A stretch of 64,000 nt of DNA from assembly GCA_021801265.1 (NCBI GenBank), contig JAJYYE010000010.1:124001-188000 (forward strand). The letters are read 5' to 3'. Below the pieces are notes generated by a model, which was not told where the DNA came from, did not search any database, and saw only the letters and a list, made by a program, of their open reading frames with translations. Each line of letters begins with the position of its first letter. The stretch's first letter is position 1. The stretch is from Pseudomonadota bacterium (GTDB lineage Bacteria > Pseudomonadota > Gammaproteobacteria > Halothiobacillales > Halothiobacillaceae). Shown one piece after another: positions 1 through 64,000 of the stretch. The position numbers were made by a program, and so were the translations under genes.

Positions 1-612
1 CCCCGAAAACCGCCGCGAGACAAACTGAATGACTGACTCGAAAAAACGGCCTACCAACTCAAATACCGCAAACCAGGATAAACCCGACACCGTAGAAAAT
101 GCCAGCATCACAAAGCCGAGCATCAACACGGTAGCGCCCAATGCGCCCAGATAATGAATCACGCCGGTCGCCAGAACTTGGCCCACCACACCGCCCGCCG
201 ATCCGGCGGCGGCATTGGCCGGTGTGGCTTGATGAATCGCTGCCAACACACTCACCGCAAACACAGTGAGAATGACGCCGCCAATTTGAATCGCGAAAAA
301 CACATCCAGCAAACGATCGTCACTACGTAACCGCACGAACTGGCGCAGGGCAAACACAATCACCATGGGCGGCACGGCGTACGCGCCATACCCCAATAAG
401 AACCGTGAAAAATCGGCCAACCACGCGCCCACGGCACCCGCCGCATTGTGAATCGCCGCCCCCTGCCCTGTGGTGGTGAATCCCGGATCATTGGGCGAAT
501 AAGTCCAAAGCGACAAGGCGTAATAGCCCGTCAACAGAACCAAGATAAACAAAACCGAATCAGCCACCATCCGCTGGGGCTGAAACAACACCGTATTTTT
601 GGCAGAACTCAT
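1..612 (-). CDS. ftsK: DNA translocase FtsK, N-terminal part (runs off the left edge)
   Basis: The reverse strand is open from an ATG at 610-612 to the window edge, giving 204 codons without a stop. The visible part is the membrane domain of FtsK/SpoIIIE-type DNA translocases. A short charged N-terminus is followed by a hydrophobic segment leading into the family hallmark SLWTYSPNDPGF (about residues 36-47), then further hydrophobic segments near residues 72-90, 105-128 and 150-185. In the family this 4-TM domain anchors the protein at the division septum, while the C-terminal motor (not in this window) pumps chromosomal DNA and activates XerCD at dif. The motor and gamma domains cannot be checked here. 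sspB and sspA lie upstream on the same strand across a 121-bp gap. Confidence 0.9.
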   Translation of the reverse strand, partial: MSSAKNTVLFQPQRMVADSVLFILVLLTGYYALSLWTYSPNDPGFTTTGQGAAIHNAAGAVGAWLADFSRFLLGYGAYAVPPMVIVFALRQFVRLRSDDRLLDVFFAIQIGGVILTVFAVSVLAAIHQATPANAAAGSAGGVVGQVLATGVIHYLGALGATVLMLGFVMLAFSTVSGLSWFAVFELVGRFFESVIQFVSRRFSG

Positions 613-733
613 TTAAATCCGACTAAATTCAAGTTAATCAAAGCGAAAATGCACCGCACACTCATCTCGTTTGTCCCTGAGAGACGTGATCTAGAGCACA
701 ACGGGCAAGCCGGGTTCAAAACCCGCCACGGGC

Positions 734-1252
734 CTACTTAACAATCCGCAACCGCGAGCCTTTTGGCGCAGGGGCATTTGGCGGCGGTTCATCATCGGGC
801 GTTTCTTCAGTCGGCGACTGCGGGGATTCATCCGATGGCGTCACGCTGGGTTTCGCCCGCAGCTTCTTCGGAGCAGTCACACCCGCCAAGCTTAATTTGG
901 GCGCAGGGGCGGCCAGTTCGTCATCATCCATAAATTCTTCATCCGGCTCAGGCGGAAATTGTGCGCCGCTACCGAAATCCCGGTCATAAATACCAATCAC
1001 CGCACGAATCGGTACAAAAATGGCTTCGGGTTTACCCGCAAAACGGGCTTCAAACGCAATCGCACGGCGATCCATCGAGAAGTTTCGCACGGCACTGGGG
1101 CTAATATTCAAATGAATCTGCCCCTGATCGACATGAGCTTGTGGCACTGACACGCCAGATACTGTGGCATCTACGACGATGATCGGCACATGACCCTGAT
1201 CGACCGTCCAGTCATACAGGGCGCGAATAAGATACGGACGTTTAGATAACAT
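734..1252 (-). CDS. sspB: ClpXP protease specificity-enhancing factor SspB
   Basis: The 172-residue protein is close to the usual SspB length (about 165). The N-terminal domain (about residues 1-105) is the SspB fold that binds ssrA-tagged proteins and other ClpXP substrates. An acidic, low-complexity linker rich in P, E and D follows. The last residues, LRIVK, match the C-terminal XB peptide (LRVVK in E. coli) that docks on the ClpX zinc-binding domain, so both ends of the adaptor are present. The ATG has an AAGG seven bases upstream. The gene follows sspA by only 16 bp on the same strand, the usual sspAB operon, so both are probably made under starvation from a promoter upstream of sspA. 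Confidence 0.95.
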   Translation of the reverse strand: MLSKRPYLIRALYDWTVDQGHVPIIVVDATVSGVSVPQAHVDQGQIHLNISPSAVRNFSMDRRAIAFEARFAGKPEAIFVPIRAVIGIYDRDFGSGAQFPPEPDEEFMDDDELAAPAPKLSLAGVTAPKKLRAKPSVTPSDESPQSPTEETPDDEPPPNAPAPKGSRLRIVK

Positions 1253-1268
1253 GCGCGAACCTTAAACC

Positions 1269-1898
1269 TTAATACCGATCACGCATTTCGCGTTCAACCT
1301 CGGTGAGGCTCATTTGGAAGGTGGGGCGGTCGAACATGCGCTTCATGTAATCCAGCACGGGCTTGGCACCGGGGCCGGATAGCTCAACGCCATAAACCGG
1401 CAAGCGCCACAACAAGGCCGATAAGGTCACGTCGGTAAGGCTGTATTCTTCACTCATGAAAAAGGGCTGATGGCCAAACGCCGGTGCCAGGGCCAGCAAG
1501 CCTTCCCGTAGTGTTTTACGCGCACGGGACACGGTTTTTTCGCCCCGTTCAAACTCGGGGAGCAAGCCATACCAATCGCGCTCGATGCTATACAGCGCAG
1601 TGCGCACCTTGGCACGACTCACGGGATCAACCGGCATGAGCGGCGGATGCGGAAAACGCTCATCCAGATATTCCATAATCACACGGGCATTGGTAATGAC
1701 GAGATCACGATCCGCCAAAACGGGCACGGTGCCCTCCGGACTTAAATCGTGAAAATCTTCCGGGATTTCGCCAAGTGATATGTCGATGACATCCGCTGTG
1801 AGCTCTTTTTCCGCAAGAACAATCCGCGTGCGATGGCAATCGGGATTCTCAGGGTTGGTAAACAAGGTCATGACCGAGCGGCGGTTGACAGTCGCCAT
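1269..1898 (-). CDS. sspA: Stringent starvation protein A (GST-fold RNA polymerase-associated factor)
   Basis: SspA is a glutathione-S-transferase-fold protein that binds RNA polymerase and changes transcription under starvation and acid stress; it has no GST activity in known members. The N-terminal thioredoxin-like domain begins around VMTLFTNPENPDCHRTR, and the all-alpha GST C-terminal domain covers about residues 95-205. I placed the start at the ATG at 1896-1898 because AAGGAGA lies seven bases upstream. An in-frame extension reaches 1946 but has no ribosome site. From this start the protein is 209 residues, normal for the family. First gene of the sspA-sspB pair. Confidence 0.94.
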   Translation of the reverse strand: MATVNRRSVMTLFTNPENPDCHRTRIVLAEKELTADVIDISLGEIPEDFHDLSPEGTVPVLADRDLVITNARVIMEYLDERFPHPPLMPVDPVSRAKVRTALYSIERDWYGLLPEFERGEKTVSRARKTLREGLLALAPAFGHQPFFMSEEYSLTDVTLSALLWRLPVYGVELSGPGAKPVLDYMKRMFDRPTFQMSLTEVEREMRDRY

Positions 1899-1975
1899 AG
1901 GGCGTCTCCTTAAGAAATCAAGCGAAAAGATAGAGCATGATAGCAAATTGCCCCGAACTTATGGACAAGTCTGTT

Positions 1976-4900
1976 TCACATCGGGGATGCGAGTGCTTTT
2001 CGTCCGAGTAATAATCGATACACCACCGGCATGACGATCAACACCAGCGGCATTTGAATCACCAGTCCCGAGATAATGGCCACCGCCAAGGGTTGCTGCA
2101 TGGCCGAGCCCTGCCCGAGCCCGAGCCCCAGCGGCAACAAGGCCAGAATGGCGGCCAAGGTGGTCATCGCAATGGGGCGGATGCGGTTACTGCCCGCGTC
2201 AATCAACATCGGAATACTCAAGGGTGCTGGCACGGCGCCTGTCGAATTTCTCAACACCATTAACTCGGAGAAATAAAATACAGCCACTTCGGTCACAATG
2301 CCGACAATCATAATCATGCCCATGAGCGCAGTGATATTCAGCGTTTGTCCGGCCAGCCACAAACCGGTGAACACCCCACCCACTGCCAGCATCGGGGCGA
2401 CCATGATCGCGAGCGCAATCCGAAATTGTTCATACAGAAACAATAACGCCAAAAACACGAGCAAGGCGGCGGCAATAAACACCCCCATCAAGCCCGAAAA
2501 CGCCTGTTGCTGTTGCAGATACAAGCCCGCCAATTGGTAATGCACGCCGGGGGGCAGCAAGCCCGGTTGCGCCAGGGCTTTTTTCACATCATGAATAGCC
2601 GCGCCATAACCCCGGCCATCAATTCGCGCCGATACGGATACCGCAGGCGTGAGATCGTGACGCGTAATTTCTGCAGTGCCATCAATCCGAGTGAGCGTAG
2701 CTACGCGTTGGAGGGGAACGAGATGCCCATCGGGCGCGCGCAGCTGCAGTTGCTCGATTTGCGCCAATGATTGGCGATCCACCGTGGGGATCCACACCCG
2801 CACGCCCAGCATTTGCTGGCCTTCGCGGATTTGTGTGGAAACCGCACCACTCAAAAATTGCCCCAATTGCTGAGTGATGGCTGCTGGCGTCATGCCTTCC
2901 AGCGCCGCCTTCACGTGGTCGATTTTGATATCGACCGAGCCACCGGCAATCACCAAACCATCATTGATTTCTTTCAAGCCCGAAACTTGTCCCAGAACCG
3001 CAGCCACTTTGGGGGCGAGGGTTTGCAGTGATGGCCAATCGACGCCGCTTAATACCACCACCACCGGGCGGGGGGAGCCGCTTAAATCCCCAATTAAATC
3101 CTGCATGGGTTGGTTCATGTCCAACAATTGGAAACCGGGCACTTCGGCAGTAATTTGTGCGGCAATGCGGTTCATCGCCGCGCCCTGCCCTTCGGGGCTT
3201 TTTAGCAACACAAACATATCCCCTTGATTCGCTTCGGTTAAGCCGCCGCCTAATTGGGTGCCGGTGCGCCGCGTCCAGGTTTTTACCTCGGGCGTGCTGG
3301 CTAGAATCTGTTCGACCTGAGCGACCAGTCGATCCGTTTCAATCAAAGAGGTACCGGGCGCGGTTTGATAATCCAGCACGAAGCCACCTTCATTCATTTC
3401 GGGCATAAAACCGGAAGGCACCTTGCCAAGCGCCAGTACGCCCACTGCAATCACCGCCGCAATCAGGGGCAGAATAACGAGGGGCATTTTGAATAAAAAC
3501 TGCATCAGGCGCCGATAGTGCCGTTGTACGAAGCCCATCACCCGCCCCGTTGATTCGTTGGCGGCATCTTTAACGTCCAAAAGCTTATCGGCGATGAGTG
3601 GCAATGCGAGCCAAACAAACAAGAACGAAACGATCAAGGCGGTGGCCATCGTGAGCGATAGGGCTTTAAAAAATGCCCCCGTCACGCCATCCAAAAAAGC
3701 CAGGGGCGCGAAAATAATAATAGTTGCGGTGCTGGAACCCGCCAGTGGCTGGGTGAAATCATGCGCGGCTTGCATCACGGTGTGGGTACCGAGGCCTTCT
3801 TGATGCAAGCGGCGCGTGATTTGTTCGAGCATGACGATGATGTCATCCACAATCAGCCCGACCGCTGCCGCCATTCCACCCAAGGTCATGATATTAAAGC
3901 TCATGCCAAACAGACTTAAGAGCAAAATACTGGCTGATAATACCGTTGGCACCATAACGAGGGTCATCAGCGCAAGCTTGATGCTGCGCAAAAAGGCCAG
4001 GAGCACCAAGGTAGCAAACACGATGCCGAGCAAAATGGCATCGCGCACGGAATTCACTGAATCAAGAATCACCGTGCTTTGATCGTACCAACGCTCAAGA
4101 TGAACCCCGGCGGGGAATTGGGCTTTCATCGTATCGAGTTTTTGAGCAATGGCCTGGCCGATCGCCACCGTGTTGCCGCCCAAGGTTTGATGTACCAGCA
4201 CCACCACCGCAGGCTTGCCGTTCGCTGTGACAATTTGATATTGCGGTACACTCGCTGCGCGCACCGTGGCCACTTCTGCCAGGCGAATCACGCCGTTACT
4301 GCCCGTGCGCAATACCGTTTGGCGCACTTCATCGATGTTCGCAAAACGCGCATCGGCCAAGAGTAAATCCAGCCGACCGCGTGCCTGCAGCTTACCCACC
4401 GCTTGCAGGGTATTTGCTGCCGATAACGCCTGCACGACATCTTGCATGGAAAGCTTTAACGCGGCGAGTTTCATCGGATCAACCGTGACCCGATATTCGC
4501 CCACTGCCCCCCCTTGAATGGTGACCTGGCGCACGCCTTGAATGCTCGATAAGGCGGGCAAAAGCTGTAATTGCGCAAAGCGCCGTAGCGCCACAGGATC
4601 CACCGACGTTGAGGTGAGGCTATATGCGACGACGGGAAATTTGGTCGGGTCCATCCGCTTAACCTGGAATGTCACCCCCGCTGGCAACTGCCCCAGCGTT
4701 TGTGCCAATGCGGCTTGCACTTGCAGGACTTTTTGCGGTAAATCGCTACCCCAATTAAAACGCAAATCCACATCCGCAGAACCGCGGCTGGTGGTTGAAT
4801 TGATCGCCACCACACCCTGCACGCTGCGCAATGCCTGCTCCACCGGAATGGTCACCTCCATTTGCATTTGATCAGCCGAGCGGTCGCCCGCATCCAGCGC

Positions 4901-5059
4901 CACCACAATGCGCGGGAATGAGACCGAGGGAAACAAAGACACCGGCATCTTGGTGGCCGCAAACACCCCTGCCAACACCAACAGCACCAATAAAAATAAA
5001 ATCGAACGACGATGTGATAGCAGCCACTCGGCGAAGGCATTCAACCGCACGGCCATCAT
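1976..5059 (-). CDS. RND efflux transporter, inner-membrane permease subunit
   Basis: At 1027 residues this has the full length of an AcrB/CusA-type RND pump. One TM helix sits at about residues 14-34. Two large periplasmic loops follow, with a TM block at about 335-480 carrying GLIVDDIIVMLE (the paired aspartates of the proton relay in TM4), and a second TM block at about 855-1015. The TM10 segment contains IVGIVTEVAVFYFSE, which is neither the usual HAE-1 sequence nor the classical CzcA one, so drug versus metal substrate cannot be decided. The start overlaps the adaptor stop (ATGA), so the two are translationally coupled. Last gene of the operon outer membrane factor-adaptor-permease. Confidence 0.93.
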   Translation of the reverse strand: MMAVRLNAFAEWLLSHRRSILFLLVLLVLAGVFAATKMPVSLFPSVSFPRIVVALDAGDRSADQMQMEVTIPVEQALRSVQGVVAINSTTSRGSADVDLRFNWGSDLPQKVLQVQAALAQTLGQLPAGVTFQVKRMDPTKFPVVAYSLTSTSVDPVALRRFAQLQLLPALSSIQGVRQVTIQGGAVGEYRVTVDPMKLAALKLSMQDVVQALSAANTLQAVGKLQARGRLDLLLADARFANIDEVRQTVLRTGSNGVIRLAEVATVRAASVPQYQIVTANGKPAVVVLVHQTLGGNTVAIGQAIAQKLDTMKAQFPAGVHLERWYDQSTVILDSVNSVRDAILLGIVFATLVLLAFLRSIKLALMTLVMVPTVLSASILLLSLFGMSFNIMTLGGMAAAVGLIVDDIIVMLEQITRRLHQEGLGTHTVMQAAHDFTQPLAGSSTATIIIFAPLAFLDGVTGAFFKALSLTMATALIVSFLFVWLALPLIADKLLDVKDAANESTGRVMGFVQRHYRRLMQFLFKMPLVILPLIAAVIAVGVLALGKVPSGFMPEMNEGGFVLDYQTAPGTSLIETDRLVAQVEQILASTPEVKTWTRRTGTQLGGGLTEANQGDMFVLLKSPEGQGAAMNRIAAQITAEVPGFQLLDMNQPMQDLIGDLSGSPRPVVVVLSGVDWPSLQTLAPKVAAVLGQVSGLKEINDGLVIAGGSVDIKIDHVKAALEGMTPAAITQQLGQFLSGAVSTQIREGQQMLGVRVWIPTVDRQSLAQIEQLQLRAPDGHLVPLQRVATLTRIDGTAEITRHDLTPAVSVSARIDGRGYGAAIHDVKKALAQPGLLPPGVHYQLAGLYLQQQQAFSGLMGVFIAAALLVFLALLFLYEQFRIALAIMVAPMLAVGGVFTGLWLAGQTLNITALMGMIMIVGIVTEVAVFYFSELMVLRNSTGAVPAPLSIPMLIDAGSNRIRPIAMTTLAAILALLPLGLGLGQGSAMQQPLAVAIISGLVIQMPLVLIVMPVVYRLLLGRKALASPM

Positions 5060-6144
5060 GGTTTAGGTGCCTGTATTGTCGGCACAGTGGGCTGAATGCG
5101 CACTGCCATGCCATCCTGCAGTACATATTGCCCTTGGGTCACAATCTGATCACCTACACCCAAAGCCCCAGATACCTGCGGTTCAATCACGCTTGATTCG
5201 CCCACGCGCAGCACCACATGGACGGGGATTGCCCTGGCAATTTTTTCATTGGCACCACGGCTCGCAGACTCGATCCAAAAAACCGTCGGCGTGCCGGAAT
5301 CCATCAGTACCGCATCGGTCGGCACAAGCAAACCGCGCTGTGCAGGCAGATCAATGTCACCTTGCAAGGTTGTGCCCGTAATTAAAGGGCTGTTTTGGTC
5401 GTCGGGTTTGGCAATCACATCCAACAGGCGGGTCGCAGGGTTAATTTGACCATCCACCCGCAGCACGGTAGCGGTTTGCTGACCGTGGGCCGCAAATACC
5501 GAATGAAAGCGAATCCGCGTACCCGGCACAATGACAGCGGCATCCTCGGGCTCAATGCCAAACCGCAGCAACAACGCCTGTTGCGCCGATAAGGTGAGTA
5601 AGGCGCCCCCGGGGGCGACGATGCTGCCCACGGCCGCAGGCACCGTCATCACCAAGGCATCTTCGGTGGCTTTGATGGTTTGGACTGGTTGGTTGCTGCC
5701 GATTTTTTCCAGGGTTTTGATGCGCTGATCGGCATCCAGCACGGCTTGTTTGGCACGCACCACATCTTGATGGGTGGCCATTTGTCGCGCGAATAAATAC
5801 TGTTTTTGGGTTAAATCCTGGTTCATCACTACCTGCTGCGATTGCGCCTGCTGGAAGGCCAGGTTCGCATTGGGATCGGTTTGCATTACCAGCAACGGCT
5901 GGCCTTTTTTTACCCGCTGGCCCGCTTCAACCAACACTCGGCTGACCTGCCCGCCGGTTTGCGTGGTGATGCTTTGCGTATGAGTTGGGTCGGCAATCAC
6001 TTGGCCATAAGCGGCAATCGCGGGGGTCAGGCTTTGAATTTGCAGGGGTTGAACCGACACTTGGGCGATGACTGTAGGCTCGTCTGCGGCGCACGTCATC
6101 GGTGCCATTAAAAACCAGGCTAGCACCCCAAGCAGGGCAATCAT
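5056..6144 (-). CDS. RND efflux periplasmic adaptor (membrane fusion protein)
   Basis: A 362-residue adaptor that would bridge the permease and the TolC-type channel. I chose the ATG at 6142-6144 because GGAGG lies four bases upstream and the product then begins with a signal peptide (about residues 1-22, ending near TCAADE). The open frame continues to 6222 without a better start. A lipoyl/biotinyl-like motif (VLVEAGQRVKKGQPLLVM, about residues 70-90) precedes a short coiled-coil hairpin (about 95-145), beta-barrel and membrane-proximal domains. The alanine- and glutamine-rich hairpin is short for a canonical TolC-docking adaptor. The stop overlaps the permease start by four bases. Confidence 0.91.
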   Translation of the reverse strand: MIALLGVLAWFLMAPMTCAADEPTVIAQVSVQPLQIQSLTPAIAAYGQVIADPTHTQSITTQTGGQVSRVLVEAGQRVKKGQPLLVMQTDPNANLAFQQAQSQQVVMNQDLTQKQYLFARQMATHQDVVRAKQAVLDADQRIKTLEKIGSNQPVQTIKATEDALVMTVPAAVGSIVAPGGALLTLSAQQALLLRFGIEPEDAAVIVPGTRIRFHSVFAAHGQQTATVLRVDGQINPATRLLDVIAKPDDQNSPLITGTTLQGDIDLPAQRGLLVPTDAVLMDSGTPTVFWIESASRGANEKIARAIPVHVVLRVGESSVIEPQVSGALGVGDQIVTQGQYVLQDGMAVRIQPTVPTIQAPKP

Positions 6145-6221
6145 CTGTCCTCCAGCAGTCATATGAAGCTGAATTCGGCTGCTATACCACGCGGATTGAC
6201 ACGGAATGAATAACCAGGACA

Positions 6222-7625
6222 TCAGTATTTTTTCTCAATGGTGGATTCATCCACCGTGGATGTATTCATGGTGGATTTCTCTGGGCACCCCAACACGCCG
6301 AGCAAAGCCAATTGCGCCTGAACAATCGCTTGGCGGGTTTGAATGGCGTTTAATCGCTCGGCAGTGAGTGTTGCGCGCACGGCCAAATAGGAACCTGCCG
6401 AAAAATACCCGGCATCCAACGCAGTTTGGGCATTGGCGGCGGTTTTCTCCAAGGTGGGCAGGCGCGCATCAATTTGCGCTAAGCGGGCGCGATAAGCCGC
6501 AAGCTGGCTCTGCACGGCAGCCACATCACTCACGGCCTGATTAATCCGCACTTGAAATTCGGCCAACAGTTGCGCACGGCTGGCTTGGGCGACCGCCACG
6601 CCCGCTTGGGCACTGCCGAATATCGGCAGGCTTAACCCCACGCTGAACCCGGCGGTTTGCACATTGCTGGTATCGTTGGCATGGCTAAAGCCCAAGGTCA
6701 AGCCGGGAAATTGCTGCAATATGGCCGCCCGATAATTGGCATCGGCTTGCAACACACCAGCACGCAGGGCGAGTAAATCGGGGCGGCGAGCGGCGAGCTG
6801 TGTCAGCATCAAGTTTTGTTGTGCGGTATCAGGCGTTGCAATATTCGGCCAGCCCCGTGTCTGCCAAAACGTATCGGGCGCCAAGCCCATCAAGGCATTC
6901 ATTTTCTGGTGCATTTGGATGGCCTGCAATTGCAACACATCCACTTGCCGCGCTAAATCGGCGGCGCGTACCACATCGGCCACTACCCGATCTTGGGTGA
7001 TGTAGCCCTTCGCCAAGGCCGCTTCACCTTGACGCTGACGCGCGCGTAACTCGGTGAGCTCCACCGTTAATACGCGCGTTTGTTCGGCATTGGCCACCTG
7101 CTGGATATATAAATCACTGGCTTTAATTTGGGTGGTTAGGCCCAACCAAGTGTAGTTTAACTCTTGCTGAATTTGTGCGGCTTTTGCCGCGTCGAGGCGA
7201 TCGTTACGCGAGATTATGGCCGATAAATCAAGACCGATGGCCTGATTCATGGCATTAATCAAGCCCGCGCCATTCAAGGGGTGATCCAGCGTTAAATTCA
7301 AGGAAGGATCGGGCAACGAGCCTGCTTGGCGTATGCGCGCCGCCGCAATCATCAACCCACGCTTGGCGGCCTTCAAATCCGGATTATTCTGCAACACCAG
7401 GGTTTGAATAGATCCCAAAGTAAGGGTTTCGGCCTCGGCAAGGTGCCCCGGCATGGGGGCCGTAGCGGGCAAAGCCGCAAAGTTGGGCTGTTGCGGTACG
7501 ACTAAGGGCTGATATGGGGCGCAACCGGCCAGCAAAGCACTGATGGCCATCGCCATAACGGCGTATTTTCCATTTTTCACCAGCCTGTACGGCTGCTCAA
7601 TCGAGTAGAACCATCCTGCGCGCAT
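6222..7625 (-). CDS. TolC-type outer membrane efflux lipoprotein
   Basis: Outer membrane factor of the tripartite pump, 467 residues from the start given. A lipoprotein signal is clear: MAISALLAGC, with the modified cysteine in the LAGC lipobox. Two repeated OEP domains follow (about residues 55-240 and 265-450), rich in A, Q and L as expected for the alpha-helical barrel, including ASRAQLLAEFQVRINQAVSD. The start is uncertain: ATG at 7623-7625 has GGGGA seven bases upstream, but an in-frame ATG at 7641-7643 and a GTG directly before KNGKYAVMAMAIS are alternatives. First gene of the efflux operon; the palindrome at 7693-7708 lies upstream. Confidence 0.88.
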   Translation of the reverse strand: MRAGWFYSIEQPYRLVKNGKYAVMAMAISALLAGCAPYQPLVVPQQPNFAALPATAPMPGHLAEAETLTLGSIQTLVLQNNPDLKAAKRGLMIAAARIRQAGSLPDPSLNLTLDHPLNGAGLINAMNQAIGLDLSAIISRNDRLDAAKAAQIQQELNYTWLGLTTQIKASDLYIQQVANAEQTRVLTVELTELRARQRQGEAALAKGYITQDRVVADVVRAADLARQVDVLQLQAIQMHQKMNALMGLAPDTFWQTRGWPNIATPDTAQQNLMLTQLAARRPDLLALRAGVLQADANYRAAILQQFPGLTLGFSHANDTSNVQTAGFSVGLSLPIFGSAQAGVAVAQASRAQLLAEFQVRINQAVSDVAAVQSQLAAYRARLAQIDARLPTLEKTAANAQTALDAGYFSAGSYLAVRATLTAERLNAIQTRQAIVQAQLALLGVLGCPEKSTMNTSTVDESTIEKKY

Positions 7626-7692
7626 TCCTGCTTCCCCATTCATATGAAGCCTGATTATGCCGAGACAACGCCGCAAAATCAGTGAAGTCAAT

Positions 7693-7708
7693 ATGACCAT
7701 TTGGTCAT
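7693..7708. promoter_or_regulatory. Perfect 16-bp palindrome upstream of the efflux operon, TetR-type operator candidate
   Basis: ATGACCATTTGGTCAT is a perfect inverted repeat with 7-base arms around TT. It lies about 70 bp upstream of the outer membrane factor start and overlaps the stop codon of the upstream deacetylase gene. On the reverse strand a TTGACT hexamer follows directly, but I did not find a well-spaced -10. The TGACCA-N2-TGGTCA shape is like operators of TetR/AcrR repressors of efflux genes. No TetR gene is nearby, so the cognate regulator would act in trans. This is inference from symmetry and position only. Confidence 0.45.
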
Positions 7709-8535
7709 GCAGTGGGGTTATGCACAATTTCCCGCTGATTTTTTGAGATTAAATCCGCGAAGGCGGCACTCTGCAAGACAGCCAATTCAATCGCCCGAGC
7801 CGGAGCGATGGGATCCCAGGCGGATTTTGTGCTGGGATAGCCCGGATGACACATCAACACCGTATCATCTGGGGCTGCTTTCAGCCAATCATCCAACAAC
7901 GCCAAATACCCCGCTTCGGTTTGATCGAACCCATACACACCGGCAAACGCGGGCGGCACCCGAAAACCCGCCTGCTGCGCTTGGATACGTAGCGTGGGCG
8001 CGCCAAGATGCGTAATGAGCCACTCTTTTACGGTCAATTGAGGCGCAATCATCGGCGCGGTAATCCGCACCCAAGGATTAATGCCCCGTTCAGCGAGCAG
8101 CGCTAACACACAATCCCGCACGAGGGGTAATTGATGTACATGCTGATGCCCATCGACATAATCTGGCGCACGGCCGAAGACCTGGATGAAGCGATCTAAC
8201 TGGTCGGCCAAACTTTGGCGTATTTTGCGGCGCGGCAAAAAACCGCTGTAGGCCGAGACAATCAACGCAGGCAATGGCCGAAACCATGAATTCACCCCAA
8301 AGGCCTGGGTTAAATTCAGATGCAGACCAATTTGCACAGAATCCAGTCCCTGCGCAGGCTTTGCCGCTTCAAACCAACGCGGCACCTGGGTTAAGCACCC
8401 AAAGCCACTCAGGCGCCCCTGCTGCACCAAAGCCAAAATACCGGCGTCTACTTCGGCGGACAGGCCAAAATCATCGGCAATCATTACGATGGGGCGCACA
8501 GCATTCTCCAAATTAACCAAGCATTGGGTCGCCAT
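7705..8535 (-). CDS. YdjC/ChbG-family carbohydrate deacetylase (ChbG/HpnK type)
   Basis: 276 residues, the normal size for the family. The metal-binding aspartates are in VMIADDFGLS (about residues 18-27), and the histidine pair is in YVDGHQHVHQLP (about 130-141). Family members remove acetyl groups from N-acetylated sugars (ChbG on chitooligosaccharides, HpnK on hopanoid-linked GlcNAc). Which substrate applies here cannot be told, since no chitin or hopanoid gene is adjacent. The start chosen is the ATG at 8533-8535; the open frame extends 46 codons further upstream into sequence with no family similarity. The gene reads toward the efflux operon and ends inside the 7693-7708 palindrome. Confidence 0.85.
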   Translation of the reverse strand: MATQCLVNLENAVRPIVMIADDFGLSAEVDAGILALVQQGRLSGFGCLTQVPRWFEAAKPAQGLDSVQIGLHLNLTQAFGVNSWFRPLPALIVSAYSGFLPRRKIRQSLADQLDRFIQVFGRAPDYVDGHQHVHQLPLVRDCVLALLAERGINPWVRITAPMIAPQLTVKEWLITHLGAPTLRIQAQQAGFRVPPAFAGVYGFDQTEAGYLALLDDWLKAAPDDTVLMCHPGYPSTKSAWDPIAPARAIELAVLQSAAFADLISKNQREIVHNPTA

Positions 8536-8726
8536 TCTATGGATTCGGCCCCAAAATGTTCGAATGATTTCGGGCAAGCTCTGGGCTAAGCCTGTTCTCG
8601 TTGAGGAGGCTTCATCCGCAACCCTTATCTTGGCATCACCCTTTGGCGAAGGAGGATGAAGGGGGGCTGGCACGCGCCCTTGTCACCCCCCTTCCGGTAT
8701 CTACGGAATGCGGTTGGATGCGGATT

Positions 8727-8817
8727 GTAGGAGGGGTTGTAACCCCGACGCGGTGGTTAAACACGGGCACAGTGCATGCGCGTTTGGCCGTGCTGTCGCG
8801 GATAAATCCGCTCCTAC
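8727..8817. repeat. REP/BIME-like inverted pair (GTAGGAG ... CTCCTAC)
   Basis: Two short hairpins face each other. The left one begins GTAGGAG and folds GGGGTT-GT-AACCCC. The right one ends CTCCTAC and folds GCGGAT-AA-ATCCGC. The GTAG/CTAC tetranucleotide at the outer ends plus an imperfect GC-rich hairpin is the signature of REP sequences mobilised by RAYT transposases. Related copies occur at about 44288 and 63339-63567. No RAYT gene is in the window. It lies in the gap between the deacetylase and the EAL gene. Confidence 0.7.
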
Positions 8818-9001
8818 CGACCCAGCGCAACGCCAGAGCGGGCGTTGATTCCTCGATTCATTGAATCTTGGAAAATAAAAAAGTCACCGCCGCCGCTCGG
8901 TTTGGAAATGATAGAACATAATTAACAAAATCCCAGCCCCCCCTGCGCCTTGTCTGCGCGCTGGTCACCGCTCAAGCGGAAGAATTGGGTATTACCCCCG
9001 C

Positions 9002-9121
9002 ATGTACTTGGATATCGTCGGTGACAAAGATTCCGCCAATGGTCGAGGCACCGGTTACATTCAAAACACCAATGGCGATAGCCGCGCCGAAACATACGCG
9101 GCATTCATGGATGGGGATTAA
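9002..9121 (+). pseudogene. Short coding fragment, possible 3' remnant of a lost gene
   Basis: The reading frame MYLDIVGDKDSANGRGTGY...FMDGD followed by TAA has protein-like composition (G, D and N rich, no rare-codon clusters). It is only 39 codons and has no ribosome binding site. The frame continues upstream a little without a start before reaching homopolymeric sequence. I do not recognise the family. It sits between a REP pair and the EAL gene, in an otherwise gene-free stretch (8536-9259). It may be the tail of a deleted gene, or chance. Confidence 0.25.
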
Positions 9122-9259
9122 CCTTCGCTCAGTGGGTCATGCGACCACATGACCCCGACCTGCCAATGCAATAACGATAAGCACAAATAATGACCCTGTT
9201 TAATTATTGGGTACGAAATTTGCTTTATGATGGGTTCAGTTTTTATATTGGCATGAACC

Positions 9260-10519
9260 ATGAACCCACGAATTCAATTAGATGTCGACGGTCAAAATTT
9301 CGCCACCTGTGACGATTTTACCGTTCGCTCGGCATTTCAACCGATCATCAGTGTGGCGCACCAACGGATTGTCGGCTATGAGGGTCTGGCGCGTGTTTGG
9401 GGCGCCGATGGGCAGGCCATCCCCCCGTTTCAGTTATTTGATGCGGCACAAGATATTGAATCGTTAGTGGCTTTGGACCGAGTATGCCGCGAATTACATC
9501 TGAAAAATTTTGCCCAGGCGAATCTGCACCCGCGCTGGATTTTCATTAATGTGCACCCGCTCGTCGCCATGCACGGCCATCGATTCGGGCCGTTTTTTGC
9601 GCAAATTCTTGAGCTGTTGCAGATTGAGGGCTGGCAGGTCGTGGTTGAAATCGTTGAGGCAGAATTACCCGATGAATCTCAACTACTTGATGCGATTGCG
9701 TTATATCGTTCTTTAGGCTGTTTGGTTGCGCTGGATGATTTTGGCGTGGGCGGCTCGCAGTTCACGCGGCTTTGGCGCATTGAGGCCGATATGGTGAAAC
9801 TTGATCGCAGCCTGATTGTTGAGGCCGAAAAATCGCAACGTGCACAACGCACGCTACCCTCCTTGGTGGCGATGATTCATGAAGCAGGCAGCCTCGTGCT
9901 TCAAGAAGGCATTGAAACGCCACAGCAATTAGCTATTGCACTCAATTCAGGCGTAGATTTATTGCAAGGCTTTGGCTTGGCTCGCCCGGCCTTGCTGAAT
10001 CAAGCCGAGGCTTTTGATCGTGATTTTTTAAGCCAGGGCCTGCTCGAAACCTCGCTCGAAGTTGATCGTGCAGATCATGAACTGCATCAACAAATTATGG
10101 CCGTGACCGAGCGTTTTGAAGACATGCTGGTCGCCTTGGAGCGCGATGTACCCTTGGCCATTGCCGCCAAGGCGTTGCTATCCATGCATATGGTTGCCCG
10201 GGTGTTTGTGCTGGATGGTGATGGCTGCCAGCATGCCCAAACGGTTCACGGTGCCTTTGCGCCGGTATCCATTAAAAATCGTTTTCGCCCGCTCGCCAAT
10301 GCCGAGGGCGCCAGCTGGGCGAAACGCCCGTATTTTCGGCGGGCGATGATTGAGCCGGGCATGGTGCAAATTAGCCGCCCGTACCTGTCGGTTGCCGGCG
10401 GCAATTTGTGCCGCACCCTGTCCTATTGTCGCGCCCATGCGCCGCATCATGGAATTAAGGTGGTGTGCTGCGATATTAACTGGGCGGATATGCAGGAAAC
10501 CATTCTGTCGCAATCATAA
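9260..10519 (+). CDS. EAL-domain c-di-GMP phosphodiesterase with C-terminal PDC-like sensor domain
   Basis: 419 residues with no signal peptide or membrane segment, so cytoplasmic. The EAL domain covers about residues 22-255 and keeps the catalytic set: YEGLARVW (EAL motif as EGL), FINVHP (Asn), VVEIVEAE (Glu), ALDDFGVGG (Asp pair), MVKLD (Lys) and QEGIETP (Glu). It is therefore probably active in hydrolysing c-di-GMP to pGpG. A helical linker leads to a domain (about 280-415) containing WAKRPYFRRAM and VQISRPYLSVAGG, the pattern of PDC/Cache-like ligand-binding domains, here after rather than before the output domain. The GTG/ATG context is plain: ATG at 9260. It stands alone on the plus strand, 86 bp before ycjX. 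Confidence 0.88.
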   Translation: MNPRIQLDVDGQNFATCDDFTVRSAFQPIISVAHQRIVGYEGLARVWGADGQAIPPFQLFDAAQDIESLVALDRVCRELHLKNFAQANLHPRWIFINVHPLVAMHGHRFGPFFAQILELLQIEGWQVVVEIVEAELPDESQLLDAIALYRSLGCLVALDDFGVGGSQFTRLWRIEADMVKLDRSLIVEAEKSQRAQRTLPSLVAMIHEAGSLVLQEGIETPQQLAIALNSGVDLLQGFGLARPALLNQAEAFDRDFLSQGLLETSLEVDRADHELHQQIMAVTERFEDMLVALERDVPLAIAAKALLSMHMVARVFVLDGDGCQHAQTVHGAFAPVSIKNRFRPLANAEGASWAKRPYFRRAMIEPGMVQISRPYLSVAGGNLCRTLSYCRAHAPHHGIKVVCCDINWADMQETILSQS

Positions 10520-10605
10520 TCTGTATGCCTTGCTTGGTTGCATTTGCGTCCTGTTAAGATGGACCATCGTGGCTCATCCTGGAGCCGGTTCAAAGGCAGG
10601 ACACA

Positions 10606-11940
10606 TTGGCACGTTCACTATTCACATCCAAGATTCCCGTCACGCGTATTGGTATTACCGGGTTATCCCAAGCAGGTAAATCCACCTTGATTACCGCGCT
10701 GATTAATCATCTGGAAAATATCCGGCGGGGGGCACTATCGCAGCAAGTGGTACTGCACGAATTCGCGCATGGTCACTGGTTGCGCGGCGTTGAACCTGCG
10801 TTCGATTACGATGCCGGTTTGCATGCGCTCACTAATACGCCACCCGCCTGGCCACAATCCACCACGGATTGGTCGATCGCGCAGATCGAATTAACCATTG
10901 ATCGCCCGTGGTACTCCACCAAACCCCGCCGACGTATCATTGAATTGCTGGATTATCCCGGCGAATGGCTGCTGGATTTATGTTTATTGGAATGGGATTA
11001 CCCCGCCTTTTGTGCGGCGACTTGGTCCTGGTGCAGCCAGACACCCCGGCATGAAATTGCCGCTGACTTAATTCAGGAACTTGCCGCCATTGATCCCCAT
11101 GCGCCGGTGGACTTGGCGTATCTTGCCCAATTGCAACACCGCTGGGCAGCATTTTTGGCAGACTGTCGCCTGCCGCCCTATCAATTAAGCCGCAATCTTC
11201 CGGGGCGTTTTTTGCTGAACGGCGCGCACTACCATCCGGAAAAACGCCCCTTTGTCCCCTTGTTCGCCCTCGATTTGGTGGGCGGCAACGCGACGACGAG
11301 CTTTCCCGCAGATTCCTGGGGTGCGGTGTGTGCGCACAATTATCTGAACTATCGGGATCATGAGGCGAAACCATTTTTCACCCGCCATTTTCAGAATGTG
11401 GACGCCCAAGTCATTTTGATTGATTTGCTGGGCGCCATGACGGCGGGCCCGGATGCGCTAAAAGACATGCGCGCCGCCCTGGAAGGCGTCTTACAGCCCT
11501 TCCGCTACGGCACCGATCACTGGTTGGGGCGTTTATTCCGCCGAAAAATCCGGCGCGTGGCCGTGTGTGCCACCAAGATGGATCACCTGCTCCCTGACGA
11601 TCAAAAACGCCTGCAATCGTTATTGGAATCGTATTTGTATGAAACCGTGCAGCGATTAGCGGCCGAGTCGATTGAACTGAATGTGATGGCGATTGCCGCA
11701 GTGCAATCAGCACGGGTACACGAGGATTCATCCGGCACACAGAGCCTCATTGGACGCGATAAACGCACCGGCCAACGGGTGCAGTTCACCCCGCCGAGCT
11801 TGCCGCCTACGATGCCACATAACCTCAATCTTAAAATCGGGGATTTGCCGCAATTAGCCCCGCCCACGGGTTTAGACCGCGCGCAGGCCTTTCCCGGGCG
11901 GCGTATTGATCAACTCCTGGCTTTTTTGCTGGCCGACTAG
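10606..11940 (+). CDS. ycjX: YcjX-family stress-associated P-loop ATPase/GTPase (DUF463)
   Basis: 444 residues, close to E. coli YcjX (465). The P-loop GITGLSQAGKSTL is at about residues 14-26. The region ELLDYPGEWLLDL (about 105-118) is the Walker-B-like element of this family. The initiation codon is a TTG at 10606-10608 with AGGA five bases upstream, and no ATG is available before the P-loop. YcjX and YcjF are paired in many proteobacteria and induced by heat shock or phage-shock signals in E. coli; their biochemical role is unsettled. The ycjF start follows after 9 bp, so the two form one transcription unit. Confidence 0.9.
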   Translation: MARSLFTSKIPVTRIGITGLSQAGKSTLITALINHLENIRRGALSQQVVLHEFAHGHWLRGVEPAFDYDAGLHALTNTPPAWPQSTTDWSIAQIELTIDRPWYSTKPRRRIIELLDYPGEWLLDLCLLEWDYPAFCAATWSWCSQTPRHEIAADLIQELAAIDPHAPVDLAYLAQLQHRWAAFLADCRLPPYQLSRNLPGRFLLNGAHYHPEKRPFVPLFALDLVGGNATTSFPADSWGAVCAHNYLNYRDHEAKPFFTRHFQNVDAQVILIDLLGAMTAGPDALKDMRAALEGVLQPFRYGTDHWLGRLFRRKIRRVAVCATKMDHLLPDDQKRLQSLLESYLYETVQRLAAESIELNVMAIAAVQSARVHEDSSGTQSLIGRDKRTGQRVQFTPPSLPPTMPHNLNLKIGDLPQLAPPTGLDRAQAFPGRRIDQLLAFLLAD

Positions 11941-11949
11941 GAACCTTTC

Positions 11950-12930
11950 ATGAGCGACTCATCACAAACACCCGACAGTTTTCTGCGCACCGTGATTCAC
12001 GCCGTAGGCGATCAAGTGCCGCCGATTGATGCCGAGCAAATTCGCCGGGATCATCAACTCGAAGCAGAACCCGAGCCGCTCTTGCCTGCCCCGCATGGCC
12101 ATTGGTTTGGCCGTCTGGTCACCAGCGCCCTGCTGATTTGGCTGACCGTTATCTGGGCACAAACCGTGGTGTGGGGCTGGGCGCTGCATGTTGTGATTGG
12201 CACGGTATTACTCGTAGCGGGTATCGCTATTTTGAGTGGTTTCCTCCTGCTCGGCTGGCAGGCACGGCGGGCACGACAAAAGCTCGATGACATTTCCGCG
12301 ATTCAAGCTCAGTTTAAAGCGGCGCAGCAACCCTATGCAGCCCAAACGGGCGTGCTCGTGCTCACCCAACGCATTGTGCAGCTTTATCGTGCAAGCCCAC
12401 TGCAGGCCGAGTTGGCGCAGACGCTCAGCTCGGTGGATGAAAGCTGGTCGTATGCGGAACTCGCGCAGCATCTGGAGCGCTGGTATGCGCCGCAAGATCG
12501 GGAAGCCGCCCGGCTCATTCAACGCGAAGCCATTCGAACCGGAATTTTTATCGCAGCCAGCCCTTATCCGCTGCTGGATTTTTTACTGGTGGCCTGGCGC
12601 AATGTCGCCCTGGTTGAGCGCGTGGCCTTGATTTATAACCTCAAACTTTCTGCTCCGGCGCGCTGGCATTTGTATCAAATGATTTTGCGCAATATTGCAT
12701 TCACCACCGTGACAGAAACGGTGCTGGATTCCGTGAGCCAATCGTGGTTATCCAATGTGCTATTACAAGTAGGTGTGCGTGCCGGCCAAGGGGTTGGCGT
12801 CGCACTGTACTCCGTTCGCATTGGCCATCAATCCATGCGGCTGTGTCGGGTCGTTTCCGAAACGCGGCCGTTAATGGATCGGAATATCGGCAAAATGGTC
12901 ATTGAAGCAGTTCGGTCGCGGGTGAACTGA
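11950..12930 (+). CDS. ycjF: YcjF-family inner membrane protein (DUF697)
   Basis: 326 residues with two adjacent hydrophobic helices at about residues 57-75 and 78-98, followed by a long alpha-helical cytoplasmic region ending in the DUF697 domain (about 195-320). This matches the YcjF/TIGR01620 layout. It is the membrane partner of the ATPase encoded just upstream and is probably co-translated with it (9-bp gap). No promoter of its own is apparent. Function in the family is not established; a role in envelope stress is inferred from the ycjX pairing. Confidence 0.88.
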   Translation: MSDSSQTPDSFLRTVIHAVGDQVPPIDAEQIRRDHQLEAEPEPLLPAPHGHWFGRLVTSALLIWLTVIWAQTVVWGWALHVVIGTVLLVAGIAILSGFLLLGWQARRARQKLDDISAIQAQFKAAQQPYAAQTGVLVLTQRIVQLYRASPLQAELAQTLSSVDESWSYAELAQHLERWYAPQDREAARLIQREAIRTGIFIAASPYPLLDFLLVAWRNVALVERVALIYNLKLSAPARWHLYQMILRNIAFTTVTETVLDSVSQSWLSNVLLQVGVRAGQGVGVALYSVRIGHQSMRLCRVVSETRPLMDRNIGKMVIEAVRSRVN

Positions 12931-13227
12931 TTCCTTGATCCCTTTTTTGGTGCGAAAAAATATTTTCACGCACTAAAACAAACCATTGATTATGAACCCA
13001 TGATCCACGCGTCTCAGTCCCTCTACCCAAAAACCTGATATTTCTTAATATGTTATCCGTGTTACCGCCTTGAAACATCATGGACACCTCACGCAGTGAT
13101 CCAAGCCATTAAAAACAAACCCATTTTTAAAATCATATCCCACTGTTTTAAATGATTATTTTTTGATTATCACAAAGATGGACTATTACTTGCTATAACA
13201 TCACGAAACTCACCAACAGGTACTTTC
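12931..13227. promoter_or_regulatory. AT-rich intergenic region upstream of the chemoreceptor, with promoter candidates
   Basis: No gene is seen in these 297 bp. At 12948-12975 a hairpin with GTGCG/CGCAC arms around an A/T-rich centre follows the ycjF stop; it lacks a following T-run, so it is a poor terminator. Near the chemoreceptor, TGG at 13179-13181 and TTGCT at 13190-13194 give GG-N10-GC spacing, as in sigma-54 promoters, with a weak -24 element. The overlapping TGCTATAAC at 13191-13199 would also serve as an extended -10 for sigma-70. The sequence does not decide between them. Confidence 0.3.
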
Positions 13228-15378
13228 ATGATGCAACTGAAAAGTGAAGCCATGGCACTGTCCCAATCAGAACGCAGTTGGCTGCCCTGGTTTGGGGCGA
13301 ATGGCGCTTTTTCTCTTAAATGGTCAAGTTATCTCAATCGGAAAACGTATCCGGCGGTCGAGAAAATATTTGAGGGGATTGCTGCCACCCGGATGAAGTT
13401 ATTGCTTCTTTGGACAGAAAATCATTGGTCGCACCTAGCGCATCTCGCCGATGACCTGGTTGATCAATTCCCCGCGATTTCGGCGCAACTTTTGGTAGGA
13501 AAACGCGCAGCGCTGCCTGATTTTTCTGAATTATTTGTGATTGACACCGAAGGCAACGTGATCGCGTCAAGCCACGCAAACCGCATCGGCAAACGCGAAC
13601 TTAACACCCGATCCATCCAAAAAGGGTTAAATGCGCCTTTTTTGCACGGGCCTTATGCCGATGCCGTCACTCGCGATATTGGTCCCTCGACCTCACGGTT
13701 TCACGATGCCGTAACCTTAATGTTTTACCAGCCCATTCTGCGTGAAGATAAGGCAGTGGGATGTCTTTGTGGCCGGGTACCCAATGATGTGATTGGTGAT
13801 TTGATTCAACGTGAAGCGGGCCATATTTATCCTGAATCGGGCGACAATTATTTGTTCATGGTTGAATCTCGCCACGATCCCTCCGTCAGTGTAGGCACCG
13901 CATTATCCCGCTCACGATTTGAAGACAATACATTTGCCCATGGGGAAAATCTGAAAAGTGGCGTTCATACACGTTGGGGCACAGTTCAAATCAAAGAACA
14001 TACCGAGCTTGAACTCAGGTTCACCGACCCGGCCACCGGTCAGCTACATCCTGGGGTCCGGGAAACCATTCGTCAGGGTGAGAATTTATTTATTACCTAC
14101 CCAGGTTACTCCGATTACCGCCATATACCGGTCATCGGCAAGGGGGTCACGTTTCAACTGCCGGGGTCGCCGGATCGCTGGGGCATGATGTGCGAAGCGG
14201 ATTTAGCCGAAGTTTACCGTCGTCGCTCCATCAGTTTCCGACTGATGAGTTTGTTTTTATGGATCACCGGATTGGTGATCGGTTCCAGCCTATTAATCCC
14301 ACACGTTCTTGCGGGTTATTTGCCGAACAGGGCATTGGACGCACTGAATTTACTCTTGTTTCTGGCAGGGGCCTGGGGGTTTTATCGATGGGGGCCCGCG
14401 CGATTGTCCAAAAAAATGGATGAAATGACTGAGGTCATTCGCACCATTGCCGAGGGTGAGGGCAATCTGCGACAACGCCTTGACTCAGAGAAAATGGTGG
14501 CCGATGAAACCGGAGACATGGGTCGCTGGATCAATAGTTTTATTGATAATCTCGATGGCATTGTGGGTCAAGTGATCGTGGCGGCAAGCGACGTTAAAGT
14601 CACCAATGAACATATGTTTCTGCGAAATAGCTCGGTTTTAGCGACCTCAATAGCTGTGTCGGATGCCGCCAAGCACATGCGTACCATGATCGAACAGCAA
14701 CTCATTGAGATCGAACAGTCTGCTTTAACCGCTAATCAAATGAAACAGGTGATGGAACGGGTTGTCGCCGACGCAAAAATTCAATTTGAATCGGTGCGCG
14801 CGGGCACGCAAGCCATTCGCGATGTGGTTGAAACCTCAGCCAGAACCGTGCAATCGCTGGATGGCCGCACGGCAGAAATTGGCAATATTGTGCAAGTGAT
14901 TTCAGAAATTGCGAATCAAACCAACTTGTTGGCGCTGAATGCGGCAATTGAGGCGGCGAGAGCCGGAGAGCACGGCCGGGGGTTTTCCGTGGTGGCCGAA
15001 GAGGTCCGTAATTTAGCCTCACGCACCGCCAATGCCACGCAACATATCCGCACCATGATTGAAAACATTCAGGCAGAAACCAAGGAAGCAGTTGCTTTTA
15101 TGGAACAGGGTGTCGGTGGTGTTGATCGAAGTTTGCGCTTGGCTGAAAGCGGCTCATCTGAAAACATCGAGTTGCATGAAATTGTCCAAAGCATGTTTGA
15201 GCGCATCCAACGGATTGAACAGGGTAGCCATAAATACAACCACACGATTCAAACCGTTGCGGACATCACAACGGACATGAATCACTCCATCGTTGGCATG
15301 CAAACCAGTGCGGATCAAGTGCGACATACCGCAAACAAACTCAATCAGTTGGTGAGCCAATTTCATGTCAGCGAATAG
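13228..15378 (+). CDS. Methyl-accepting chemotaxis protein with N-terminal Cache-like sensor before a TM hairpin
   Basis: 716 residues. The signalling tip is unmistakable: [20 protein letters not shown] (about residues 562-581), followed by [16 protein letters not shown] Cache/PDC-like sensor occupies about 95-325 ([17 protein letters not shown], then [16 protein letters not shown]). Two hydrophobic helices lie only after the sensor, at about 336-360 and 366-388, and a HAMP-like segment follows ([16 protein letters not shown]). No signal or TM helix precedes the sensor, so both sensor and kinase-control regions may be cytoplasmic, unlike classical receptors. No che gene is in the window. ATG at 13228 follows an AGGTA-type weak ribosome site. 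Confidence 0.9.
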
Positions 15379-15455
15379 CGATCGATGGAACTCAGCAAAA
15401 CCCACTCATCTCCTACAAGAATGTTACAATTAAATCATTGGGTTATGCGGCAATT

Positions 15456-15473
15456 ATTTAGTCAAGACTAAAT
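15456..15473. promoter_or_regulatory. 18-bp perfect inverted repeat upstream of the cation efflux gene
   Basis: ATTTAGTC-AA-GACTAAAT is a perfect inverted repeat with 8-base arms, ending 34 bp before the efflux gene ATG. This is a position typical of a repressor or activator site overlapping the promoter. It is not a Fur, Zur or MerR consensus that I recognise. No regulator gene is adjacent. Confidence 0.35.
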
Positions 15474-15507
15474 CAAGGCCACTCCGTGTTTTTATAGGAA
15501 TTGGGTT

Positions 15508-16419
15508 ATGTCCAGCCGTGAGGCGCGCTTACTTCGTCGAGTGACAACGGCTTCCGTTACGGTTGCTTTGTTGTTGATTGTCTTGAAGTTAATGGCCACC
15601 ATCAGCACCAACGCGATCAGCATGATGGCATCACTGATTGATTCAACCATGGATTTGTTTGCATCCCTGGTCACGCTCTTTGCCGTGCGCATTGCATTGC
15701 AGCCGCCTGATGAAGATCATCGATTTGGCCATGGCAAAGCCGAGCCGTTGGCTGCCTTGGCTCAGGCGATGTTTATTGCAGGCTCCGGGGCTTTCTTGTT
15801 TCTTGAAGCCGCACAGCGGCTCATTCGGCCACAACCGATTGATACGGCAGGTTTAGGCATCCTGGTGATGCTCATTTCGATGCTGGCAACTGTCGGCTTG
15901 CTCTTGTTTCAACGCCATGTCATTAAAATCACCCAGTCACCTGCCATTAAGGCAGATGCGGCGCATTACGGGTCTGATTTTGTCGTCAATGCGGCCACCA
16001 TTGCCGCACTGATACTCGCCAATCAGGGATTTCATTGGGTTGATCCGGTATTTGGTACGGCTGTAGGGGTCTTTGTTCTATTCGGAGCCTGGCATGTGGG
16101 ACGCAAGGCGCTGGATCAACTCATGGATCGGGAAGTACTGGATGGCAGTGAACTTAAAATTCACGCCATCGCGGTGGGGCATCCCGATGTGAAAGCAGCC
16201 GATCATATCCGCACCCGCATGGCGGGACGAACCATGATCATCCAGCTCTATATTTATCTGCGAAATGATTTGGATTTGGCCCACGCCCATGTGATTGGCG
16301 ATGAAGTCGCCGATCGAATTCAAGGTTTTTTCCCCGGTGCCGATATTCTCATCCATGAAGAACCGTATCACGAATCCTTTCAGTCCAGTGAGCATGTAAA
16401 ACCCAGGAGTTATCTATGA
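15508..16419 (+). CDS. Cation diffusion facilitator family metal efflux protein (FieF/YiiP type)
   Basis: 303 residues, normal for FieF-like CDF antiporters that export Zn2+/Fe2+/Cd2+ in exchange for protons. Six TM helices lie within about residues 10-210. Site-A residues are visible in SLIDSTMDLF (TM2) and DAAHYGSDFVVN (TM5, His and Asp). The loop DEDHRFGHGKAEPLA is the family motif between TM2 and TM3. The cytoplasmic C-terminal domain (about 215-290) carries the metal-binding histidines (HPDVKAADH, LAHAHVIGDE). AGGA lies eight bases before the ATG. The stop codon overlaps the next start (ATGA), so the downstream small protein is translationally coupled. Confidence 0.9.
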   Translation: MSSREARLLRRVTTASVTVALLLIVLKLMATISTNAISMMASLIDSTMDLFASLVTLFAVRIALQPPDEDHRFGHGKAEPLAALAQAMFIAGSGAFLFLEAAQRLIRPQPIDTAGLGILVMLISMLATVGLLLFQRHVIKITQSPAIKADAAHYGSDFVVNAATIAALILANQGFHWVDPVFGTAVGVFVLFGAWHVGRKALDQLMDREVLDGSELKIHAIAVGHPDVKAADHIRTRMAGRTMIIQLYIYLRNDLDLAHAHVIGDEVADRIQGFFPGADILIHEEPYHESFQSSEHVKPRSYL

Positions 16420-16610
16420 GCAGCAGTGTATCCGGCATCAGCAGCATGGCGCAATCCCAAGTTCAGGAAGCCGCACAAATGGCCCTGTTGAAAAAATCGA
16501 TCGACATTCAAGCCCAAGGCATTCTGCCCTTAATCAATTCTGTTGTACAAAACAACCCCGCCGCTGTTAACCCCAGTAATTTGGGCAATGCGGTCGATGT
16601 GCGGGCTTAA
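16416..16610 (+). CDS. Small YjfB-family putative motility protein
   Basis: A 64-residue protein whose ATG overlaps the stop of the cation efflux gene. It has the pattern of the YjfB family (Pfam putative motility protein): a short N-terminus, an amphipathic helix ending MALLKKSIDIQAQGILPLI, then a polar tail (NPSNLGNAVDVRA). Members are small, uncharacterised, and often encoded near flagellar or chemotaxis genes; the chemoreceptor lies 1 kb upstream here. No membrane segment or signal is present. The family assignment rests on the LLKK-x-ID-x-QA core and on length. Confidence 0.7.
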   Translation: MSSSVSGISSMAQSQVQEAAQMALLKKSIDIQAQGILPLINSVVQNNPAAVNPSNLGNAVDVRA

Positions 16611-16680
16611 CGCGGTTTAACCTGCTCAGGGCCACGCTGAAGCGCGCTTCCTCTTCCTGATCGAAACCGTTGACAGGCTC

Positions 16681-18471
16681 TTAAGATAAAACGTCTTCAG
16701 ACAGTTGGGCATTATCCAAAATCAAGCGGCGCCCATGCAACGCGTGCAGGGCGGTGCGATGCCCCACACTCACCACGGCCATGTTTGGCATCTGCTTGAA
16801 GATCAATTGATATAACGCCTGCTCGCTGGCTTCATCCAAAGCAGAAGTCGCTTCATCCAGAAATACCAATTGCGGTTGTTGCAGAACTACCCGTGCAATG
16901 GCAATTCGTTGCTGCTCACCCAGCGACAATATTTGCGGCCACGGTTCAATGGCATCGAGCATCGGGACAAGCGCGGGCAAGCCCACCACAGTTAATACCT
17001 CCGCCAAAATATCGTCGGCCGTGGTTTGTGCCGCTTGAGGGTAAAGCAGCACATCCCGAAGCGTGCCGAGTGGCAAATAAGGCCGCTGCGGTAAAAATAG
17101 CGTGCCTGACCCGGCAGGCAAAGCCACCTGCCCCTGTCCAAATGGCCAGATGCCCGCCAAACCGCGCAGCAAGGTACTTTTTCCGGCACCCGATTTACCC
17201 GTAATTAACACGTGCTCGCCACGCAATAAGGTGAAATCAAACTGATTCAGCAGGGCACGACCATCGGGTAAATGAATGGAGAGTCGCCGCACCGTTAATA
17301 CGGCCTCGGTATTTTTCGCAAGGGGTGAGCGTTGAATTTGGAATTCACCCCGATGGAGGGTTTCAACTTCTGTCACCAAGCGGCGAAATCCGTGTAACCG
17401 ATCAACCACCGCATGCCATTGCGCAAAATTATCGTAGCTCTGGGCGATGTAGGCGAAGGCGCTTTGCACATTGCCAAAGGCGGAACTCACTTGCATTAAA
17501 AAACCCAACGGCACCGCTTTGGTGAAATACGCAGCGGCGGCAGCGAGAAACGGCAAAATAACCGCCACCTGGCTGAAGTAGCTGCTGAACCAGTTAAAGC
17601 GCTTTTGCCTTAAAATCAATCGCTTGTAGTTATCGAACACCCGATCAAACCGCTCACTGAACAGGGCTTGCTCTTTGTGTTCGCCACCATAAAACGCGAC
17701 CGCTTCGCTATTCTCCCGCAACCGCATGAGGCTGAACCGGAAATCCGCCTGCAAGCGCTGCTGGTTAAAGTTCAACCAAATCAATGGGTTACCAACCTTG
17801 GCCGCAACCCATGTCCATACCACCGCATACAGCAGCGCGACCCAGACCAAAAAACCCGGAATATGGTGTTCCACGCCGCCCCAAGGAATAACCACCTTGG
17901 CCGAAAGCACCCAGAGCAACCCGATAAATGCCACAAGATTCGCCACCGAGCTCAAAATACCCGTAAACAAACTGGTGGTGAGCTGCGAGAACATATTCAA
18001 ATCATCGGCAATCCGTTGATCCGGGTTATCTTGGCCGCGCTGAAAAACCTCCATGTGGTAATAGGTTTGCGCCGATAAATACCGAGCGAGATAATCCCCG
18101 GTCAGCCAGCGTCGCCAGCGCAAATCCAGGAGTTGCGAGAGGTAGGTCTGGTATACGCTCAAGGCAATCGCGCCGAACGCGAGCAAGGCAAATTCGCCCA
18201 AGAGCGTCCAAAAGCCGGGCTGATCGTAATTTTGCAACGCATTGTAAAAGCGGTTGTACCAGTCGGTTATTTGCAGATTAATAGTCACCAGCAAAAGCGT
18301 GGTGGCAATAATTGCCAGCAGGAAGCCACGCGCCTTCCATCGATCTTCTGAATGCATAAAATAGGGCTTTGCCAAGGTCCAAACCGTCGCAAAAAATGCG
18401 CGATTGAACCGGCGCGATTGCAGGGCCAGAGCCTGAATGCCCGGAGCTGTATCTTTAGGATCGAGTTGCAT
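16681..18471 (-). CDS. ABC transporter permease-ATPase of the SbmA/BacA-YddA type
   Basis: 596 residues from the ATG at 18469-18471, which has GGAA six bases upstream; a longer frame to 18522 begins at TTG without a ribosome site. The membrane half (about residues 45-345) is of the SbmA/BacA class, with ITDWYNRFYNALQNYD and the RWRRWLTGDYLARYL segment as its markers. The C-terminal ATPase carries Walker A GKSGAGKSTLLRGL, signature LSLGEQQRIAIAR and Walker B LVFLDEATSALDE. Relatives import peptides, B12-like compounds or very long fatty acids; YddA-type members are uncharacterised. It stands alone, with its 3' end facing the YjfB-like gene. Confidence 0.88.
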   Translation of the reverse strand: MQLDPKDTAPGIQALALQSRRFNRAFFATVWTLAKPYFMHSEDRWKARGFLLAIIATTLLLVTINLQITDWYNRFYNALQNYDQPGFWTLLGEFALLAFGAIALSVYQTYLSQLLDLRWRRWLTGDYLARYLSAQTYYHMEVFQRGQDNPDQRIADDLNMFSQLTTSLFTGILSSVANLVAFIGLLWVLSAKVVIPWGGVEHHIPGFLVWVALLYAVVWTWVAAKVGNPLIWLNFNQQRLQADFRFSLMRLRENSEAVAFYGGEHKEQALFSERFDRVFDNYKRLILRQKRFNWFSSYFSQVAVILPFLAAAAAYFTKAVPLGFLMQVSSAFGNVQSAFAYIAQSYDNFAQWHAVVDRLHGFRRLVTEVETLHRGEFQIQRSPLAKNTEAVLTVRRLSIHLPDGRALLNQFDFTLLRGEHVLITGKSGAGKSTLLRGLAGIWPFGQGQVALPAGSGTLFLPQRPYLPLGTLRDVLLYPQAAQTTADDILAEVLTVVGLPALVPMLDAIEPWPQILSLGEQQRIAIARVVLQQPQLVFLDEATSALDEASEQALYQLIFKQMPNMAVVSVGHRTALHALHGRRLILDNAQLSEDVLS

Positions 18472-18570
18472 GGCCGTTCCGCTGTGGTTGAGTTGCCCGC
18501 ACTTGGAGTGCAAATGCGGCAATGAGGTTCCCTATCTATCCGTCTTGGTTATTTTTATTGCTTGAGAAGC

Positions 18571-20109
18571 TTAGCGTGCCTGGCGGCGGTTTAGCCAAGC
18601 CACCCCGCCAAGCAAAAACATGCTGAATGCAATAATCGGCCAGGATTGCAACCAGTAAAACGGTGTGCTGCCTTGATAAGGCTGAATAGTCCCGATCAAA
18701 ATTCCCTCTTGGTTCACCCCGAGTTTTTGCACTACCTGCCCCCCGGCATTCACAAAAGCGGAAATACCCGTATTCGTGGCGCGCGCCATGGGTCGACCAA
18801 ATTCATGCGCGCGGACTTGGGCCATCTGCAAATTTTGATGGGGTGCAAAACTGTCGCCAAACCAAGAGTCGTTGGATACGTTGACCAAAAATCCCGCGGC
18901 AGGCAGGCTGTGGCGAATATCCCGAGCAAAATCAGCTTCATAACAAATGGATGCACCAACCTTTACACCCTGCACTTGCTGCAGGGGTTGATTGACCGAA
19001 CCGGGACTTAAATCCGACATGGGGATATCAATCATGCCGGAAAATAAATCAATAATCGGGCGGAGCGGCATATATTCGCTAAAGGGGACCAAATGCACTT
19101 TGCGATGGAATCCCACCCCATCGGGAACACCCACTAAGGTGTTGTAGTAACGGCCTGAATCATCCTGCGTGAATGCGCCGACCAAAAAATCCTGGTGATG
19201 CGATTGGGCCCGTTCTTCAAGCCGTTTTTTGAACCAATCCAAATCACTGAACACATCGGGAATCGCAGTTTCTGGCCAGATAACCACCGAAACCGCGCCC
19301 ATTTGCTCAGTGAGTGAGACATAGGTTTGCAGTGTTTTGGCCAGGAATGCCGGATCAAATTTTTGCATTTGCGGCACATTGGCTTGCGCGATACCGACAG
19401 AAAGTGGATCGCCGACGGGATGCGTCCAGGCAATTCGCCCGAGCAGGCTGCCCATCCCGATGAAAAATGCCAAAAAACCCACGAAAACAACGGCAGGCTT
19501 CAGTGCCGGGCGCGGAGCCTGAACCAAACACTGCACCAGCCAAGCCAATAGCCCGGCCAAAAACACAACAATTAAACCCGTGCCATATTCCCCCACAATG
19601 GGCAAAAACCCCGCCAGCGGGCTGGCCGTTTGCGCGATGCCTAAATCCAACCAGGGGAAGCCACTGAATAACCAACCACGCAGCCATTCAACCAGCACCC
19701 AGCTGCCCGCAAACGCGGCAACCTGTTTCCCGGAAATGGGCGTCAATGTGCCACCCACACGTTGGGTCAGCCATGCACTTAACGCCGGGTAGATTGACAT
19801 CAGCGCAACGAATACGGCCGTAATTAGCGCAGCAAGCGGCGCCACCGCGCCACCAAACAGGGTAAAACTTTCATAGAGCCAACTAATCCCCACACCAAAT
19901 TGACCCAAGCCAAAAGCCCACCCCAAACCCAATGCAGCGCGCGCAGAGGCTCCTTGCAGCGACAGCAGTAAAAGTGCAGGACCGAGGATACTGAGCGGCC
20001 AGAATTCCAGCGGGGCAAAAGCCAACGGCAGACCGGCCCCGGCAAGAAGCGCCATCAGCAGGCGCCATCGGAAACTCAATCTCATGAAAAAACCTGCCGA
20101 ATCACTCAT
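18571..20109 (-). CDS. lnt: Apolipoprotein N-acyltransferase
   Basis: Lnt adds the third acyl chain to the N-terminal cysteine of lipoproteins in the inner membrane. The 512 residues match the family (E. coli 512). About eight hydrophobic segments cover residues 10-215 and one more is at the C-terminus (about 485-505). The nitrilase-like domain lies between, with the catalytic triad visible as Glu in VVIWPETAIPD, Lys in FHRKVHLVPFSEY and Cys in GASICYEADFARD. The start ATG shares its A with the TGA of ybeX, so the two are coupled, as in many gammaproteobacteria. Last gene of the miaB-ybeZ-ybeY-ybeX-lnt unit. Confidence 0.96.
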   Translation of the reverse strand: MSDSAGFFMRLSFRWRLLMALLAGAGLPLAFAPLEFWPLSILGPALLLLSLQGASARAALGLGWAFGLGQFGVGISWLYESFTLFGGAVAPLAALITAVFVALMSIYPALSAWLTQRVGGTLTPISGKQVAAFAGSWVLVEWLRGWLFSGFPWLDLGIAQTASPLAGFLPIVGEYGTGLIVVFLAGLLAWLVQCLVQAPRPALKPAVVFVGFLAFFIGMGSLLGRIAWTHPVGDPLSVGIAQANVPQMQKFDPAFLAKTLQTYVSLTEQMGAVSVVIWPETAIPDVFSDLDWFKKRLEERAQSHHQDFLVGAFTQDDSGRYYNTLVGVPDGVGFHRKVHLVPFSEYMPLRPIIDLFSGMIDIPMSDLSPGSVNQPLQQVQGVKVGASICYEADFARDIRHSLPAAGFLVNVSNDSWFGDSFAPHQNLQMAQVRAHEFGRPMARATNTGISAFVNAGGQVVQKLGVNQEGILIGTIQPYQGSTPFYWLQSWPIIAFSMFLLGGVAWLNRRQAR

Positions 20110-21005
20110 CAGTCGTGATCCGTGGGTTCACCGGCCTCAAGTTGCGCGGCCGTGAGCGTGGTGACCAGCAAGAGGTGCAAACGACGTTTATCCGCACCCA
20201 GGATTTTGAACTCATAGCCACCGAGGCGAACTACTTCACCGCGTCGGGGCAGATGCCCTAACTCATGGGTAATCAGCCCACCGATCGTATCGTACTCATC
20301 ATCGGGAAAATCCGTGCTGAAGTGGTCGTTAAACTCATCAATCGGCGTTAAAGCGCGCACGGTAAATCGATTCGGTGCCTGTTCCCGAATATGGACACGG
20401 GCTTCGGTGTCATATTCATCATCAATATCGCCGACAATTTCTTCCAGCACGTCTTCGATGGTAACCAACCCCGCGACACCGCCGAATTCATCCAGCACAA
20501 TGGCCATATGGGTACGCGTTAGGCGGAACTCAGCCAGCAGGGCATCGAGGCGCTTGCTTTCGGGTACAAACATCACCGAGCGCATGTGGCTGCGCAAATC
20601 GAACGTTGCAAACGCTTCGGGGGCGGGATCGCTGGCATAAAAATGCAGTAACTCTTTGGCTAACAGCACACCGGCGACTTCATCCCGATTTTCCAGAATG
20701 ACGGGATAACGCGAATGACCGGTTTCGGCGATTTCGGCGAGAATTTCCGGCAGTGTCGCCGTGATGTCGAGTACATCCATTTGGCCTCGGGGAATCATGA
20801 CATCCCGTACCCGCGAGTCATGAAACTCCAACACCGAATCAATCAGATTCAAGGCAGATGTTGGAATAATTTCCTTCTCCGCGGCAGCCTTGACGACGGT
20901 GAGAATATCGTCGCAGCTTTTGATTTGATTCACGCACCATTGTTGGCGCAGCCGACCAAACCACCCGGGCTCGGTACTGCGCGAAGGACTCGAATCATCG
21001 TCCAT
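20109..21005 (-). CDS. ybeX: CorC/YbeX CBS-domain protein (magnesium/cobalt homeostasis)
   Basis: 298 residues from the ATG at 21003-21005 (MDDDSSPS...), matching E. coli YbeX/CorC (292); the open frame runs 54 codons further but into ybeY. Two CBS domains cover about residues 70-195 (FHDSRVRDVMIPRGQMDVL and RTHMAIVLDEFGGVAGLVTI). The CorC_HlyC transporter-associated domain follows (about 210-290). No membrane segment is present, so this is the soluble short form. The family is linked to Mg2+/Co2+ resistance and, in E. coli, to ribosome metabolism together with YbeY and YbeZ, whose genes precede it here. Confidence 0.94.
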   Translation of the reverse strand: MDDDSSPSRSTEPGWFGRLRQQWCVNQIKSCDDILTVVKAAAEKEIIPTSALNLIDSVLEFHDSRVRDVMIPRGQMDVLDITATLPEILAEIAETGHSRYPVILENRDEVAGVLLAKELLHFYASDPAPEAFATFDLRSHMRSVMFVPESKRLDALLAEFRLTRTHMAIVLDEFGGVAGLVTIEDVLEEIVGDIDDEYDTEARVHIREQAPNRFTVRALTPIDEFNDHFSTDFPDDEYDTIGGLITHELGHLPRRGEVVRLGGYEFKILGADKRRLHLLLVTTLTAAQLEAGEPTDHD

Positions 21006-21036
21006 AGCGATTATCCATGTTGAGATGTCTACCTTT

Positions 21037-21555
21037 TTAATGAATACACTGTTCCAAATAGGGATGTGCAAATCCCAGCTGGCGCACCGCGAGAATCTCA
21101 AGCGATTCCATACGTTCCGCCTCGATGGGGTTTTCGTGATCGTAACCCAATAAATGCAACACGCCATGAATCACGAGATGCGCCGTGTGCGCTTCAGCGG
21201 ATTTATGTTGGGCTTTCGCTTCATTCCCCACCACCGGCATGCAGATGACCAAATCACCCAAATAGTGTTCATCGGCTTGAGCCTCTTCCATCGGCAACTC
21301 AAAACCTTCCGGGATGTCGGGCTGCTCATAGGGGAATGAAAGCACATTGGTTGCGTAATTTTTATGACGATAGTGCGCATTCAGCGCTTGGCCTTCCTCG
21401 GAATCAACAAACCGCACGGTCAGCGCGCAGGGGTGATTCACTCCCGCCGCAACGAGCGCAGCCGAAGCCCATAAGCTCAAACGTGCACGTCCGGGACACC
21501 GCAAGGAACTGGCCTTTTGCCGGTTAATCCAAACTGGCTCACCTGATACACTCAT
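21037..21555 (-). CDS. ybeY: Endoribonuclease YbeY (rRNA maturation factor)
   Basis: 172 residues. The zinc-binding motif H-x3-H-x5-H is intact in [16 protein letters not shown] (about residues 135-150), and the family sequence NVLSFPYE is at about 90-97. YbeY takes part in 16S rRNA 3' end maturation and ribosome quality control. The 3' end is 31 bp from ybeX; the start overlaps the ybeZ stop by four bases (ATGA), so translation is coupled along the operon. The N-terminal 25 residues are longer than in E. coli (155 residues) and may not all be translated. Confidence 0.95.
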
Positions 21556-22538
21556 CGCGAGGAGGCCTGCTGATCCGTGCGTTGCTCGTAGGCATTCACA
21601 ATCTGCATCACCAAGGGATGGCGCACCACATCGCGCGCTTGGAAAAAGGTGAATGCGATGGTGTCGATCGCCGATAACACCTCAATGGCATCCCGCAGGC
21701 CCGAGGTTACCCCACGCGGCAAATCGATTTGCGTCACATCACCCGTCACCACCGCCTTGCTGCCAAAACCAATCCGCGTGAGGAGCATTTTCATCTGTTC
21801 GATGGTGGTGTTTTGCGCTTCATCAAGAATCACAAACGATTCACTCAAGGTGCGCCCGCGCATAAATGCCAGCGGCGCGACTTCAATCACTTGGCGCTCA
21901 ATCAGCTTGCTGACTTTATCAAAACCCAACATTTCATAGAGCGCGTCATACATCGGGCGCAGGTAGGGATCAATTTTTTGTGCCAAATCACCCGGCAAGA
22001 ACCCGAGTTTCTCGCCCGCTTCGACCGCAGGCCGAACCAAAACGATCCGTTGAACCGCGCCACGCTCCAGCGCATCCACCGCACTGGCCACCGCAAGGTA
22101 GGTTTTGCCGGTACCTGCAGGGCCAATGCCAAAATTCAAATCAAAGCGATTGATCGATTGCAGATAGTGGATTTGCCGCGCGCCCCGCCCCCGAACGATG
22201 CCGCGAGCGGTACGGATTTGCACTTCGTCCGCATCCGCAGGGACATCATCCTGTAGCCCCGCCGCCTGAAGGTACAAATTAACCCTTTCCAAATCAATCT
22301 GTTCGAATTCCGACAACTGATACAAATCCGTTAACGCCTGTTCAGCCTGGCGCGTGACCGCTGCCGGACCGATCACCGCAAACGCCGCGCCCCGATGATT
22401 GATTTCAACGCCCAACCGCCGCTCAATCACCCGTAAATGCGCATCAAATGTACCCGCGAGATTCGCAAGACGTTCGTTATCTACGGGGGCCAGGGAGAAC
22501 TCCAGCCGATGCGCTTCACCCAGAACGGCGGCCGTCAT
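21552..22538 (-). CDS. ybeZ: PhoH-like ATPase YbeZ
   Basis: 328 residues. An N-terminal KH-like region (about 1-110) is followed by the PhoH ATPase domain with Walker [16 protein letters not shown] (about residues 139-153) and Walker [13 protein letters not shown] (about 234-245). The family interacts with YbeY and is thought to act in RNA or ribosome metabolism; helicase activity has been proposed for PhoH proteins. It sits between miaB and ybeY with four-base overlaps on both sides, which is the conserved gammaproteobacterial order. Confidence 0.95.
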
Positions 22539-24004
22539 TCAACGGCAACCAATTTTCGCGCTTGCGCCAATACCTGATCCTGCTCGTGAATACCCACAAA
22601 TTCGGCGCGCAGCGCGTTCGGCTTAACTTCGACGATGCGCACATCCACAAATAACCCAACCACATCGGGGCGGGCTTTAAAAATCACACTGCGGTTATTT
22701 TCGGTTTTACCGACTAACTCGTTCGGATCTTTTTTCGAGGGGCCTTCAACCAAAATCGTTTGTACGCTGCCTAACATGCCGCGCGAAATCGCCTGTTCCT
22801 GCGCGATAATTTGCGCTTGCAAACGATATAAACGCGCTTTTTTCACGGATTCGGGCTGATCATCCGGCAGGCTGGCCGCCGGTGTGCCCGGACGTGGGCT
22901 GTAAATAAAGCTGAAGGAATGATCAAAACCCATATCCACAATCAACTTCATCGTAGCTTCAAAGTCCTCTTCGGTTTCGCCGGGAAAACCAATAATAAAA
23001 TCCGACGACAACGAAATACCGGGGCGCGCCGCCATGAGTTTGCGCAATTTCGCTTTATATTCGAGCACCGTATGACCGCGCTTCATCAAAGCCAAAATGC
23101 GATCAGACCCCGCTTGTACCGGCAAATGCAGGTAGGCCGCCAGTTTCGGTTCGGTACGATAGGTTTCGATTAACCGATCGGTAAACTCGACCGGATGCGA
23201 GGTGGTAAAGCGAATCCGACCAATGCCTTCGATGCGCGCGATGTATTCAATCAACAACGCTAAATCGGCAATTTGCCCGTCGTGCATCACGCCGCGAAAC
23301 GCGTTCACGTTCTGCCCGAGCAAATTCACTTCGCGCACGCCCTGCTCGGCCAGCTCGGCTACCTCGGCAATCACATCATCAAACGGGCGAGAAATTTCCT
23401 CGCCCCGCGTGTACGGCACCACGCAAAACGAACAATACTTCGAGCAGCCTTCCATAATGGACACGAAAGCCGTCACGCCCTCAGCACGCGGGGCGGGCAG
23501 ATTGTCGAACTTTTCGATTTCCGGAAAAGAAATATCCACCACCGGTTTACGGTTGGCTTCAACCTCAGCCACCATCTGCGGCAATCGGTGCAGCGTTTGC
23601 GGGCCAAACACAATGTCCACATACGGCGCACGCACGCGAATGGCTGCGCCTTCCTGGCTCGCCACGCAGCCACCCACGCCAATAATTAATTTCGGATTTT
23701 TTTCCTTGAGCGAGCGCCACTGGCCGAGCTGCGAAAATACCTTTTCCTGCGCTTTCTCGCGAATCGAGCAGGTGTTCAGCAGTAATACATCGGCCTCCGC
23801 CGGATCGGCGGTTTCGATAAACCCAGAGTTGGCGCCCAAGACATCCGCCATCTTGGCCGAATCGTACTCGTTCATCTGACAACCCCAGGTTTTGATATGC
23901 AACTTGCGAGAAAATCCTGTCCTGGGCGCATGTTCAGCCGTTGAGGTGGCGTTTTGAGCCAAAGAGCCATCACGAACCAAAACATCATAGGGGGCAACGA
24001 TCAC
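22535..24004 (-). CDS. miaB: tRNA-2-methylthio-N6-dimethylallyladenosine synthase
   Basis: Radical SAM methylthiotransferase that modifies A37 of tRNAs reading UNN codons. The N-terminal UPF0004 domain holds three cluster cysteines ([33 protein letters not shown]). The radical SAM motif is [17 protein letters not shown], and a TRAM domain ends the protein (about 415-480). I prefer the GTG at 24002-24004 because GGAG is six bases upstream; the open frame starts at a TTG at 24022 with no ribosome site. From the GTG the protein is 489 residues, slightly longer than E. coli MiaB (474). First gene of the unit that ends with lnt. Confidence 0.96.
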
Positions 24005-24284
24005 ACCGAACTCCAGAACCAATAAAATGGCCGTAAAGATAGCAGAAAACCGCGAATAAATCCGAATTACATCACAGGATTAACCGCCAAAACCAACGGA
24101 TTCAGTCGGTTGTCCGGCTGGCGGAAAGCCCCTTGAGCAAAGGAATGCCACGATAAAAGCAAGGTAATAACGGTCGAAAAACCGCAGATCACTCCGTGCC
24201 AATGAGGATTCCAAGTCGATTTCGACCGCCAGAACCCCTGAGCGTAATCGCTCTTCACCGACTGGTTAATGCTGGCTTTCGATA
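24005..24284. other. Gene-free stretch between miaB and the integron remnant
   Basis: This would hold the miaB promoter region. A minus-strand open frame of 63 codons (24067-24258) has one hydrophobic segment but no ribosome site and no recognisable family, so I do not call it a gene. Nothing else is apparent. Confidence 0.5.
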
Positions 24285-24420
24285 CTAGATATTCAGCGGA
24301 CTGGAAACGCCGCGGCCGCCTTTATTCAACACATGCGTATAAATCATCGTCGTCGAAACGTCCGCATGGCCGAGCAACTCCTGCACCGTACGAATATCGT
24401 AGCCACCCGCCAACGCCTCT
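24285..24420 (-). pseudogene. intI: Integron integrase IntI, C-terminal remnant
   Basis: On the reverse strand the frame ending with TAG at 24285-24287 encodes [19 protein letters not shown] followed by [20 protein letters not shown]. This is the C-terminal end of tyrosine recombinases of the IntI type: the LGH box with its histidine and the catalytic tyrosine in IYTH. The RGVxSPL ending is characteristic of integron integrases rather than XerC/D. The frame is interrupted upstream (an in-frame TGA near 24430), so the core-binding domain, the IntI-specific additional domain and the first catalytic residues are gone. Its orientation, opposite to the cassette at 24566-24968, is the normal integron geometry. 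It cannot be active. Confidence 0.85.
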
Positions 24421-24470
24421 GATCAACTTCCTCATGAGCCGCGTTGCTGATCCAAAAGGCGCAAAACGAG

Positions 24471-24565
24471 TGTAATCCTCCCATTTATAACTGCACTTGG
24501 CAGTAGATTCAGGCTGCTTGCAGCAACTTCTGTTTTGGGGTTATGCCCCCCAAGGCCATATGGGG
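24471..24565 (-). mobile_element. IS3-family insertion sequence remnant (end of the transposase gene plus terminal sequence)
   Basis: On the reverse strand the last codons read NPHMALGGITPKQKLLQAA and stop, which is the C-terminal ending of IS3-type OrfB transposases (…RPHMALGGITP…). The stop is followed by about 38 bp up to TGTAATCCTCCCATTT, read from 24471 on the plus strand, which has the TGT-type end expected of an IS terminus. The rest of the element is missing: immediately beyond about 24565 the sequence is methyltransferase cassette. This piece therefore marks a deletion that removed the front of intI, attI and the front of the cassette. Identification of the family is from the protein ending only. 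Confidence 0.6.
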
Positions 24566-24968
24566 ATTACAGTCGGTAGAACAACTCGGGAGTCTTCGCA
24601 TGTCTGCGATGGAAACTTTCCTCGCTGACTTCGATGCAGGAAAGGACGAAGGCCGATATATCCCGGGGGAGTTACCGTCATTACCTTTTGAAGGTGGAAA
24701 ATTCGACATCGCCTTGTCGTCTCATTTCTTGTTTTTGTACAGCGCCCACTTGTCAGCAGAGTTTCATCTTCGAGCTCTCCAAGAAATGTTGCGTGTGTCT
24801 CGCGAAGTGAGAGTATTTCCACTGCTTACGCTCGATAGTGCTTCATCGCCCCACCTCCATTGCGTGAACGAACATCTTGCGAACAATGGCTTCGACGTAG
24901 AGGTCAAGCACGTACCTTACGAGTTTCAGCAAGGTGGCAATGAAATGCTGGTCATAAAGCCTGTCTAA
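24566..24968 (+). pseudogene. 5'-truncated SAM-dependent methyltransferase gene cassette
   Basis: An open frame from an ATG at 24543 (inside the IS remnant) to TAA at 24966-24968 carries the C-terminal half of a class I methyltransferase-like protein: SVEQLGSLRMSAMETFLADF, LPSLPFEGGKFDIALSSHF (the motif IV/post-II region) and EMLRVSREVRVFPLL. Relatives of this family are about 230 residues and start with a glycine-rich SAM-binding motif. That half is absent here, so the product would not bind SAM. Such methyltransferases are recurrent integron cassette genes. The stop codon lies within the first arm of the attC site, as is typical for cassette genes. The similarity starts at about 24566, right where the IS remnant ends. 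Confidence 0.7.
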
Positions 24969-25024
24969 CATTGCGGCCAAGCGGGACGCGCAAAAGCGCG
25001 CAGACCCTTAGCTTCACGTTAGCC
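24963..25024 (+). mobile_element. Integron attC recombination site
   Basis: The left arm is GTCTAAC at 24963-24969 (consensus RYYYAAC), and the right arm is GTTAGCC at 25018-25024 (consensus GTTRRRY, one mismatch). Between them are imperfectly complementary inner arms (CCAAGCGGG and CCCTTAGCTTC) and a central hairpin CGCGC-AAAA-GCGCG, for a total of 62 bp. This is the structure that IntI recombines as a folded single strand. The site directly follows the methyltransferase stop. Its last seven bases include the stop codon of dusA on the other strand, so this is the last attC of the array, joined to the chromosome. Confidence 0.85.
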
Positions 25025-26107
25025 ACCATCGGGCTTGTTTCTTAACAAAGGAACTCGGCGGCTATTCAGATCGGTTTTTAATCCCGTTAAGCGCCAGTGG
25101 AGCTCATCACTTTCCGTGGATTCGAGGTCGCCCAAAAAGGCGATGGCCTCACGCACCACATCCGTATCGCTGCTGCGCTTGGGTGCTTGCTCCGATAAAT
25201 GCCGCCGGAATTGACGTGCGCCCGGCAATCCATTGACCAGCGTTAATAACGGCTTGGTCATGCTGTGTAGCGAATGTCCTGCGCTGATATTTTGCTCAAT
25301 ATAATCCAGATAGTGCGACAAAACATCGGCCCGAGCAATGACCGGGCGGGTGTCCGCAAACAGGGTTTGATCGACATACCGCAACCAGTCGATATGTTGG
25401 TACGCCGCGCGCCCGACCATCACGCCCGGCAGAGTATGCAGTTCGTTCGCCATTTCCGGCAGGGTTTCCAGCTTGCCGTTCAGAATAAAGGTCAATTCCG
25501 GAAATTCTTCACGAATGCGATACACAAAATCTCGGCGCAATGGTGGAATTTCCCGGTTTTGTTTGGGCGAAAGGCCATCCAGCCAGGCTTTGCGGGCATG
25601 AATAATGAACACCTCGCACCCCCCCTGCCCCGCCACCGTTTCAATAAAGCGCGAGAATTCCTCGAAACTGTCTGAGCGATCAATCCCGATGCGGGTTTTC
25701 ACCGTCACCGGAATCGCGACCGCCTCGCGCATGGTGCGAACCCCTTCAGCCACCACCTCGGGCGTGGCCATCAGGCAGGCACCAAACGAACCGTTTTGCA
25801 CCCGATCACTCGGGCAGCCGACATTCAGATTAATTTCATCATAGCCATAGGTTTCGCCCAGATGCGCGGAATGTGCCAAGGCGGCGGGATCACTGCCACC
25901 CAGTTGCAACGCAACAGGGTGCTCTGCGGCATTAAACCGCAGATGCCGCGCCACATCACCATGGAGTAACGCGCCGGTGGTGACCATTTCGGTATAGAGC
26001 CGCGCCCGACGCGTCATCAGCCGCGCCAGCACCCGGTAATGCGAATCCGTCCAATCGAGCATCGGCGCAATGCAGAAGCGCCAGGGAGAATCAGCTTTTT
26101 GAATCAT
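25019..26107 (-). CDS. dusA: tRNA-dihydrouridine(20/20a) synthase
   Basis: FMN-dependent TIM-barrel enzyme that reduces uridines 20/20a in the tRNA D-loop. The DusA subtype is indicated by APMLDWTDSHYRVLARLM, EINLNVGCPSDRVQNG (catalytic Cys in the following GSFGACLM) and EVFIIHARKAWLDGLSPK. The 362 residues are somewhat longer than E. coli DusA (about 330-345), with an extra C-terminal tail. The ATG at 26105-26107 overlaps the end of ubiB by 17 bp. The stop TAA is formed by the last arm of the attC site, so the final residues (…RNKPDGG) could have been altered by cassette insertion. Confidence 0.95.
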   Translation of the reverse strand: MIQKADSPWRFCIAPMLDWTDSHYRVLARLMTRRARLYTEMVTTGALLHGDVARHLRFNAAEHPVALQLGGSDPAALAHSAHLGETYGYDEINLNVGCPSDRVQNGSFGACLMATPEVVAEGVRTMREAVAIPVTVKTRIGIDRSDSFEEFSRFIETVAGQGGCEVFIIHARKAWLDGLSPKQNREIPPLRRDFVYRIREEFPELTFILNGKLETLPEMANELHTLPGVMVGRAAYQHIDWLRYVDQTLFADTRPVIARADVLSHYLDYIEQNISAGHSLHSMTKPLLTLVNGLPGARQFRRHLSEQAPKRSSDTDVVREAIAFLGDLESTESDELHWRLTGLKTDLNSRRVPLLRNKPDGG

Positions 26108-27779
26108 AGGGTTTGTGTGCGCTTTTCAGCCCCAGATAGATAAACAAGCCGCTGGCCAATAGATTCAGCCAAGCAAAAAGGGATAAATCGGGCCAACCGC
26201 CGGTAGGATTCACGGTGGGATATTGCGTCAGCATAAACGCAAGCAATAACACCCCGCCGATGAGGGTATAGCGTTGGCGGCGCTGTTGATCGGCCATGTC
26301 CAGGCGCAATTTATTGAGGGCTTGCGCTTGCTGTTTCAGCAGCTCGCTTTGGCGCTCGGCCTGTTTCATGGCAGTGATTTGCAACCGGGGTAATTCGGCC
26401 AAGTGCTCGAAAATAAATGGTAATTCACTTTTAATGCGCCGCACAAAGGCTTTGGGGCCGATGCGATTGCGCATCCAGCGTTCGATGAATGGCTTGGCCG
26501 TGGCCCAGAGATCAAGATCGGGATAGAGCTCGCGCCCCAAGCCTTCAATCGCCAATAAGGTTTTTTGCAACAAGGTGAGTTGCGGCTGAACCTCCATATC
26601 GAAGCGCCGCGCTACTTGAAACAAGCGGAACAGAAAATTTCCGAATGAAATATCCCGCAGCGGTTTTTGGAAAATCGGCTCGCACACCGTGCGGATGGCC
26701 GATTCAAATTCTTCCAAGCGCGTGGTCGATGGCACCCAACCTGATTCAATATGCAACTCCGCCACGCGGCGATAATCGCGATTAAAGAAGGCATGAAAAT
26801 TTTCGGCAATGTAGCGCTGATCTTCAGGCATCAGGCTGCCAACGATCCCAAAATCGATTGCAATATATTGCGGTTGGACGGGGTTTTGCACATTCACGAA
26901 AATATTGCCGGGGTGCATGTCGGCATGGAAAAAATTGTTATCAAATACTTGGGTGAAAAACACCTCGACCCCCCGTTCGGCCAGCACGCGCATATCCACA
27001 CCCGCGGCCCGCAAGCAATCGGTTTGGGCAATAGGGATCCCAAAAATACGCTCTTGCACCAGCACGTCGGTACGGCATAAATCCCAATAAATTTCAGGGA
27101 TATACAGCAGCGGCGAATCAGGGAAATGGCGTTTAAGCTCTGAGGCATTGGCCGCCTCACGCATTAAATCGAGCTCGTCCATCAAGGTTTTATCGAACTC
27201 ACCCACCACGTCAACCGGATGCAGCCTGGGGCCTTCGGACCAGTACCGCTCGGCCAAGCGGGCAATGGTATACAACACTTCCAGGTCTTGGCGAATGCGT
27301 GGCAGGATGCCAGGGCGTACGATTTTAACCACGACCTCAGCCCCATCATGCAGGGTGGCGGCATGCACTTGGGCAATTGAGGCTGAAGCCATGGGCTCTG
27401 CGCTAAATTCGGCAAATACCGTCTCGATCGGGAATCCCAGCGCGCGCTCAATGCGTTGACGCGCCAACTCTGCCGGAAATGGCCGCACCCGATCCTGCAA
27501 GGCGGTGAGCGCATCGGCATATTCACCGGGCAACAAATCCCGCCGGGTGGAAAGCATTTGGCCAAATTTAACGAAAATGGGTCCCAAATCTTCCAGTGCC
27601 GCGACGAGTCGCTGGCCGTTCGGCCGGTTGCGGTTGCCTGAGAACCAATACCACGGTGAGATGTATTTGATAAACCGGATGGAACGTAAAATCGGCAGTG
27701 TCAGCACCAGCTCGTCTAATCCGTGCCGGTAAAAAACGTATTGAATAATCATGAGGCGCCAAATTACGCGAAGTTTCAT
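26091..27779 (-). CDS. ubiB: Ubiquinone biosynthesis regulatory kinase-like ATPase UbiB
   Basis: 562 residues (E. coli 546). The ADCK-family KxGQ motif is in FVKFGQMLSTRRDLLP (about residues 70-85). Other marks are an Ala-rich nucleotide loop (ASASIAQVHAATL), FFHADMHPGNIFV (catalytic loop) and IAIDFGIVG (metal-binding DFG). Two C-terminal hydrophobic helices (about 497-515 and 525-545) anchor it in the inner membrane. UbiB supports coenzyme Q synthesis through ATPase activity, with the UbiJ/UbiK lipid-binding factors. The ATG overlaps the ubiJ stop by four bases. ubiE, often the first gene of this set, is not next to them here. Confidence 0.95.
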   Translation of the reverse strand: MKLRVIWRLMIIQYVFYRHGLDELVLTLPILRSIRFIKYISPWYWFSGNRNRPNGQRLVAALEDLGPIFVKFGQMLSTRRDLLPGEYADALTALQDRVRPFPAELARQRIERALGFPIETVFAEFSAEPMASASIAQVHAATLHDGAEVVVKIVRPGILPRIRQDLEVLYTIARLAERYWSEGPRLHPVDVVGEFDKTLMDELDLMREAANASELKRHFPDSPLLYIPEIYWDLCRTDVLVQERIFGIPIAQTDCLRAAGVDMRVLAERGVEVFFTQVFDNNFFHADMHPGNIFVNVQNPVQPQYIAIDFGIVGSLMPEDQRYIAENFHAFFNRDYRRVAELHIESGWVPSTTRLEEFESAIRTVCEPIFQKPLRDISFGNFLFRLFQVARRFDMEVQPQLTLLQKTLLAIEGLGRELYPDLDLWATAKPFIERWMRNRIGPKAFVRRIKSELPFIFEHLAELPRLQITAMKQAERQSELLKQQAQALNKLRLDMADQQRRQRYTLIGGVLLLAFMLTQYPTVNPTGGWPDLSLFAWLNLLASGLFIYLGLKSAHKPYDSKS

Positions 27780-28438
27780 TCTGATTCTCGCGTTGAAGCC
27801 TGAGGTGCCGTTTGGGTCAAAATCCGGTCAGCATTGAGCGTGTCGATTCTCATGGCGAGTTGATCGACCTGATCCCGCAGGGCGTCGACCTCATCCAGCC
27901 ATTGCTGCATTCCGGCGCGATCAATGAGTACGGCGCGCTCAAAAACCAAGAAATCGGCGGATTCAATTTGCCGGGTTCGCCGCCAAATTTGTGCTTGTTG
28001 CCTGATTTGCTCGACCTTGCGCTCAAGCAAACCGGCAGGCGCAACCCCAATCCGCTCGGCCAAGGCCGCAAACGGGTCAGAATCCAAATCGCCTAATAGG
28101 CGCAAAAATAGTTGGGCGGCGTCTTGGTCGCCCTGGATTTGAATATCACCGGTGAACAATGCCTCCATTTTATGCGCTGCTCGCCCCGCACGGAGCAAAC
28201 CCAAACTGCTCGCGCGAATCGTCGCATCGGGTGAATCCTCCGTGTCGCGCAACAACAAAATCCCCTCGGGGGTAATGGTGATAAAAAACCGGACCACAGG
28301 ATCGCGCAGTGACATCTCAAACAATCGGCCATTCAGCCACGGCAAGGATTGCCGGGCCGCATCGTCTCGCTGAATACGTTGATTGATCGCACGCTCGATC
28401 ACGAGCATAACGGGCAGTGGAAGCGTGGCACCGATCAT
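27776..28438 (-). CDS. ubiJ: Ubiquinone biosynthesis accessory factor UbiJ (SCP2 domain)
   Basis: 220 residues (E. coli 201). An SCP2 lipid-binding domain covers about residues 25-125 (VVRFFITITPEGILLL, HKMEALFTGDIQIQGDQDAA), and a C-terminal coiled coil lies at about 165-205 (ALRDQVDQLAMRIDTLNAD) through which it pairs with UbiK in the Ubi complex. Order and overlap with ubiB are conserved. The start ATG at 28438 gives MIGATLPLP, and the promoter is shared with the divergent CHAD gene region (28439-28613). Confidence 0.9.
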   Translation of the reverse strand: MIGATLPLPVMLVIERAINQRIQRDDAARQSLPWLNGRLFEMSLRDPVVRFFITITPEGILLLRDTEDSPDATIRASSLGLLRAGRAAHKMEALFTGDIQIQGDQDAAQLFLRLLGDLDSDPFAALAERIGVAPAGLLERKVEQIRQQAQIWRRTRQIESADFLVFERAVLIDRAGMQQWLDEVDALRDQVDQLAMRIDTLNADRILTQTAPQASTRESE

Positions 28439-28613
28439 GGATTACCCAGAGTGTTCGAAGCAAAAGTGGGTCAAACATCCCCGTGGCTTTGCGCGCACGA
28501 TAGATGAGGACCATGTAAGTTTCACAATCTTAGCAAATGCTTCATCATCCCGTGTCAGGATTCGCTATTCCACGATACAACGCACCGACATCCGTAAGAG
28601 AGGCTTTCTGCAT

Positions 28614-29549
28614 ATGGAACTTCCTGAAATCACCTTGCAACACCTGAAACACCCCGCCAATCAAGTCATTGGCATACTCCTCGGGGCGATAGAAAAAAAT
28701 ATGCGGCGCGCACATCGGTTACTGTTACGTCAAACCCATGCAATCACAGCCGACAACGCACCTGCAACGCACCCCGAGGCACTGCATGATTTTCGGGTTG
28801 AAGTTCGGCGTTTACGGGTTTGGCTGCAACAATCCCGCGATCTGGTACACACTCGGCGGCGGGCCCGGCGACAGTTGCGGGCGATTGCCCAGGGTAGCAA
28901 CGCGGCACGCGACCGGGAGGTAATGCTCGACCTGCTCGCACAGATAGAACCCATTGCGCCAAACCAAAACAGGGAACCCACCCAGTTACCCCCCGAACTC
29001 ACCGCGTTGCTACGGCAACCCGTGCGGGCGCTAAGACCCCGTAGCGGCAAGCAGAGGCGACTGTGCTTCGGCCCGTGGTTAGCTCATCGTCTGGGTGACG
29101 CGCTCGATCTCACCAAAACCTGTTTTGATGGCGATGAGGTATGCCTTCACGAAGCCAGAATTCATATCAAACATATGCGGTATTTAATGGAACCTTTAGC
29201 GCAGTTGCCTGCCGCTGCGGCGGCTTTGAATTTATTGAAATCGCTACAAACCACCTTGGGCGATTTACACGATTTGCATGTGCTGCGCCCGAATGTATCC
29301 CCGTGGATTTGTGCGCAATTAAGTCTGCAATTGGACGGAATCGTGATGAATCCGGGCGCGAAAACGCGTTTAATTCAGCAAAACTTTAACCATGCGCGGG
29401 ATCAGCTCATACGCGCTATCGACTGGCAGGGCACGCATTATCAAGCCGCGCTCAAAAGTTGGTTCAATCAATCCGACGAGCAGCGTCAGGCGCTGGATAC
29501 CCACCTGGGGCAGGTCATGCAGATGCTTACCTCAGCCAGCCATGCGTAA
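28614..29549 (+). CDS. CHAD-domain protein (polyphosphate-binding helical domain)
   Basis: 311 residues from the ATG at 28614-28616, preceded by AGAGG. The open frame begins earlier (28383), but that part overlaps the divergent ubiJ and has no family sequence. CHAD domains are all-helical with conserved histidines and basic residues that bind polyphosphate; here HDFRVEVRRLRVWLQQSRDL (about residues 57-76) and HEARIHIKHMRYLMEPL (about 180-197) are the two repeat signatures. No CYTH triphosphatase domain is fused and no ppk gene is nearby. The protein is basic and cytoplasmic. It converges on the J-domain gene with a 14-bp gap. Confidence 0.85.
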   Translation: MELPEITLQHLKHPANQVIGILLGAIEKNMRRAHRLLLRQTHAITADNAPATHPEALHDFRVEVRRLRVWLQQSRDLVHTRRRARRQLRAIAQGSNAARDREVMLDLLAQIEPIAPNQNREPTQLPPELTALLRQPVRALRPRSGKQRRLCFGPWLAHRLGDALDLTKTCFDGDEVCLHEARIHIKHMRYLMEPLAQLPAAAAALNLLKSLQTTLGDLHDLHVLRPNVSPWICAQLSLQLDGIVMNPGAKTRLIQQNFNHARDQLIRAIDWQGTHYQAALKSWFNQSDEQRQALDTHLGQVMQMLTSASHA

Positions 29550-29563
29550 TTTTTGGGACACCC

Positions 29564-30679
29564 TCAACGCCGCATCGCCCTGAACCAAGATTTAACGGCC
29601 TTGACGTCTCGCAAATCTGCCAAATCACGTTTGAGCATAATAATCCGCTGCTGGGTTGCACTAATTTCCTGCACCAGCAGCCGCGGGGCGGTAGCGGGGG
29701 ATAAGCGGGTAGCGGGGCTAATGCCAAATCGCTGCCGGAAATTGAGTTCAACCTGGTTGATTTCCGCCGCCAACGCCTGCAGTTGTTCTTTCAGAATTGT
29801 GTTGTACCGCAGCAAGCGCTCTTCGCCGAGATGAGTGAGGGTGACTTGGTCAATAGGTTCCAGCTCAAGCTGCAATTCTAATAACTGAAACAGGTTGCCT
29901 TTTCCGTAGGCTTGGTTGGCGCGCTGCATCAACATTGTTTTACGCATCCGCTCTACTGGATCAGGCTCACGGTCGGGATGCAACGCGCTGGCCAGTTTTC
30001 GATATACCTCACGAATCGATTGGCTGAGTTGTTGCACCTCAGCCTGTTGTTTTTGCGCCTGGGCGGTTTGTTTGGTGGATTTTTTACGCTTGGCCTGGTG
30101 TGCCGCTTTTGCCGCTCGCACGGCTTCTTCAGCCGCTGCTTGCGCAGCCATGTGTTCTTGAACGTACCGCAGCACGTCATCGGAGCGGCTCATATCGATG
30201 TCATCGCCCAAATCAAGCCCCGTCATTTCTGCCAACAGGGTTTTCATGCGCGCCAGCTCGGCCTCATCCAGCGGGTCTGGGTCAATGGGTTGGTATTTAT
30301 CGCATACGGCCTGGAGCCGTTCATCCGCTCGTTCTGCCAATATCGGTCCCGCCAGATCAATAATCAGATCTGCAATATGGCTGCGCTCGACTTTGCTGAG
30401 CCCTTTTTGATCATAAACCTGATCCAGACGATGCACGATTTCGATTGTGATATCGGTAGTTTGCTCAATCAGCGGTGCCAGCTCACGGTGATATTTTTGC
30501 TGGACATTGCTCAGTGAAATTTCCCATGCGCTGAGCTTTTCACGCTGCGTTTCAATCTGTTTAATGAGGGTGTTAAACGCCTTTTGCGCGGGCGTTAACG
30601 GGGCCGACCCGGCGGTAACGACAATGCAGACTGCGTTTCCACCGATTAAAGGATCAAACCCGTCTTTGTGCCGATTCAT
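29564..30679 (-). CDS. J-domain (DnaJ-like) protein with long helical N-terminus
   Basis: 371 residues. The J domain is in the C-terminal half: SIREVYRKLASALHPDREPD (about residues 222-241), with the HPD tripeptide needed to stimulate Hsp70 ATPase, then RANQAYGKGNLFQLLELQLE. The N-terminal part is alpha-helical, with a lysine- and alanine-rich coiled coil (about 180-215). The C-terminal 100 residues are also helical. No G/F or zinc-finger region exists, so it is a class C J protein whose client is unknown. It stands alone on the minus strand, 54 bp downstream of fghA. Confidence 0.78.
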   Translation of the reverse strand: MNRHKDGFDPLIGGNAVCIVVTAGSAPLTPAQKAFNTLIKQIETQREKLSAWEISLSNVQQKYHRELAPLIEQTTDITIEIVHRLDQVYDQKGLSKVERSHIADLIIDLAGPILAERADERLQAVCDKYQPIDPDPLDEAELARMKTLLAEMTGLDLGDDIDMSRSDDVLRYVQEHMAAQAAAEEAVRAAKAAHQAKRKKSTKQTAQAQKQQAEVQQLSQSIREVYRKLASALHPDREPDPVERMRKTMLMQRANQAYGKGNLFQLLELQLELEPIDQVTLTHLGEERLLRYNTILKEQLQALAAEINQVELNFRQRFGISPATRLSPATAPRLLVQEISATQQRIIMLKRDLADLRDVKAVKSWFRAMRR

Positions 30680-30733
30680 AAACCTTCATAGCAGAATGGG
30701 GCGCGGGCATTCGCCGGTTGGCTGAATGTGGCG

Positions 30734-31570
30734 CTATTGCCGTAACGCCTTCGCATGATAGGCCAAATGCTCGCCGATAAAGCTGGCGATAAAATGATAA
30801 CTATGATCGTAGCCGGGCTGCATGCGCAACGTGAGACTACCGCCGCGCTCGGCGTAGGCGACTTGTAAATCAAGCGGGAACAGTTGCTCGGCTAAAAATT
30901 CATCATCTGTGCCTTGATCGATCAGCAGTGGTACGAGCGGTTGGCCCGATTTGACCAATTCAGTCGCATCATAGGCATTCCACTGCGCCCGATCATCGCC
31001 GAGATAGGCGCTAAAACACCCCTCGCCCCAAGGCGCGATACGGGGATGACAAATCGGCGCAAAAGCCGACACCGAACGATAAGCCCCCGGTTCGCGCAAT
31101 CCGCAGATCAGGGCGCCATGGCCGCCCATCGAATGGCCGCTGATGGATTTAACACCGGCAATCAGGGGCAGCTTGGCCTCGACCAGCGCGGGCAGCTCAA
31201 CGGTCACATAATCGTACATTTGATAATGCCGGGCCCAAGGTGCTTGAGTGGCATTCACATAAAACCCCGCCCCCTTGCCCAAATCATAGCGCTCGGGCAC
31301 ATCGGGTACGTCATCACCCCGCGGGCTGGTGTCCGGCATGATCAAGGCGATGCCTAATTCTGCGGCATAGCGCTGCGCGCCCGCTTTAGTACGCATATTG
31401 TCATCGGTGCAGGTCAGCCCCGATAACCAGTACACGGCAGGGACTTGTTCGGTTTCAGCCTGCGGGGGCAGATAAACAGAAAAGGTCATGGTGCAGTGAC
31501 AGGAGATGGATTCATGCTGGTAGCGGTTCAGCCAGCCGCCAAATTCTTTAACCTGTTCAATCAGTTGCAT
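30734..31570 (-). CDS. fghA: S-formylglutathione hydrolase
   Basis: 278 residues, exactly the usual length for FghA/FrmB. The alpha/beta hydrolase nucleophile elbow is SGHSMGGHGAL (Ser at about residue 148). The catalytic His is in QPGYDHSYHFI near the C-terminus, and YWLSGLTCTDDN near the N-terminus is the oxyanion region. It hydrolyses S-formylglutathione to formate and glutathione, the second step of glutathione-dependent formaldehyde oxidation. It follows adhC by 12 bp and is surely co-transcribed with it. Confidence 0.96.
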   Translation of the reverse strand: MQLIEQVKEFGGWLNRYQHESISCHCTMTFSVYLPPQAETEQVPAVYWLSGLTCTDDNMRTKAGAQRYAAELGIALIMPDTSPRGDDVPDVPERYDLGKGAGFYVNATQAPWARHYQMYDYVTVELPALVEAKLPLIAGVKSISGHSMGGHGALICGLREPGAYRSVSAFAPICHPRIAPWGEGCFSAYLGDDRAQWNAYDATELVKSGQPLVPLLIDQGTDDEFLAEQLFPLDLQVAYAERGGSLTLRMQPGYDHSYHFIASFIGEHLAYHAKALRQ

Positions 31571-31582
31571 AATTCAAGCACC

Positions 31583-32692
31583 TTAAAAAATAATCACAGA
31601 ACGAATGCTTTCGCCGCGATGCATCAAGTCAAACGCGTGATTGATGTCCTCAAGCCCCATCGTATGCGTCACCATCTTATCGAGTTCGATCTCTCCGCTC
31701 ATATAACGCTCGACATAACCCGGCAACTCGCTGCGCCCCTTCACGCCACCGAATGCACTCCCTTTCCAGGTGCGCCCCGTCACCAGTTGGAAGGGACGGG
31801 TCGAAATTTCCTGGCCTGCGCCGGCCACGCCAATCACCGTAGAAACGCCCCAGCCCATGTGGGTGCATTCCAACGCCTCGCGCATGACATGCACATTGCC
31901 GATGCACTCGAAGGAATAATCCACGCCACCCTGGGTCATTTCAATAATGGCTTCAGTCACACTGCCGGTTAATTCTTTGGGGTTGATGAAATCAGTGGCA
32001 CCGAGGGCGTGAGCCATCGCCCATTTGCCCGGATTCGTATCAATGGCAATGATGCGCTTGGCCTTGGCCATCACCGCCCCTTGAATACACGACAATCCAA
32101 TGCCGCCCAGGCCAAACACCGCAACCGTCGAGCCGGGTTCAACCTTCGCGGTGTTCAGTACGGCACCAATCCCGGTGGTAACGCCGCAACCCAGCAAACA
32201 CACTTTATCCAAGGGGGCGGCCTTATTGATTTTCGCCAAAGCAATTTCGGGCACAACGGTATATTCAGAAAAAGTCGAGCAACCCATATAGTGATAAATC
32301 GGCTTACCGTTGATTGAAAAGCGGCGGGTTTTATCGGGCATAAATCCTGTCCAAACGGTCGATGCGATCGATTGGCACAAGTTGGTTTTGGTCGAATGAC
32401 AATATTCACACACGCCACATTCGGGAATGTAGAGCGGAATGACGTGATCGCCCGGTTTTAAATCTTTCACACCGGGCCCGCATTCGACCACCTCGCAGCC
32501 GCCCTCGTGCCCCAGCACCACGGGGAAAACCCCTTCCGGGTCATCGCCCGATAGCGTAAAAGCATCGGTATGGCAAACGCCTGAGGCGATCACTTTCAGC
32601 AGCACCTCACCGTATTTCGGGCCTTCAACCTCAATCATCTCAATTGATAAGGGTTGTTTGGCTTTCCATGCGACGGCGGCTTTAGATTTCAT
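31583..32692 (-). CDS. adhC: S-(hydroxymethyl)glutathione dehydrogenase (class III alcohol dehydrogenase)
   Basis: 369 residues. Catalytic zinc ligands are in [14 protein letters not shown] and [11 protein letters not shown], and the structural zinc cysteines in [15 protein letters not shown]. The NAD-binding glycine motif is [14 protein letters not shown]. These are class III enzyme features: oxidation of S-hydroxymethylglutathione (formaldehyde adduct) to S-formylglutathione, and GSNO reduction. First gene of the adhC-fghA pair. No frmR or nmlR regulator is adjacent; the palindrome at 32732-32745, about 40 bp upstream of the start, is a candidate operator. Confidence 0.96.
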
Positions 32693-32984
32693 GTGTAGGT
32701 TTACCTTGATCAGTTGTATTGTGGGCTATCTGTTCGCATGCGAACTAAATAGGGTCTTGATCATAGTTTGATTGGCTTCATTATTCAACGCGGGATTACA
32801 GTCCTGCCAGATTTGAGGAAGGCGTCAAGTCCGGCAGACTGCGGGTAATAATGCACTGTCATGAATGGGTGTCGAGATATCGGTATCGCATGCTGAGTGG
32901 TATACCCACGCAATTTTCTCCCAAATCAAATCACCCGGCGGCGGGATATTTAACTAAACTTATCGTTTTACCTATCGAGTATCT
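32693..32984. promoter_or_regulatory. Divergent intergenic region with a 14-bp palindrome (adhC / Atm1-type exporter)
   Basis: These 292 bp contain no gene and separate two divergent promoters. GTTCGCATGCGAAC at 32732-32745 is a perfect palindrome, flanked by two copies of CTTGATCA (32704-32711 and 32755-32762). On the reverse strand TATGAT (about 32762-32767) could be the adhC -10. At 32826-32838 a copy of AAGTCCGGCAGAC, also seen at 49461-49473, is present. I recognise none of these as a known regulator site. Confidence 0.4.
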
Positions 32985-34769
32985 ATGCGCCATTTTGGTT
33001 CTGATCATGGTCAGCCGGGCTCTGCCGATTGGCGAACCGTCCGGTTGCTGTTGCCCTATTTGTGGGAATTTAAGTGGCGGGTGGTCATCGCGCTGACCTT
33101 TCTCATCGGCGCAAAATTTGCGATCGTGTCAATCCCGATTGTCCTCAAGCACATTGTCGATCATTTAAATCAGCCCAAAGCGATGCTGGTCGTGCCCTTG
33201 GCACTGCTATTTGGGTATGGCTTATTGCGTTTGGCCAGCACGGTATTTTCGGATTTACGCGACATTGTGTTTGCCAAAGTCACGCAACGGGCAGTGCGCC
33301 GGGTCGGCCTGGAAGTTTTCAAGCATCTTCATACCCTCTCGTTACGCTTTCATCTGGAGCGCCAAACCGGCGGGGTCACACGGGATATCGAGCGCGGCGC
33401 GAATGGGATTTCATCCCTGATTCAAATGACCTTGTTTTCAGTACTGCCAACCTTGATTGAAATCGGCTTGGTCACGGGCATCTTGTTCGCCCAGTTTGAT
33501 TGGATATTTGCGGCAATTACGCTGGGGGTGGTGGTCATTTATATTGTGCTTACCATCAGCATTACCGAATGGCGCACCAAGCTGCGCCGCCAAATGAACG
33601 AGATGGATTCGCAGGCGAACACGCAAGCCATCGACAGTCTGCTCAACTACGAGACGGTGAAATATTTCGGCAATGAAGCCTTTGAAGCCAATCGCTACGA
33701 TGCGAGTTTGCAAAAGTGGGAAGTCGCTGCCGTTAAAAATCAAACCTCGATGGGTCTGCTCAATGCGGCGCAAGCGGCCATTATTGCCATCGGCATGACC
33801 ATTATGTTGATTCGCGCATCACAAGGCGTAGCAGCAGGGCAGCTCACCGTGGGGGATTTAGTGATGATTAACGCGTTTCTCATCCAAATGTTCATCCCGC
33901 TCAATTTTTTAGGGGTGGTGTATCGCCAAATCAAACAGTCGTTAACTGATATTGAACGGTTATTTAAGTTGCTGAATGTGCATCGTGAAATTACAGATAA
34001 ACCGGACGCAAAACCCTTAATCATGCGCGGGGGCGCAGTGCGGTTTGATCATGTCCAGTTTGGCTACGACAGTAACCGCACGATTCTACACGGTGTGTGT
34101 TTAACCATAGCCGCCGGGCACAATGTGGCGGTAGTGGGCACCAGCGGCGCAGGTAAATCGACCGTATCGCGGTTGTTGTATCGGTTTTACGATGTGAATG
34201 ACGGTGGTATTTACATTGATGATCAAGATATCCGAACGGTCACGCAGTCAAGTTTACGCGCAGCAATTGGCATTGTTCCGCAAGATACCGTGTTGTTTAA
34301 CAACAGTATCTATTTCAATATCGCCTATGGACGCCCGGATGCCAGCCGCGCAGAAATTATTGAAGCAGCGCGGGCGGCGCACATTTTACACTTCATCGAA
34401 TCACTGCCTAATGGCTGGGACACCGCCGTTGGCGAACGAGGGTTGAAATTATCTGGCGGTGAAAAACAACGGGTCGCGATTGCACGCACCATCTTAAAAA
34501 ATCCCCGCATTCTCATTCTGGATGAGGCAACCTCGGCACTGGACACCCAAACCGAAAAAATCATTCAGGCTGAGTTGAAAGAAATCGCAAAAAATCGCAC
34601 CACATTGACGATCGCGCATCGGCTTTCCACGATCGTGGATGCGGATCAAATTTTGGTGATGGAGCAAGGCCGGATTGTCGAACGCGGGCATCATCGGCAA
34701 TTACTCGCGGCGAATGGTGTCTATGCGAAACTGTGGGCATTGCAGCAAGAAGAAGCGAAGCAGTTATAA
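32985..34769 (+). CDS. ABC exporter of the Atm1/ABCB7 (HMT1-like) family
   Basis: 594-residue half-transporter with one six-TM domain (about residues 30-320) and a C-terminal ATPase. The substrate-domain sequence FHLERQTGGVTRDIERGANG and LLNYETVKYFGNEAFEANRY identify the Atm1 family of heavy metal/glutathione-conjugate exporters. Walker A is GTSGAGKSTVSRLLY, signature LSGGEKQRVAIAR, and Walker B ILILDEATSALD. Bacterial members export glutathione-bound metals or persulfides, a link to the glutathione-dependent adhC-fghA pair that diverges from it, though a functional connection is only inferred. ATG at 32985 is preceded by GAG at a suitable distance. Confidence 0.92.
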   Translation: MRHFGSDHGQPGSADWRTVRLLLPYLWEFKWRVVIALTFLIGAKFAIVSIPIVLKHIVDHLNQPKAMLVVPLALLFGYGLLRLASTVFSDLRDIVFAKVTQRAVRRVGLEVFKHLHTLSLRFHLERQTGGVTRDIERGANGISSLIQMTLFSVLPTLIEIGLVTGILFAQFDWIFAAITLGVVVIYIVLTISITEWRTKLRRQMNEMDSQANTQAIDSLLNYETVKYFGNEAFEANRYDASLQKWEVAAVKNQTSMGLLNAAQAAIIAIGMTIMLIRASQGVAAGQLTVGDLVMINAFLIQMFIPLNFLGVVYRQIKQSLTDIERLFKLLNVHREITDKPDAKPLIMRGGAVRFDHVQFGYDSNRTILHGVCLTIAAGHNVAVVGTSGAGKSTVSRLLYRFYDVNDGGIYIDDQDIRTVTQSSLRAAIGIVPQDTVLFNNSIYFNIAYGRPDASRAEIIEAARAAHILHFIESLPNGWDTAVGERGLKLSGGEKQRVAIARTILKNPRILILDEATSALDTQTEKIIQAELKEIAKNRTTLTIAHRLSTIVDADQILVMEQGRIVERGHHRQLLAANGVYAKLWALQQEEAKQL

Positions 34770-34893
34770 TCCAACACCAACTTGATTTATGACAGCCAAT
34801 CCAGTGAACGTGAATGGTATAACAACAGCGGGATCCCAAACGCATAGGATCAATCGCAATGGTTGCTACTGGACGTATCTTTAATACCAATAT

Positions 34894-34922
34894 TTGCACA
34901 AAATACAAATAAATATTAATAA
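34894..34922 (+). promoter_or_regulatory. Candidate sigma-70 promoter of the 2OG dioxygenase gene
   Basis: TTGCAC at 34894-34899 and TAATAA at 34917-34922 with a 17-bp spacer, in a strongly AT-rich segment about 30 bp before the GTG start. The -10 is weak, and nearby TATTAA or TTATAA could serve instead. Confidence 0.35.
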
Positions 34923-34952
34923 TTTCAGTATGTTATAAAGGAGTATTCCAAA

Positions 34953-35744
34953 GTGCCCGAAATCAATGCCATGCCAGCGGGTTGGGAAACTTTGAGCTTC
35001 GGTGCGCCCCTGCCCCCTGGGCTCGACAAGCAAAGCCGGCTTCGCAATCAAGGCTTTTGCCTGCTCAGCGCCGATGAACTGTACAAACTCACGGCCATTG
35101 ATCCCGCATCCTGTGCCGCTGCCGTGCCGCTTTGGAATGACTTGCCTGCCGATAACTATCTCAAGGATGGCGGGCATTATCGATCACGCCGTCATGGCAG
35201 CTTTGTGCAAACGTTATCCCCCAAATCCGACTCATCTGAGTTGGTACTTGCGTCTTACCGCCCGCATTGGCAACCCACATCCTACAATGCCCTGCACGGC
35301 GGCATGTTGCGCCATTTTGAGCCATTAATACCCGAGCTTCTGGCCTTATCGTTCTGGACACCCCTGTTGACGGGCTTGGGGCAGTTGTTCGCTGAGATCA
35401 AACCCACGCCACAATGGTTTATTGAAGCGCATCAGTTCCGAATTGACACGCAAGGCGGCGTCGGCCGCCCCACGCCCGAGGGCGCGCACCGTGACGGGGT
35501 AAACTTTGTCGCCGTGATATTAATCGCGCGCCATCAAGTCAAAGGCGGTGAAACCCGGGTTTTTGAGCTGGAGGGTCACCGTGGTGTCCGTTTTACCCTG
35601 ACTCAGCCTTTTAGCGTGTTGCTGATGGATGACACCCGCGTCATCCACGAAAGCACGCCCATTACGCCACTCGATGACGAACACCATGGCTGGCGCGACA
35701 CCTTGGTGCTCACGTACCGCGCGGATGGTTTTCTTGAGCCATAA
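34953..35744 (+). CDS. 2-oxoglutarate-Fe(II) dioxygenase family protein (possible amino-acid hydroxylase)
   Basis: 263 residues with a GTG start at 34953; AAGGAG lies nine bases upstream. The protein resembles the 2OG-Fe dioxygenase family that includes BsmA and free-amino-acid hydroxylases such as isoleucine 4-hydroxylase. The iron ligands are probably His and Asp in PEGAHRDGVNFVAV (about residues 175-188) and His in RVIHESTPI (about 229-237), with Arg in WRDTLVLTYR as the 2OG anchor. The YHSRRHGSF-like segment (HYRSRRHGSF) is a conserved family element. No signal peptide. Substrate unknown; it stands alone between an exporter and the ribosomal operon. Confidence 0.8.
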   Translation: MPEINAMPAGWETLSFGAPLPPGLDKQSRLRNQGFCLLSADELYKLTAIDPASCAAAVPLWNDLPADNYLKDGGHYRSRRHGSFVQTLSPKSDSSELVLASYRPHWQPTSYNALHGGMLRHFEPLIPELLALSFWTPLLTGLGQLFAEIKPTPQWFIEAHQFRIDTQGGVGRPTPEGAHRDGVNFVAVILIARHQVKGGETRVFELEGHRGVRFTLTQPFSVLLMDDTRVIHESTPITPLDDEHHGWRDTLVLTYRADGFLEP

Positions 35745-36068
35745 GAATCCTGGCAGCCTGTCAGGCTTGTGACGCTACGGGTGTATCTACACAAGTGCTC
35801 AATGTCCCTTCTCCGATTGACTCAGGTGATCAAAAAGCCCTTTACCCTTGACAAGGAGAGGCCGGGATAGGGTCTCACATCCCTTTTTGCCGTAGGCGAG
35901 GCGGATTCACGGCGGGAGAAGACGCCTTGAATTGTGTCGAGGCGCTCAAATATCCCCGCCCCGGGCGCGGGGAGGGGCGATCGAACCATGCACGGCAGGG
36001 GGTGAAACGCAGGAAGCGGTAATTAACCCATCAGGGGGGCCGAATGGCTCGGCGTTTCTTTTCGGCAT
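35745..36068. other. Gene-free stretch between the dioxygenase gene and rplI
   Basis: No convincing reading frame. The sequence is patchy in composition, with a GC-rich inverted segment (CCCCGCC…GGCGGGG-like, about 35957-35980). It resembles intergenic repeat debris, but I cannot assign it to the GTAG REP family. Confidence 0.4.
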
Positions 36069-36100
36069 AAAAAAACCCCCGCCACTCGGCAGGGGTTTTT
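36069..36100. terminator. Bidirectional rho-independent terminator
   Basis: AAAAACCCC-C-GCC pairs with GGC-A-GGGGTTTTT around an ACTC loop, with A and T runs on both sides. It terminates the rpsF-rpsR-rplI operon on the minus strand and can also stop plus-strand transcripts from the dioxygenase side. Confidence 0.9.
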
Positions 36101-36121
36101 GTGATTACCGTCTCGTGGGGC

Positions 36122-36574
36122 CTACTCTTCGCCGATCACGATCACTTTAATCACCACATCGACATCGGTATGCAAATGCAAGGTGACACTGAACTCACCC
36201 ACAGAGCGCAAGGCACCTGCAGGCAAACGCACTTGGCGCTTCTCAATCACGATGCCGTGAACATTGGTCACCGCATCGGCGATCTCAGCCGTTCCGACTG
36301 AACCGAACAATTTGCCTTCGGCACCGGCTTTCACCGCAATGGTGACAGCCGCTTCAGCCAGTTTCGCGGCTTGAGCAATAGCCGCAGCCATGTTTTCATT
36401 GGCTTGACGTTCCAATTCGGCACGGCGCGCTTCGAACTCAGCCAAATTGACCTTGGTCGCCGCTTTGGCTTTACCATAAGGGATCAGGAAGTTGCGCGCA
36501 TACCCTGCACGCACATTCACCACATCCCCTAAGGTGCCTAAATTTTCAACTTTGTTTAACAAAATAACTTGCAT
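36122..36574 (-). CDS. rplI: 50S ribosomal protein L9
   Basis: 150 residues (E. coli 149). The N-terminal rRNA-binding domain is clear: [20 protein letters not shown] and [13 protein letters not shown] long connecting helix (about residues 45-75) leads to the C-terminal domain ([15 protein letters not shown]). Last gene of the rpsF-rpsR-rplI operon, 42 bp after rpsR, ending at the strong terminator. Confidence 0.98.
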
Positions 36575-36616
36575 GATGCATTCCTATAATTGTTTGGCCA
36601 ATACCTTACGGGCCGA

Positions 36617-36841
36617 TCAATGGCGATCGGTGTACGGCAACAACGCGAGAAAGCGCGCACGCTTGATCGCGGTTTGCAGTTGACGCTGGTAACGCGCAGC
36701 GGTACCGGTAACCCGTGCTGGCACAATCTTGCCGGTTTCGGAAAGGTATTGTTTTAAGGTATCGAGATCTTTGTAATCAATCTGCACTACTTTTTCAGCA
36801 GTGAAACGGCAAAAACGCTTGCGACGAAAAAAACGTGACAT
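36617..36841 (-). CDS. rpsR: 30S ribosomal protein S18
   Basis: 74 residues (E. coli 75). [13 protein letters not shown] and ITGT-type core ([20 protein letters not shown]) are diagnostic. It binds the 30S platform as a heterodimer with S6. It lies directly after rpsF (30 bp) with no priB between them, unlike the E. coli operon. Confidence 0.98.
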
Positions 36842-36871
36842 GGTGTACTCCCCTAATCTTGATGAATCGGC

Positions 36872-37297
36872 TTATTCGCTGGCTTCGACGCGGTCGTCTT
36901 GTTCAACCTGGTCGTCTTCATCACGATCAAACCGCTCTTCTTGCTCGTCATCACGACGACGCGGACGACGGTCGTTATCGCGTTCGCGCATGATGATGGA
37001 CTGCTCAGTTTCTGCCGCATCAACTCGGCTGGTGAGATGGCGCAACACGGCATCGTTGAAGCGGAAGGCTTCTTCGAGCTCGGTCAGCGCGGCCTGCGCA
37101 GTTTCAACGTTCATCATCACATAATGCGCTTTGACGAGTTTGTTGATGGGATAAGCCAGTTGGCGACGGCCCCAGTCTTCAAGGCGATGAACCGTACCAC
37201 CGGCATTTTCGATAATGCCGCGATACCGTTCGATCATGGCGGGGACTTGTTCACTTTGATCCGGGTGGACCATGAACACAATTTCATAGTGACGCAT
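36872..37297 (-). CDS. rpsF: 30S ribosomal protein S6
   Basis: 141 residues from ATG at 37295-37297, with AGGAG nearby. The open frame extends to 37399, but that part is leader. [19 protein letters not shown] and [14 protein letters not shown] are the family core. The C-terminal tail (about 100-141) is unusually charged, alternating acidic and arginine stretches ([20 protein letters not shown]). Tails like this are the target of RimK glutamylation in some species; no rimK is seen here. First gene of the operon. Confidence 0.97.
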
Positions 37298-37316
37298 GGA
37301 ATGCTCCTGTGGATTG

Positions 37317-37355
37317 AAAAAAAGCAGCCTGCCGTATGCGTAACGGTCAGGCAGG
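37317..37355 (-). promoter_or_regulatory. rpsF leader hairpin with U-run (attenuator or S6:S18-binding element candidate)
   Basis: On the reverse strand, 20 nt before the rpsF ATG, CCTGCC and GGCAGG enclose TGACCGTTACGCATAC, and seven T follow. An alternative fold pairs CCTG/CAGG and CCGT/ACGG, leaving an asymmetric bulge next to a CCG. rpsF leaders in many bacteria carry an S6:S18-binding RNA with a CCG-containing bulge, so this may be the autoregulatory element. It could equally be a simple attenuator. Confidence 0.4.
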
Positions 37356-37426
37356 AGAAAGAAGGTGCGCATTCTACGGGGTTTTCTCCCGTGAAACAAG
37401 GATAAGCACTTGATTTATGCGGATGA

Positions 37427-37828
37427 CTACACGGTAGCGTCCAATTGGCCCTCAATAACCACAAAGGCGAGCGCATGCAGGCGCTCATCGCTCACCGTGA
37501 GATGGGCAACCTGCCCACCCAACGTGTGAAATCGATGCAACGCTTCGCCCGAGAAACGCAAAACCGGCGCGCCCAGTGGGGTATGAATTGTTTCGATATC
37601 GTGGAGCGTAATGCCATCCCGAAATCCTGTGCCAAGCGCTTTGACCGCCGCCTCTTTCGCGGCAAAGCGTTTGGCCAACCAGGCAGCGAAGCGGGGCGAA
37701 TCCGCCGCGGGGGCAGCGGTGCGTTCAGCCTTGCTCAGTATTCGCGCCAATAACCGCTCGCCGTGGCGCGCATAAGCCCACGCCAGCCGTTCAATTTCAA
37801 CCAGATCGGTTCCCATTCCCAAAATCAT
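37427..37828 (-). CDS. acpS: Holo-[acyl-carrier-protein] synthase
   Basis: 133 residues, typical AcpS. MILGMGTDLVEIERL has the metal-binding Asp at residue 8, and WLAKRFAAKEAAVKALG has the second metal ligand Glu and the CoA-binding basic residues. It transfers 4'-phosphopantetheine from CoA to ACP. Last gene of the long run that begins with lepA/lepB; it follows pdxJ by 9 bp. Confidence 0.97.
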   Translation of the reverse strand: MILGMGTDLVEIERLAWAYARHGERLLARILSKAERTAAPAADSPRFAAWLAKRFAAKEAAVKALGTGFRDGITLHDIETIHTPLGAPVLRFSGEALHRFHTLGGQVAHLTVSDERLHALAFVVIEGQLDATV

Positions 37829-37837
37829 GGGTGCGTT

Positions 37838-38590
37838 TTATGGGTGGCGCGCCGAGCGCATCAATTGCTTCATGTCTTGAACGGCTTGGGGCAATCCGAC
37901 AAAAATGGACCGAGCGATAATGGCATGACCAATATTCAATTCTTCAATCTGTCCAATGGCAGCAATCGCCTGTACGTTGTGATAATGCAGCCCATGCCCC
38001 GCATTGACCTGTAGCCCCACATCGGCTGCGTCACGCGCGACCCGGATCAGGTCACTCAAAATCTTTTTTTGGCTCGCATCATCACACGCGTCGGCGTAAT
38101 GCCCCGTGTGCAATTCAATCACGGGCGCTTCACAAGCCACGGCCGCATCAATTTGACGGGGGTCGGCGTCAATGAATAAGGAAACGCGAATACCCGCTGC
38201 GCGCAAGCGGTCGCAGGCAGCATGGATCCGATCAATTTGACCGGCAACATCCAACCCACCCTCGGTAGTGAGCTCTTCACGGCGCTCAGGCACCAGACAG
38301 CAATCATGGGGCTTAATGCGGCAGGCGAGTTCAATCATGTCATCGGTCACGGCCATTTCTAAATTCATACGGGTTTGCAATAAATCCCGCAGGCGCACGA
38401 CATCGCGATCCTGAATATGTCGCCGATCCTCGCGCAAATGCAGGGTGATGCTATCGGCACCGGCCTGCTCCGCCAACAAGGCTGCATGCACGGGATCGGG
38501 ATACAATGTGCCCCGCGCTTGGCGCAAGGTAGCCACATGATCGATATTCAACCCCAACAAGGGCAATTGCGCGGTAATGCGATTGGTCAT
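37838..38590 (-). CDS. pdxJ: Pyridoxine 5'-phosphate synthase
   Basis: 250 residues, TIM-barrel PdxJ that condenses 1-deoxyxylulose 5-phosphate with 3-amino-2-oxopropyl phosphate. [20 protein letters not shown] (about residues 12-31), [20 protein letters not shown] and [12 protein letters not shown] are conserved. The order recO-pdxJ-acpS is conserved in gammaproteobacteria. ATG at 38588-38590, 22 bp after the recO stop. Confidence 0.97.
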
Positions 38591-38612
38591 ACGGTGTCTA
38601 TTCCCAGGGTTT

Positions 38613-39335
38613 TCAAGGATTTTTTTCCATCAAGGTTGAAGGTGCTGCAGGCAAGCCCGCTTGCCATAATGCCCGACTATGAAACAGGGCGGTACCCACA
38701 TGGGGGCGCAATAAATAGTGCATTAAATCCCGAGCGCAGCGACGATCAGCGGCAATGTCTAGGGGTAAATGATCAGCAATAGCCATTAACACACGGCCGG
38801 ATGCAGAAAACCCCGTGGGGTGGTCGCTTAGGATGCCTTGCTGTGCATCGATCCAATACATCTGTTCAGCCGCCAGGGTTTGCCCGGAATCCACGGTGTG
38901 GCGCCAATCAATCCCCACACCCAACTCAATGAGCAGATCACATTCAAAACGCCGAATCACCACGCCAAACTCGACGGCAGGCTGAGCGAGCTGTTCTAGG
39001 CTGCGCGCATAGGCGTGAAACAAGTCCGGCAATGATGCGTTGCGATGCAAAGCGCGCAGCAGCAATTCATTAAAATAAAAACCTACCGCCAGCGCCTGTC
39101 CAGTCAACAGATGGGGGGCGGCAACTGACTCAATTTGCGTGGCGGTTTTCAGCTCGCCGCGACCCGCTAATTGCATCGTTAGCCTGTGAAAAGCCATCGG
39201 CCGCGGTGGAGATTTTTTGCCAATCTGGCGGACGCCCCGCTGCACCGTGGTAATCCAGCCAAATTCCTCGGTTAGCCAGTCAACCATGAGGCTAGTATCC
39301 CGCCATGGCCGCGCATGCAGCACAAATGCGTCCAT
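38613..39335 (-). CDS. recO: DNA repair protein RecO
   Basis: 240 residues from the ATG at 39333-39335. The longer open frame (to 39398) overlaps era and lacks family sequence. An N-terminal OB fold ([20 protein letters not shown], about residues 3-22) is followed by the helical domain ([13 protein letters not shown]). The zinc-finger cysteines found in some RecO proteins are absent, as in E. coli. It loads RecA with RecR on SSB-coated gaps. It lies between era and pdxJ. Confidence 0.95.
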
Positions 39336-39351
39336 ACTCACAGACTCATCA

Positions 39352-40305
39352 TCACTCCGGCAACTGATAGCCGAGCGATTGCACCGCCCGTTCATCATCA
39401 GCCCAGTCTTCCCGTACCTTCGCCCACAATCGCAGCATCACCTTGGTATTTAACAGCTGTTCAAGATCATGTCGCGCTTGAATACCAATTTCTTTCAGCT
39501 TGGCGCCGCCCGTACCAATGACAATACCCTTTTGACTGTCCCGCGCGACATAAATCACACCATCGATTTCGGTCAAGGTCGACGTTTCATCAAAACGCTC
39601 AATGAGTACGGTGGTTTTATAGGGCAACTCGTCATGCAGTAACCGTGCGAGTTTTTCTCGGATGATTTCAGCCGCCATAAAGCGGGTGGTGATGGTGGTT
39701 ACCTCATCAGGATCGTACATCGGCTCGCCGGGCGGCAGGTGCTTGAATAAAAGTTCCAGCAAGCCGTCAAACCCACGATCCCGCCGCGCGGAGATGGGAT
39801 ACAGTGCGAGAAAATCATGTCTTGCCTGCATCGCGGTAAGAAAAGGAAACAACTCGACCTTATCACGCACCAAATCGATCTTGTTAATCAATAAGATGGT
39901 AGGCAGTGACGATTGGCGAATGAGCGCCAATACAGCAGCGTCTTCATCATTAAACCGTCCGGCTTGCACCACAAACAAAACCAAATCGACACCATCAAGG
40001 CCACTGCGCGCCGTGCGATTCAGTTGGCGATTTAACGCATCGCTGCCGCCCTGATGAATACCCGGGGTGTCAACAAATACGATTTGCCCACGCGCTTCAC
40101 TCAAAATCCCGGTAATACGATGGCGGGTAGTTTGTGGCTTGGGCGCGGTAATGCTGATTTTTTGTCCCACCAACCGATTGAGCAAACTGGACTTGCCGAC
40201 ATTGGGGCGGCCGACGATCGCAACCTGGCCAAACCGCTGATCCAGTATAGAACCCACAGGGACTTCAGGAAAATCGTTCGAATCAACGGGTAATTCATTT
40301 TTCAT
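39352..40305 (-). CDS. era: GTPase Era
   Basis: 317 residues with an N-terminal extension of about 25 residues before the G domain. G1 GRPNVGKSSLLN, G2/G3 region QTTRHRITGI and DTPGIHQGG, and G4 NKIDL are present. The C-terminal KH domain (VIGTGGAKLKEIGIQARHDL) binds the 3' end of 16S rRNA. Era couples 30S maturation to growth. It follows rnc by 16 bp; the rnc-era-recO order is conserved. Confidence 0.97.
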   Translation of the reverse strand: MKNELPVDSNDFPEVPVGSILDQRFGQVAIVGRPNVGKSSLLNRLVGQKISITAPKPQTTRHRITGILSEARGQIVFVDTPGIHQGGSDALNRQLNRTARSGLDGVDLVLFVVQAGRFNDEDAAVLALIRQSSLPTILLINKIDLVRDKVELFPFLTAMQARHDFLALYPISARRDRGFDGLLELLFKHLPPGEPMYDPDEVTTITTRFMAAEIIREKLARLLHDELPYKTTVLIERFDETSTLTEIDGVIYVARDSQKGIVIGTGGAKLKEIGIQARHDLEQLLNTKVMLRLWAKVREDWADDERAVQSLGYQLPE

Positions 40306-40321
40306 TCAAGAACTTATCCGA

Positions 40322-41062
40322 TTATTCATGAGGGGCTGCCTGATCGCTGGAAGCCCCGGGCTTGTGGGTTAAAATCGCAAACATGCGCTCGGCGGCGCCC
40401 TGCTCTGCTTTGCGCCGAGAGCTACCGCGACCGATGGCGATTTCTGCCGAATCGGCCAAGCGACAGGTCACTTCAAACACCTGTTTATGCGCCTGCCCCC
40501 AAGTGTTGGTGACTTCATAGGCGGGCAGATCCCGTTTGTCACTTTGCAGAAGCTCTTGCAAGCGCGTTTTCGGATCCTTGAGGCTCGCCGCATCCGGCAA
40601 ATTGGCCAACATGGGCTCAAACAGACGTTCCAGCATGGTCTTGGCAACCGAGAAACCCTGGTCAAGATACACTGCGCCAATGGTCGCTTCCAAGGCATCG
40701 GCCAGGATTGAATCCCGACGGAATCCGCCGCTTTTCAATTCACCTGAACCCAAGACCAAATAAGAACCCAGCGACAAATCCCGGGCAATGACAGCCAGGC
40801 TTTCTTCACGCACCAAACTGGCACGCCAACGGGAAAGCTCGCCCTCTGAAGCCGAGGTGCGCAACAGATATAACCGATCCGCGATCACCAGATTCAAAAT
40901 GGCATCGCCCAAAAATTCAAGGCGCTCATTATTCACGTTGCCGGCCGACCGGTGACGCAAGGCCATCTCTAAAAGATCAGGCTGAGAAAACGTGACGCCA
41001 AGACGTTGCGCCAGCTTTTGGGGCGCCGCCACCTGCGGATTGCTGGAATTAAGGGCTAACAT
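40322..41062 (-). CDS. rnc: Ribonuclease III
   Basis: 246 residues. The signature NNERLEFLGDAILNLVIADR (about residues 39-58) and the second acidic site ADALEATIGAVYLD (Asp/Glu) are intact. A C-terminal dsRNA-binding domain follows (about 162-232; KTRLQELLQSDKRDLPAYEV). It processes rRNA precursors and double-stranded mRNAs. The start overlaps the stop of the DUF4845 gene by 14 bp. Confidence 0.97.
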   Translation of the reverse strand: MLALNSSNPQVAAPQKLAQRLGVTFSQPDLLEMALRHRSAGNVNNERLEFLGDAILNLVIADRLYLLRTSASEGELSRWRASLVREESLAVIARDLSLGSYLVLGSGELKSGGFRRDSILADALEATIGAVYLDQGFSVAKTMLERLFEPMLANLPDAASLKDPKTRLQELLQSDKRDLPAYEVTNTWGQAHKQVFEVTCRLADSAEIAIGRGSSRRKAEQGAAERMFAILTHKPGASSDQAAPHE

Positions 41063-41441
41063 TCACTTGGTGTTCAAATGAGGCGACTATGGACAGATTG
41101 CCGACGATATCCGCGCGGCCATCATAGTTATATTCCACTTTCACCCCGCCATTCCCCATCGGGGTGATCTTGAAATCTTTCGAGGTCATATTGTTGATTT
41201 CATTGATATCCAATTGTTTATCGATCGTGGATCGAATGGCACTGGCATCCCCATGAAAATTTTTGAGCTGCGTAAAAATACTCGTGATTTTCTGATCCGT
41301 CAGATACAACGGCACCACTTTCATCAACAAAATAGCCATAAAAAAAGCGATAAACGCGTACATGATCAAACCGATCAGGGTCATCCCCGATTGGCGACCC
41401 GATAGACGATTAGGGTTAAAGTTCAAACGGGTAGGCTTCAT
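41049..41441 (-). CDS. Small membrane protein of the DUF4845 family
   Basis: 130 residues from the ATG at 41439-41441, which has AGAGGA at proper spacing; a start six codons earlier (41459) is possible. One TM helix near the N-terminus (about residues 22-42: GLIMYAFIAFFMAILLMKVV) is followed by a small periplasmic domain. DUF4845 proteins sit between lepB and rnc in Pseudomonas and related genera, and their function is unknown. The N-terminal GMTLIGLI resembles a type IV pilin-like processing segment, which may be coincidental. Confidence 0.85.
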   Translation of the reverse strand: MKPTRLNFNPNRLSGRQSGMTLIGLIMYAFIAFFMAILLMKVVPLYLTDQKITSIFTQLKNFHGDASAIRSTIDKQLDINEINNMTSKDFKITPMGNGGVKVEYNYDGRADIVGNLSIVASFEHQVNVSP

Positions 41442-41476
41442 GCGCAATTCCTCTTCCATTAATAATCAAACAAAAA

Positions 41477-42274
41477 TCAGTGAATACCTTGACCAATTCG
41501 GCTCGCATCAAATTTGCCGTCTTTCCAATCCCAATGCAACCAAATAATGAAGGCCTTGCCCACCAAATTGGCTTCCGGCACAAAGCCCCAGTATCGGCTA
41601 TCGTTACTGTTGTCGCGGTTATCGCCCATCATAAAATACTCATGCGGCGGCACAACCCATTCCCCATCACGACGATAGCCATCTTTTTCAAAGAGCACGT
41701 GATGCTTGATGCCTGTTAAATCCTCTTCATAGACATCGGCACCAGCCATGCGCATGCCATCGTCCCCCGGATATACGCCCACATAGGTTTCCGGCTGCAA
41801 CACATCATTGACCCACAGCTTGTTCCCCACCACCCGGATATGGTCGCCCGGCACACCAATCACCCGCTTGATGTAATCAATTTTCGGGTCTTTCGGATAA
41901 CGAAATACCGCAATGTCCCCCCGTTTAGGTTCGCCAATGGGCAGGATTTTGGTATCCAGCACCGGTAGTCGCAAGCCATAGGCAAATTTATCGACAAGAA
42001 TAAAATCCCCCACCAACAAAGTGGGCATCAGGGAGCCGGACGGAATGCGAAACGGCTCAGCAATGAACGAGCGCACCACCAGTACAATCAACAATACGGG
42101 AAAGAATGACCGCGCATAATCAACCAGTAACGGCTCATGCATGATGATGGGCTGGTCACTGACTTCGCCCGTTGCTGCCCGGCGAACCCGCGCAGGTTTA
42201 AACACGAGGCTATCGGTCAGCCAAATGAGGCCGGACAGCACCGTACCAATCACCAAAATCAACGTAAAATCCAA
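41477..42274 (-). CDS. lepB: Signal peptidase I
   Basis: 265 residues. Two N-terminal TM helices are at about residues 3-20 and 60-78. The catalytic serine is in IPSGSLMPTLLVGD and the lysine general base in DYIKRVIGVPGDHI. FMMGDNRDNSNDSRYWG is the C-terminal signature (box E). It cleaves Sec and Tat signal peptides on the periplasmic side. It follows lepA by 41 bp. Confidence 0.97.
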   Translation of the reverse strand: MDFTLILVIGTVLSGLIWLTDSLVFKPARVRRAATGEVSDQPIIMHEPLLVDYARSFFPVLLIVLVVRSFIAEPFRIPSGSLMPTLLVGDFILVDKFAYGLRLPVLDTKILPIGEPKRGDIAVFRYPKDPKIDYIKRVIGVPGDHIRVVGNKLWVNDVLQPETYVGVYPGDDGMRMAGADVYEEDLTGIKHHVLFEKDGYRRDGEWVVPPHEYFMMGDNRDNSNDSRYWGFVPEANLVGKAFIIWLHWDWKDGKFDASRIGQGIH

Positions 42275-42315
42275 AATCTCTCTCCCCGGTTAATTTGACA
42301 CGGAAGCCGATGCGG

Positions 42316-44124
42316 CTATTTATTCGAGTCCATTTGCAAAATCGCGAGGAATGCTTCCTGCGGCACTTCAACCTGGCCAATTTGCTTCATGCGTTTTTTC
42401 CCTTTTTTCTGTTTATCCAAGAGCTTGCGTTTGCGCGAAATGTCGCCGCCATAGCATTTGGCCAGCACGTTTTTACGTAAGGCTTTCACGGTGCTGCGGG
42501 CGATAATTTTGGCACCAATCGCCGCCTGCACCGCCACTTCGAACATTTGCTGAGGAATCAGTTCCTTGAGTTTTTCAGCCAAATCACGGCCGCGCGATTG
42601 GGAGATACTGCGGTGCACAATCAACGACAGCGCATCCACCATTTCGCCGTTAATCAGCATGTCCATCTTGACCAAATCGGCATCCTGAAATCGCAAGAAT
42701 TTGTAGTCAAATGAAGCATAACCTCGACTCACCGATTTAAGCCGGTCGAAAAAGTCCAGCACCACTTCGCCCAAGGGCAATTCAAATACCAGCGTGACCT
42801 GTTTACCGATATAGCTCAGATTTTTCTGCACGCCGCGTTTTTCAATACACAGGCCAATCACCGCGCCAACGTACTCGTCCGGGCAAAAAATGCTGGCCTC
42901 GATGATCGGCTCGCGCAGCTCTTTGATATTCGTGACATTAGGTAATTGCGCCGGGTTATGAATGCGGTAGGTGGTGCCATCGTTTTCCACGATTTCGTAC
43001 ACCACCGTCGGCGCGGTACCAATTAAATCCAGATCATATTCCCGCTCGAGGCGTTCCTGCACGATTTCCATGTGCAACAGGCCGAGGAATCCACAGCGAA
43101 AGCCAAAGCCCAAGGCTTGTGACACTTCAGGCTCAAAATGCAAAGCCGCGTCATTCAGCCGCAACTTGCGCAATGCTTCGCGCAGGTTTTCGTAATCTTC
43201 ACCTTCGACTGGATACAGCCCGGAAAATACCCTGGGCTGCATTTCTTTAAAGCCCGGCAATGGCGTGGTGGCACCATTTTCCGCGTCAGTCAGCGTGTCG
43301 CCCACCTTCGCCGAATCAATGTCTTTAATCCCCGCGATCACAAAACCAACATCACCGGCAAACAAACCTTCACGCGCCAAGGTTTTCGGTGTAAACACCC
43401 CCACCTTGTCCACGTGGAAGACGTCGCCCGTACCCATGGCCTTGATTTTACGCTTGGGCACAATCGCACCATCGATCACACGCACCAAGGCGATAACGCC
43501 CACATAATTATCGAACCAGGAATCGATAATCAGGGCCTTAAGCGGCCCCGCTTCGTTACCGACCGGTGCGGGGACTTGCTCAATCAAGCGCTCCAGCACA
43601 TCCTCAATGCCCACGCCGGTTTTCGCTGAGGTCAGTACGGCATCGTGCGCATCGATTCCAATGACATCTTCGATTTCTCGCTTCACCCGCTCGGGCTCGG
43701 CGGCAGGCAGGTCAATTTTATTCAGCACCGGCACGACGGTTAAACCCAGATCAATCGCGGTGTAACAGTTCGCAACCGACTGCGCTTCCACGCCTTGTGA
43801 CGCATCGACAATCAGCAGCGCGCCTTCACACGCGGCCAATGAACGGGAAACTTCATACGAAAAATCCACATGCCCCGGCGTATCGATAAAATTTAACCGA
43901 TAAGTTTTGCCATCACGCGATTGATAATCCAGCGATACGCTTTGCGCTTTGATGGTGATGCCGCGCTCGCGCTCAATATCCATGGAGTCGAGCACTTGGG
44001 TATCCATCTCCCGCGCCGTCAAGCCGCCACAGAGCTGGATGATGCGGTCGGACAGGGTGGATTTGCCATGATCGATATGGGCGATAATCGAAAAATTACG
44101 AATCAGCGAGAGCCGTTCGGACAT
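42316..44124 (-). CDS. lepA: Elongation factor 4 (LepA back-translocase)
   Basis: 602 residues from ATG at 44122-44124 (E. coli 599); the frame continues 25 codons upstream without family sequence. GTPase motifs: [12 protein letters not shown] (G1), DTPGHVDF (G3) and [10 protein letters not shown] (G4). The LepA-specific C-terminal domain is present ([18 protein letters not shown] and [20 protein letters not shown]). It acts on stalled ribosomes and in 30S biogenesis. A REP-type repeat lies in the 282-bp gap between lepA and degQ. Confidence 0.97.
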
Positions 44125-44287
44125 AAAACTACTCAATCTTAAAATGAACGATGTGGACAAACCGGCTGACCGACCAACGCACCGCGTTTGATCCAACAAA
44201 CCGATTAAAAAGCGGCGCAGTATAACCGATTCGGGTGTCAGGGAACCTGATTAACTCCCGCGCACGACGCCAAGCCTGACAACACCC

Positions 44288-44400
44288 GTAGGAGGGGACT
44301 TATCCCTGACAGCACGGCCAGATCGTGCGTACCGTGCTGTCGATTATCTTTTGGCGCCGCAGTGCGGCTTATGAAGGAGCAAATCTGCTGCCCTGGAATA
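44288..44400. repeat. REP-like repeat between degQ and lepA
   Basis: Begins GTAGGAGGGGACTTATCCC, a variant of the GTAG hairpin at 8727. It is followed by CAGCACGG ... CCGTGCTG, a further inverted pair, then GAAGGAGCAAATCTGCTGCCC. It would form paired stem-loops in the transcript between degQ and lepA, and may act as a partial terminator or mRNA stabiliser. Confidence 0.55.
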
Positions 44401-44406
44401 GACGGG

Positions 44407-45924
44407 CTAATCGGGTTGCAACGACAACGCGAGAAAATGTTGTGATGAACCGCGCCGAATCAGCACCGCATTGGGCGCATCTTTCTTGGCGGATTGAAAA
44501 GCCGTTTCTGCCGCATCCAATGAATCCAGGGGATGCCGATTCAGCGACAACAAAATATCTTGCGCGGCCAACCCGGCGGCGGCGGCGGGACCCTCGGGCT
44601 CCACGGCTTTGACACGGATCATACCCGCATCGTCAGTGAGCAATAGTCCGAAATTATCTACGATTAAATCATGCGATTTCATGGATTGAATTTGCGTGGG
44701 TGCACGCTGAGGTAAAACGCCTAATTTAACGTCAACGCGGTGCGATTTACCTTGCGTCAACACGGTGAGTTTTACCTCAGTTCCCGGCGGTAATACGCCG
44801 ATGGTTTGGGGCAAATCAGATGATTCGGTAATGGCGTGGCCATTGGCCGCCACAATAATGTCGCCCGGTTGCAAGTCTGATTGCTCCGCCGGTGAACCGG
44901 CAACAAAGCCCGTAATCAAAGCACCCTGCGGACGATCCAATCCCATCGCCGAAGCCATGGCTCGATCCAGCGATTGAATTTGCACGCCTAAAAAGCCGCG
45001 CTCAACCACCCCGCCTTTCTTTAACTGATCAGCGACCTGCATCGCATAATTAATTGGGATCGAAAAGGATAAGCCGTTGTAGCCGCCCGACTCGGTCAAA
45101 ATCTGCGCGTTAATGCCAATGACTTGACCTTGAATATTAAACAAGGGTCCACCGGAACTCCCCGGATTAATCGCGACATCGGTTTGCAGAAAAGGGACAT
45201 AGCGTTGATCGGCATCACCCGGCAGCGCGCGGCCTTTAGCGCTGATAATGCCCGCCGTGACTGAATGGTCGAACCCAAACGGTGAGCCAATGGCAACCGC
45301 CCATTGCCCCGGTTTCACCAAATCGGAATTACCAATTTTGACCGGCTCAAGGTGATCGGCATCAATCTTGAGCAAGGCGATATCGCCCGCTTTATCGCTG
45401 CCTTTCACTTGGGCCTTCAGCTCTCGACCATCCGCCAACCGCACAAATACTTGGGTAGAGCCGTCAATTACATGTTGATTGGTTAAAATATAACCATCCC
45501 GACTCAGAATAAATCCCGAACCACTATTCGTATCGGAGGGCTCGGGGGGCTGGCTTGAACCTTGAGTTGAATCATCAGAATTTCCAGCGTCGGGCGCAGA
45601 ACCGTTAAACCCAAAAAACTGATGAAAAAATTGATTGAGCTGATCTTCTTTAGAGGGTGATTTTTCGGGCGCAATTGAATCCGGCAGCGCCGATAAGGGC
45701 GCGATGGCGGTGATATTCACCACGGAATCATTATTTGCGGCTACCAGCGCAGAAAAATCGGGCAAACCCGTGACCTGCGTTGTGGATTTTTGTTCACCGC
45801 AGGCGGTTAAATTGACCGTTAACACCGCCGCCAGCAGTACGCTCAGTAAGGCAGACCGATGGGGAGGGATCAACAGTTGCCGTGACCGGCCTAATAAATT
45901 GCACGAGGAGAAACGAGGAATCAC
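44407..45924 (-). CDS. DegQ/MucD-family periplasmic serine protease (predicted lipoprotein)
   Basis: 505 residues, HtrA family. The catalytic His is in ILTNQHVIDGS, Asp in KAGDIALLKID and Ser in NPGSSGGPLFN. Two PDZ domains follow (about residues 300-390 and 410-500). The N-terminal segment SVLLAAVLTVNLTAC ends in a lipobox, so this copy is probably a membrane-anchored lipoprotein, unlike soluble DegP/DegQ. The start is a GTG at 45922-45924. Its location after rseC inside the sigma-E block corresponds to mucD in Pseudomonas. It degrades misfolded envelope proteins. A 147-bp gap after rseC may hold a separate promoter. Confidence 0.93.
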   Translation of the reverse strand: MIPRFSSCNLLGRSRQLLIPPHRSALLSVLLAAVLTVNLTACGEQKSTTQVTGLPDFSALVAANNDSVVNITAIAPLSALPDSIAPEKSPSKEDQLNQFFHQFFGFNGSAPDAGNSDDSTQGSSQPPEPSDTNSGSGFILSRDGYILTNQHVIDGSTQVFVRLADGRELKAQVKGSDKAGDIALLKIDADHLEPVKIGNSDLVKPGQWAVAIGSPFGFDHSVTAGIISAKGRALPGDADQRYVPFLQTDVAINPGSSGGPLFNIQGQVIGINAQILTESGGYNGLSFSIPINYAMQVADQLKKGGVVERGFLGVQIQSLDRAMASAMGLDRPQGALITGFVAGSPAEQSDLQPGDIIVAANGHAITESSDLPQTIGVLPPGTEVKLTVLTQGKSHRVDVKLGVLPQRAPTQIQSMKSHDLIVDNFGLLLTDDAGMIRVKAVEPEGPAAAAGLAAQDILLSLNRHPLDSLDAAETAFQSAKKDAPNAVLIRRGSSQHFLALSLQPD

Positions 45925-46071
45925 AGTTGGCGTACACCCTAAAACAAAAGATAAATCATCCTATCACCCGGTTCCGCCAAACACGCATTTTATGCACGAA
46001 TTAATCCGACCTAATCCGAATTATTGTGGGGCACACAATTGTTTTGATTCGGCGGCCAGCGCACGGTGTCA

Positions 46072-46638
46072 TTAAAGGCGCTCAATTCGGGGCGCATACC
46101 GACCGCTCAGTGATAGCCCATTTTGACGACGCGCAATCCAGAGCAGGGATAGACCGAACCCTAAAACCCCACCTAAAATCGCCGCACTATTCGAACTCAT
46201 CAGCACTTGACCGCAAAGTGCACCGATCATCAACCCCAATAACGGTAATAAATACATCAAAATCGAGGCTTGCACCAAGGCTGCGGCCGGCAAAACCAGT
46301 CGAACCCGATCCCCGATTTGAACCGGCAAGGCCGTCAAGGCCGTTACCTGATGCTGCTTACGATTGAGTGCTTTTTGCATTAAACCCACCCCGCAACTAC
46401 CCCGAGAGGCGCAGGACTGACAACCGCTTTGACGTTGTGTTTCGACAATGACACCACCCGCCACCAAGGCAACCACGATGCCTTCTTCCCGAATAACGGA
46501 TTCATCCGCACCCTGCTCATTCGGCTCAATACCGGAGCGCGCGTCCCATTGGGCCAGTTGTTGTTCGGCAAACGGTACCGAGCCTAAAACAGGGGCTTCC
46601 TTTAAAGAAGGGCGGGGGGTTGGTGGCGATGAATTCAC
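46072..46638 (-). CDS. rseC: RseC/MucC-family membrane protein
   Basis: 188 residues. The cysteine cluster of the family is CQSCASRGSCGVG (about residues 72-84), and two TM helices follow (about 118-138 and 143-163). The first 45 residues extend beyond E. coli RseC and may not be translated; the start given is a GTG that overlaps the rseB stop. RseC modulates the sigma-E/anti-sigma system and takes part in SoxR reduction in E. coli, where it couples with Rsx. Third regulator gene of the block. Confidence 0.88.
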   Translation of the reverse strand: MNSSPPTPRPSLKEAPVLGSVPFAEQQLAQWDARSGIEPNEQGADESVIREEGIVVALVAGGVIVETQRQSGCQSCASRGSCGVGLMQKALNRKQHQVTALTALPVQIGDRVRLVLPAAALVQASILMYLLPLLGLMIGALCGQVLMSSNSAAILGGVLGFGLSLLWIARRQNGLSLSGRYAPRIERL

Positions 46639-47820
46639 TCAGCGTGCCTCTGTATTCGGCATATGCAAGGGATTTTGCTCAGCCCGTTCTGTCGCCGAAT
46701 TTTTGATCAACACCGTGTTCTGGCAGATTTGTTCCACGGCGGCCATCGGCAAATCTCCAATCACCGTGAGACGCACAGGACCCACTTGGCGCACGGCGAT
46801 ATTCATCCCATATTTTGCAGCCTCGGGATCAAGCGCCTTGGGTTCGGGCATTTTTTCGATGAATACGGAAGCCGTGGATAACCCATCAGAAACGACCATA
46901 TGTTCGAAGGGATGGTGCGTCACAGGATTTTGACGCCAGACTCGACTTTGAATCGTGTAACCGGGTAAATCGGGGGAAACGACCCAACCCTCATCGGCTG
47001 CAAGCGGTTTGGGCGGCATTGAAGGGGGTTGCTCAACCACATTAAAGCCGGGGGGAATCGATTGTGGCGATCCCAGCGGAATTTCCGGCCATTCGGGTGA
47101 ATCGCTGGCCGTAGCAGATGCGGTCCGTGGCTCTATTGCGGTAAAAAAATCATGCTCGATGGGCAAGCCCTGTTCGTTGTACATCGACATCCGCAATAAC
47201 AAATGCGACTGATCAGCGACACAGAGCTTGTAGCCGTACCGCAACCCATCTCTCGGCACCAACCCCACGAGATGGCAAGAGAAACCCGCCACTCGGGAAC
47301 TGCCCAGACTGACAATCTGATAATTGGCGGTCAGTTCAGCCGGATGCGCAAAACGCTCACCAGAAAGCCGGGAGCGCACACTGGGAAAATCACCAAATAC
47401 GACTTCTTTGCGCAGCGGCCATTGGCACTCACACGAATCCCCGTGACGAACCACGCTATGCGGATCGCCATTGAGGGTTTCCAATTGCTCTTGCTCACCC
47501 TTTGGGGTGAAGCGATGCAGCAAGCGCGTGGTATCAACTTGATCACCCCGAACATGCACATAGGTGCCGGCATAATCGGTTTGACGCATGGCCTGCGTCA
47601 TTTGGGCAAGCCAATCCATCACCGTTTCAAGGGATGGCTCGCCCTGCGCTTGAGGGTCTGAAACCTGCAGCAGATGCACCGAAAAAGTATTAAATTGCCA
47701 GGAATCTGCTTGAGCATTACCCACGGTTGCCAGCAAGCTAACCGCCAGCAAGCCCACCTTCAATAAACTCATATTCAATACACCCTGGCTCCATACCCCA
47801 AAGAAGCTGACGCGCGTCAT
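46639..47820 (-). CDS. rseB: Sigma-E factor regulatory protein RseB (MucB)
   Basis: 393 residues. The signal peptide is MSLLKVGLLAVSLLATVGNAQA, beginning at residue 17. Because CGGAG sits six bases before the ATG at 47820, the longer form may be translated, giving an extended N-region. The MucB/RseB domain has the lipid-binding N-terminal part (YAGTYVHVRGDQ, about residue 80) and the C-terminal anti-sigma-contact domain. RseB protects RseA from DegS cleavage and is released by LPS intermediates. It starts three bases after the rseA stop. Confidence 0.93.
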   Translation of the reverse strand: MTRVSFFGVWSQGVLNMSLLKVGLLAVSLLATVGNAQADSWQFNTFSVHLLQVSDPQAQGEPSLETVMDWLAQMTQAMRQTDYAGTYVHVRGDQVDTTRLLHRFTPKGEQEQLETLNGDPHSVVRHGDSCECQWPLRKEVVFGDFPSVRSRLSGERFAHPAELTANYQIVSLGSSRVAGFSCHLVGLVPRDGLRYGYKLCVADQSHLLLRMSMYNEQGLPIEHDFFTAIEPRTASATASDSPEWPEIPLGSPQSIPPGFNVVEQPPSMPPKPLAADEGWVVSPDLPGYTIQSRVWRQNPVTHHPFEHMVVSDGLSTASVFIEKMPEPKALDPEAAKYGMNIAVRQVGPVRLTVIGDLPMAAVEQICQNTVLIKNSATERAEQNPLHMPNTEAR

Positions 47821-47823
47821 TCA

Positions 47824-48504
47824 TTACTCCGGTTGAAAACTAATCATGCGCAAAGAGGGCATCACCTCGGATAAATCCGGCGATACTGATTCAAAATGCG
47901 TCATCAAATAAGGATCCATGGGGGTTTTTTGCGCCGGTGTTTGCGCCCAAACGGGCAAGACGGTAGACGGTGTCACCCGGGCAACGACAGGCAATGCGCT
48001 GGCGCCCGCTGCCAAGGAATGACTGAAGGTGGTTGATGAATTTTGCGCTTGCTGCACGACAGGCCCATTGGGGGCGATGTCAGAGGATTGCTGCGGCAGC
48101 ATCCATATCCCCACGCCCACCAGCCCCGCCACAAAAGAAGCCGCGATTGCCCCCCGCCATACATTCATGGCGCGCCGTACCCGCGATTGCGGAAACACCA
48201 GCACGCCATGATTCGTCGAGGTTGCGGCCAGATCGTGAGCCAACGGATTCGCATCGCTCGCACTCGTGGCAAGACGAGACGAGATCAAGATGGAAATATC
48301 CCGTTTATCCAAATGCTCTTGCCGCAAGGCAGCGCCAATTAAGGAATAGCACCGTAAACTCTGCCGCGCATCCGAGGTGGTGATCGATAACAGGTGATCG
48401 ATTCGCTGTGCTTGATGCGCGACACATTCATCATCCCACCACGCCGAAAGCGCCTCTTCTGCCGGCATGGTCATGGGGGTGTGGGCGTTGTGTTGGGTAG
48501 TCAT
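47824..48504 (-). CDS. rseA: Anti-sigma-E factor RseA (MucA)
   Basis: 226 residues from the ATG at 48502-48504. The frame extends 39 codons upstream into rpoE, without family sequence. The N-terminal cytoplasmic anti-sigma domain is ALSAWWDDECVAHQAQRIDHLL (split as ALSAWWDDE and following), about residues 16-90. A single TM helix (about 127-147) is followed by a periplasmic tail. The C-terminal tail lacks the canonical DegS/RseP cleavage features that I could recognise with certainty. It sits between rpoE and rseB as expected. Confidence 0.9.
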   Translation of the reverse strand: MTTQHNAHTPMTMPAEEALSAWWDDECVAHQAQRIDHLLSITTSDARQSLRCYSLIGAALRQEHLDKRDISILISSRLATSASDANPLAHDLAATSTNHGVLVFPQSRVRRAMNVWRGAIAASFVAGLVGVGIWMLPQQSSDIAPNGPVVQQAQNSSTTFSHSLAAGASALPVVARVTPSTVLPVWAQTPAQKTPMDPYLMTHFESVSPDLSEVMPSLRMISFQPE

Positions 48505-48547
48505 AGGGTTCCCCTTGAAATGAATCAGGTTCAAGCGCAAGTTTGCA

Positions 48548-49183
48548 TCAATCCAATAACGGTTTAATTCGTTCTTCGACCGCTTCCCGCGCCCGAAAAA
48601 TTCGTGATCGCACCGTGCCAATCGGGCAGTTCATCACCACGGCAATTTCCTCGTAGCTCAAACCTTCCATTTCCCGCAGTGTTAACGCCGTGCGCAAATC
48701 TTCAGGCAGCGCCTTAATCGCTACGCGAATCGCTTGCTCGAGTTCCTGCGATGCCGCCATATCCTCTGGGGTTGCATGATCTCGCAAGGCCTCTGGCTCG
48801 GGTAATGGCTCGTCTGACTCATCCCCACCGCCAGAGTTCAGTGAAACGGAATATCCTTCACGCGCGGTGGCCACCAGCTGGTTTTTCGCTGTATTCACGG
48901 CGATGCGATACAACCAGGTGTAAAACGCGCTTTCGCCCCGAAAATTGGCTAAGGCACGATAGGCTTTGATAAATGCTTCCTGAGCCAAATCAAAGGCTTG
49001 ATCAGGATCACGCACAAAGCGCCCCACCAAACGCAGCACACGATGCTGATATTTGAGCACGAGTAAATCGAACGCGCGCCGGTCACCCTGCTGTGCACGC
49101 AACACCAGTTGTTGATCGGCGGGTTGATCTTTCGATTGATCGGTTGATCGCATAGTGACCGATGGGGTCGTTTCAGTGGCCAT
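48548..49183 (-). CDS. rpoE: RNA polymerase sigma-E factor (RpoE/AlgU)
   Basis: 211 residues, ECF sigma factor. Region 2 is FDLLVLKYQHRVLRLVGRFV with AFIKAYRALANFRGES (2.3/2.4), and region 4 is LREMEGLSYEEIAVVMNCP plus GTVRSRIFRAREAVEE. It is about 20 residues longer than E. coli RpoE, through a polar N-terminal extension. It governs the envelope stress regulon; the downstream rseA-rseB-rseC-degQ genes are its regulators and effector. It diverges from nadB across 364 bp. Confidence 0.97.
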   Translation of the reverse strand: MATETTPSVTMRSTDQSKDQPADQQLVLRAQQGDRRAFDLLVLKYQHRVLRLVGRFVRDPDQAFDLAQEAFIKAYRALANFRGESAFYTWLYRIAVNTAKNQLVATAREGYSVSLNSGGGDESDEPLPEPEALRDHATPEDMAASQELEQAIRVAIKALPEDLRTALTLREMEGLSYEEIAVVMNCPIGTVRSRIFRAREAVEERIKPLLD

Positions 49184-49547
49184 AAAGCCTCATGCACTGC
49201 AGCCTTTCGGCGGGTTCAAACAAAAAACTTTATTGCATATCGACACATTCATAAAACGTGGCATGCCGCTCAGCGTATTTCTGGGTCTTCGCCAGATTGA
49301 CCCACCCTATCCCAATCGTCGCGGTGCCTCTGCCGCAATGACGCGAGCGGGTTCGGGCCAGATTTTGCCGATTTTAACGGTTAATAGCCATGGCTATTAA
49401 CCAAAAAGCAACAAAATTAAGTCCGGCGGTCTGCCGGGCAGACAGTTTGGCGCCGATTTGTTTAAGTCCGGCAGACGCCTCGGCAAGCGCGCTAGTATAC
49501 TCCGGCCATGCCTTGTCAATCGCAACCCTATTGAAACCTCATTCAAC
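49184..49547. promoter_or_regulatory. Divergent rpoE-nadB intergenic region with a 24-bp perfect palindrome
   Basis: No gene is seen. At 49379-49402 the arm GGTTAATAGCCA is followed immediately by its exact reverse complement, and then by AAAAAG. A hairpin GTCTGCC-G-GGCAGAC lies at about 49430-49444, and two AAGTCCGGC repeats (49419 and 49461) flank it; a third copy is near 32826. I found no convincing sigma-E promoter. The palindrome could be an operator for nadB or rpoE, or a structural element. Confidence 0.4.
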
Positions 49548-51218
49548 ATGCCGCACAGCTCATTAAATTCCCCTATTGATGTTCTCATCATTGGCTCAGG
49601 TGCCGCAGGGCTCAGCGCAGCCTTGCGCCTACCTTCGTATTTAACTGTTTTGCTGCTCAGCAAAAGTTCGATCAATGCCGGCAGCACGCCCTGGGCTCAA
49701 GGCGGCATTGCCGCAGCGCTGGGGGGGATCGACGATATTGAGCAGCATATTCAGGATACCTGCCGCGCAGGCAATGAATTACCCGATGTGGCGGTGGTAC
49801 GGCGCGTGGTGGAAGCGGGCGCTGAACAAATTGATTGGCTGCTTGCATTGGGTATGCCTTTTTCAAGTGAATCGACCCATCTGCATCTCACCCGCGAAGG
49901 CGGCCACGGCGCACGGCGCATTGCCCATGCAGCGGATCACACCGGCCGCACCCTGATGGAAACACTGCTCGACACGGTGCATGCGCGCACGAATATTACG
50001 GTGCGCGAACATCAACTGGCGGTCGATCTCATTACCACGCACCGCCTCGGGCACATCGATCAACCCAACCGATGCTTGGGCGCTTATGTGCTCGATCTTC
50101 AATCGGACCGCGTCAATGCCCTGCGCGCGCAGCACGTCATTCTTGCCACCGGCGGTGCGGCCAAGGCGTATCTGTACACCACGAATCCCGATGGCTCAAC
50201 GGGCGATGGCATTGCCATGGGTTGGCGGGCGGGCTGCCGGGTGGCCAACATGGAATTCATGCAGTTTCATCCCACCTGCCTGTTTGAGCCACGGGCCAAA
50301 TCCTTTTTGATTAGCGAGGCCGTGCGCGGTGAGGGGGGCGTGTTGCTACTCCCCGATGGCACGCGGTTTATGCCGAATTACCATCCCGATGCCGAACTCG
50401 CCCCCCGTGATGTCGTCGCCCGCGCGATTGATTCGGAGATAAAGCGCCTCGGTATTGATTGTGTGTATCTCGATATCAGCTTCAAAGGCCGTGCGTTTAT
50501 CGAAGAACACTTCCCGATGATTCATCAGCGTTGCCTGCAATACGGCTACGATATGACCACCCAACCCCTGCCGGTGGTGCCTGCGGCGCATTACACCTGC
50601 GGTGGCATTGTGGTTGATGAGCACGGTCACACCGATATTGCCGGGTTGTATGCCATCGGCGAAACCAGCCACACCGGCCTGCATGGCGCCAATCGCCTGG
50701 CCAGCAATTCGTTGCTTGAATGCCTGGTCTACGGCGAGGCCGCAGCCAGGCATATCGCCGAACGCCACGACCTGGCCCATAGCCGGAATCCCCCCATTCC
50801 CGCCGTTCCGGATTGGGACGATAGCCAGGTCACCGATGCCGATGAGGCCGTCATCGTTACCCACAACTGGGATGAGCTGCGCCGCGCCATGTGGGATTAC
50901 GTCGGTATTGTACGCACCACCAAACGTCTGCAACGCGCCGAACACCGCATCGCCCTATTGCGCCGCGAAATTCAGGATTACTATGCCCATTTCCGGGTGA
51001 GCAACAACCTCATCGAACTGCGCAATTTGGTGGATGTCGCCGACCTGATTGTGCGCTCGGCACTCTCCCGCCATGAAAGCCGGGGGCTGCACTTCACCCG
51101 TGATTATCCGGAGAGCCTTCCCGCCCTGGCGCATGCCAATACGCTTTGCTCGCCAAGCAACGTGGGGCACAAACTCTGTGAAACGCCCATCCCCGCTTCC
51201 TCTGAACCATCCGGATAA
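49548..51218 (+). CDS. nadB: L-aspartate oxidase
   Basis: 556 residues from the ATG at 49548. The FAD-binding motif is IIGSGAAGLSAALRLP (about residues 13-28). The active-site region TCGGIVVDEHGHTDI and HGANRLASNSLLECL identify NadB within the succinate dehydrogenase/fumarate reductase flavoprotein family. It makes iminoaspartate for NAD synthesis. It diverges from rpoE, as in many gammaproteobacteria, where the two share an intergenic region. Confidence 0.97.
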   Translation: MPHSSLNSPIDVLIIGSGAAGLSAALRLPSYLTVLLLSKSSINAGSTPWAQGGIAAALGGIDDIEQHIQDTCRAGNELPDVAVVRRVVEAGAEQIDWLLALGMPFSSESTHLHLTREGGHGARRIAHAADHTGRTLMETLLDTVHARTNITVREHQLAVDLITTHRLGHIDQPNRCLGAYVLDLQSDRVNALRAQHVILATGGAAKAYLYTTNPDGSTGDGIAMGWRAGCRVANMEFMQFHPTCLFEPRAKSFLISEAVRGEGGVLLLPDGTRFMPNYHPDAELAPRDVVARAIDSEIKRLGIDCVYLDISFKGRAFIEEHFPMIHQRCLQYGYDMTTQPLPVVPAAHYTCGGIVVDEHGHTDIAGLYAIGETSHTGLHGANRLASNSLLECLVYGEAAARHIAERHDLAHSRNPPIPAVPDWDDSQVTDADEAVIVTHNWDELRRAMWDYVGIVRTTKRLQRAEHRIALLRREIQDYYAHFRVSNNLIELRNLVDVADLIVRSALSRHESRGLHFTRDYPESLPALAHANTLCSPSNVGHKLCETPIPASSEPSG

Positions 51219-51273
51219 ACGCCCTAAATAAAACTTATTAAAATAATTAGATCATGTAATTAACTTGTAAGCA

Positions 51274-51291
51274 TATAGAAATATATGACAG
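51274..51291. promoter_or_regulatory. Half Pho-box-like site upstream of the phosphoesterase
   Basis: On the reverse strand CTGTCATATAT at 51281-51291 matches the first half and spacer of the Pho box (CTGTCATAWAW), while the second half is degenerate. It is 64 bp before the start of a phosphatase-type lipoprotein. It is a weak match in reverse orientation; PhoB control is a guess. Confidence 0.25.
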
Positions 51292-51354
51292 TCAATATGC
51301 GCCCTGCATCGGAACCAACCAAACTTTCAATCCATGAATTTCAGGGGCATCATT

Positions 51355-53100
51355 ATGTTACGCAAAACTGCCGTCGCTGTTTCAGCGGCCTTATTCACCT
51401 TGTCTTTGGCGGCCTGCAATAGCAGCAGCGCCCCCACGGCAAGTACCACAACCCCCGTAGCACCCGCCGTCTTAGGCTCGACCGTCGGTATCACCGCCAC
51501 TGCAAATAACTTAACGACTGCCACGCCAATCAAGCATGTGGTCATCATCTATAACGAAAACGTCTCATTCGATCATTATTTCGCCACCTATCCCAATGCG
51601 ACCAATCCCACGGGCGAACCCCTGTTCCAAGCCGCCGCTGGCACACCCAATATCAATGGCTTAACCCCTGCCCTGCTGAGCAACAACGGTAACTACACCA
51701 ACACAGCCAATGGCACCGATGCGGCCAATCCCTACCGTTTGGATCGCAGCCAAGCCGCCACCGCTGATCAAAACCACGCGTACACCGCCGAAGAATTCGC
51801 CTACGATAATGGCCTGGCCGATTTATTCCCGCTGTACACCGGTAAAGGCACCCCCGGCGGCGCGCTTCAATTTGGCACCAAAGGCCAGGTGATGGGTTAT
51901 TACGATGGCAATACCGTCACCGCGCTGTGGAATTACGCGCAAAATTTCGCCATGAGCGATGCCGCCTATACCGATACCTACGGCCCATCGACCCCCGGCG
52001 CGCTCGAAGTCGTGGCCGGGCAAACCAATGGCATGCAGATTGTTAAAACCAGCAAAAATCCCTTCACCACAGCCACTTACTCGTATTACATCAATGACGG
52101 TATCGGTGGCTACACCATGATTAACGATGTAGACCCTGCCTATGACACCTGCTCCAGCACCACCGATCAAGTGATGATGACCGGCAAAAATATCGGTGAT
52201 TTACTCAATACGGCCAATATTACCTGGGGCGGGTTTATGGGCGGGTTTAATCTGCAAACCGTGAATACCAATGGCACCACCGGCTGCAAACGCAGCACGC
52301 TGTCAACGGTGGTCGGCGGCGCGCCGATGGGCGATTACATCCAGCACCACAACTGGTTCCAGTATTACGCCTCCACGGCCAACCCCACGCACGCACGCCC
52401 AAGTTCAGTAACAGCGATTGGTTATTCCTACCAAGCAGATGGCAAAACCAAAGACCCGGCCAATCATGAATATGGCGCTCAAGATTTTATCGCTGCAGTG
52501 AAAGCCGGAAATTACCCTGCCGTGTCCTACGTCAAAGCGCCTGCCTTCCAGGATGGCCATGCCGGTTATTCTGATCCGTTAGATGAGCAGGAATTCACCA
52601 GCAAAATCATCAACTTCCTACAACAGCAGCCCGATTGGAAAAACACGGCGGTCATCGTGTCCTGGGATGACTCCGATGGTTGGTACGATCATGCCTATGC
52701 CAACCCGACCAATCCCTCGTTCGATGCCCAAGCCGATCAGCTCAATGGTGCGGGCAAATGCGGTACCGGCACCCCGCTTAATGGCGTTAATGGCAAGCCG
52801 GTAAACGGTCGTTGCGGCCCGGGCACACGTATTCCATTCTTGGTGATTTCACCGTATGCCAAGAAAAATTACGTGAGCCACACCGCAATTTCTCAGGCCT
52901 CGGTCGTTAAATTCATTGAAGACAACTGGCTGGGCGGCGCCCGCTTGGGCGGCGGTTCGTTCGATGCCAGCGCAGGCTCGATAATGGATATGTTCAACTT
53001 CACCAATGGCGGCAGCACGCCTGCGGTTTATCTCGATTCAACCACCGGCACGGTCATTCAAAACGCGCCCACCATCACCACGGCCAGCTTCAAAAACTAA
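51355..53100 (+). CDS. Phosphoesterase-family lipoprotein (acid phosphatase/phospholipase C superfamily)
   Basis: 581 residues from ATG at 51355, with AGGGG upstream. The signal ends in the lipobox SLAAC, and a Ser/Thr-rich tether follows. The alkaline-phosphatase-superfamily core carries VVIIYNENVSFDHYFATYP (about residues 63-81, nucleophile region) and VIVSWDDSDGWYDHAY (metal site, about 433-448), with late motifs GTRIPFLVISPYAK and HTAISQASVVKFIE. Bacterial relatives include AcpA-type acid phosphatases and non-specific phospholipases C. It stands before a di-haem peroxidase gene and ends at a strong terminator. Confidence 0.88.
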   Translation: MLRKTAVAVSAALFTLSLAACNSSSAPTASTTTPVAPAVLGSTVGITATANNLTTATPIKHVVIIYNENVSFDHYFATYPNATNPTGEPLFQAAAGTPNINGLTPALLSNNGNYTNTANGTDAANPYRLDRSQAATADQNHAYTAEEFAYDNGLADLFPLYTGKGTPGGALQFGTKGQVMGYYDGNTVTALWNYAQNFAMSDAAYTDTYGPSTPGALEVVAGQTNGMQIVKTSKNPFTTATYSYYINDGIGGYTMINDVDPAYDTCSSTTDQVMMTGKNIGDLLNTANITWGGFMGGFNLQTVNTNGTTGCKRSTLSTVVGGAPMGDYIQHHNWFQYYASTANPTHARPSSVTAIGYSYQADGKTKDPANHEYGAQDFIAAVKAGNYPAVSYVKAPAFQDGHAGYSDPLDEQEFTSKIINFLQQQPDWKNTAVIVSWDDSDGWYDHAYANPTNPSFDAQADQLNGAGKCGTGTPLNGVNGKPVNGRCGPGTRIPFLVISPYAKKNYVSHTAISQASVVKFIEDNWLGGARLGGGSFDASAGSIMDMFNFTNGGSTPAVYLDSTTGTVIQNAPTITTASFKN

Positions 53101-53135
53101 GCCCATCGCTTGGAGTGATTGACGTTAATTCGATA

Positions 53136-53165
53136 AAACCCGAGATACTTCCCTCGGGTTTTTTT
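53136..53165 (+). terminator. Rho-independent terminator after the phosphoesterase gene
   Basis: AAACCCGAG and CTCGGGTTT enclose ATACTTCC, followed by a T run to 53165. It ends the phosphoesterase transcript 35 bp after the stop, so the peroxidase gene downstream probably has its own start of transcription or depends on readthrough. A reading frame that extends the peroxidase gene upstream crosses this terminator and is unlikely to be translated. Confidence 0.92.
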
Positions 53166-53198
53166 AAATCAAATGGTTTGAATCCAGTGAAAAACACA

Positions 53199-54599
53199 AT
53201 GCAAAAATCACCTCGCATCACGATAGGCATGGTCATCGGTTGTACCGCTGCTATCGGCTTAAGTGCTTATGCACTAGCCGCCTCGCCTATCCCGATGCAG
53301 CTATGGCTCATCCATCCGCTGGATAGCTTGAAATTGGCACAAGGTGACAACCCGCATCCGGTCAAGCTCATCACGCCGGTCATTGCGCCGTTATCAGCCA
53401 TGGCAGAACTCGGCAAAACGTTGTTTTACGATCCTTCATTGTCCGGTTCTGGCAAAGAATCTTGTGCCTCGTGCCACGACCCCCACAACGCCTACGGCCC
53501 CCCAGTGGGCAGTGGCCCCGTCATGCTCGGTGGCCCCACGGGGCATAGCGCAGGGTTTCGTGCGGTGCCATCGCTACGTTATTTATATCGGCAACCCCCA
53601 TTTACCATCGCACCCGACCCTACGGGCGATAATGATACGGTCGTTACCTTAAGCCAGCAGGCTGCCCAAGCCGCCGATTCCCCGCGCGTCCCAAAAAGCG
53701 TGAATAACACGCACACATCCGCCGCCAACCTTGTACCGCACGGGGGGTTGTTTTGGGATGGCCGTGTCAACACCTTGCAACAACAAGCCGATGGCCCCTT
53801 GTTTAATCCCGTGGAAATGGATGCAGGCACCCCCGCACGCGTCGCAACGATTTTAGAACTTGGCCCACACGCCACCCTATTGCGGCAATTGTTCGGCCAA
53901 TCGGTGTTTGATAACCCCAACCACACGGTATCTGAAGCGATGTTCGCCATCGCCCGTTATCAAATCGAAGACCCTGGTTTTCACCCGTTTTCGAGTAAAT
54001 ACGATGCCTGGCTTGTGGGCAAGGCGCGCTTCACGCCCGCCGAGTTACGCGGCTATTTATTGTTTAACGACCCGAACAAAGGTAACTGTGCCGCCTGCCA
54101 TTTATCGCAACCCACCAGAGACCATTTGCCGCCACAATTTACCGACGCCCAATATGAAGCGCTCGGCGTACCGCGCAACCCCAACATTCCCGCCAACGGC
54201 GACCCCCATTTTTTTGATATGGGCATTTGCGGCCCCTTCCGCACCGACATGAGCAAACAAACCCAATATTGCGGCCTATTCCTTACCCCCAGCTTGCGCA
54301 ATGCCGCCACTCGACACGCGTTCTTTCATAACGGTGTATTCCATGATTTAACCCAAGTCATGGATTGGTATGTGAATCGCGATTTGCACCCAGAGCGGTT
54401 TTACCCCAAGGATGCCGCAGGCACGGTGATTAAATACAACGATATTCCGGCTGAATATCGCAAAAACGTCGATACCTTCGATGCACCTTTTAATCGCCAC
54501 CCAGGCGATGCGCCCGCCCTCACCCAGGCGGAACAAGCCGACATAATTACCTTCATCAAAACACTCACCGATGCCGATGCCAAAAATCAGCCGGATTAA
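53199..54599 (+). CDS. Di-haem cytochrome c peroxidase/MauG-family protein
   Basis: 466 residues. A signal anchor (about residues 8-29) precedes two c-type haem motifs, CASCH (about 89-93) and CAACH (about 297-301), in the arrangement of the bacterial CCP/MauG family. Conserved elements are GLFWDGRVNTLQQQADGP (the region between haems) and TPSLRNAATRHAFFHNG near the second haem. It is longer than CcpA (about 320-360) through an N-terminal extension and a loop at about 125-175. It is periplasmic; donor and substrate are unknown. The start at 53199 is preferred over 53115 because the terminator at 53136-53165 lies between. Confidence 0.88.
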   Translation: MQKSPRITIGMVIGCTAAIGLSAYALAASPIPMQLWLIHPLDSLKLAQGDNPHPVKLITPVIAPLSAMAELGKTLFYDPSLSGSGKESCASCHDPHNAYGPPVGSGPVMLGGPTGHSAGFRAVPSLRYLYRQPPFTIAPDPTGDNDTVVTLSQQAAQAADSPRVPKSVNNTHTSAANLVPHGGLFWDGRVNTLQQQADGPLFNPVEMDAGTPARVATILELGPHATLLRQLFGQSVFDNPNHTVSEAMFAIARYQIEDPGFHPFSSKYDAWLVGKARFTPAELRGYLLFNDPNKGNCAACHLSQPTRDHLPPQFTDAQYEALGVPRNPNIPANGDPHFFDMGICGPFRTDMSKQTQYCGLFLTPSLRNAATRHAFFHNGVFHDLTQVMDWYVNRDLHPERFYPKDAAGTVIKYNDIPAEYRKNVDTFDAPFNRHPGDAPALTQAEQADIITFIKTLTDADAKNQPD

Positions 54600-54648
54600 T
54601 CAACCGGCCGTGGGCACATGAGAATAACCCGAAATTACGCACAAACAC

Positions 54649-54677
54649 TTGCACTGATCCGCATCACGGCCTAGGAT
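54649..54677 (+). promoter_or_regulatory. Sigma-70 promoter of the 6S RNA
   Basis: TTGCAC (54649-54654) and TAGGAT (54672-54677) with a 17-bp spacer. The predicted start is 7-8 bp downstream, coinciding with the 5' strand of the closing helix of the 6S RNA at 54685. Confidence 0.7.
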
Positions 54678-54684
54678 TAACCCA

Positions 54685-54867
54685 GTCTTCTCGGACGTGC
54701 GTCAGGTTGCTCTCAATCCCTTGAGCCTTAATCTGCGACTATGGGGGGTGCATCAAATGGGTCGTGTGCATGTCCGCCTCGTCGGAAAGCCTTACACCCA
54801 TTGCGCGCCGCCCAGCTTGAACCCTCGGTTCAAGGTCGAAGAGCCGCCAACGGCGTTTGGGAAGACG
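54685..54867 (+). ncRNA. ssrS: 6S RNA
   Basis: Closing-stem halves are GTCTTCTC at 54685-54692 and GGGAAGAC at 54859-54866, extended by GGACGT against GCGTTT. Internal landmarks match known gammaproteobacterial 6S: CCCTTGAGCC, CGTCGGAAAGCCTTA and the GAACC-CTCGGTTCAAGG hairpin. Size is about 182 nt (E. coli 184). It is followed within 20 bp by ygfA, the conserved ssrS-ygfA arrangement. 6S RNA sequesters the sigma-70 holoenzyme in stationary phase. Ends are approximate. Confidence 0.93.
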
Positions 54868-54886
54868 CTCCACACATCACACACTC

Positions 54887-55579
54887 ATGAACATTCCACT
54901 CAACAAAACCCAACTTCGCCGCCAACTTCGGCAAGCCAGAAATGCGCTTCAGGGTTTCACCCGTTACCTGCAACAACGACGTATTCAGCGTTTTCTGACA
55001 GCCATGCCCGCCTTGCGCCTTGCACGTCGTATCGGTGCTTATATGCCGTTTGATGGTGAACCTGACCTATTACTTTTTTTACAGCAACACCAAGTCAAAA
55101 TCTGGCTGCCGATTATCCGCCACAATTTGCATCTGGACTTTCGCCCCACGTTCAATCTCACCCATCCCTCCCGGCTACCCGCTCAAGCGCATCGCAATCG
55201 GTTCGGTATTTTGGAATCCCAACACCAACCCACCGTCCGTGCCGCTCAACTGGATGCGATATTTATTCCCCTGGTAGGGTTTGATCGCTTGGGCAATCGC
55301 TTGGGCATGGGCGCAGGTTTTTATGACCGCAGCCTCGCCGGTTTACGCTATCCCAAACCGCTACTCATTGGTATTGCGTTTAGTTGTCAAGAAGTTGAAC
55401 AGCTACCCGCGGATCCTTGGGATATTCCCTTGGATTACATCGTAACCAATCGTGAAATCGTCAAAACCAATCGTCAGGGCACTTCCATACATTCGATCAA
55501 GGCGACCAGCATTCTGACAGGGGCAAGGCAAAATGAGGCGGAACAGCGGAGTTTACACCGCGTCAATGAGCATTTTTAG
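54887..55579 (+). CDS. ygfA: 5-formyltetrahydrofolate cyclo-ligase
   Basis: 230 residues from ATG at 54887. The N-terminal NKTQLRRQLRQARNAL and the C-terminal ATP/folate site LVGFDRLGNRLGMGAGFYDRS (about residues 137-157, Gly-rich GMGAGFYDR) are diagnostic. It converts 5-formyl-THF to 5,10-methenyl-THF. About 35 residues follow the usual end (DYIVTNREIV), rich in R, Q and E, perhaps a fused tail. It lies just after 6S RNA and is processed from the same transcript in E. coli. Confidence 0.93.
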   Translation: MNIPLNKTQLRRQLRQARNALQGFTRYLQQRRIQRFLTAMPALRLARRIGAYMPFDGEPDLLLFLQQHQVKIWLPIIRHNLHLDFRPTFNLTHPSRLPAQAHRNRFGILESQHQPTVRAAQLDAIFIPLVGFDRLGNRLGMGAGFYDRSLAGLRYPKPLLIGIAFSCQEVEQLPADPWDIPLDYIVTNREIVKTNRQGTSIHSIKATSILTGARQNEAEQRSLHRVNEHF

Positions 55580-55651
55580 CCTTGTTTCAACGCAGCAAGC
55601 GCGTCTTCAGCGGATTTATGGAAGTCCCCGTTATTTAATCAGGAGTAAACA

Positions 55652-56116
55652 ATGAACCACTGGCTCATGAAATGCGAACCCGAGATGTTTTCGATTGATG
55701 ATCTGGCCCGCCAAAAAGTTGAAGGCTGGTATGGTATTCGCAATTATCAGGCACGCAATATGATGCGCGATGCCATGCGGATGGGGGATCAGGTGTTTTT
55801 TTATCATTCAAATATCAAAGTACCGGGCATTGTCGGCCTTATGAACGTGTGCAGCGCACCCTACCCCGATCCGACCCAATTCCAGCCCGAACACCAATAC
55901 TTCGACGCGAAATCCACCGCCGAATCACCGCGCTGGGTGCAAGTCGATGTGTGTTATGAACGCCATTTGCGCCGCATCATCACCCTTGAAGAACTCAAAA
56001 GCGACGAGACACTGGAAGACCTGCCGCTGGTGCGTCGCGGCAATCGCCTGTCGATCATGCCCATCAGCGCATCCAGCTGGGCGCGTATTCTGGCGCGGGA
56101 AGATCACACCCTGTGA
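55652..56116 (+). CDS. EVE-domain protein (THYN1/YqfB-like fold)
   Basis: 154 residues covering a complete EVE domain: HWLMKCEPEMFSIDDLARQK at the start, WYGIRNYQARNMMRDAM and GDQVFFYHSNIKVPGIVGLM. EVE domains belong to the PUA/YTH superfamily and read modified bases in DNA or RNA. Family members of this length occur widely in proteobacteria, often without a known role. AGGAG precedes the ATG. It follows ygfA by 72 bp. Confidence 0.93.
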   Translation: MNHWLMKCEPEMFSIDDLARQKVEGWYGIRNYQARNMMRDAMRMGDQVFFYHSNIKVPGIVGLMNVCSAPYPDPTQFQPEHQYFDAKSTAESPRWVQVDVCYERHLRRIITLEELKSDETLEDLPLVRRGNRLSIMPISASSWARILAREDHTL

Positions 56117-56838
56117 GGCCATTAAGCAAACACGTTATCCCCAGCTTCACTGGCGACGCAACCGATAAAACGCACCCGAACAGAACGCCGACCGACTGAC
56201 CGGGGGCTAACACACCCTTTACATCAAAAAAATAAATTCATTATTTAACAAACACTTGATTGAAAAAAATCAGCGGCGGTCTCAAGTTGTGGTTTTTTTA
56301 GCCACCGACTTAAAGTATTGATCCAACGCCACCCAACCCAGATACCCGTAAAACATGCACAGGATTATCCACAGATTCTGTGGATAATCCCAAGTGCGGT
56401 ACGAAACTCGGTTGATGCCGATTTCAAGAAATCAGGGATTGCGCCATGGCAGAAATTCATCCCCAGCTGATCGCGCATCAGCGTCAAGCAGAATTCGCGC
56501 TTTCGCCTGAGGAGGGCACGCGCCTTATCCAAAGGCAACGTCTTGAACTGTGGGGATTTACCTCATCCATTCAAAACTTATCCACAACATTACCCCCTAT
56601 TCCAAAGCGGCTCAAAGCGCATAACACGAAGCTGGACCCAGCTCAAGCAGCATGCGCCAAGAATAAAATTCACTTCACTTTATCATTGATAAACAACATC
56701 TTGAACAACAGAAAAAGGCCAGACAGAGAATGATGTTGATTTTTTAACCACCCTCACCAACCCCTTGATTCACCAAGCAGACGGCCCATTGCGCGGTATT
56801 CATCCACGAGGTTATCCACAGTTATTGTGGGTAAATCA
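56117..56838. other. DnaA-box cluster in a gene-free, AT-rich region
   Basis: Four perfect DnaA boxes TTATCCACA (or complement) lie at 56365-56373, 56379-56387 (reverse), 56578-56586 and 56812-56820. Two one-mismatch boxes are at 56525-56533 and 56826-56834 (reverse). The first two form the inverted repeat GGATTATCCACAG-ATT-CTGTGGATAATCC. A strongly AT-rich tract lies at 56217-56275. A 95-codon frame at 56446-56733 has no recognisable family and probably is not a gene. This looks like a DnaA-binding locus, either a replication origin or a titration/regulatory site. Confidence 0.6.
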
Positions 56839-58362
56839 TCACGCCAAAAACAGTTCGTACACGGGGTTATTGCTTTCATCCCAAAAGGGGTAAGCCAATT
56901 GCTCAAGATAGGTACTGAATGCAGCCATATCCTGTATTGCTACCTGCACACCCACCAGCACCCGGCCATAATCCGCACCGTGATTGCGGTAGTGGAACAG
57001 GCTGATATTCCAGCGCGCGCCCAAATGCGTTAAAAATTTGAGCAAGGCACCGGGGCGTTCCGGAAATTCAAACCGGTAAAGCCGCTCATCAGCCAGCGCG
57101 CGCGCATGGCCACCGACCATGTGCCGCGCGTGCAATTTGGCCATTTCGTTATCGGTGAGATCAATCGCGGGATAATCCGCATGGGTCAAATGATGAAATA
57201 CCGCTGCCCGATCACTCGGCGCGTCCAAGCGAATTCCGACGAAAATATGTGCCCGTTCCTGATCGGCATATCGATAATTAAACTCCGTAATCTGCCGCCG
57301 CCCCAGTAACTCACAGAACGTCTGGAAACTGCCAGGGCGTTCAGGAATCGTCACGGCAAACAGGGCTTCGCGCTGCTCGCCAATATCGGCACGCTCAGCC
57401 ACAAAGCGCAGCCGATCAAAATTCATATTCGCGCCCGAGGCAATCGCAATCAAGGTTTCACCCCTGACATTGTGCTGTTTTACGTATTTTTTCAGCCCGG
57501 CCAACGCCAATGCGCCCGCCGCTTCGTTGATGCTACGGGTGTCATCGAACATATCCTTGATGGCGGCAGTCATCGCATCGGTATCGACGGTAATCACTTC
57601 ATCTACCGCCCGTTGGGCGACCGCAAACGGATAGGCGCCCACCTGCTTCACGGCGACGCCATCGGCAAACAGCCCGACTTGATCCAACACCACCCGATTA
57701 CCTGCCGCCAATGCGGCCGCCATACACGCCGCATCATCGGGTTCTACCCCGATAATTTTAATGTCCGGTCGCAGTGATTTGACATACGCCGCGATGCCCG
57801 CAATTAATCCGCCGCCACCCACGGGGACAAAAATGGCATAAATTGAATCAGGATGGTGGCGCAAGATTTCGGCACCAATAGTGCCTTGCCCCGCAATAAT
57901 ATCGGGATGATCATACGGCGGAATAAATACGAGGCCTTGCGCCTCGACCAGTTGCTGGGCGTGCGCGAAGGCCTCATCAAACGTATCGCCATGCAATACC
58001 GCCGTGGCGCCGCGACGCCTCACTGCATCCACTTTAATCGCAGGGGTAGTAACGGGCATCACAATGACCGCCGTAACACCGAGGCGCTCTGCGGCCAAAG
58101 CAACCCCTTGGGCGTGATTCCCAGCCGAGGCGGTAATCACGCCCCGACTCAAGCGGCCTTCCGTCATGAGCCGATGCATCATGTTGTAGGCGCCGCGCAA
58201 TTTAAATGAAAACACCGGCTGGGTATCTTCACGTTTCAGTAACACGCGATTATCTAAACGCTCGGAAAGCAACACCGCGTGCGTCAGCGGCGAATCAATG
58301 GCCACGTCGTAGACGCGGGCGGTTAAAATCCGGTGCAGGTAATCCTGTAATAATGCGGACAA
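56839..58362 (-). CDS. ilvA: Threonine ammonia-lyase, biosynthetic
   Basis: 507 residues from the TTG at 58360-58362 (E. coli 514). The open frame continues to 58452, but that stretch is AT-rich promoter-like sequence and encodes a hydrophobic run foreign to the family; GGGGGG lies eight bases before the TTG. The PLP lysine is in PVFSFKLRGAYNMM (about residue 56), ASAGNHAQGVALAA is the substrate loop, and the C-terminal regulatory part has two ACT-like subdomains (GRRQITEFNYRYAD and HLGARWNISLFHYRNHG), so it is the isoleucine-sensitive biosynthetic form. Confidence 0.94.
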   Translation of the reverse strand: MSALLQDYLHRILTARVYDVAIDSPLTHAVLLSERLDNRVLLKREDTQPVFSFKLRGAYNMMHRLMTEGRLSRGVITASAGNHAQGVALAAERLGVTAVIVMPVTTPAIKVDAVRRRGATAVLHGDTFDEAFAHAQQLVEAQGLVFIPPYDHPDIIAGQGTIGAEILRHHPDSIYAIFVPVGGGGLIAGIAAYVKSLRPDIKIIGVEPDDAACMAAALAAGNRVVLDQVGLFADGVAVKQVGAYPFAVAQRAVDEVITVDTDAMTAAIKDMFDDTRSINEAAGALALAGLKKYVKQHNVRGETLIAIASGANMNFDRLRFVAERADIGEQREALFAVTIPERPGSFQTFCELLGRRQITEFNYRYADQERAHIFVGIRLDAPSDRAAVFHHLTHADYPAIDLTDNEMAKLHARHMVGGHARALADERLYRFEFPERPGALLKFLTHLGARWNISLFHYRNHGADYGRVLVGVQVAIQDMAAFSTYLEQLAYPFWDESNNPVYELFLA

Positions 58363-58530
58363 AGCCAGCGCCCCCCAAAAAATAGAATTAGATAGAATAT
58401 AAATGGCATAAATTAAAGGCTGCATCCAGAGATGCACAATTCTATCTATCATGACAGAATGTTGAATTATTCGGGACGCGCTGACAAATGCGGCTCATCA
58501 CGTAATGCAGAATCATCAAGGAACACGCCC

Positions 58531-59193
58531 ATGACCCCACAAGACCAGCTCAAACAACACGCCGCCATCGCTGCTCTGGAATATGTTGAAACCGGCAGTA
58601 TTGTTGGGGTTGGCACGGGTTCTACCGTCAATTTCTTCATCGACGCACTCGCCACGATCAAGCACAAAATTGAAGGCGCGGTATCCAGTTCCGAGGCCAG
58701 CACCAGACGTCTGCGCGCCCACGGCATTGATGTGCTGGATTTAAATGGTGTCGGCACCCTGCCCATTTATGTGGATGGTGCCGATGAAACCAACGCCCAT
58801 TTGCAGCTCATCAAAGGCGGTGGCGGCGCACTCACCCGTGAAAAAATCATTGCACATTTGGCCAAAACCTTTGTATGCGTGGTGGATGAAACCAAGCTGG
58901 TGCCGCGTTTAGGCAAATTCCCGCTGCCGATTGAAGTGATCCCCATGGCGCGCAGCATGATCGCCCGCGAGATGGTGAAGCGCGGTGGCCAGCCGGTTTA
59001 TCGCGATGGCTATATCACCGATAACGGCAACCAGATTCTCGATGTACATAATATGGACATCATGGAACCTGCCAAGCTCGAAGCCGAACTCAACAACATT
59101 CCCGGTATTGTCACGGTCGGCTTATTTGCCCTGCGCCCTGCCGATATCCTGATTCTCGCTACCGCCAACGGCGTACGTACCCTCAAAATTTAA
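58531..59193 (+). CDS. rpiA: Ribose-5-phosphate isomerase A
   Basis: 220 residues (E. coli 219). [16 protein letters not shown] (about residues 25-40), [20 protein letters not shown] (catalytic Asp/Lys region) and [13 protein letters not shown] are diagnostic. AAGGA lies nine bases before the ATG at 58531; an upstream in-frame extension to 58432 overlaps the ilvA promoter. It interconverts ribose-5-P and ribulose-5-P. The divergent ilvA-rpiA arrangement is common in gammaproteobacteria. Confidence 0.97.
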
Positions 59194-59215
59194 ACGCCAA
59201 CACATAAACACACCC

Positions 59216-60055
59216 ATGCCAATTCAGCCTAAAGCCAAATATGGGGTGATTGGCAACCCCGTTGGCCACAGCCGCTCGCCGCTGATTCACCGGGCTTTTG
59301 CCGAACAAACCGGCATTGCACTCGAGTACACCGCCATTCTGGCGCCGCTGGATGGCTTTGTATCCGCGGTATCGCAATTTCGGATAGCCGGGGGGCGCGG
59401 CCTGAACGTCACCGTACCGTTCAAGGCCGAAGCCTTTGCCTTGTGTCAGAAGCGCAGCGAACGGGCGCAACGGGCAGGCGCGGTCAACACCCTGATTTTT
59501 CCAGCAGATGTTCGTGGTGACGTATTCGGCGACAATACCGATGGCGTTGGCTTATTGCGTGATTTGGCGTTTCATCACATCCCGCTTCAGGGCAAAAAAA
59601 TCCTGCTGCTGGGCGCGGGCGGCGCATCCCGTGGCGTACTGGCACCGCTATTGGCCGAGCATCCGGCGTGCTTGCTGATTGCCAATCGGCGCGAGAAAAC
59701 CGCCACCGCACTCACCGCCGATTTTATCGACTTGGCCCACAACACCCAATTGCAAGCCTGTGCGCTCAATGACATCCCCGCCGAACCGTTTGATCTGATT
59801 ATCAATGCCACGTCCGCCAGCTTAAGCGACGAACACCTGCCCCTACCCGATTCATTAATCGCCACAAATACCGTGGTATACGACATGGCTTACGGTAACC
59901 AACCCACCATATTCATGCGGTGGGCTTCAGCCCACGGCGCACGAGCGATTGATGGTCTCGGCATGTTGGTTGAACAAGCGGCAGAAAGTTTTTATCTGTG
60001 GCATGGCGTTCGACCCGAAACGCAAACAGTTCGCCCGATCTTAAGGTGCCGGTGA
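59216..60055 (+). CDS. aroE: Shikimate dehydrogenase
   Basis: 279 residues (E. coli 272). Substrate-binding GNPVGHSRSPLIHRAF (about residues 11-26), catalytic Lys in NVTVPFKAEAF, DNTDGVGLLRDL, and NADP site LLGAGGASRGVLAPL are all present. It reduces 3-dehydroshikimate in the chorismate pathway. It follows rpiA by 22 bp and may be co-transcribed. Confidence 0.97.
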   Translation: MPIQPKAKYGVIGNPVGHSRSPLIHRAFAEQTGIALEYTAILAPLDGFVSAVSQFRIAGGRGLNVTVPFKAEAFALCQKRSERAQRAGAVNTLIFPADVRGDVFGDNTDGVGLLRDLAFHHIPLQGKKILLLGAGGASRGVLAPLLAEHPACLLIANRREKTATALTADFIDLAHNTQLQACALNDIPAEPFDLIINATSASLSDEHLPLPDSLIATNTVVYDMAYGNQPTIFMRWASAHGARAIDGLGMLVEQAAESFYLWHGVRPETQTVRPILRCR

Positions 60056-60148
60056 TGGGCCCGCCGAGGGGCGGCCACTACCTTATCCCTATCGACAATG
60101 ATAACCTGCACGCATCGACAACCTCTGGAGACAGGTCACGTCCACGGC

Positions 60149-63100
60149 ATGAATAAACGCCTCATTCGCACGAATTTTTCCCGCAATATCTGGCTGATCT
60201 TTGTGTTGTATGGCCTATTGGCGGCGGCATTTGTGGTGTATGTGGATGCCGAAAAAACCATCGGCCAAGCAAATGACCAGCGTTTGCAGTCCCTGCAGTT
60301 AACCGATGAATTACGGCAAGCCTCGAATGATTTGACGCGAATGGCGCGTGCCTACACGATCACGGGCAAGCCAGTTTTCAAGAAAATCTACCAGGAAATT
60401 TTGGCCATCCGCGATGGCAAAATTCCTCGCCCGATCAATCACGGCGATATGTTCTGGGATTTGTTTTTAGGGGATGAGCCAGAAAAATCACGCGCGAAAT
60501 CACAGGAAATCTCCGCCCCCTTGCCGCCCGCAGCATTACTGAATCGAATGCGCGCGGCACGGTTTACCCCACAGGAACTCAACCTGCTGACCCAATCCAA
60601 GCAAAAATCCGACGCCCTCACCGCGCTGGAATATCGCGCGATGGCGATGATCGATCAGGGCGCGAATACCGACCCGTCCCTCAAACTTCGCGCGATAGAA
60701 CTGCTGCAAAACCCGGCCTACTACCATGCCAAAGCCGGAATCATGCGGCCCATTCATGAAGCGACTGAATTGATCCTGGCCCGCACGACACAACGCGTTC
60801 AAACTGCCGAACAAACCGCCCTGCAACTGCGCTGGGTGTTTATTGCCTTGGGCATCGCGCTTATCCTGCTCTGGTTACGCACGTACTACATTCTGGCGCG
60901 GCTTTTAGGCGGCAATTTAGATTCGATTTATCACACCATTAGCCAGATCGGCCAGGGCGATTTCAAAACGACCATCCCTATCAACACAGCACAAAAAAAC
61001 AGCGTACTCGATTGGCTCAGCCAAACCCAAAATCGGCTAGCCGCACTGGATGAGACCCGGCAAGCGCATGAAACCAAAATCAATCGCATGACTCGACTTT
61101 ATGCCGCGCTAAGCCAGTGCAACCAAGCCATTGTGCGTTGCACCAACCGAGAAGAGCTCTTTGCGCAAATTTGCCTGGATGCCGTGCGCTTTGGCGGCAT
61201 GAAAATGGCATGGATTGGTGAAGTTGAGCCTGAAACCGGGCAAGTTCGCGTAGTCAGTGCGTATGGTGCTGGCATCGAATACCTCGAAGGAATTGATATT
61301 TCGCTTGACCCCAACAAACCCAGTGGCCAAGGACCGACCGGCATCGCGCTACGAACCGATACCGCCTATTGGTGCCAGGATTTTATCCACGATCCGAGGG
61401 TTGCCGCCTGGCACGAACGCGGCGCACAAGTCGGTTGGAAATCATCTGCTGCCTTGCCATTACATCGGGATGCGCATGTTGTGGGGGTGTTTTCACTTTA
61501 TTCCGATGAGTGCAATGCCTTCGATGAACCCGTGCAAAATCTTTTAACCGAGATGGCCATGGATATCAGTTTTGCGCTGCATAACTTTGCGCGTGAAACC
61601 GCGCGCGCCAAGACCGAGACCCAGCGCACGGCGATACTCGCCCGGCTAGAAAAAATCACCAGTCATGTGCCCGGCATGGTGTATGAGTTCCGACTTAACC
61701 CGGATGGCTCATCGTACTTCCCTTTCGCCAGCACGGGCACCCGCAACATCTACCACCTCGAACCGGCACAGCTCGAACACGATGCAGCCTTGGCTTTTGA
61801 TCGGATACACCCTGATGATCTTCCCCGCGTGCGCGCCTCAATTCAAAAATCTGCGGCCTCGTTGGCCCCGTGGCGGCATGAATACCGAGTGGCAAACCCC
61901 AACGGAGCAACCCAATGGCTTTTAGGGCAATCCCTCCCCGAACGCGAACCGGATGGCGGCACGCTGTGGACCGGGTTTATCACCGACATTACCCAGCAAA
62001 AAGAAACCGAAGCACGCATCGCCCAACTCGCGCATTTTGATGCCCTGACGGGCTTGCCTAATCGCATCTTGTTGCTGGAGCACGTTGACTATGCGCTCGT
62101 CAGTGCACAACGTGATACAACGTCGCTAAGCCTGATGTTTATTGATCTCGATCACTTCAAAAACGTGAACGATGCCTTGGGGCATGCCATCGGCGATGAG
62201 CTGCTGGTGAGTGCCGCCAACCGATTTTTAAGCCTGATCCGCCCCCAAGATACGCTCTCTCGGCAAGGGGGTGATGAATTCACGCTGATTATCCCCGAGT
62301 GTAATGCCGATTCAGCCACGCGCATGGCGAATCGACTCATTGAGCAATTTAATCAACCCTTTGTGATCGGGCATCACGAGTTAAACATCACACTCTCTAT
62401 CGGGATTGCAGTTTATCCCGATGATGGCGGCGATTTTGATAGCCTCTCGAAACACGCTGATATTGCCCTATACCGCGCAAAGGAATCGGGACGGAACGAT
62501 TTTCGGTTTTTCACCACCGAGATGCAGATACATTCTGATCGTGTGATGCAAATTGACACGGCCCTGCGTAAAGCTTTGGCTAACCAGCAGCTTCATGTCG
62601 TTTATCAACCGCAAGTTGATCTTAAAACCCAGAAAATCGTCGGGGCCGAGGCCTTGCTCCGCTGGCACCATCCCGAGTTGGGTATCATATCACCGGCTGA
62701 GTTCATCCCTATTGCCGAGGAAAATGGCTTAATTCTCGCCCTCGGTGACTGGGTGTTGCGTACCGCGCTCATCACCGCGAAACCCTGGCTTCAAACTGCG
62801 GGACCGGAGTTTGTGATTGCCGTCAATTTGTCAGCCGTGCAATTCCGTCAAGCCAACTTACCCGATTACGTCCTCAATGCGCTTAAGGAAGCGGATTTAC
62901 CCGCGCAAAATCTCGAACTTGAGCTCACTGAGCGCTCGGCAATGAATGACCCCGAAGCGGCCATCCGCATCATTGATACCTTAAACCAATATGGCATCAA
63001 ACTCTCGATTGATGATTTTGGCACGGGATATTCATCGTTGAGTTATTTAAAACGGTTTAGGCTCTATAAACTCAAAATCGACCAATCGTTTGTACGTGAT

Positions 63101-63325
63101 ATGACGGACGATCCCGAAGATCGGGCGATAGTGAGCACCATTATCACGATGGCGCACAGCTTAGGCCTTATAACCATTGCTGAAGGCGTGGAAACCCAGG
63201 AGCAACTCGACCTGTTGCGCGCAATGGGTTGCGATGAATCCCAAGGTTACTTCACCGGCAAACCCATGAGCGCCGAGGCATTTACCGAATTACTGACCCA
63301 AAGCCAAAATATCAATTTGATTTAA
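60149..63325 (+). CDS. Membrane GGDEF-EAL protein with GAF and PAS domains
   Basis: 1058 residues from the ATG at 60149; an upstream ATG at 60098 is possible. TM helices at about 14-33 and 226-247 bracket a periplasmic sensor. Then come HAMP (about 250-300), GAF (about 325-480), PAS/PAC (about 500-620, ending TGFITDITQQKETEA), GGDEF and EAL. The cyclase motif RQGGDEF is intact, with RxxD (RPQD) five residues upstream, so feedback inhibition is possible. The EAL domain keeps EALLRW, VNLSAVQF, ELELTERS, IDDFGTGYSSL, KIDQSF and AEGVET. Both activities could be present. It is a stand-alone gene. Confidence 0.9.
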   Translation: MNKRLIRTNFSRNIWLIFVLYGLLAAAFVVYVDAEKTIGQANDQRLQSLQLTDELRQASNDLTRMARAYTITGKPVFKKIYQEILAIRDGKIPRPINHGDMFWDLFLGDEPEKSRAKSQEISAPLPPAALLNRMRAARFTPQELNLLTQSKQKSDALTALEYRAMAMIDQGANTDPSLKLRAIELLQNPAYYHAKAGIMRPIHEATELILARTTQRVQTAEQTALQLRWVFIALGIALILLWLRTYYILARLLGGNLDSIYHTISQIGQGDFKTTIPINTAQKNSVLDWLSQTQNRLAALDETRQAHETKINRMTRLYAALSQCNQAIVRCTNREELFAQICLDAVRFGGMKMAWIGEVEPETGQVRVVSAYGAGIEYLEGIDISLDPNKPSGQGPTGIALRTDTAYWCQDFIHDPRVAAWHERGAQVGWKSSAALPLHRDAHVVGVFSLYSDECNAFDEPVQNLLTEMAMDISFALHNFARETARAKTETQRTAILARLEKITSHVPGMVYEFRLNPDGSSYFPFASTGTRNIYHLEPAQLEHDAALAFDRIHPDDLPRVRASIQKSAASLAPWRHEYRVANPNGATQWLLGQSLPEREPDGGTLWTGFITDITQQKETEARIAQLAHFDALTGLPNRILLLEHVDYALVSAQRDTTSLSLMFIDLDHFKNVNDALGHAIGDELLVSAANRFLSLIRPQDTLSRQGGDEFTLIIPECNADSATRMANRLIEQFNQPFVIGHHELNITLSIGIAVYPDDGGDFDSLSKHADIALYRAKESGRNDFRFFTTEMQIHSDRVMQIDTALRKALANQQLHVVYQPQVDLKTQKIVGAEALLRWHHPELGIISPAEFIPIAEENGLILALGDWVLRTALITAKPWLQTAGPEFVIAVNLSAVQFRQANLPDYVLNALKEADLPAQNLELELTERSAMNDPEAAIRIIDTLNQYGIKLSIDDFGTGYSSLSYLKRFRLYKLKIDQSFVRDMTDDPEDRAIVSTIITMAHSLGLITIAEGVETQEQLDLLRAMGCDESQGYFTGKPMSAEAFTELLTQSQNINLI

Positions 63326-63338
63326 TGGGAAACCGATT

Positions 63339-63567
63339 GTCGGAGATAAATCCTCTCCTGCTTAATATCTACCGCAGTACGGTAGGAGGAGTGTCAACCC
63401 CGACACAGTGCCCTCCGGTTTAATGCCCTGCCACGCGATATGGCATAATTTGCAGGAGGGAATTCATCCCCGACGATGCAGCCCCGAAGCACCCAAACCC
63501 GTGCGACACGGCGTTTTGATAGAGTTCATTGCGTTGGGCACCGTGTCGGGGTTAAAACCCCTCCGAC
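63339..63567. repeat. Cluster of REP-type hairpins
   Basis: Four related units occur in about 230 bp: TGTCGGAGATAAATCC..TCTCCTGC, GTAGGAGGAGTGTCAACCCC (63382), TGCAGGAGGGAATTCATCCCC (about 63450) and TGTCGGGGTTAAAACCCCTCCGACA (split; about 63543-63568). They alternate in orientation like a BIME. The stems repeat the pattern seen at 8727. They lie between two convergent EAL-type genes and may act as transcription ends. No gene is seen in 63326-63640. Confidence 0.65.
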
Positions 63568-63640
63568 AATTCGCATTTTTGGTCGAGGAGGATTCCCCCG
63601 ACACGACGCGCCATAAACGACCAAGATAGCCACCACCCGG

Positions 63641-64000
63641 TTAAGGAATCAAAAATTCCTCAATTGGCACAGGTTTAGCGACCCCATACCCTTGATGATA
63701 ATAAACCCCAATTTGCCGCAAAACTTCCATTTGCTGGGTATTCTCTACAAATTCAGCCACCGTAATCGTATTCATTTCGAACGCAATGGCCTGAATCGAT
63801 TCGACAATCGCACGGTCAATGCGAGATTCAGTAATATGCCGAATAAACTCACCATCGATTTTCAAATAATCGAAGGGAAAACGTTTCAAATAAGAAAAAG
63901 TGGATAAACCGGTACCAAAATCATCCAGCGAGATTTTGCACCCCATGGCTTTAATCGCCAGCACCGCTTGCCGGGCAGCCGTCGTATTCTCTATCACCAT
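63641..64000 (-). CDS. EAL-domain protein, C-terminal part (continues past the right edge)
   Basis: 119 residues visible, open to the window edge. The end of an EAL domain: KISLDDFGTGLSTFSYLK (Asp pair), FDYLKIDGEFI (Lys), TVAEFVENTQQM (Glu) and YYHQGYGVAKP, all kept, so the domain may be active. The first half of the domain and any sensor or GGDEF part lie outside. It converges with the preceding GGDEF-EAL gene. Confidence 0.88.
   Translation of the reverse strand: MVIENTTAARQAVLAIKAMGCKISLDDFGTGLSTFSYLKRFPFDYLKIDGEFIRHITESRIDRAIVESIQAIAFEMNTITVAEFVENTQQMEVLRQIGVYYHQGYGVAKPVPIEEFLIP

Follow-up and report, generated by a model that had tools for sequence, protein, structure and literature searches.

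A conserved tandem of predicted DARS2-type DnaA-box modules between an EVE-domain gene and ilvA in Halothiobacillus

The closest described systems are the Escherichia coli loci DARS1, DARS2 and datA. A DARS is defined by a DnaA box I that opposes boxes II and III, and the boxes of DARS1 and DARS2 are equally spaced (PMC5742627). DARS1 contains three boxes and does not require an IHF or Fis site (PMC4585315). DARS2 is controlled by IHF and Fis (PMC4245941). In minimal datA, every essential box points in one direction; datA boxes 2 and 3 face the same way, 162 bp apart, with IHF in between (PMC5742627). According to a review, DARS-like sequences occur in many proteobacteria (PMC10380432). DARS1 and DARS2 reference sequences were cut from E. 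coli MG1655. DARS1 reads TTATCCACT, 5 nt, TGTGGATAA, 3 nt, TGTGTATTA, and DARS2 has identical spacing.

The window is the whole stretch of DNA that was analysed (64,000 nucleotides). It lies on contig C9 of a sulphur-oxidising Halothiobacillus, the genome of which contains 2,658,717 bases (2.66 Mb) in 12 contigs. The region of interest is a non-coding gap flanked by the 3' ends of the convergent EVE-domain and ilvA genes, and these flanks are found in nine Halothiobacillus genomes, the window's own included. The original prediction had described the region as gene-free, which agrees with this arrangement. It had also placed the boxes upstream of ilvA, which is wrong: ilvA, a minus-strand gene, has its 3' end at the gap, and the region is downstream of it. 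Its statement that the genes to the left are mostly on the minus strand fails for the nearest ones, as those from nadB (49.5 kb) to the EVE gene (56.1 kb) are on the plus strand. Coding DNA in the gap was considered and rejected; a 95-aa open reading frame at 56446-56733 had no match in a family search. A 6S RNA (54684-54868, plus strand; Rfam RF00013, 102 bits) is located in the window directly 5' of a 5-formyltetrahydrofolate cyclo-ligase gene.

The gap contains four perfect TTATCCACA boxes (Table 1), and the window has no others. Dinucleotide shuffles of the window contained a mean of 0.46 perfect boxes, and none of 100 shuffles contained at least four. The whole genome has 30 perfect sites in 2.66 Mb, four of them inside these 456 bp, for which the rough Poisson expectation is ~6e-7 genome-wide. 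This makes the cluster the genome's densest for perfect boxes, because the genome total is just 30. The claim that the four boxes stand far above chance is therefore borne out by the window shuffles and by the genome-wide density. The 13-bp inverted repeat with a 3-nt centre (56362-56390), the AT-rich tract (56217-56275) and the two one-mismatch boxes (56525, plus; 56826, minus) were also found where they had been described. A further box, TTATCCCCA at 56135 (plus), was absent from the original list. A second inverted box pair (56812/56826), again with a 5-nt spacer, had been overlooked.

The region consists of two tandem modules, A and B. Each core contains box III, 3 nt, box II in the same direction, 5 nt and an opposed box I. 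Beyond the core, each module has an IHF consensus at -54, 29 bp past box III, a Fis-like palindrome beside it at -77, and a distal DnaA box ~220-235 bp off. Box III is weak in both modules of this genome (two mismatches each), and boxes I and II are good. The boxes, their geometry, spacing, conservation and synteny are direct observations. The one-mismatch box TTATCCAAA at 56525-56533 (plus) is located between the modules and matches no conserved position of either.

Reactivation (DARS) fits the locus best because its core boxes are arranged as in E. coli DARS1 and DARS2. With a probability of roughly 0.8, the locus is a tandem pair of DARS2-type modules that would exchange ADP for ATP on DnaA. 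The original prediction had offered titration or reactivation as a reading; the reactivation part is the better supported, and datA-like titration fits less well.

Table 1. Features of the box region and its flanking genes. Positions are those of the window; offsets are relative to box II.
Feature	Position	Strand	Sequence or remark
EVE-domain gene	55652..56116	+	PF01878, E 2e-54; points into box region; adjoins it in 9/9 species
Module A distal DnaA box	56135..56143	+	TTATCCCCA; 230 bp upstream of box II
Module A second IHF-like site	56249..56261	-	AATCAAGTGTTTG; exact WATCAANNNNTTR; within AT-rich tract
Module A, profile R1 match	56285..56388	+	67.2 bits; training-set member
Module A Fis-like T-tract palindrome	56289..56303	.	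GTGGTTTTTTTAGCC; degenerate here; exact Fis consensus at same place in relatives
Module A IHF site	56311..56323	-	GATCAATACTTTA; 1 mismatch; -54 to -42
Module A DnaA box III	56353..56361	+	ACATGCACA; 3 nt to box II, spacing as in E. coli DARS1/DARS2
Module A DnaA box II	56365..56373	+	TTATCCACA
Module A DnaA box I	56379..56387	-	TTATCCACA; faces box II across 5-nt spacer, as DARS1 TTATCCACT-5-TGTGGATAA
Module B distal DnaA box	56578..56586	+	TTATCCACA; 234 bp upstream of box II
Module B second IHF-like site	56691..56703	+	AAACAACATCTTG; 1 mismatch
Module B, profile R1 match	56733..56835	+	69.7 bits; training-set member
Module B Fis-like palindrome	56735..56749	.	GTTGATTTTTTAACC; 1 mismatch to GNNYANNNNNTRNNC
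Module B IHF site	56758..56770	-	AATCAAGGGGTTG; exact consensus; -54 to -42
Module B DnaA box III	56800..56808	+	TCATCCACG
Module B DnaA box II	56812..56820	+	TTATCCACA
Module B DnaA box I	56826..56834	-	TTACCCACA; one mismatch
ilvA (threonine ammonia-lyase)	56839..58452	-	TIGR01124, 813 bits; 3' end toward box region

Modules from nine Halothiobacillus genomes (18 modules) were compared, anchored on box II. A tenth genome (G015), in which the region is not intact, was left out. The cluster is kept in all nine comparable genomes, the window's own included, with both modules in each. The alignment is gap-free from -80 to +22. The spacing III-3 nt-II-5 nt-opposed I occurs in 18 of 18 modules, and the T-tract palindrome (~-77 to -63), the IHF consensus and boxes III, II and I are invariant or nearly so. 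The predicted IHF site matches YAANNNNTTGATW with at most one mismatch at the exact offset of -54 in every module. A second IHF-like site is present at -115 to -121 in most. The -77 palindrome has several mismatches to the strict Fis consensus in module A and is an exact consensus in other family members. Some species have a degenerate box I in module B (G013, G017 and G020, with CTGTGCACA).

Modules A and B of this genome are 73% identical inside the sites and 32% identical between them. By this measure they are old duplicates, apparently kept alike by sites and spacing alone. The distance between the two modules ranges from 343 to 546 bp across genomes. The distal box of module A is found at -220 to -231 in 8/9 species and is a perfect TTATCCACA in four. 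That of module B is perfect in 9/9 species, at -220 to -235. In G014 and G016 the distal box and box II are 220-223 bp apart; most other genomes have 229-235 bp, and the distance class matches between A and B within each genome (220/220, 221/223, 229/231, 231/231). At 10.5 bp per turn, distances of ~220 and ~231 bp correspond to nearly 21 and 22 turns, which suggests helical phasing.

The palindromes could also be RNA hairpins of a bidirectional terminator for the convergent EVE and ilvA genes, given that the gap lies between 3' ends and that the palindrome at 56360-56392 was called terminator-like on the minus strand. However, nine paired positions in the 18 modules showed 0 compensatory changes and 17 broken pairs, no better than shuffles, and the hairpin reading was rejected on this count. 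A DnaA box is kept in each palindrome half, and the same module is found at other places. A hairpin would also leave the spacing of box III, the IHF site and the distal box unexplained. A terminator is very unlikely. We give similarly little credence to a role in transcriptional regulation, such as that of a DnaA-controlled promoter. In E. coli, DnaA targets are mainly double boxes with a 3-bp separation, and many of these are at promoters (PMC11317965). However, the gap contains no recognisable gene start; both neighbours end at it, and no family matches the 95-aa reading frame. Promoter-like sites in the gap are near chance level.

An origin was the other reading of the original prediction. 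Like oriC, the locus combines a DnaA box cluster with an IHF site and an AT-rich tract, and it holds the genome's densest group of perfect boxes with that tract next to it. Unlike oriC, it has no skew change and no dnaA or dnaN neighbours, and it has opposed 5-nt box pairs. The absence of dnaA and dnaN nearby had been noted correctly; both are on contig C8, where dnaA, dnaN and recF are located at 486-490 kb with rpmH-rnpA-yidC-mnmE alongside. GC skew was sampled in 10-kb stretches. On C8 it changes sign, being -0.102 at 455 kb and +0.093 at 520 kb, so that these genes and the skew change all fall at C8:455-520 kb. Skew is negative or near zero through the window, with no change, and most of C9 is negative. 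In the complete genome of the relative G013, dnaA is at 0.5 kb with the skew minimum near it, and skew is mostly positive up to ~1.3 Mb and mostly negative after that. The cluster is at 760-761 kb of 2.58 Mb, mid-arm and slightly past halfway. In G012, also complete, it is farther from dnaA than in G013. On gene order and skew, the locus is not a replication origin, because the dnaA cluster and skew switch are on C8 and the locus is mid-arm in G013 and farther still from dnaA in G012. Either oriC or a second origin here is extremely improbable. The original prediction had set against itself a skew minimum and dnaA located elsewhere, together with boxes that are not conserved in sister species; the former was found, but the boxes are kept in 9/9. 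Perfect boxes also occur in AT-rich gaps a few kb from dnaA, past mnmE (C8:494323 and C8:496742; G012:C1:2051773-2051826). It is possible that these gaps are the oriC region of the genus, which would then not be immediately beside dnaA.

The locus resembles DARS2 in its core (III-3 nt-II-5 nt-opposed I), in having a predicted IHF site and a Fis-like palindrome beyond box III, and in not being an origin. Like the Halothiobacillus modules, DARS2 also has an extra DnaA box, ~190-200 bp away in E. coli. The two differ in several respects. The E. coli IHF site is at ~-71 to -99, whereas in Halothiobacillus the IHF site is at -54 and the palindrome at -77. The Halothiobacillus distal box is same-facing with box II at -220 to -235, whereas that of E. 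coli is opposed at ~-197. Halothiobacillus has two well-formed tandem modules. The gene neighbours are EVE/ilvA here and rppH-mutH in E. coli. We describe the modules as DARS2-type and not as DARS2 orthologues, because the rppH-mutH position is a trait of E. coli relatives and is absent here. DARS1 has the identical core geometry but requires no IHF or Fis site. MG1655 has another III-II-I-like set upstream of mutH (L134 3452-3486), which is degenerate; it has the orientation of the DARS2 core and is 316 bp away from it. It has strong DnaA binding in published ChIP data (PMC11317965). E. coli DARS2 may be the remnant of a tandem.

The serious rival is a datA-like locus: across the IHF site, the distal box is same-facing with box II, as are E. 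coli datA boxes 2 and 3. At such a locus, ATP-DnaA would assemble head to tail on boxes flanking an IHF bend, where it would be either held or made to hydrolyse its ATP. Like datA, the locus is intergenic, and both neighbouring genes have their 3' ends at this non-coding gap. However, boxes I and II opposed across 5 nt are its best-conserved feature; this pair defines DARS and is missing from minimal datA (PMC5742627), and Fis-like sites are a trait of DARS2 and not of datA. Eight boxes would give little titration. datA is near the origin, whereas this locus is far from dnaA in the two complete genomes (G012 and G013). A datA-like function is unlikely.

A sequence profile (R1) was built from 26 modules. 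R1 finds E. coli DARS1, which was not in its building set, with 28 bits, and DARS2 weakly, with 11.8 bits. A third, single module is present in the same genome at C9:114824-114918 (L114 6825-6919, minus strand), 65 kb left of the cluster and outside the window. It has an exact Fis consensus GGTTAAATTTTGACC, an IHF site about one turn closer to the core and a distal box at -190. G013 has four modules, the tandem pair and singles at C1:841900-841994 and C1:1643026-1643120. Other Halothiobacillaceae genera contain single modules at other places, and in several of these the Fis consensus is exact, at -77 or -78.

Besides the nine Halothiobacillus genomes that could be compared, an unclassified Halothiobacillaceae MAG (L036) has the tandem form, there too beside ilvA. 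The L036 modules are at 6517-6611 and 6720-6815, and the second is weak (21.7 bits). The position beside ilvA looks recent, because only L036 shares it among 80 ilvA loci sampled across many lineages. An ancestral ilvA linkage was rejected on the same sample. A distant gammaproteobacterium likewise has two modules ~380 bp apart (G258:C209:4935-5033 and 5316-5365).

R1 matched 335 of 369 sampled gammaproteobacterial genomes at E 0.01, many in the core only, and 110 of 150 genomes across the phylum, 75 of these outside the class and mostly core-only. Core-only matches were not taken as proof of a DARS, and the 335/369 is read cautiously, because such matches are common outside the class. Outside the modelled stretch, the best 29 class-wide loci, own excluded, have 20 exact DnaA boxes at -182 to -234, all same-facing, against 1.2 expected for the whole flank. 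These loci also have 14 IHF-like sites at -106 to -112, again outside the model. An exact Fis consensus near -78 is present in 21 of the 29, at a position inside the R1 model.

The genome encodes IhfA, IhfB and Hda, all above the NCBIfam cut-offs. It encodes a Fis-like protein (best E 3e-28, below the curated NCBIfam cut-off) next to dusB; in E. coli, fis follows dusB. A SIS-domain protein gene is located directly after a yraN-like gene. It is probably diaA, given the E. coli order yraN-diaA. The partners of the DARS2 complex are probably all encoded, because IhfA, IhfB, Hda, Fis-like and SIS-domain proteins are present.

From the sites and their spacing we infer binding of DnaA, IHF and Fis, looping, nucleotide exchange and a role in initiation timing. 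ADP-DnaA would load on boxes II and III, head to head with DnaA on box I. IHF, aided by Fis, would bend the DNA and bring the distal DnaA-bound box near the core. ADP would then leave DnaA, and ATP would be rebound. The two modules may serve as two recharging stations at one locus well off the origin, with a third 65 kb away. ATP-DnaA would thereby rise in a timed manner ahead of initiation at an oriC near dnaA.

This kind of element is already known, because E. coli DARS2 (PMC4245941) and DARS-like sequences in many proteobacteria (PMC10380432) have been described. New here are the arrangement of modules in tandem, an IHF/Fis spacing unlike that of E. coli and an apparently phased distal box; a literature search whose coverage stopped short of two central DARS papers found no report of these. 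Tentatively, and at slightly less than even odds, the gammaproteobacteria have an ancestral DARS2 design with fixed helical phasing (distal box at ~190/220/231 bp, IHF at ~-110, Fis at ~-78, core III-II-I). E. coli DARS2, on which most work has been done, would then be a rearranged descendant, and the Halothiobacillus locus a doubled two-station element with an extra IHF site at -54.

Work on DARS has been confined almost entirely to E. coli. In this tandem from a distant gammaproteobacterium the spacers are randomised but the spacing is kept, which shows the parts that matter. The distal box appears to be phased at 18, 21 or 22 turns, which makes the looping model directly testable. If looping is true, half-turn insertions would abolish activity and full-turn insertions would be tolerated. 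The profile provides a route to DARS loci in a large bacterial class. The findings suggest that the DARS-type cell-cycle switch has a fixed and widespread design.
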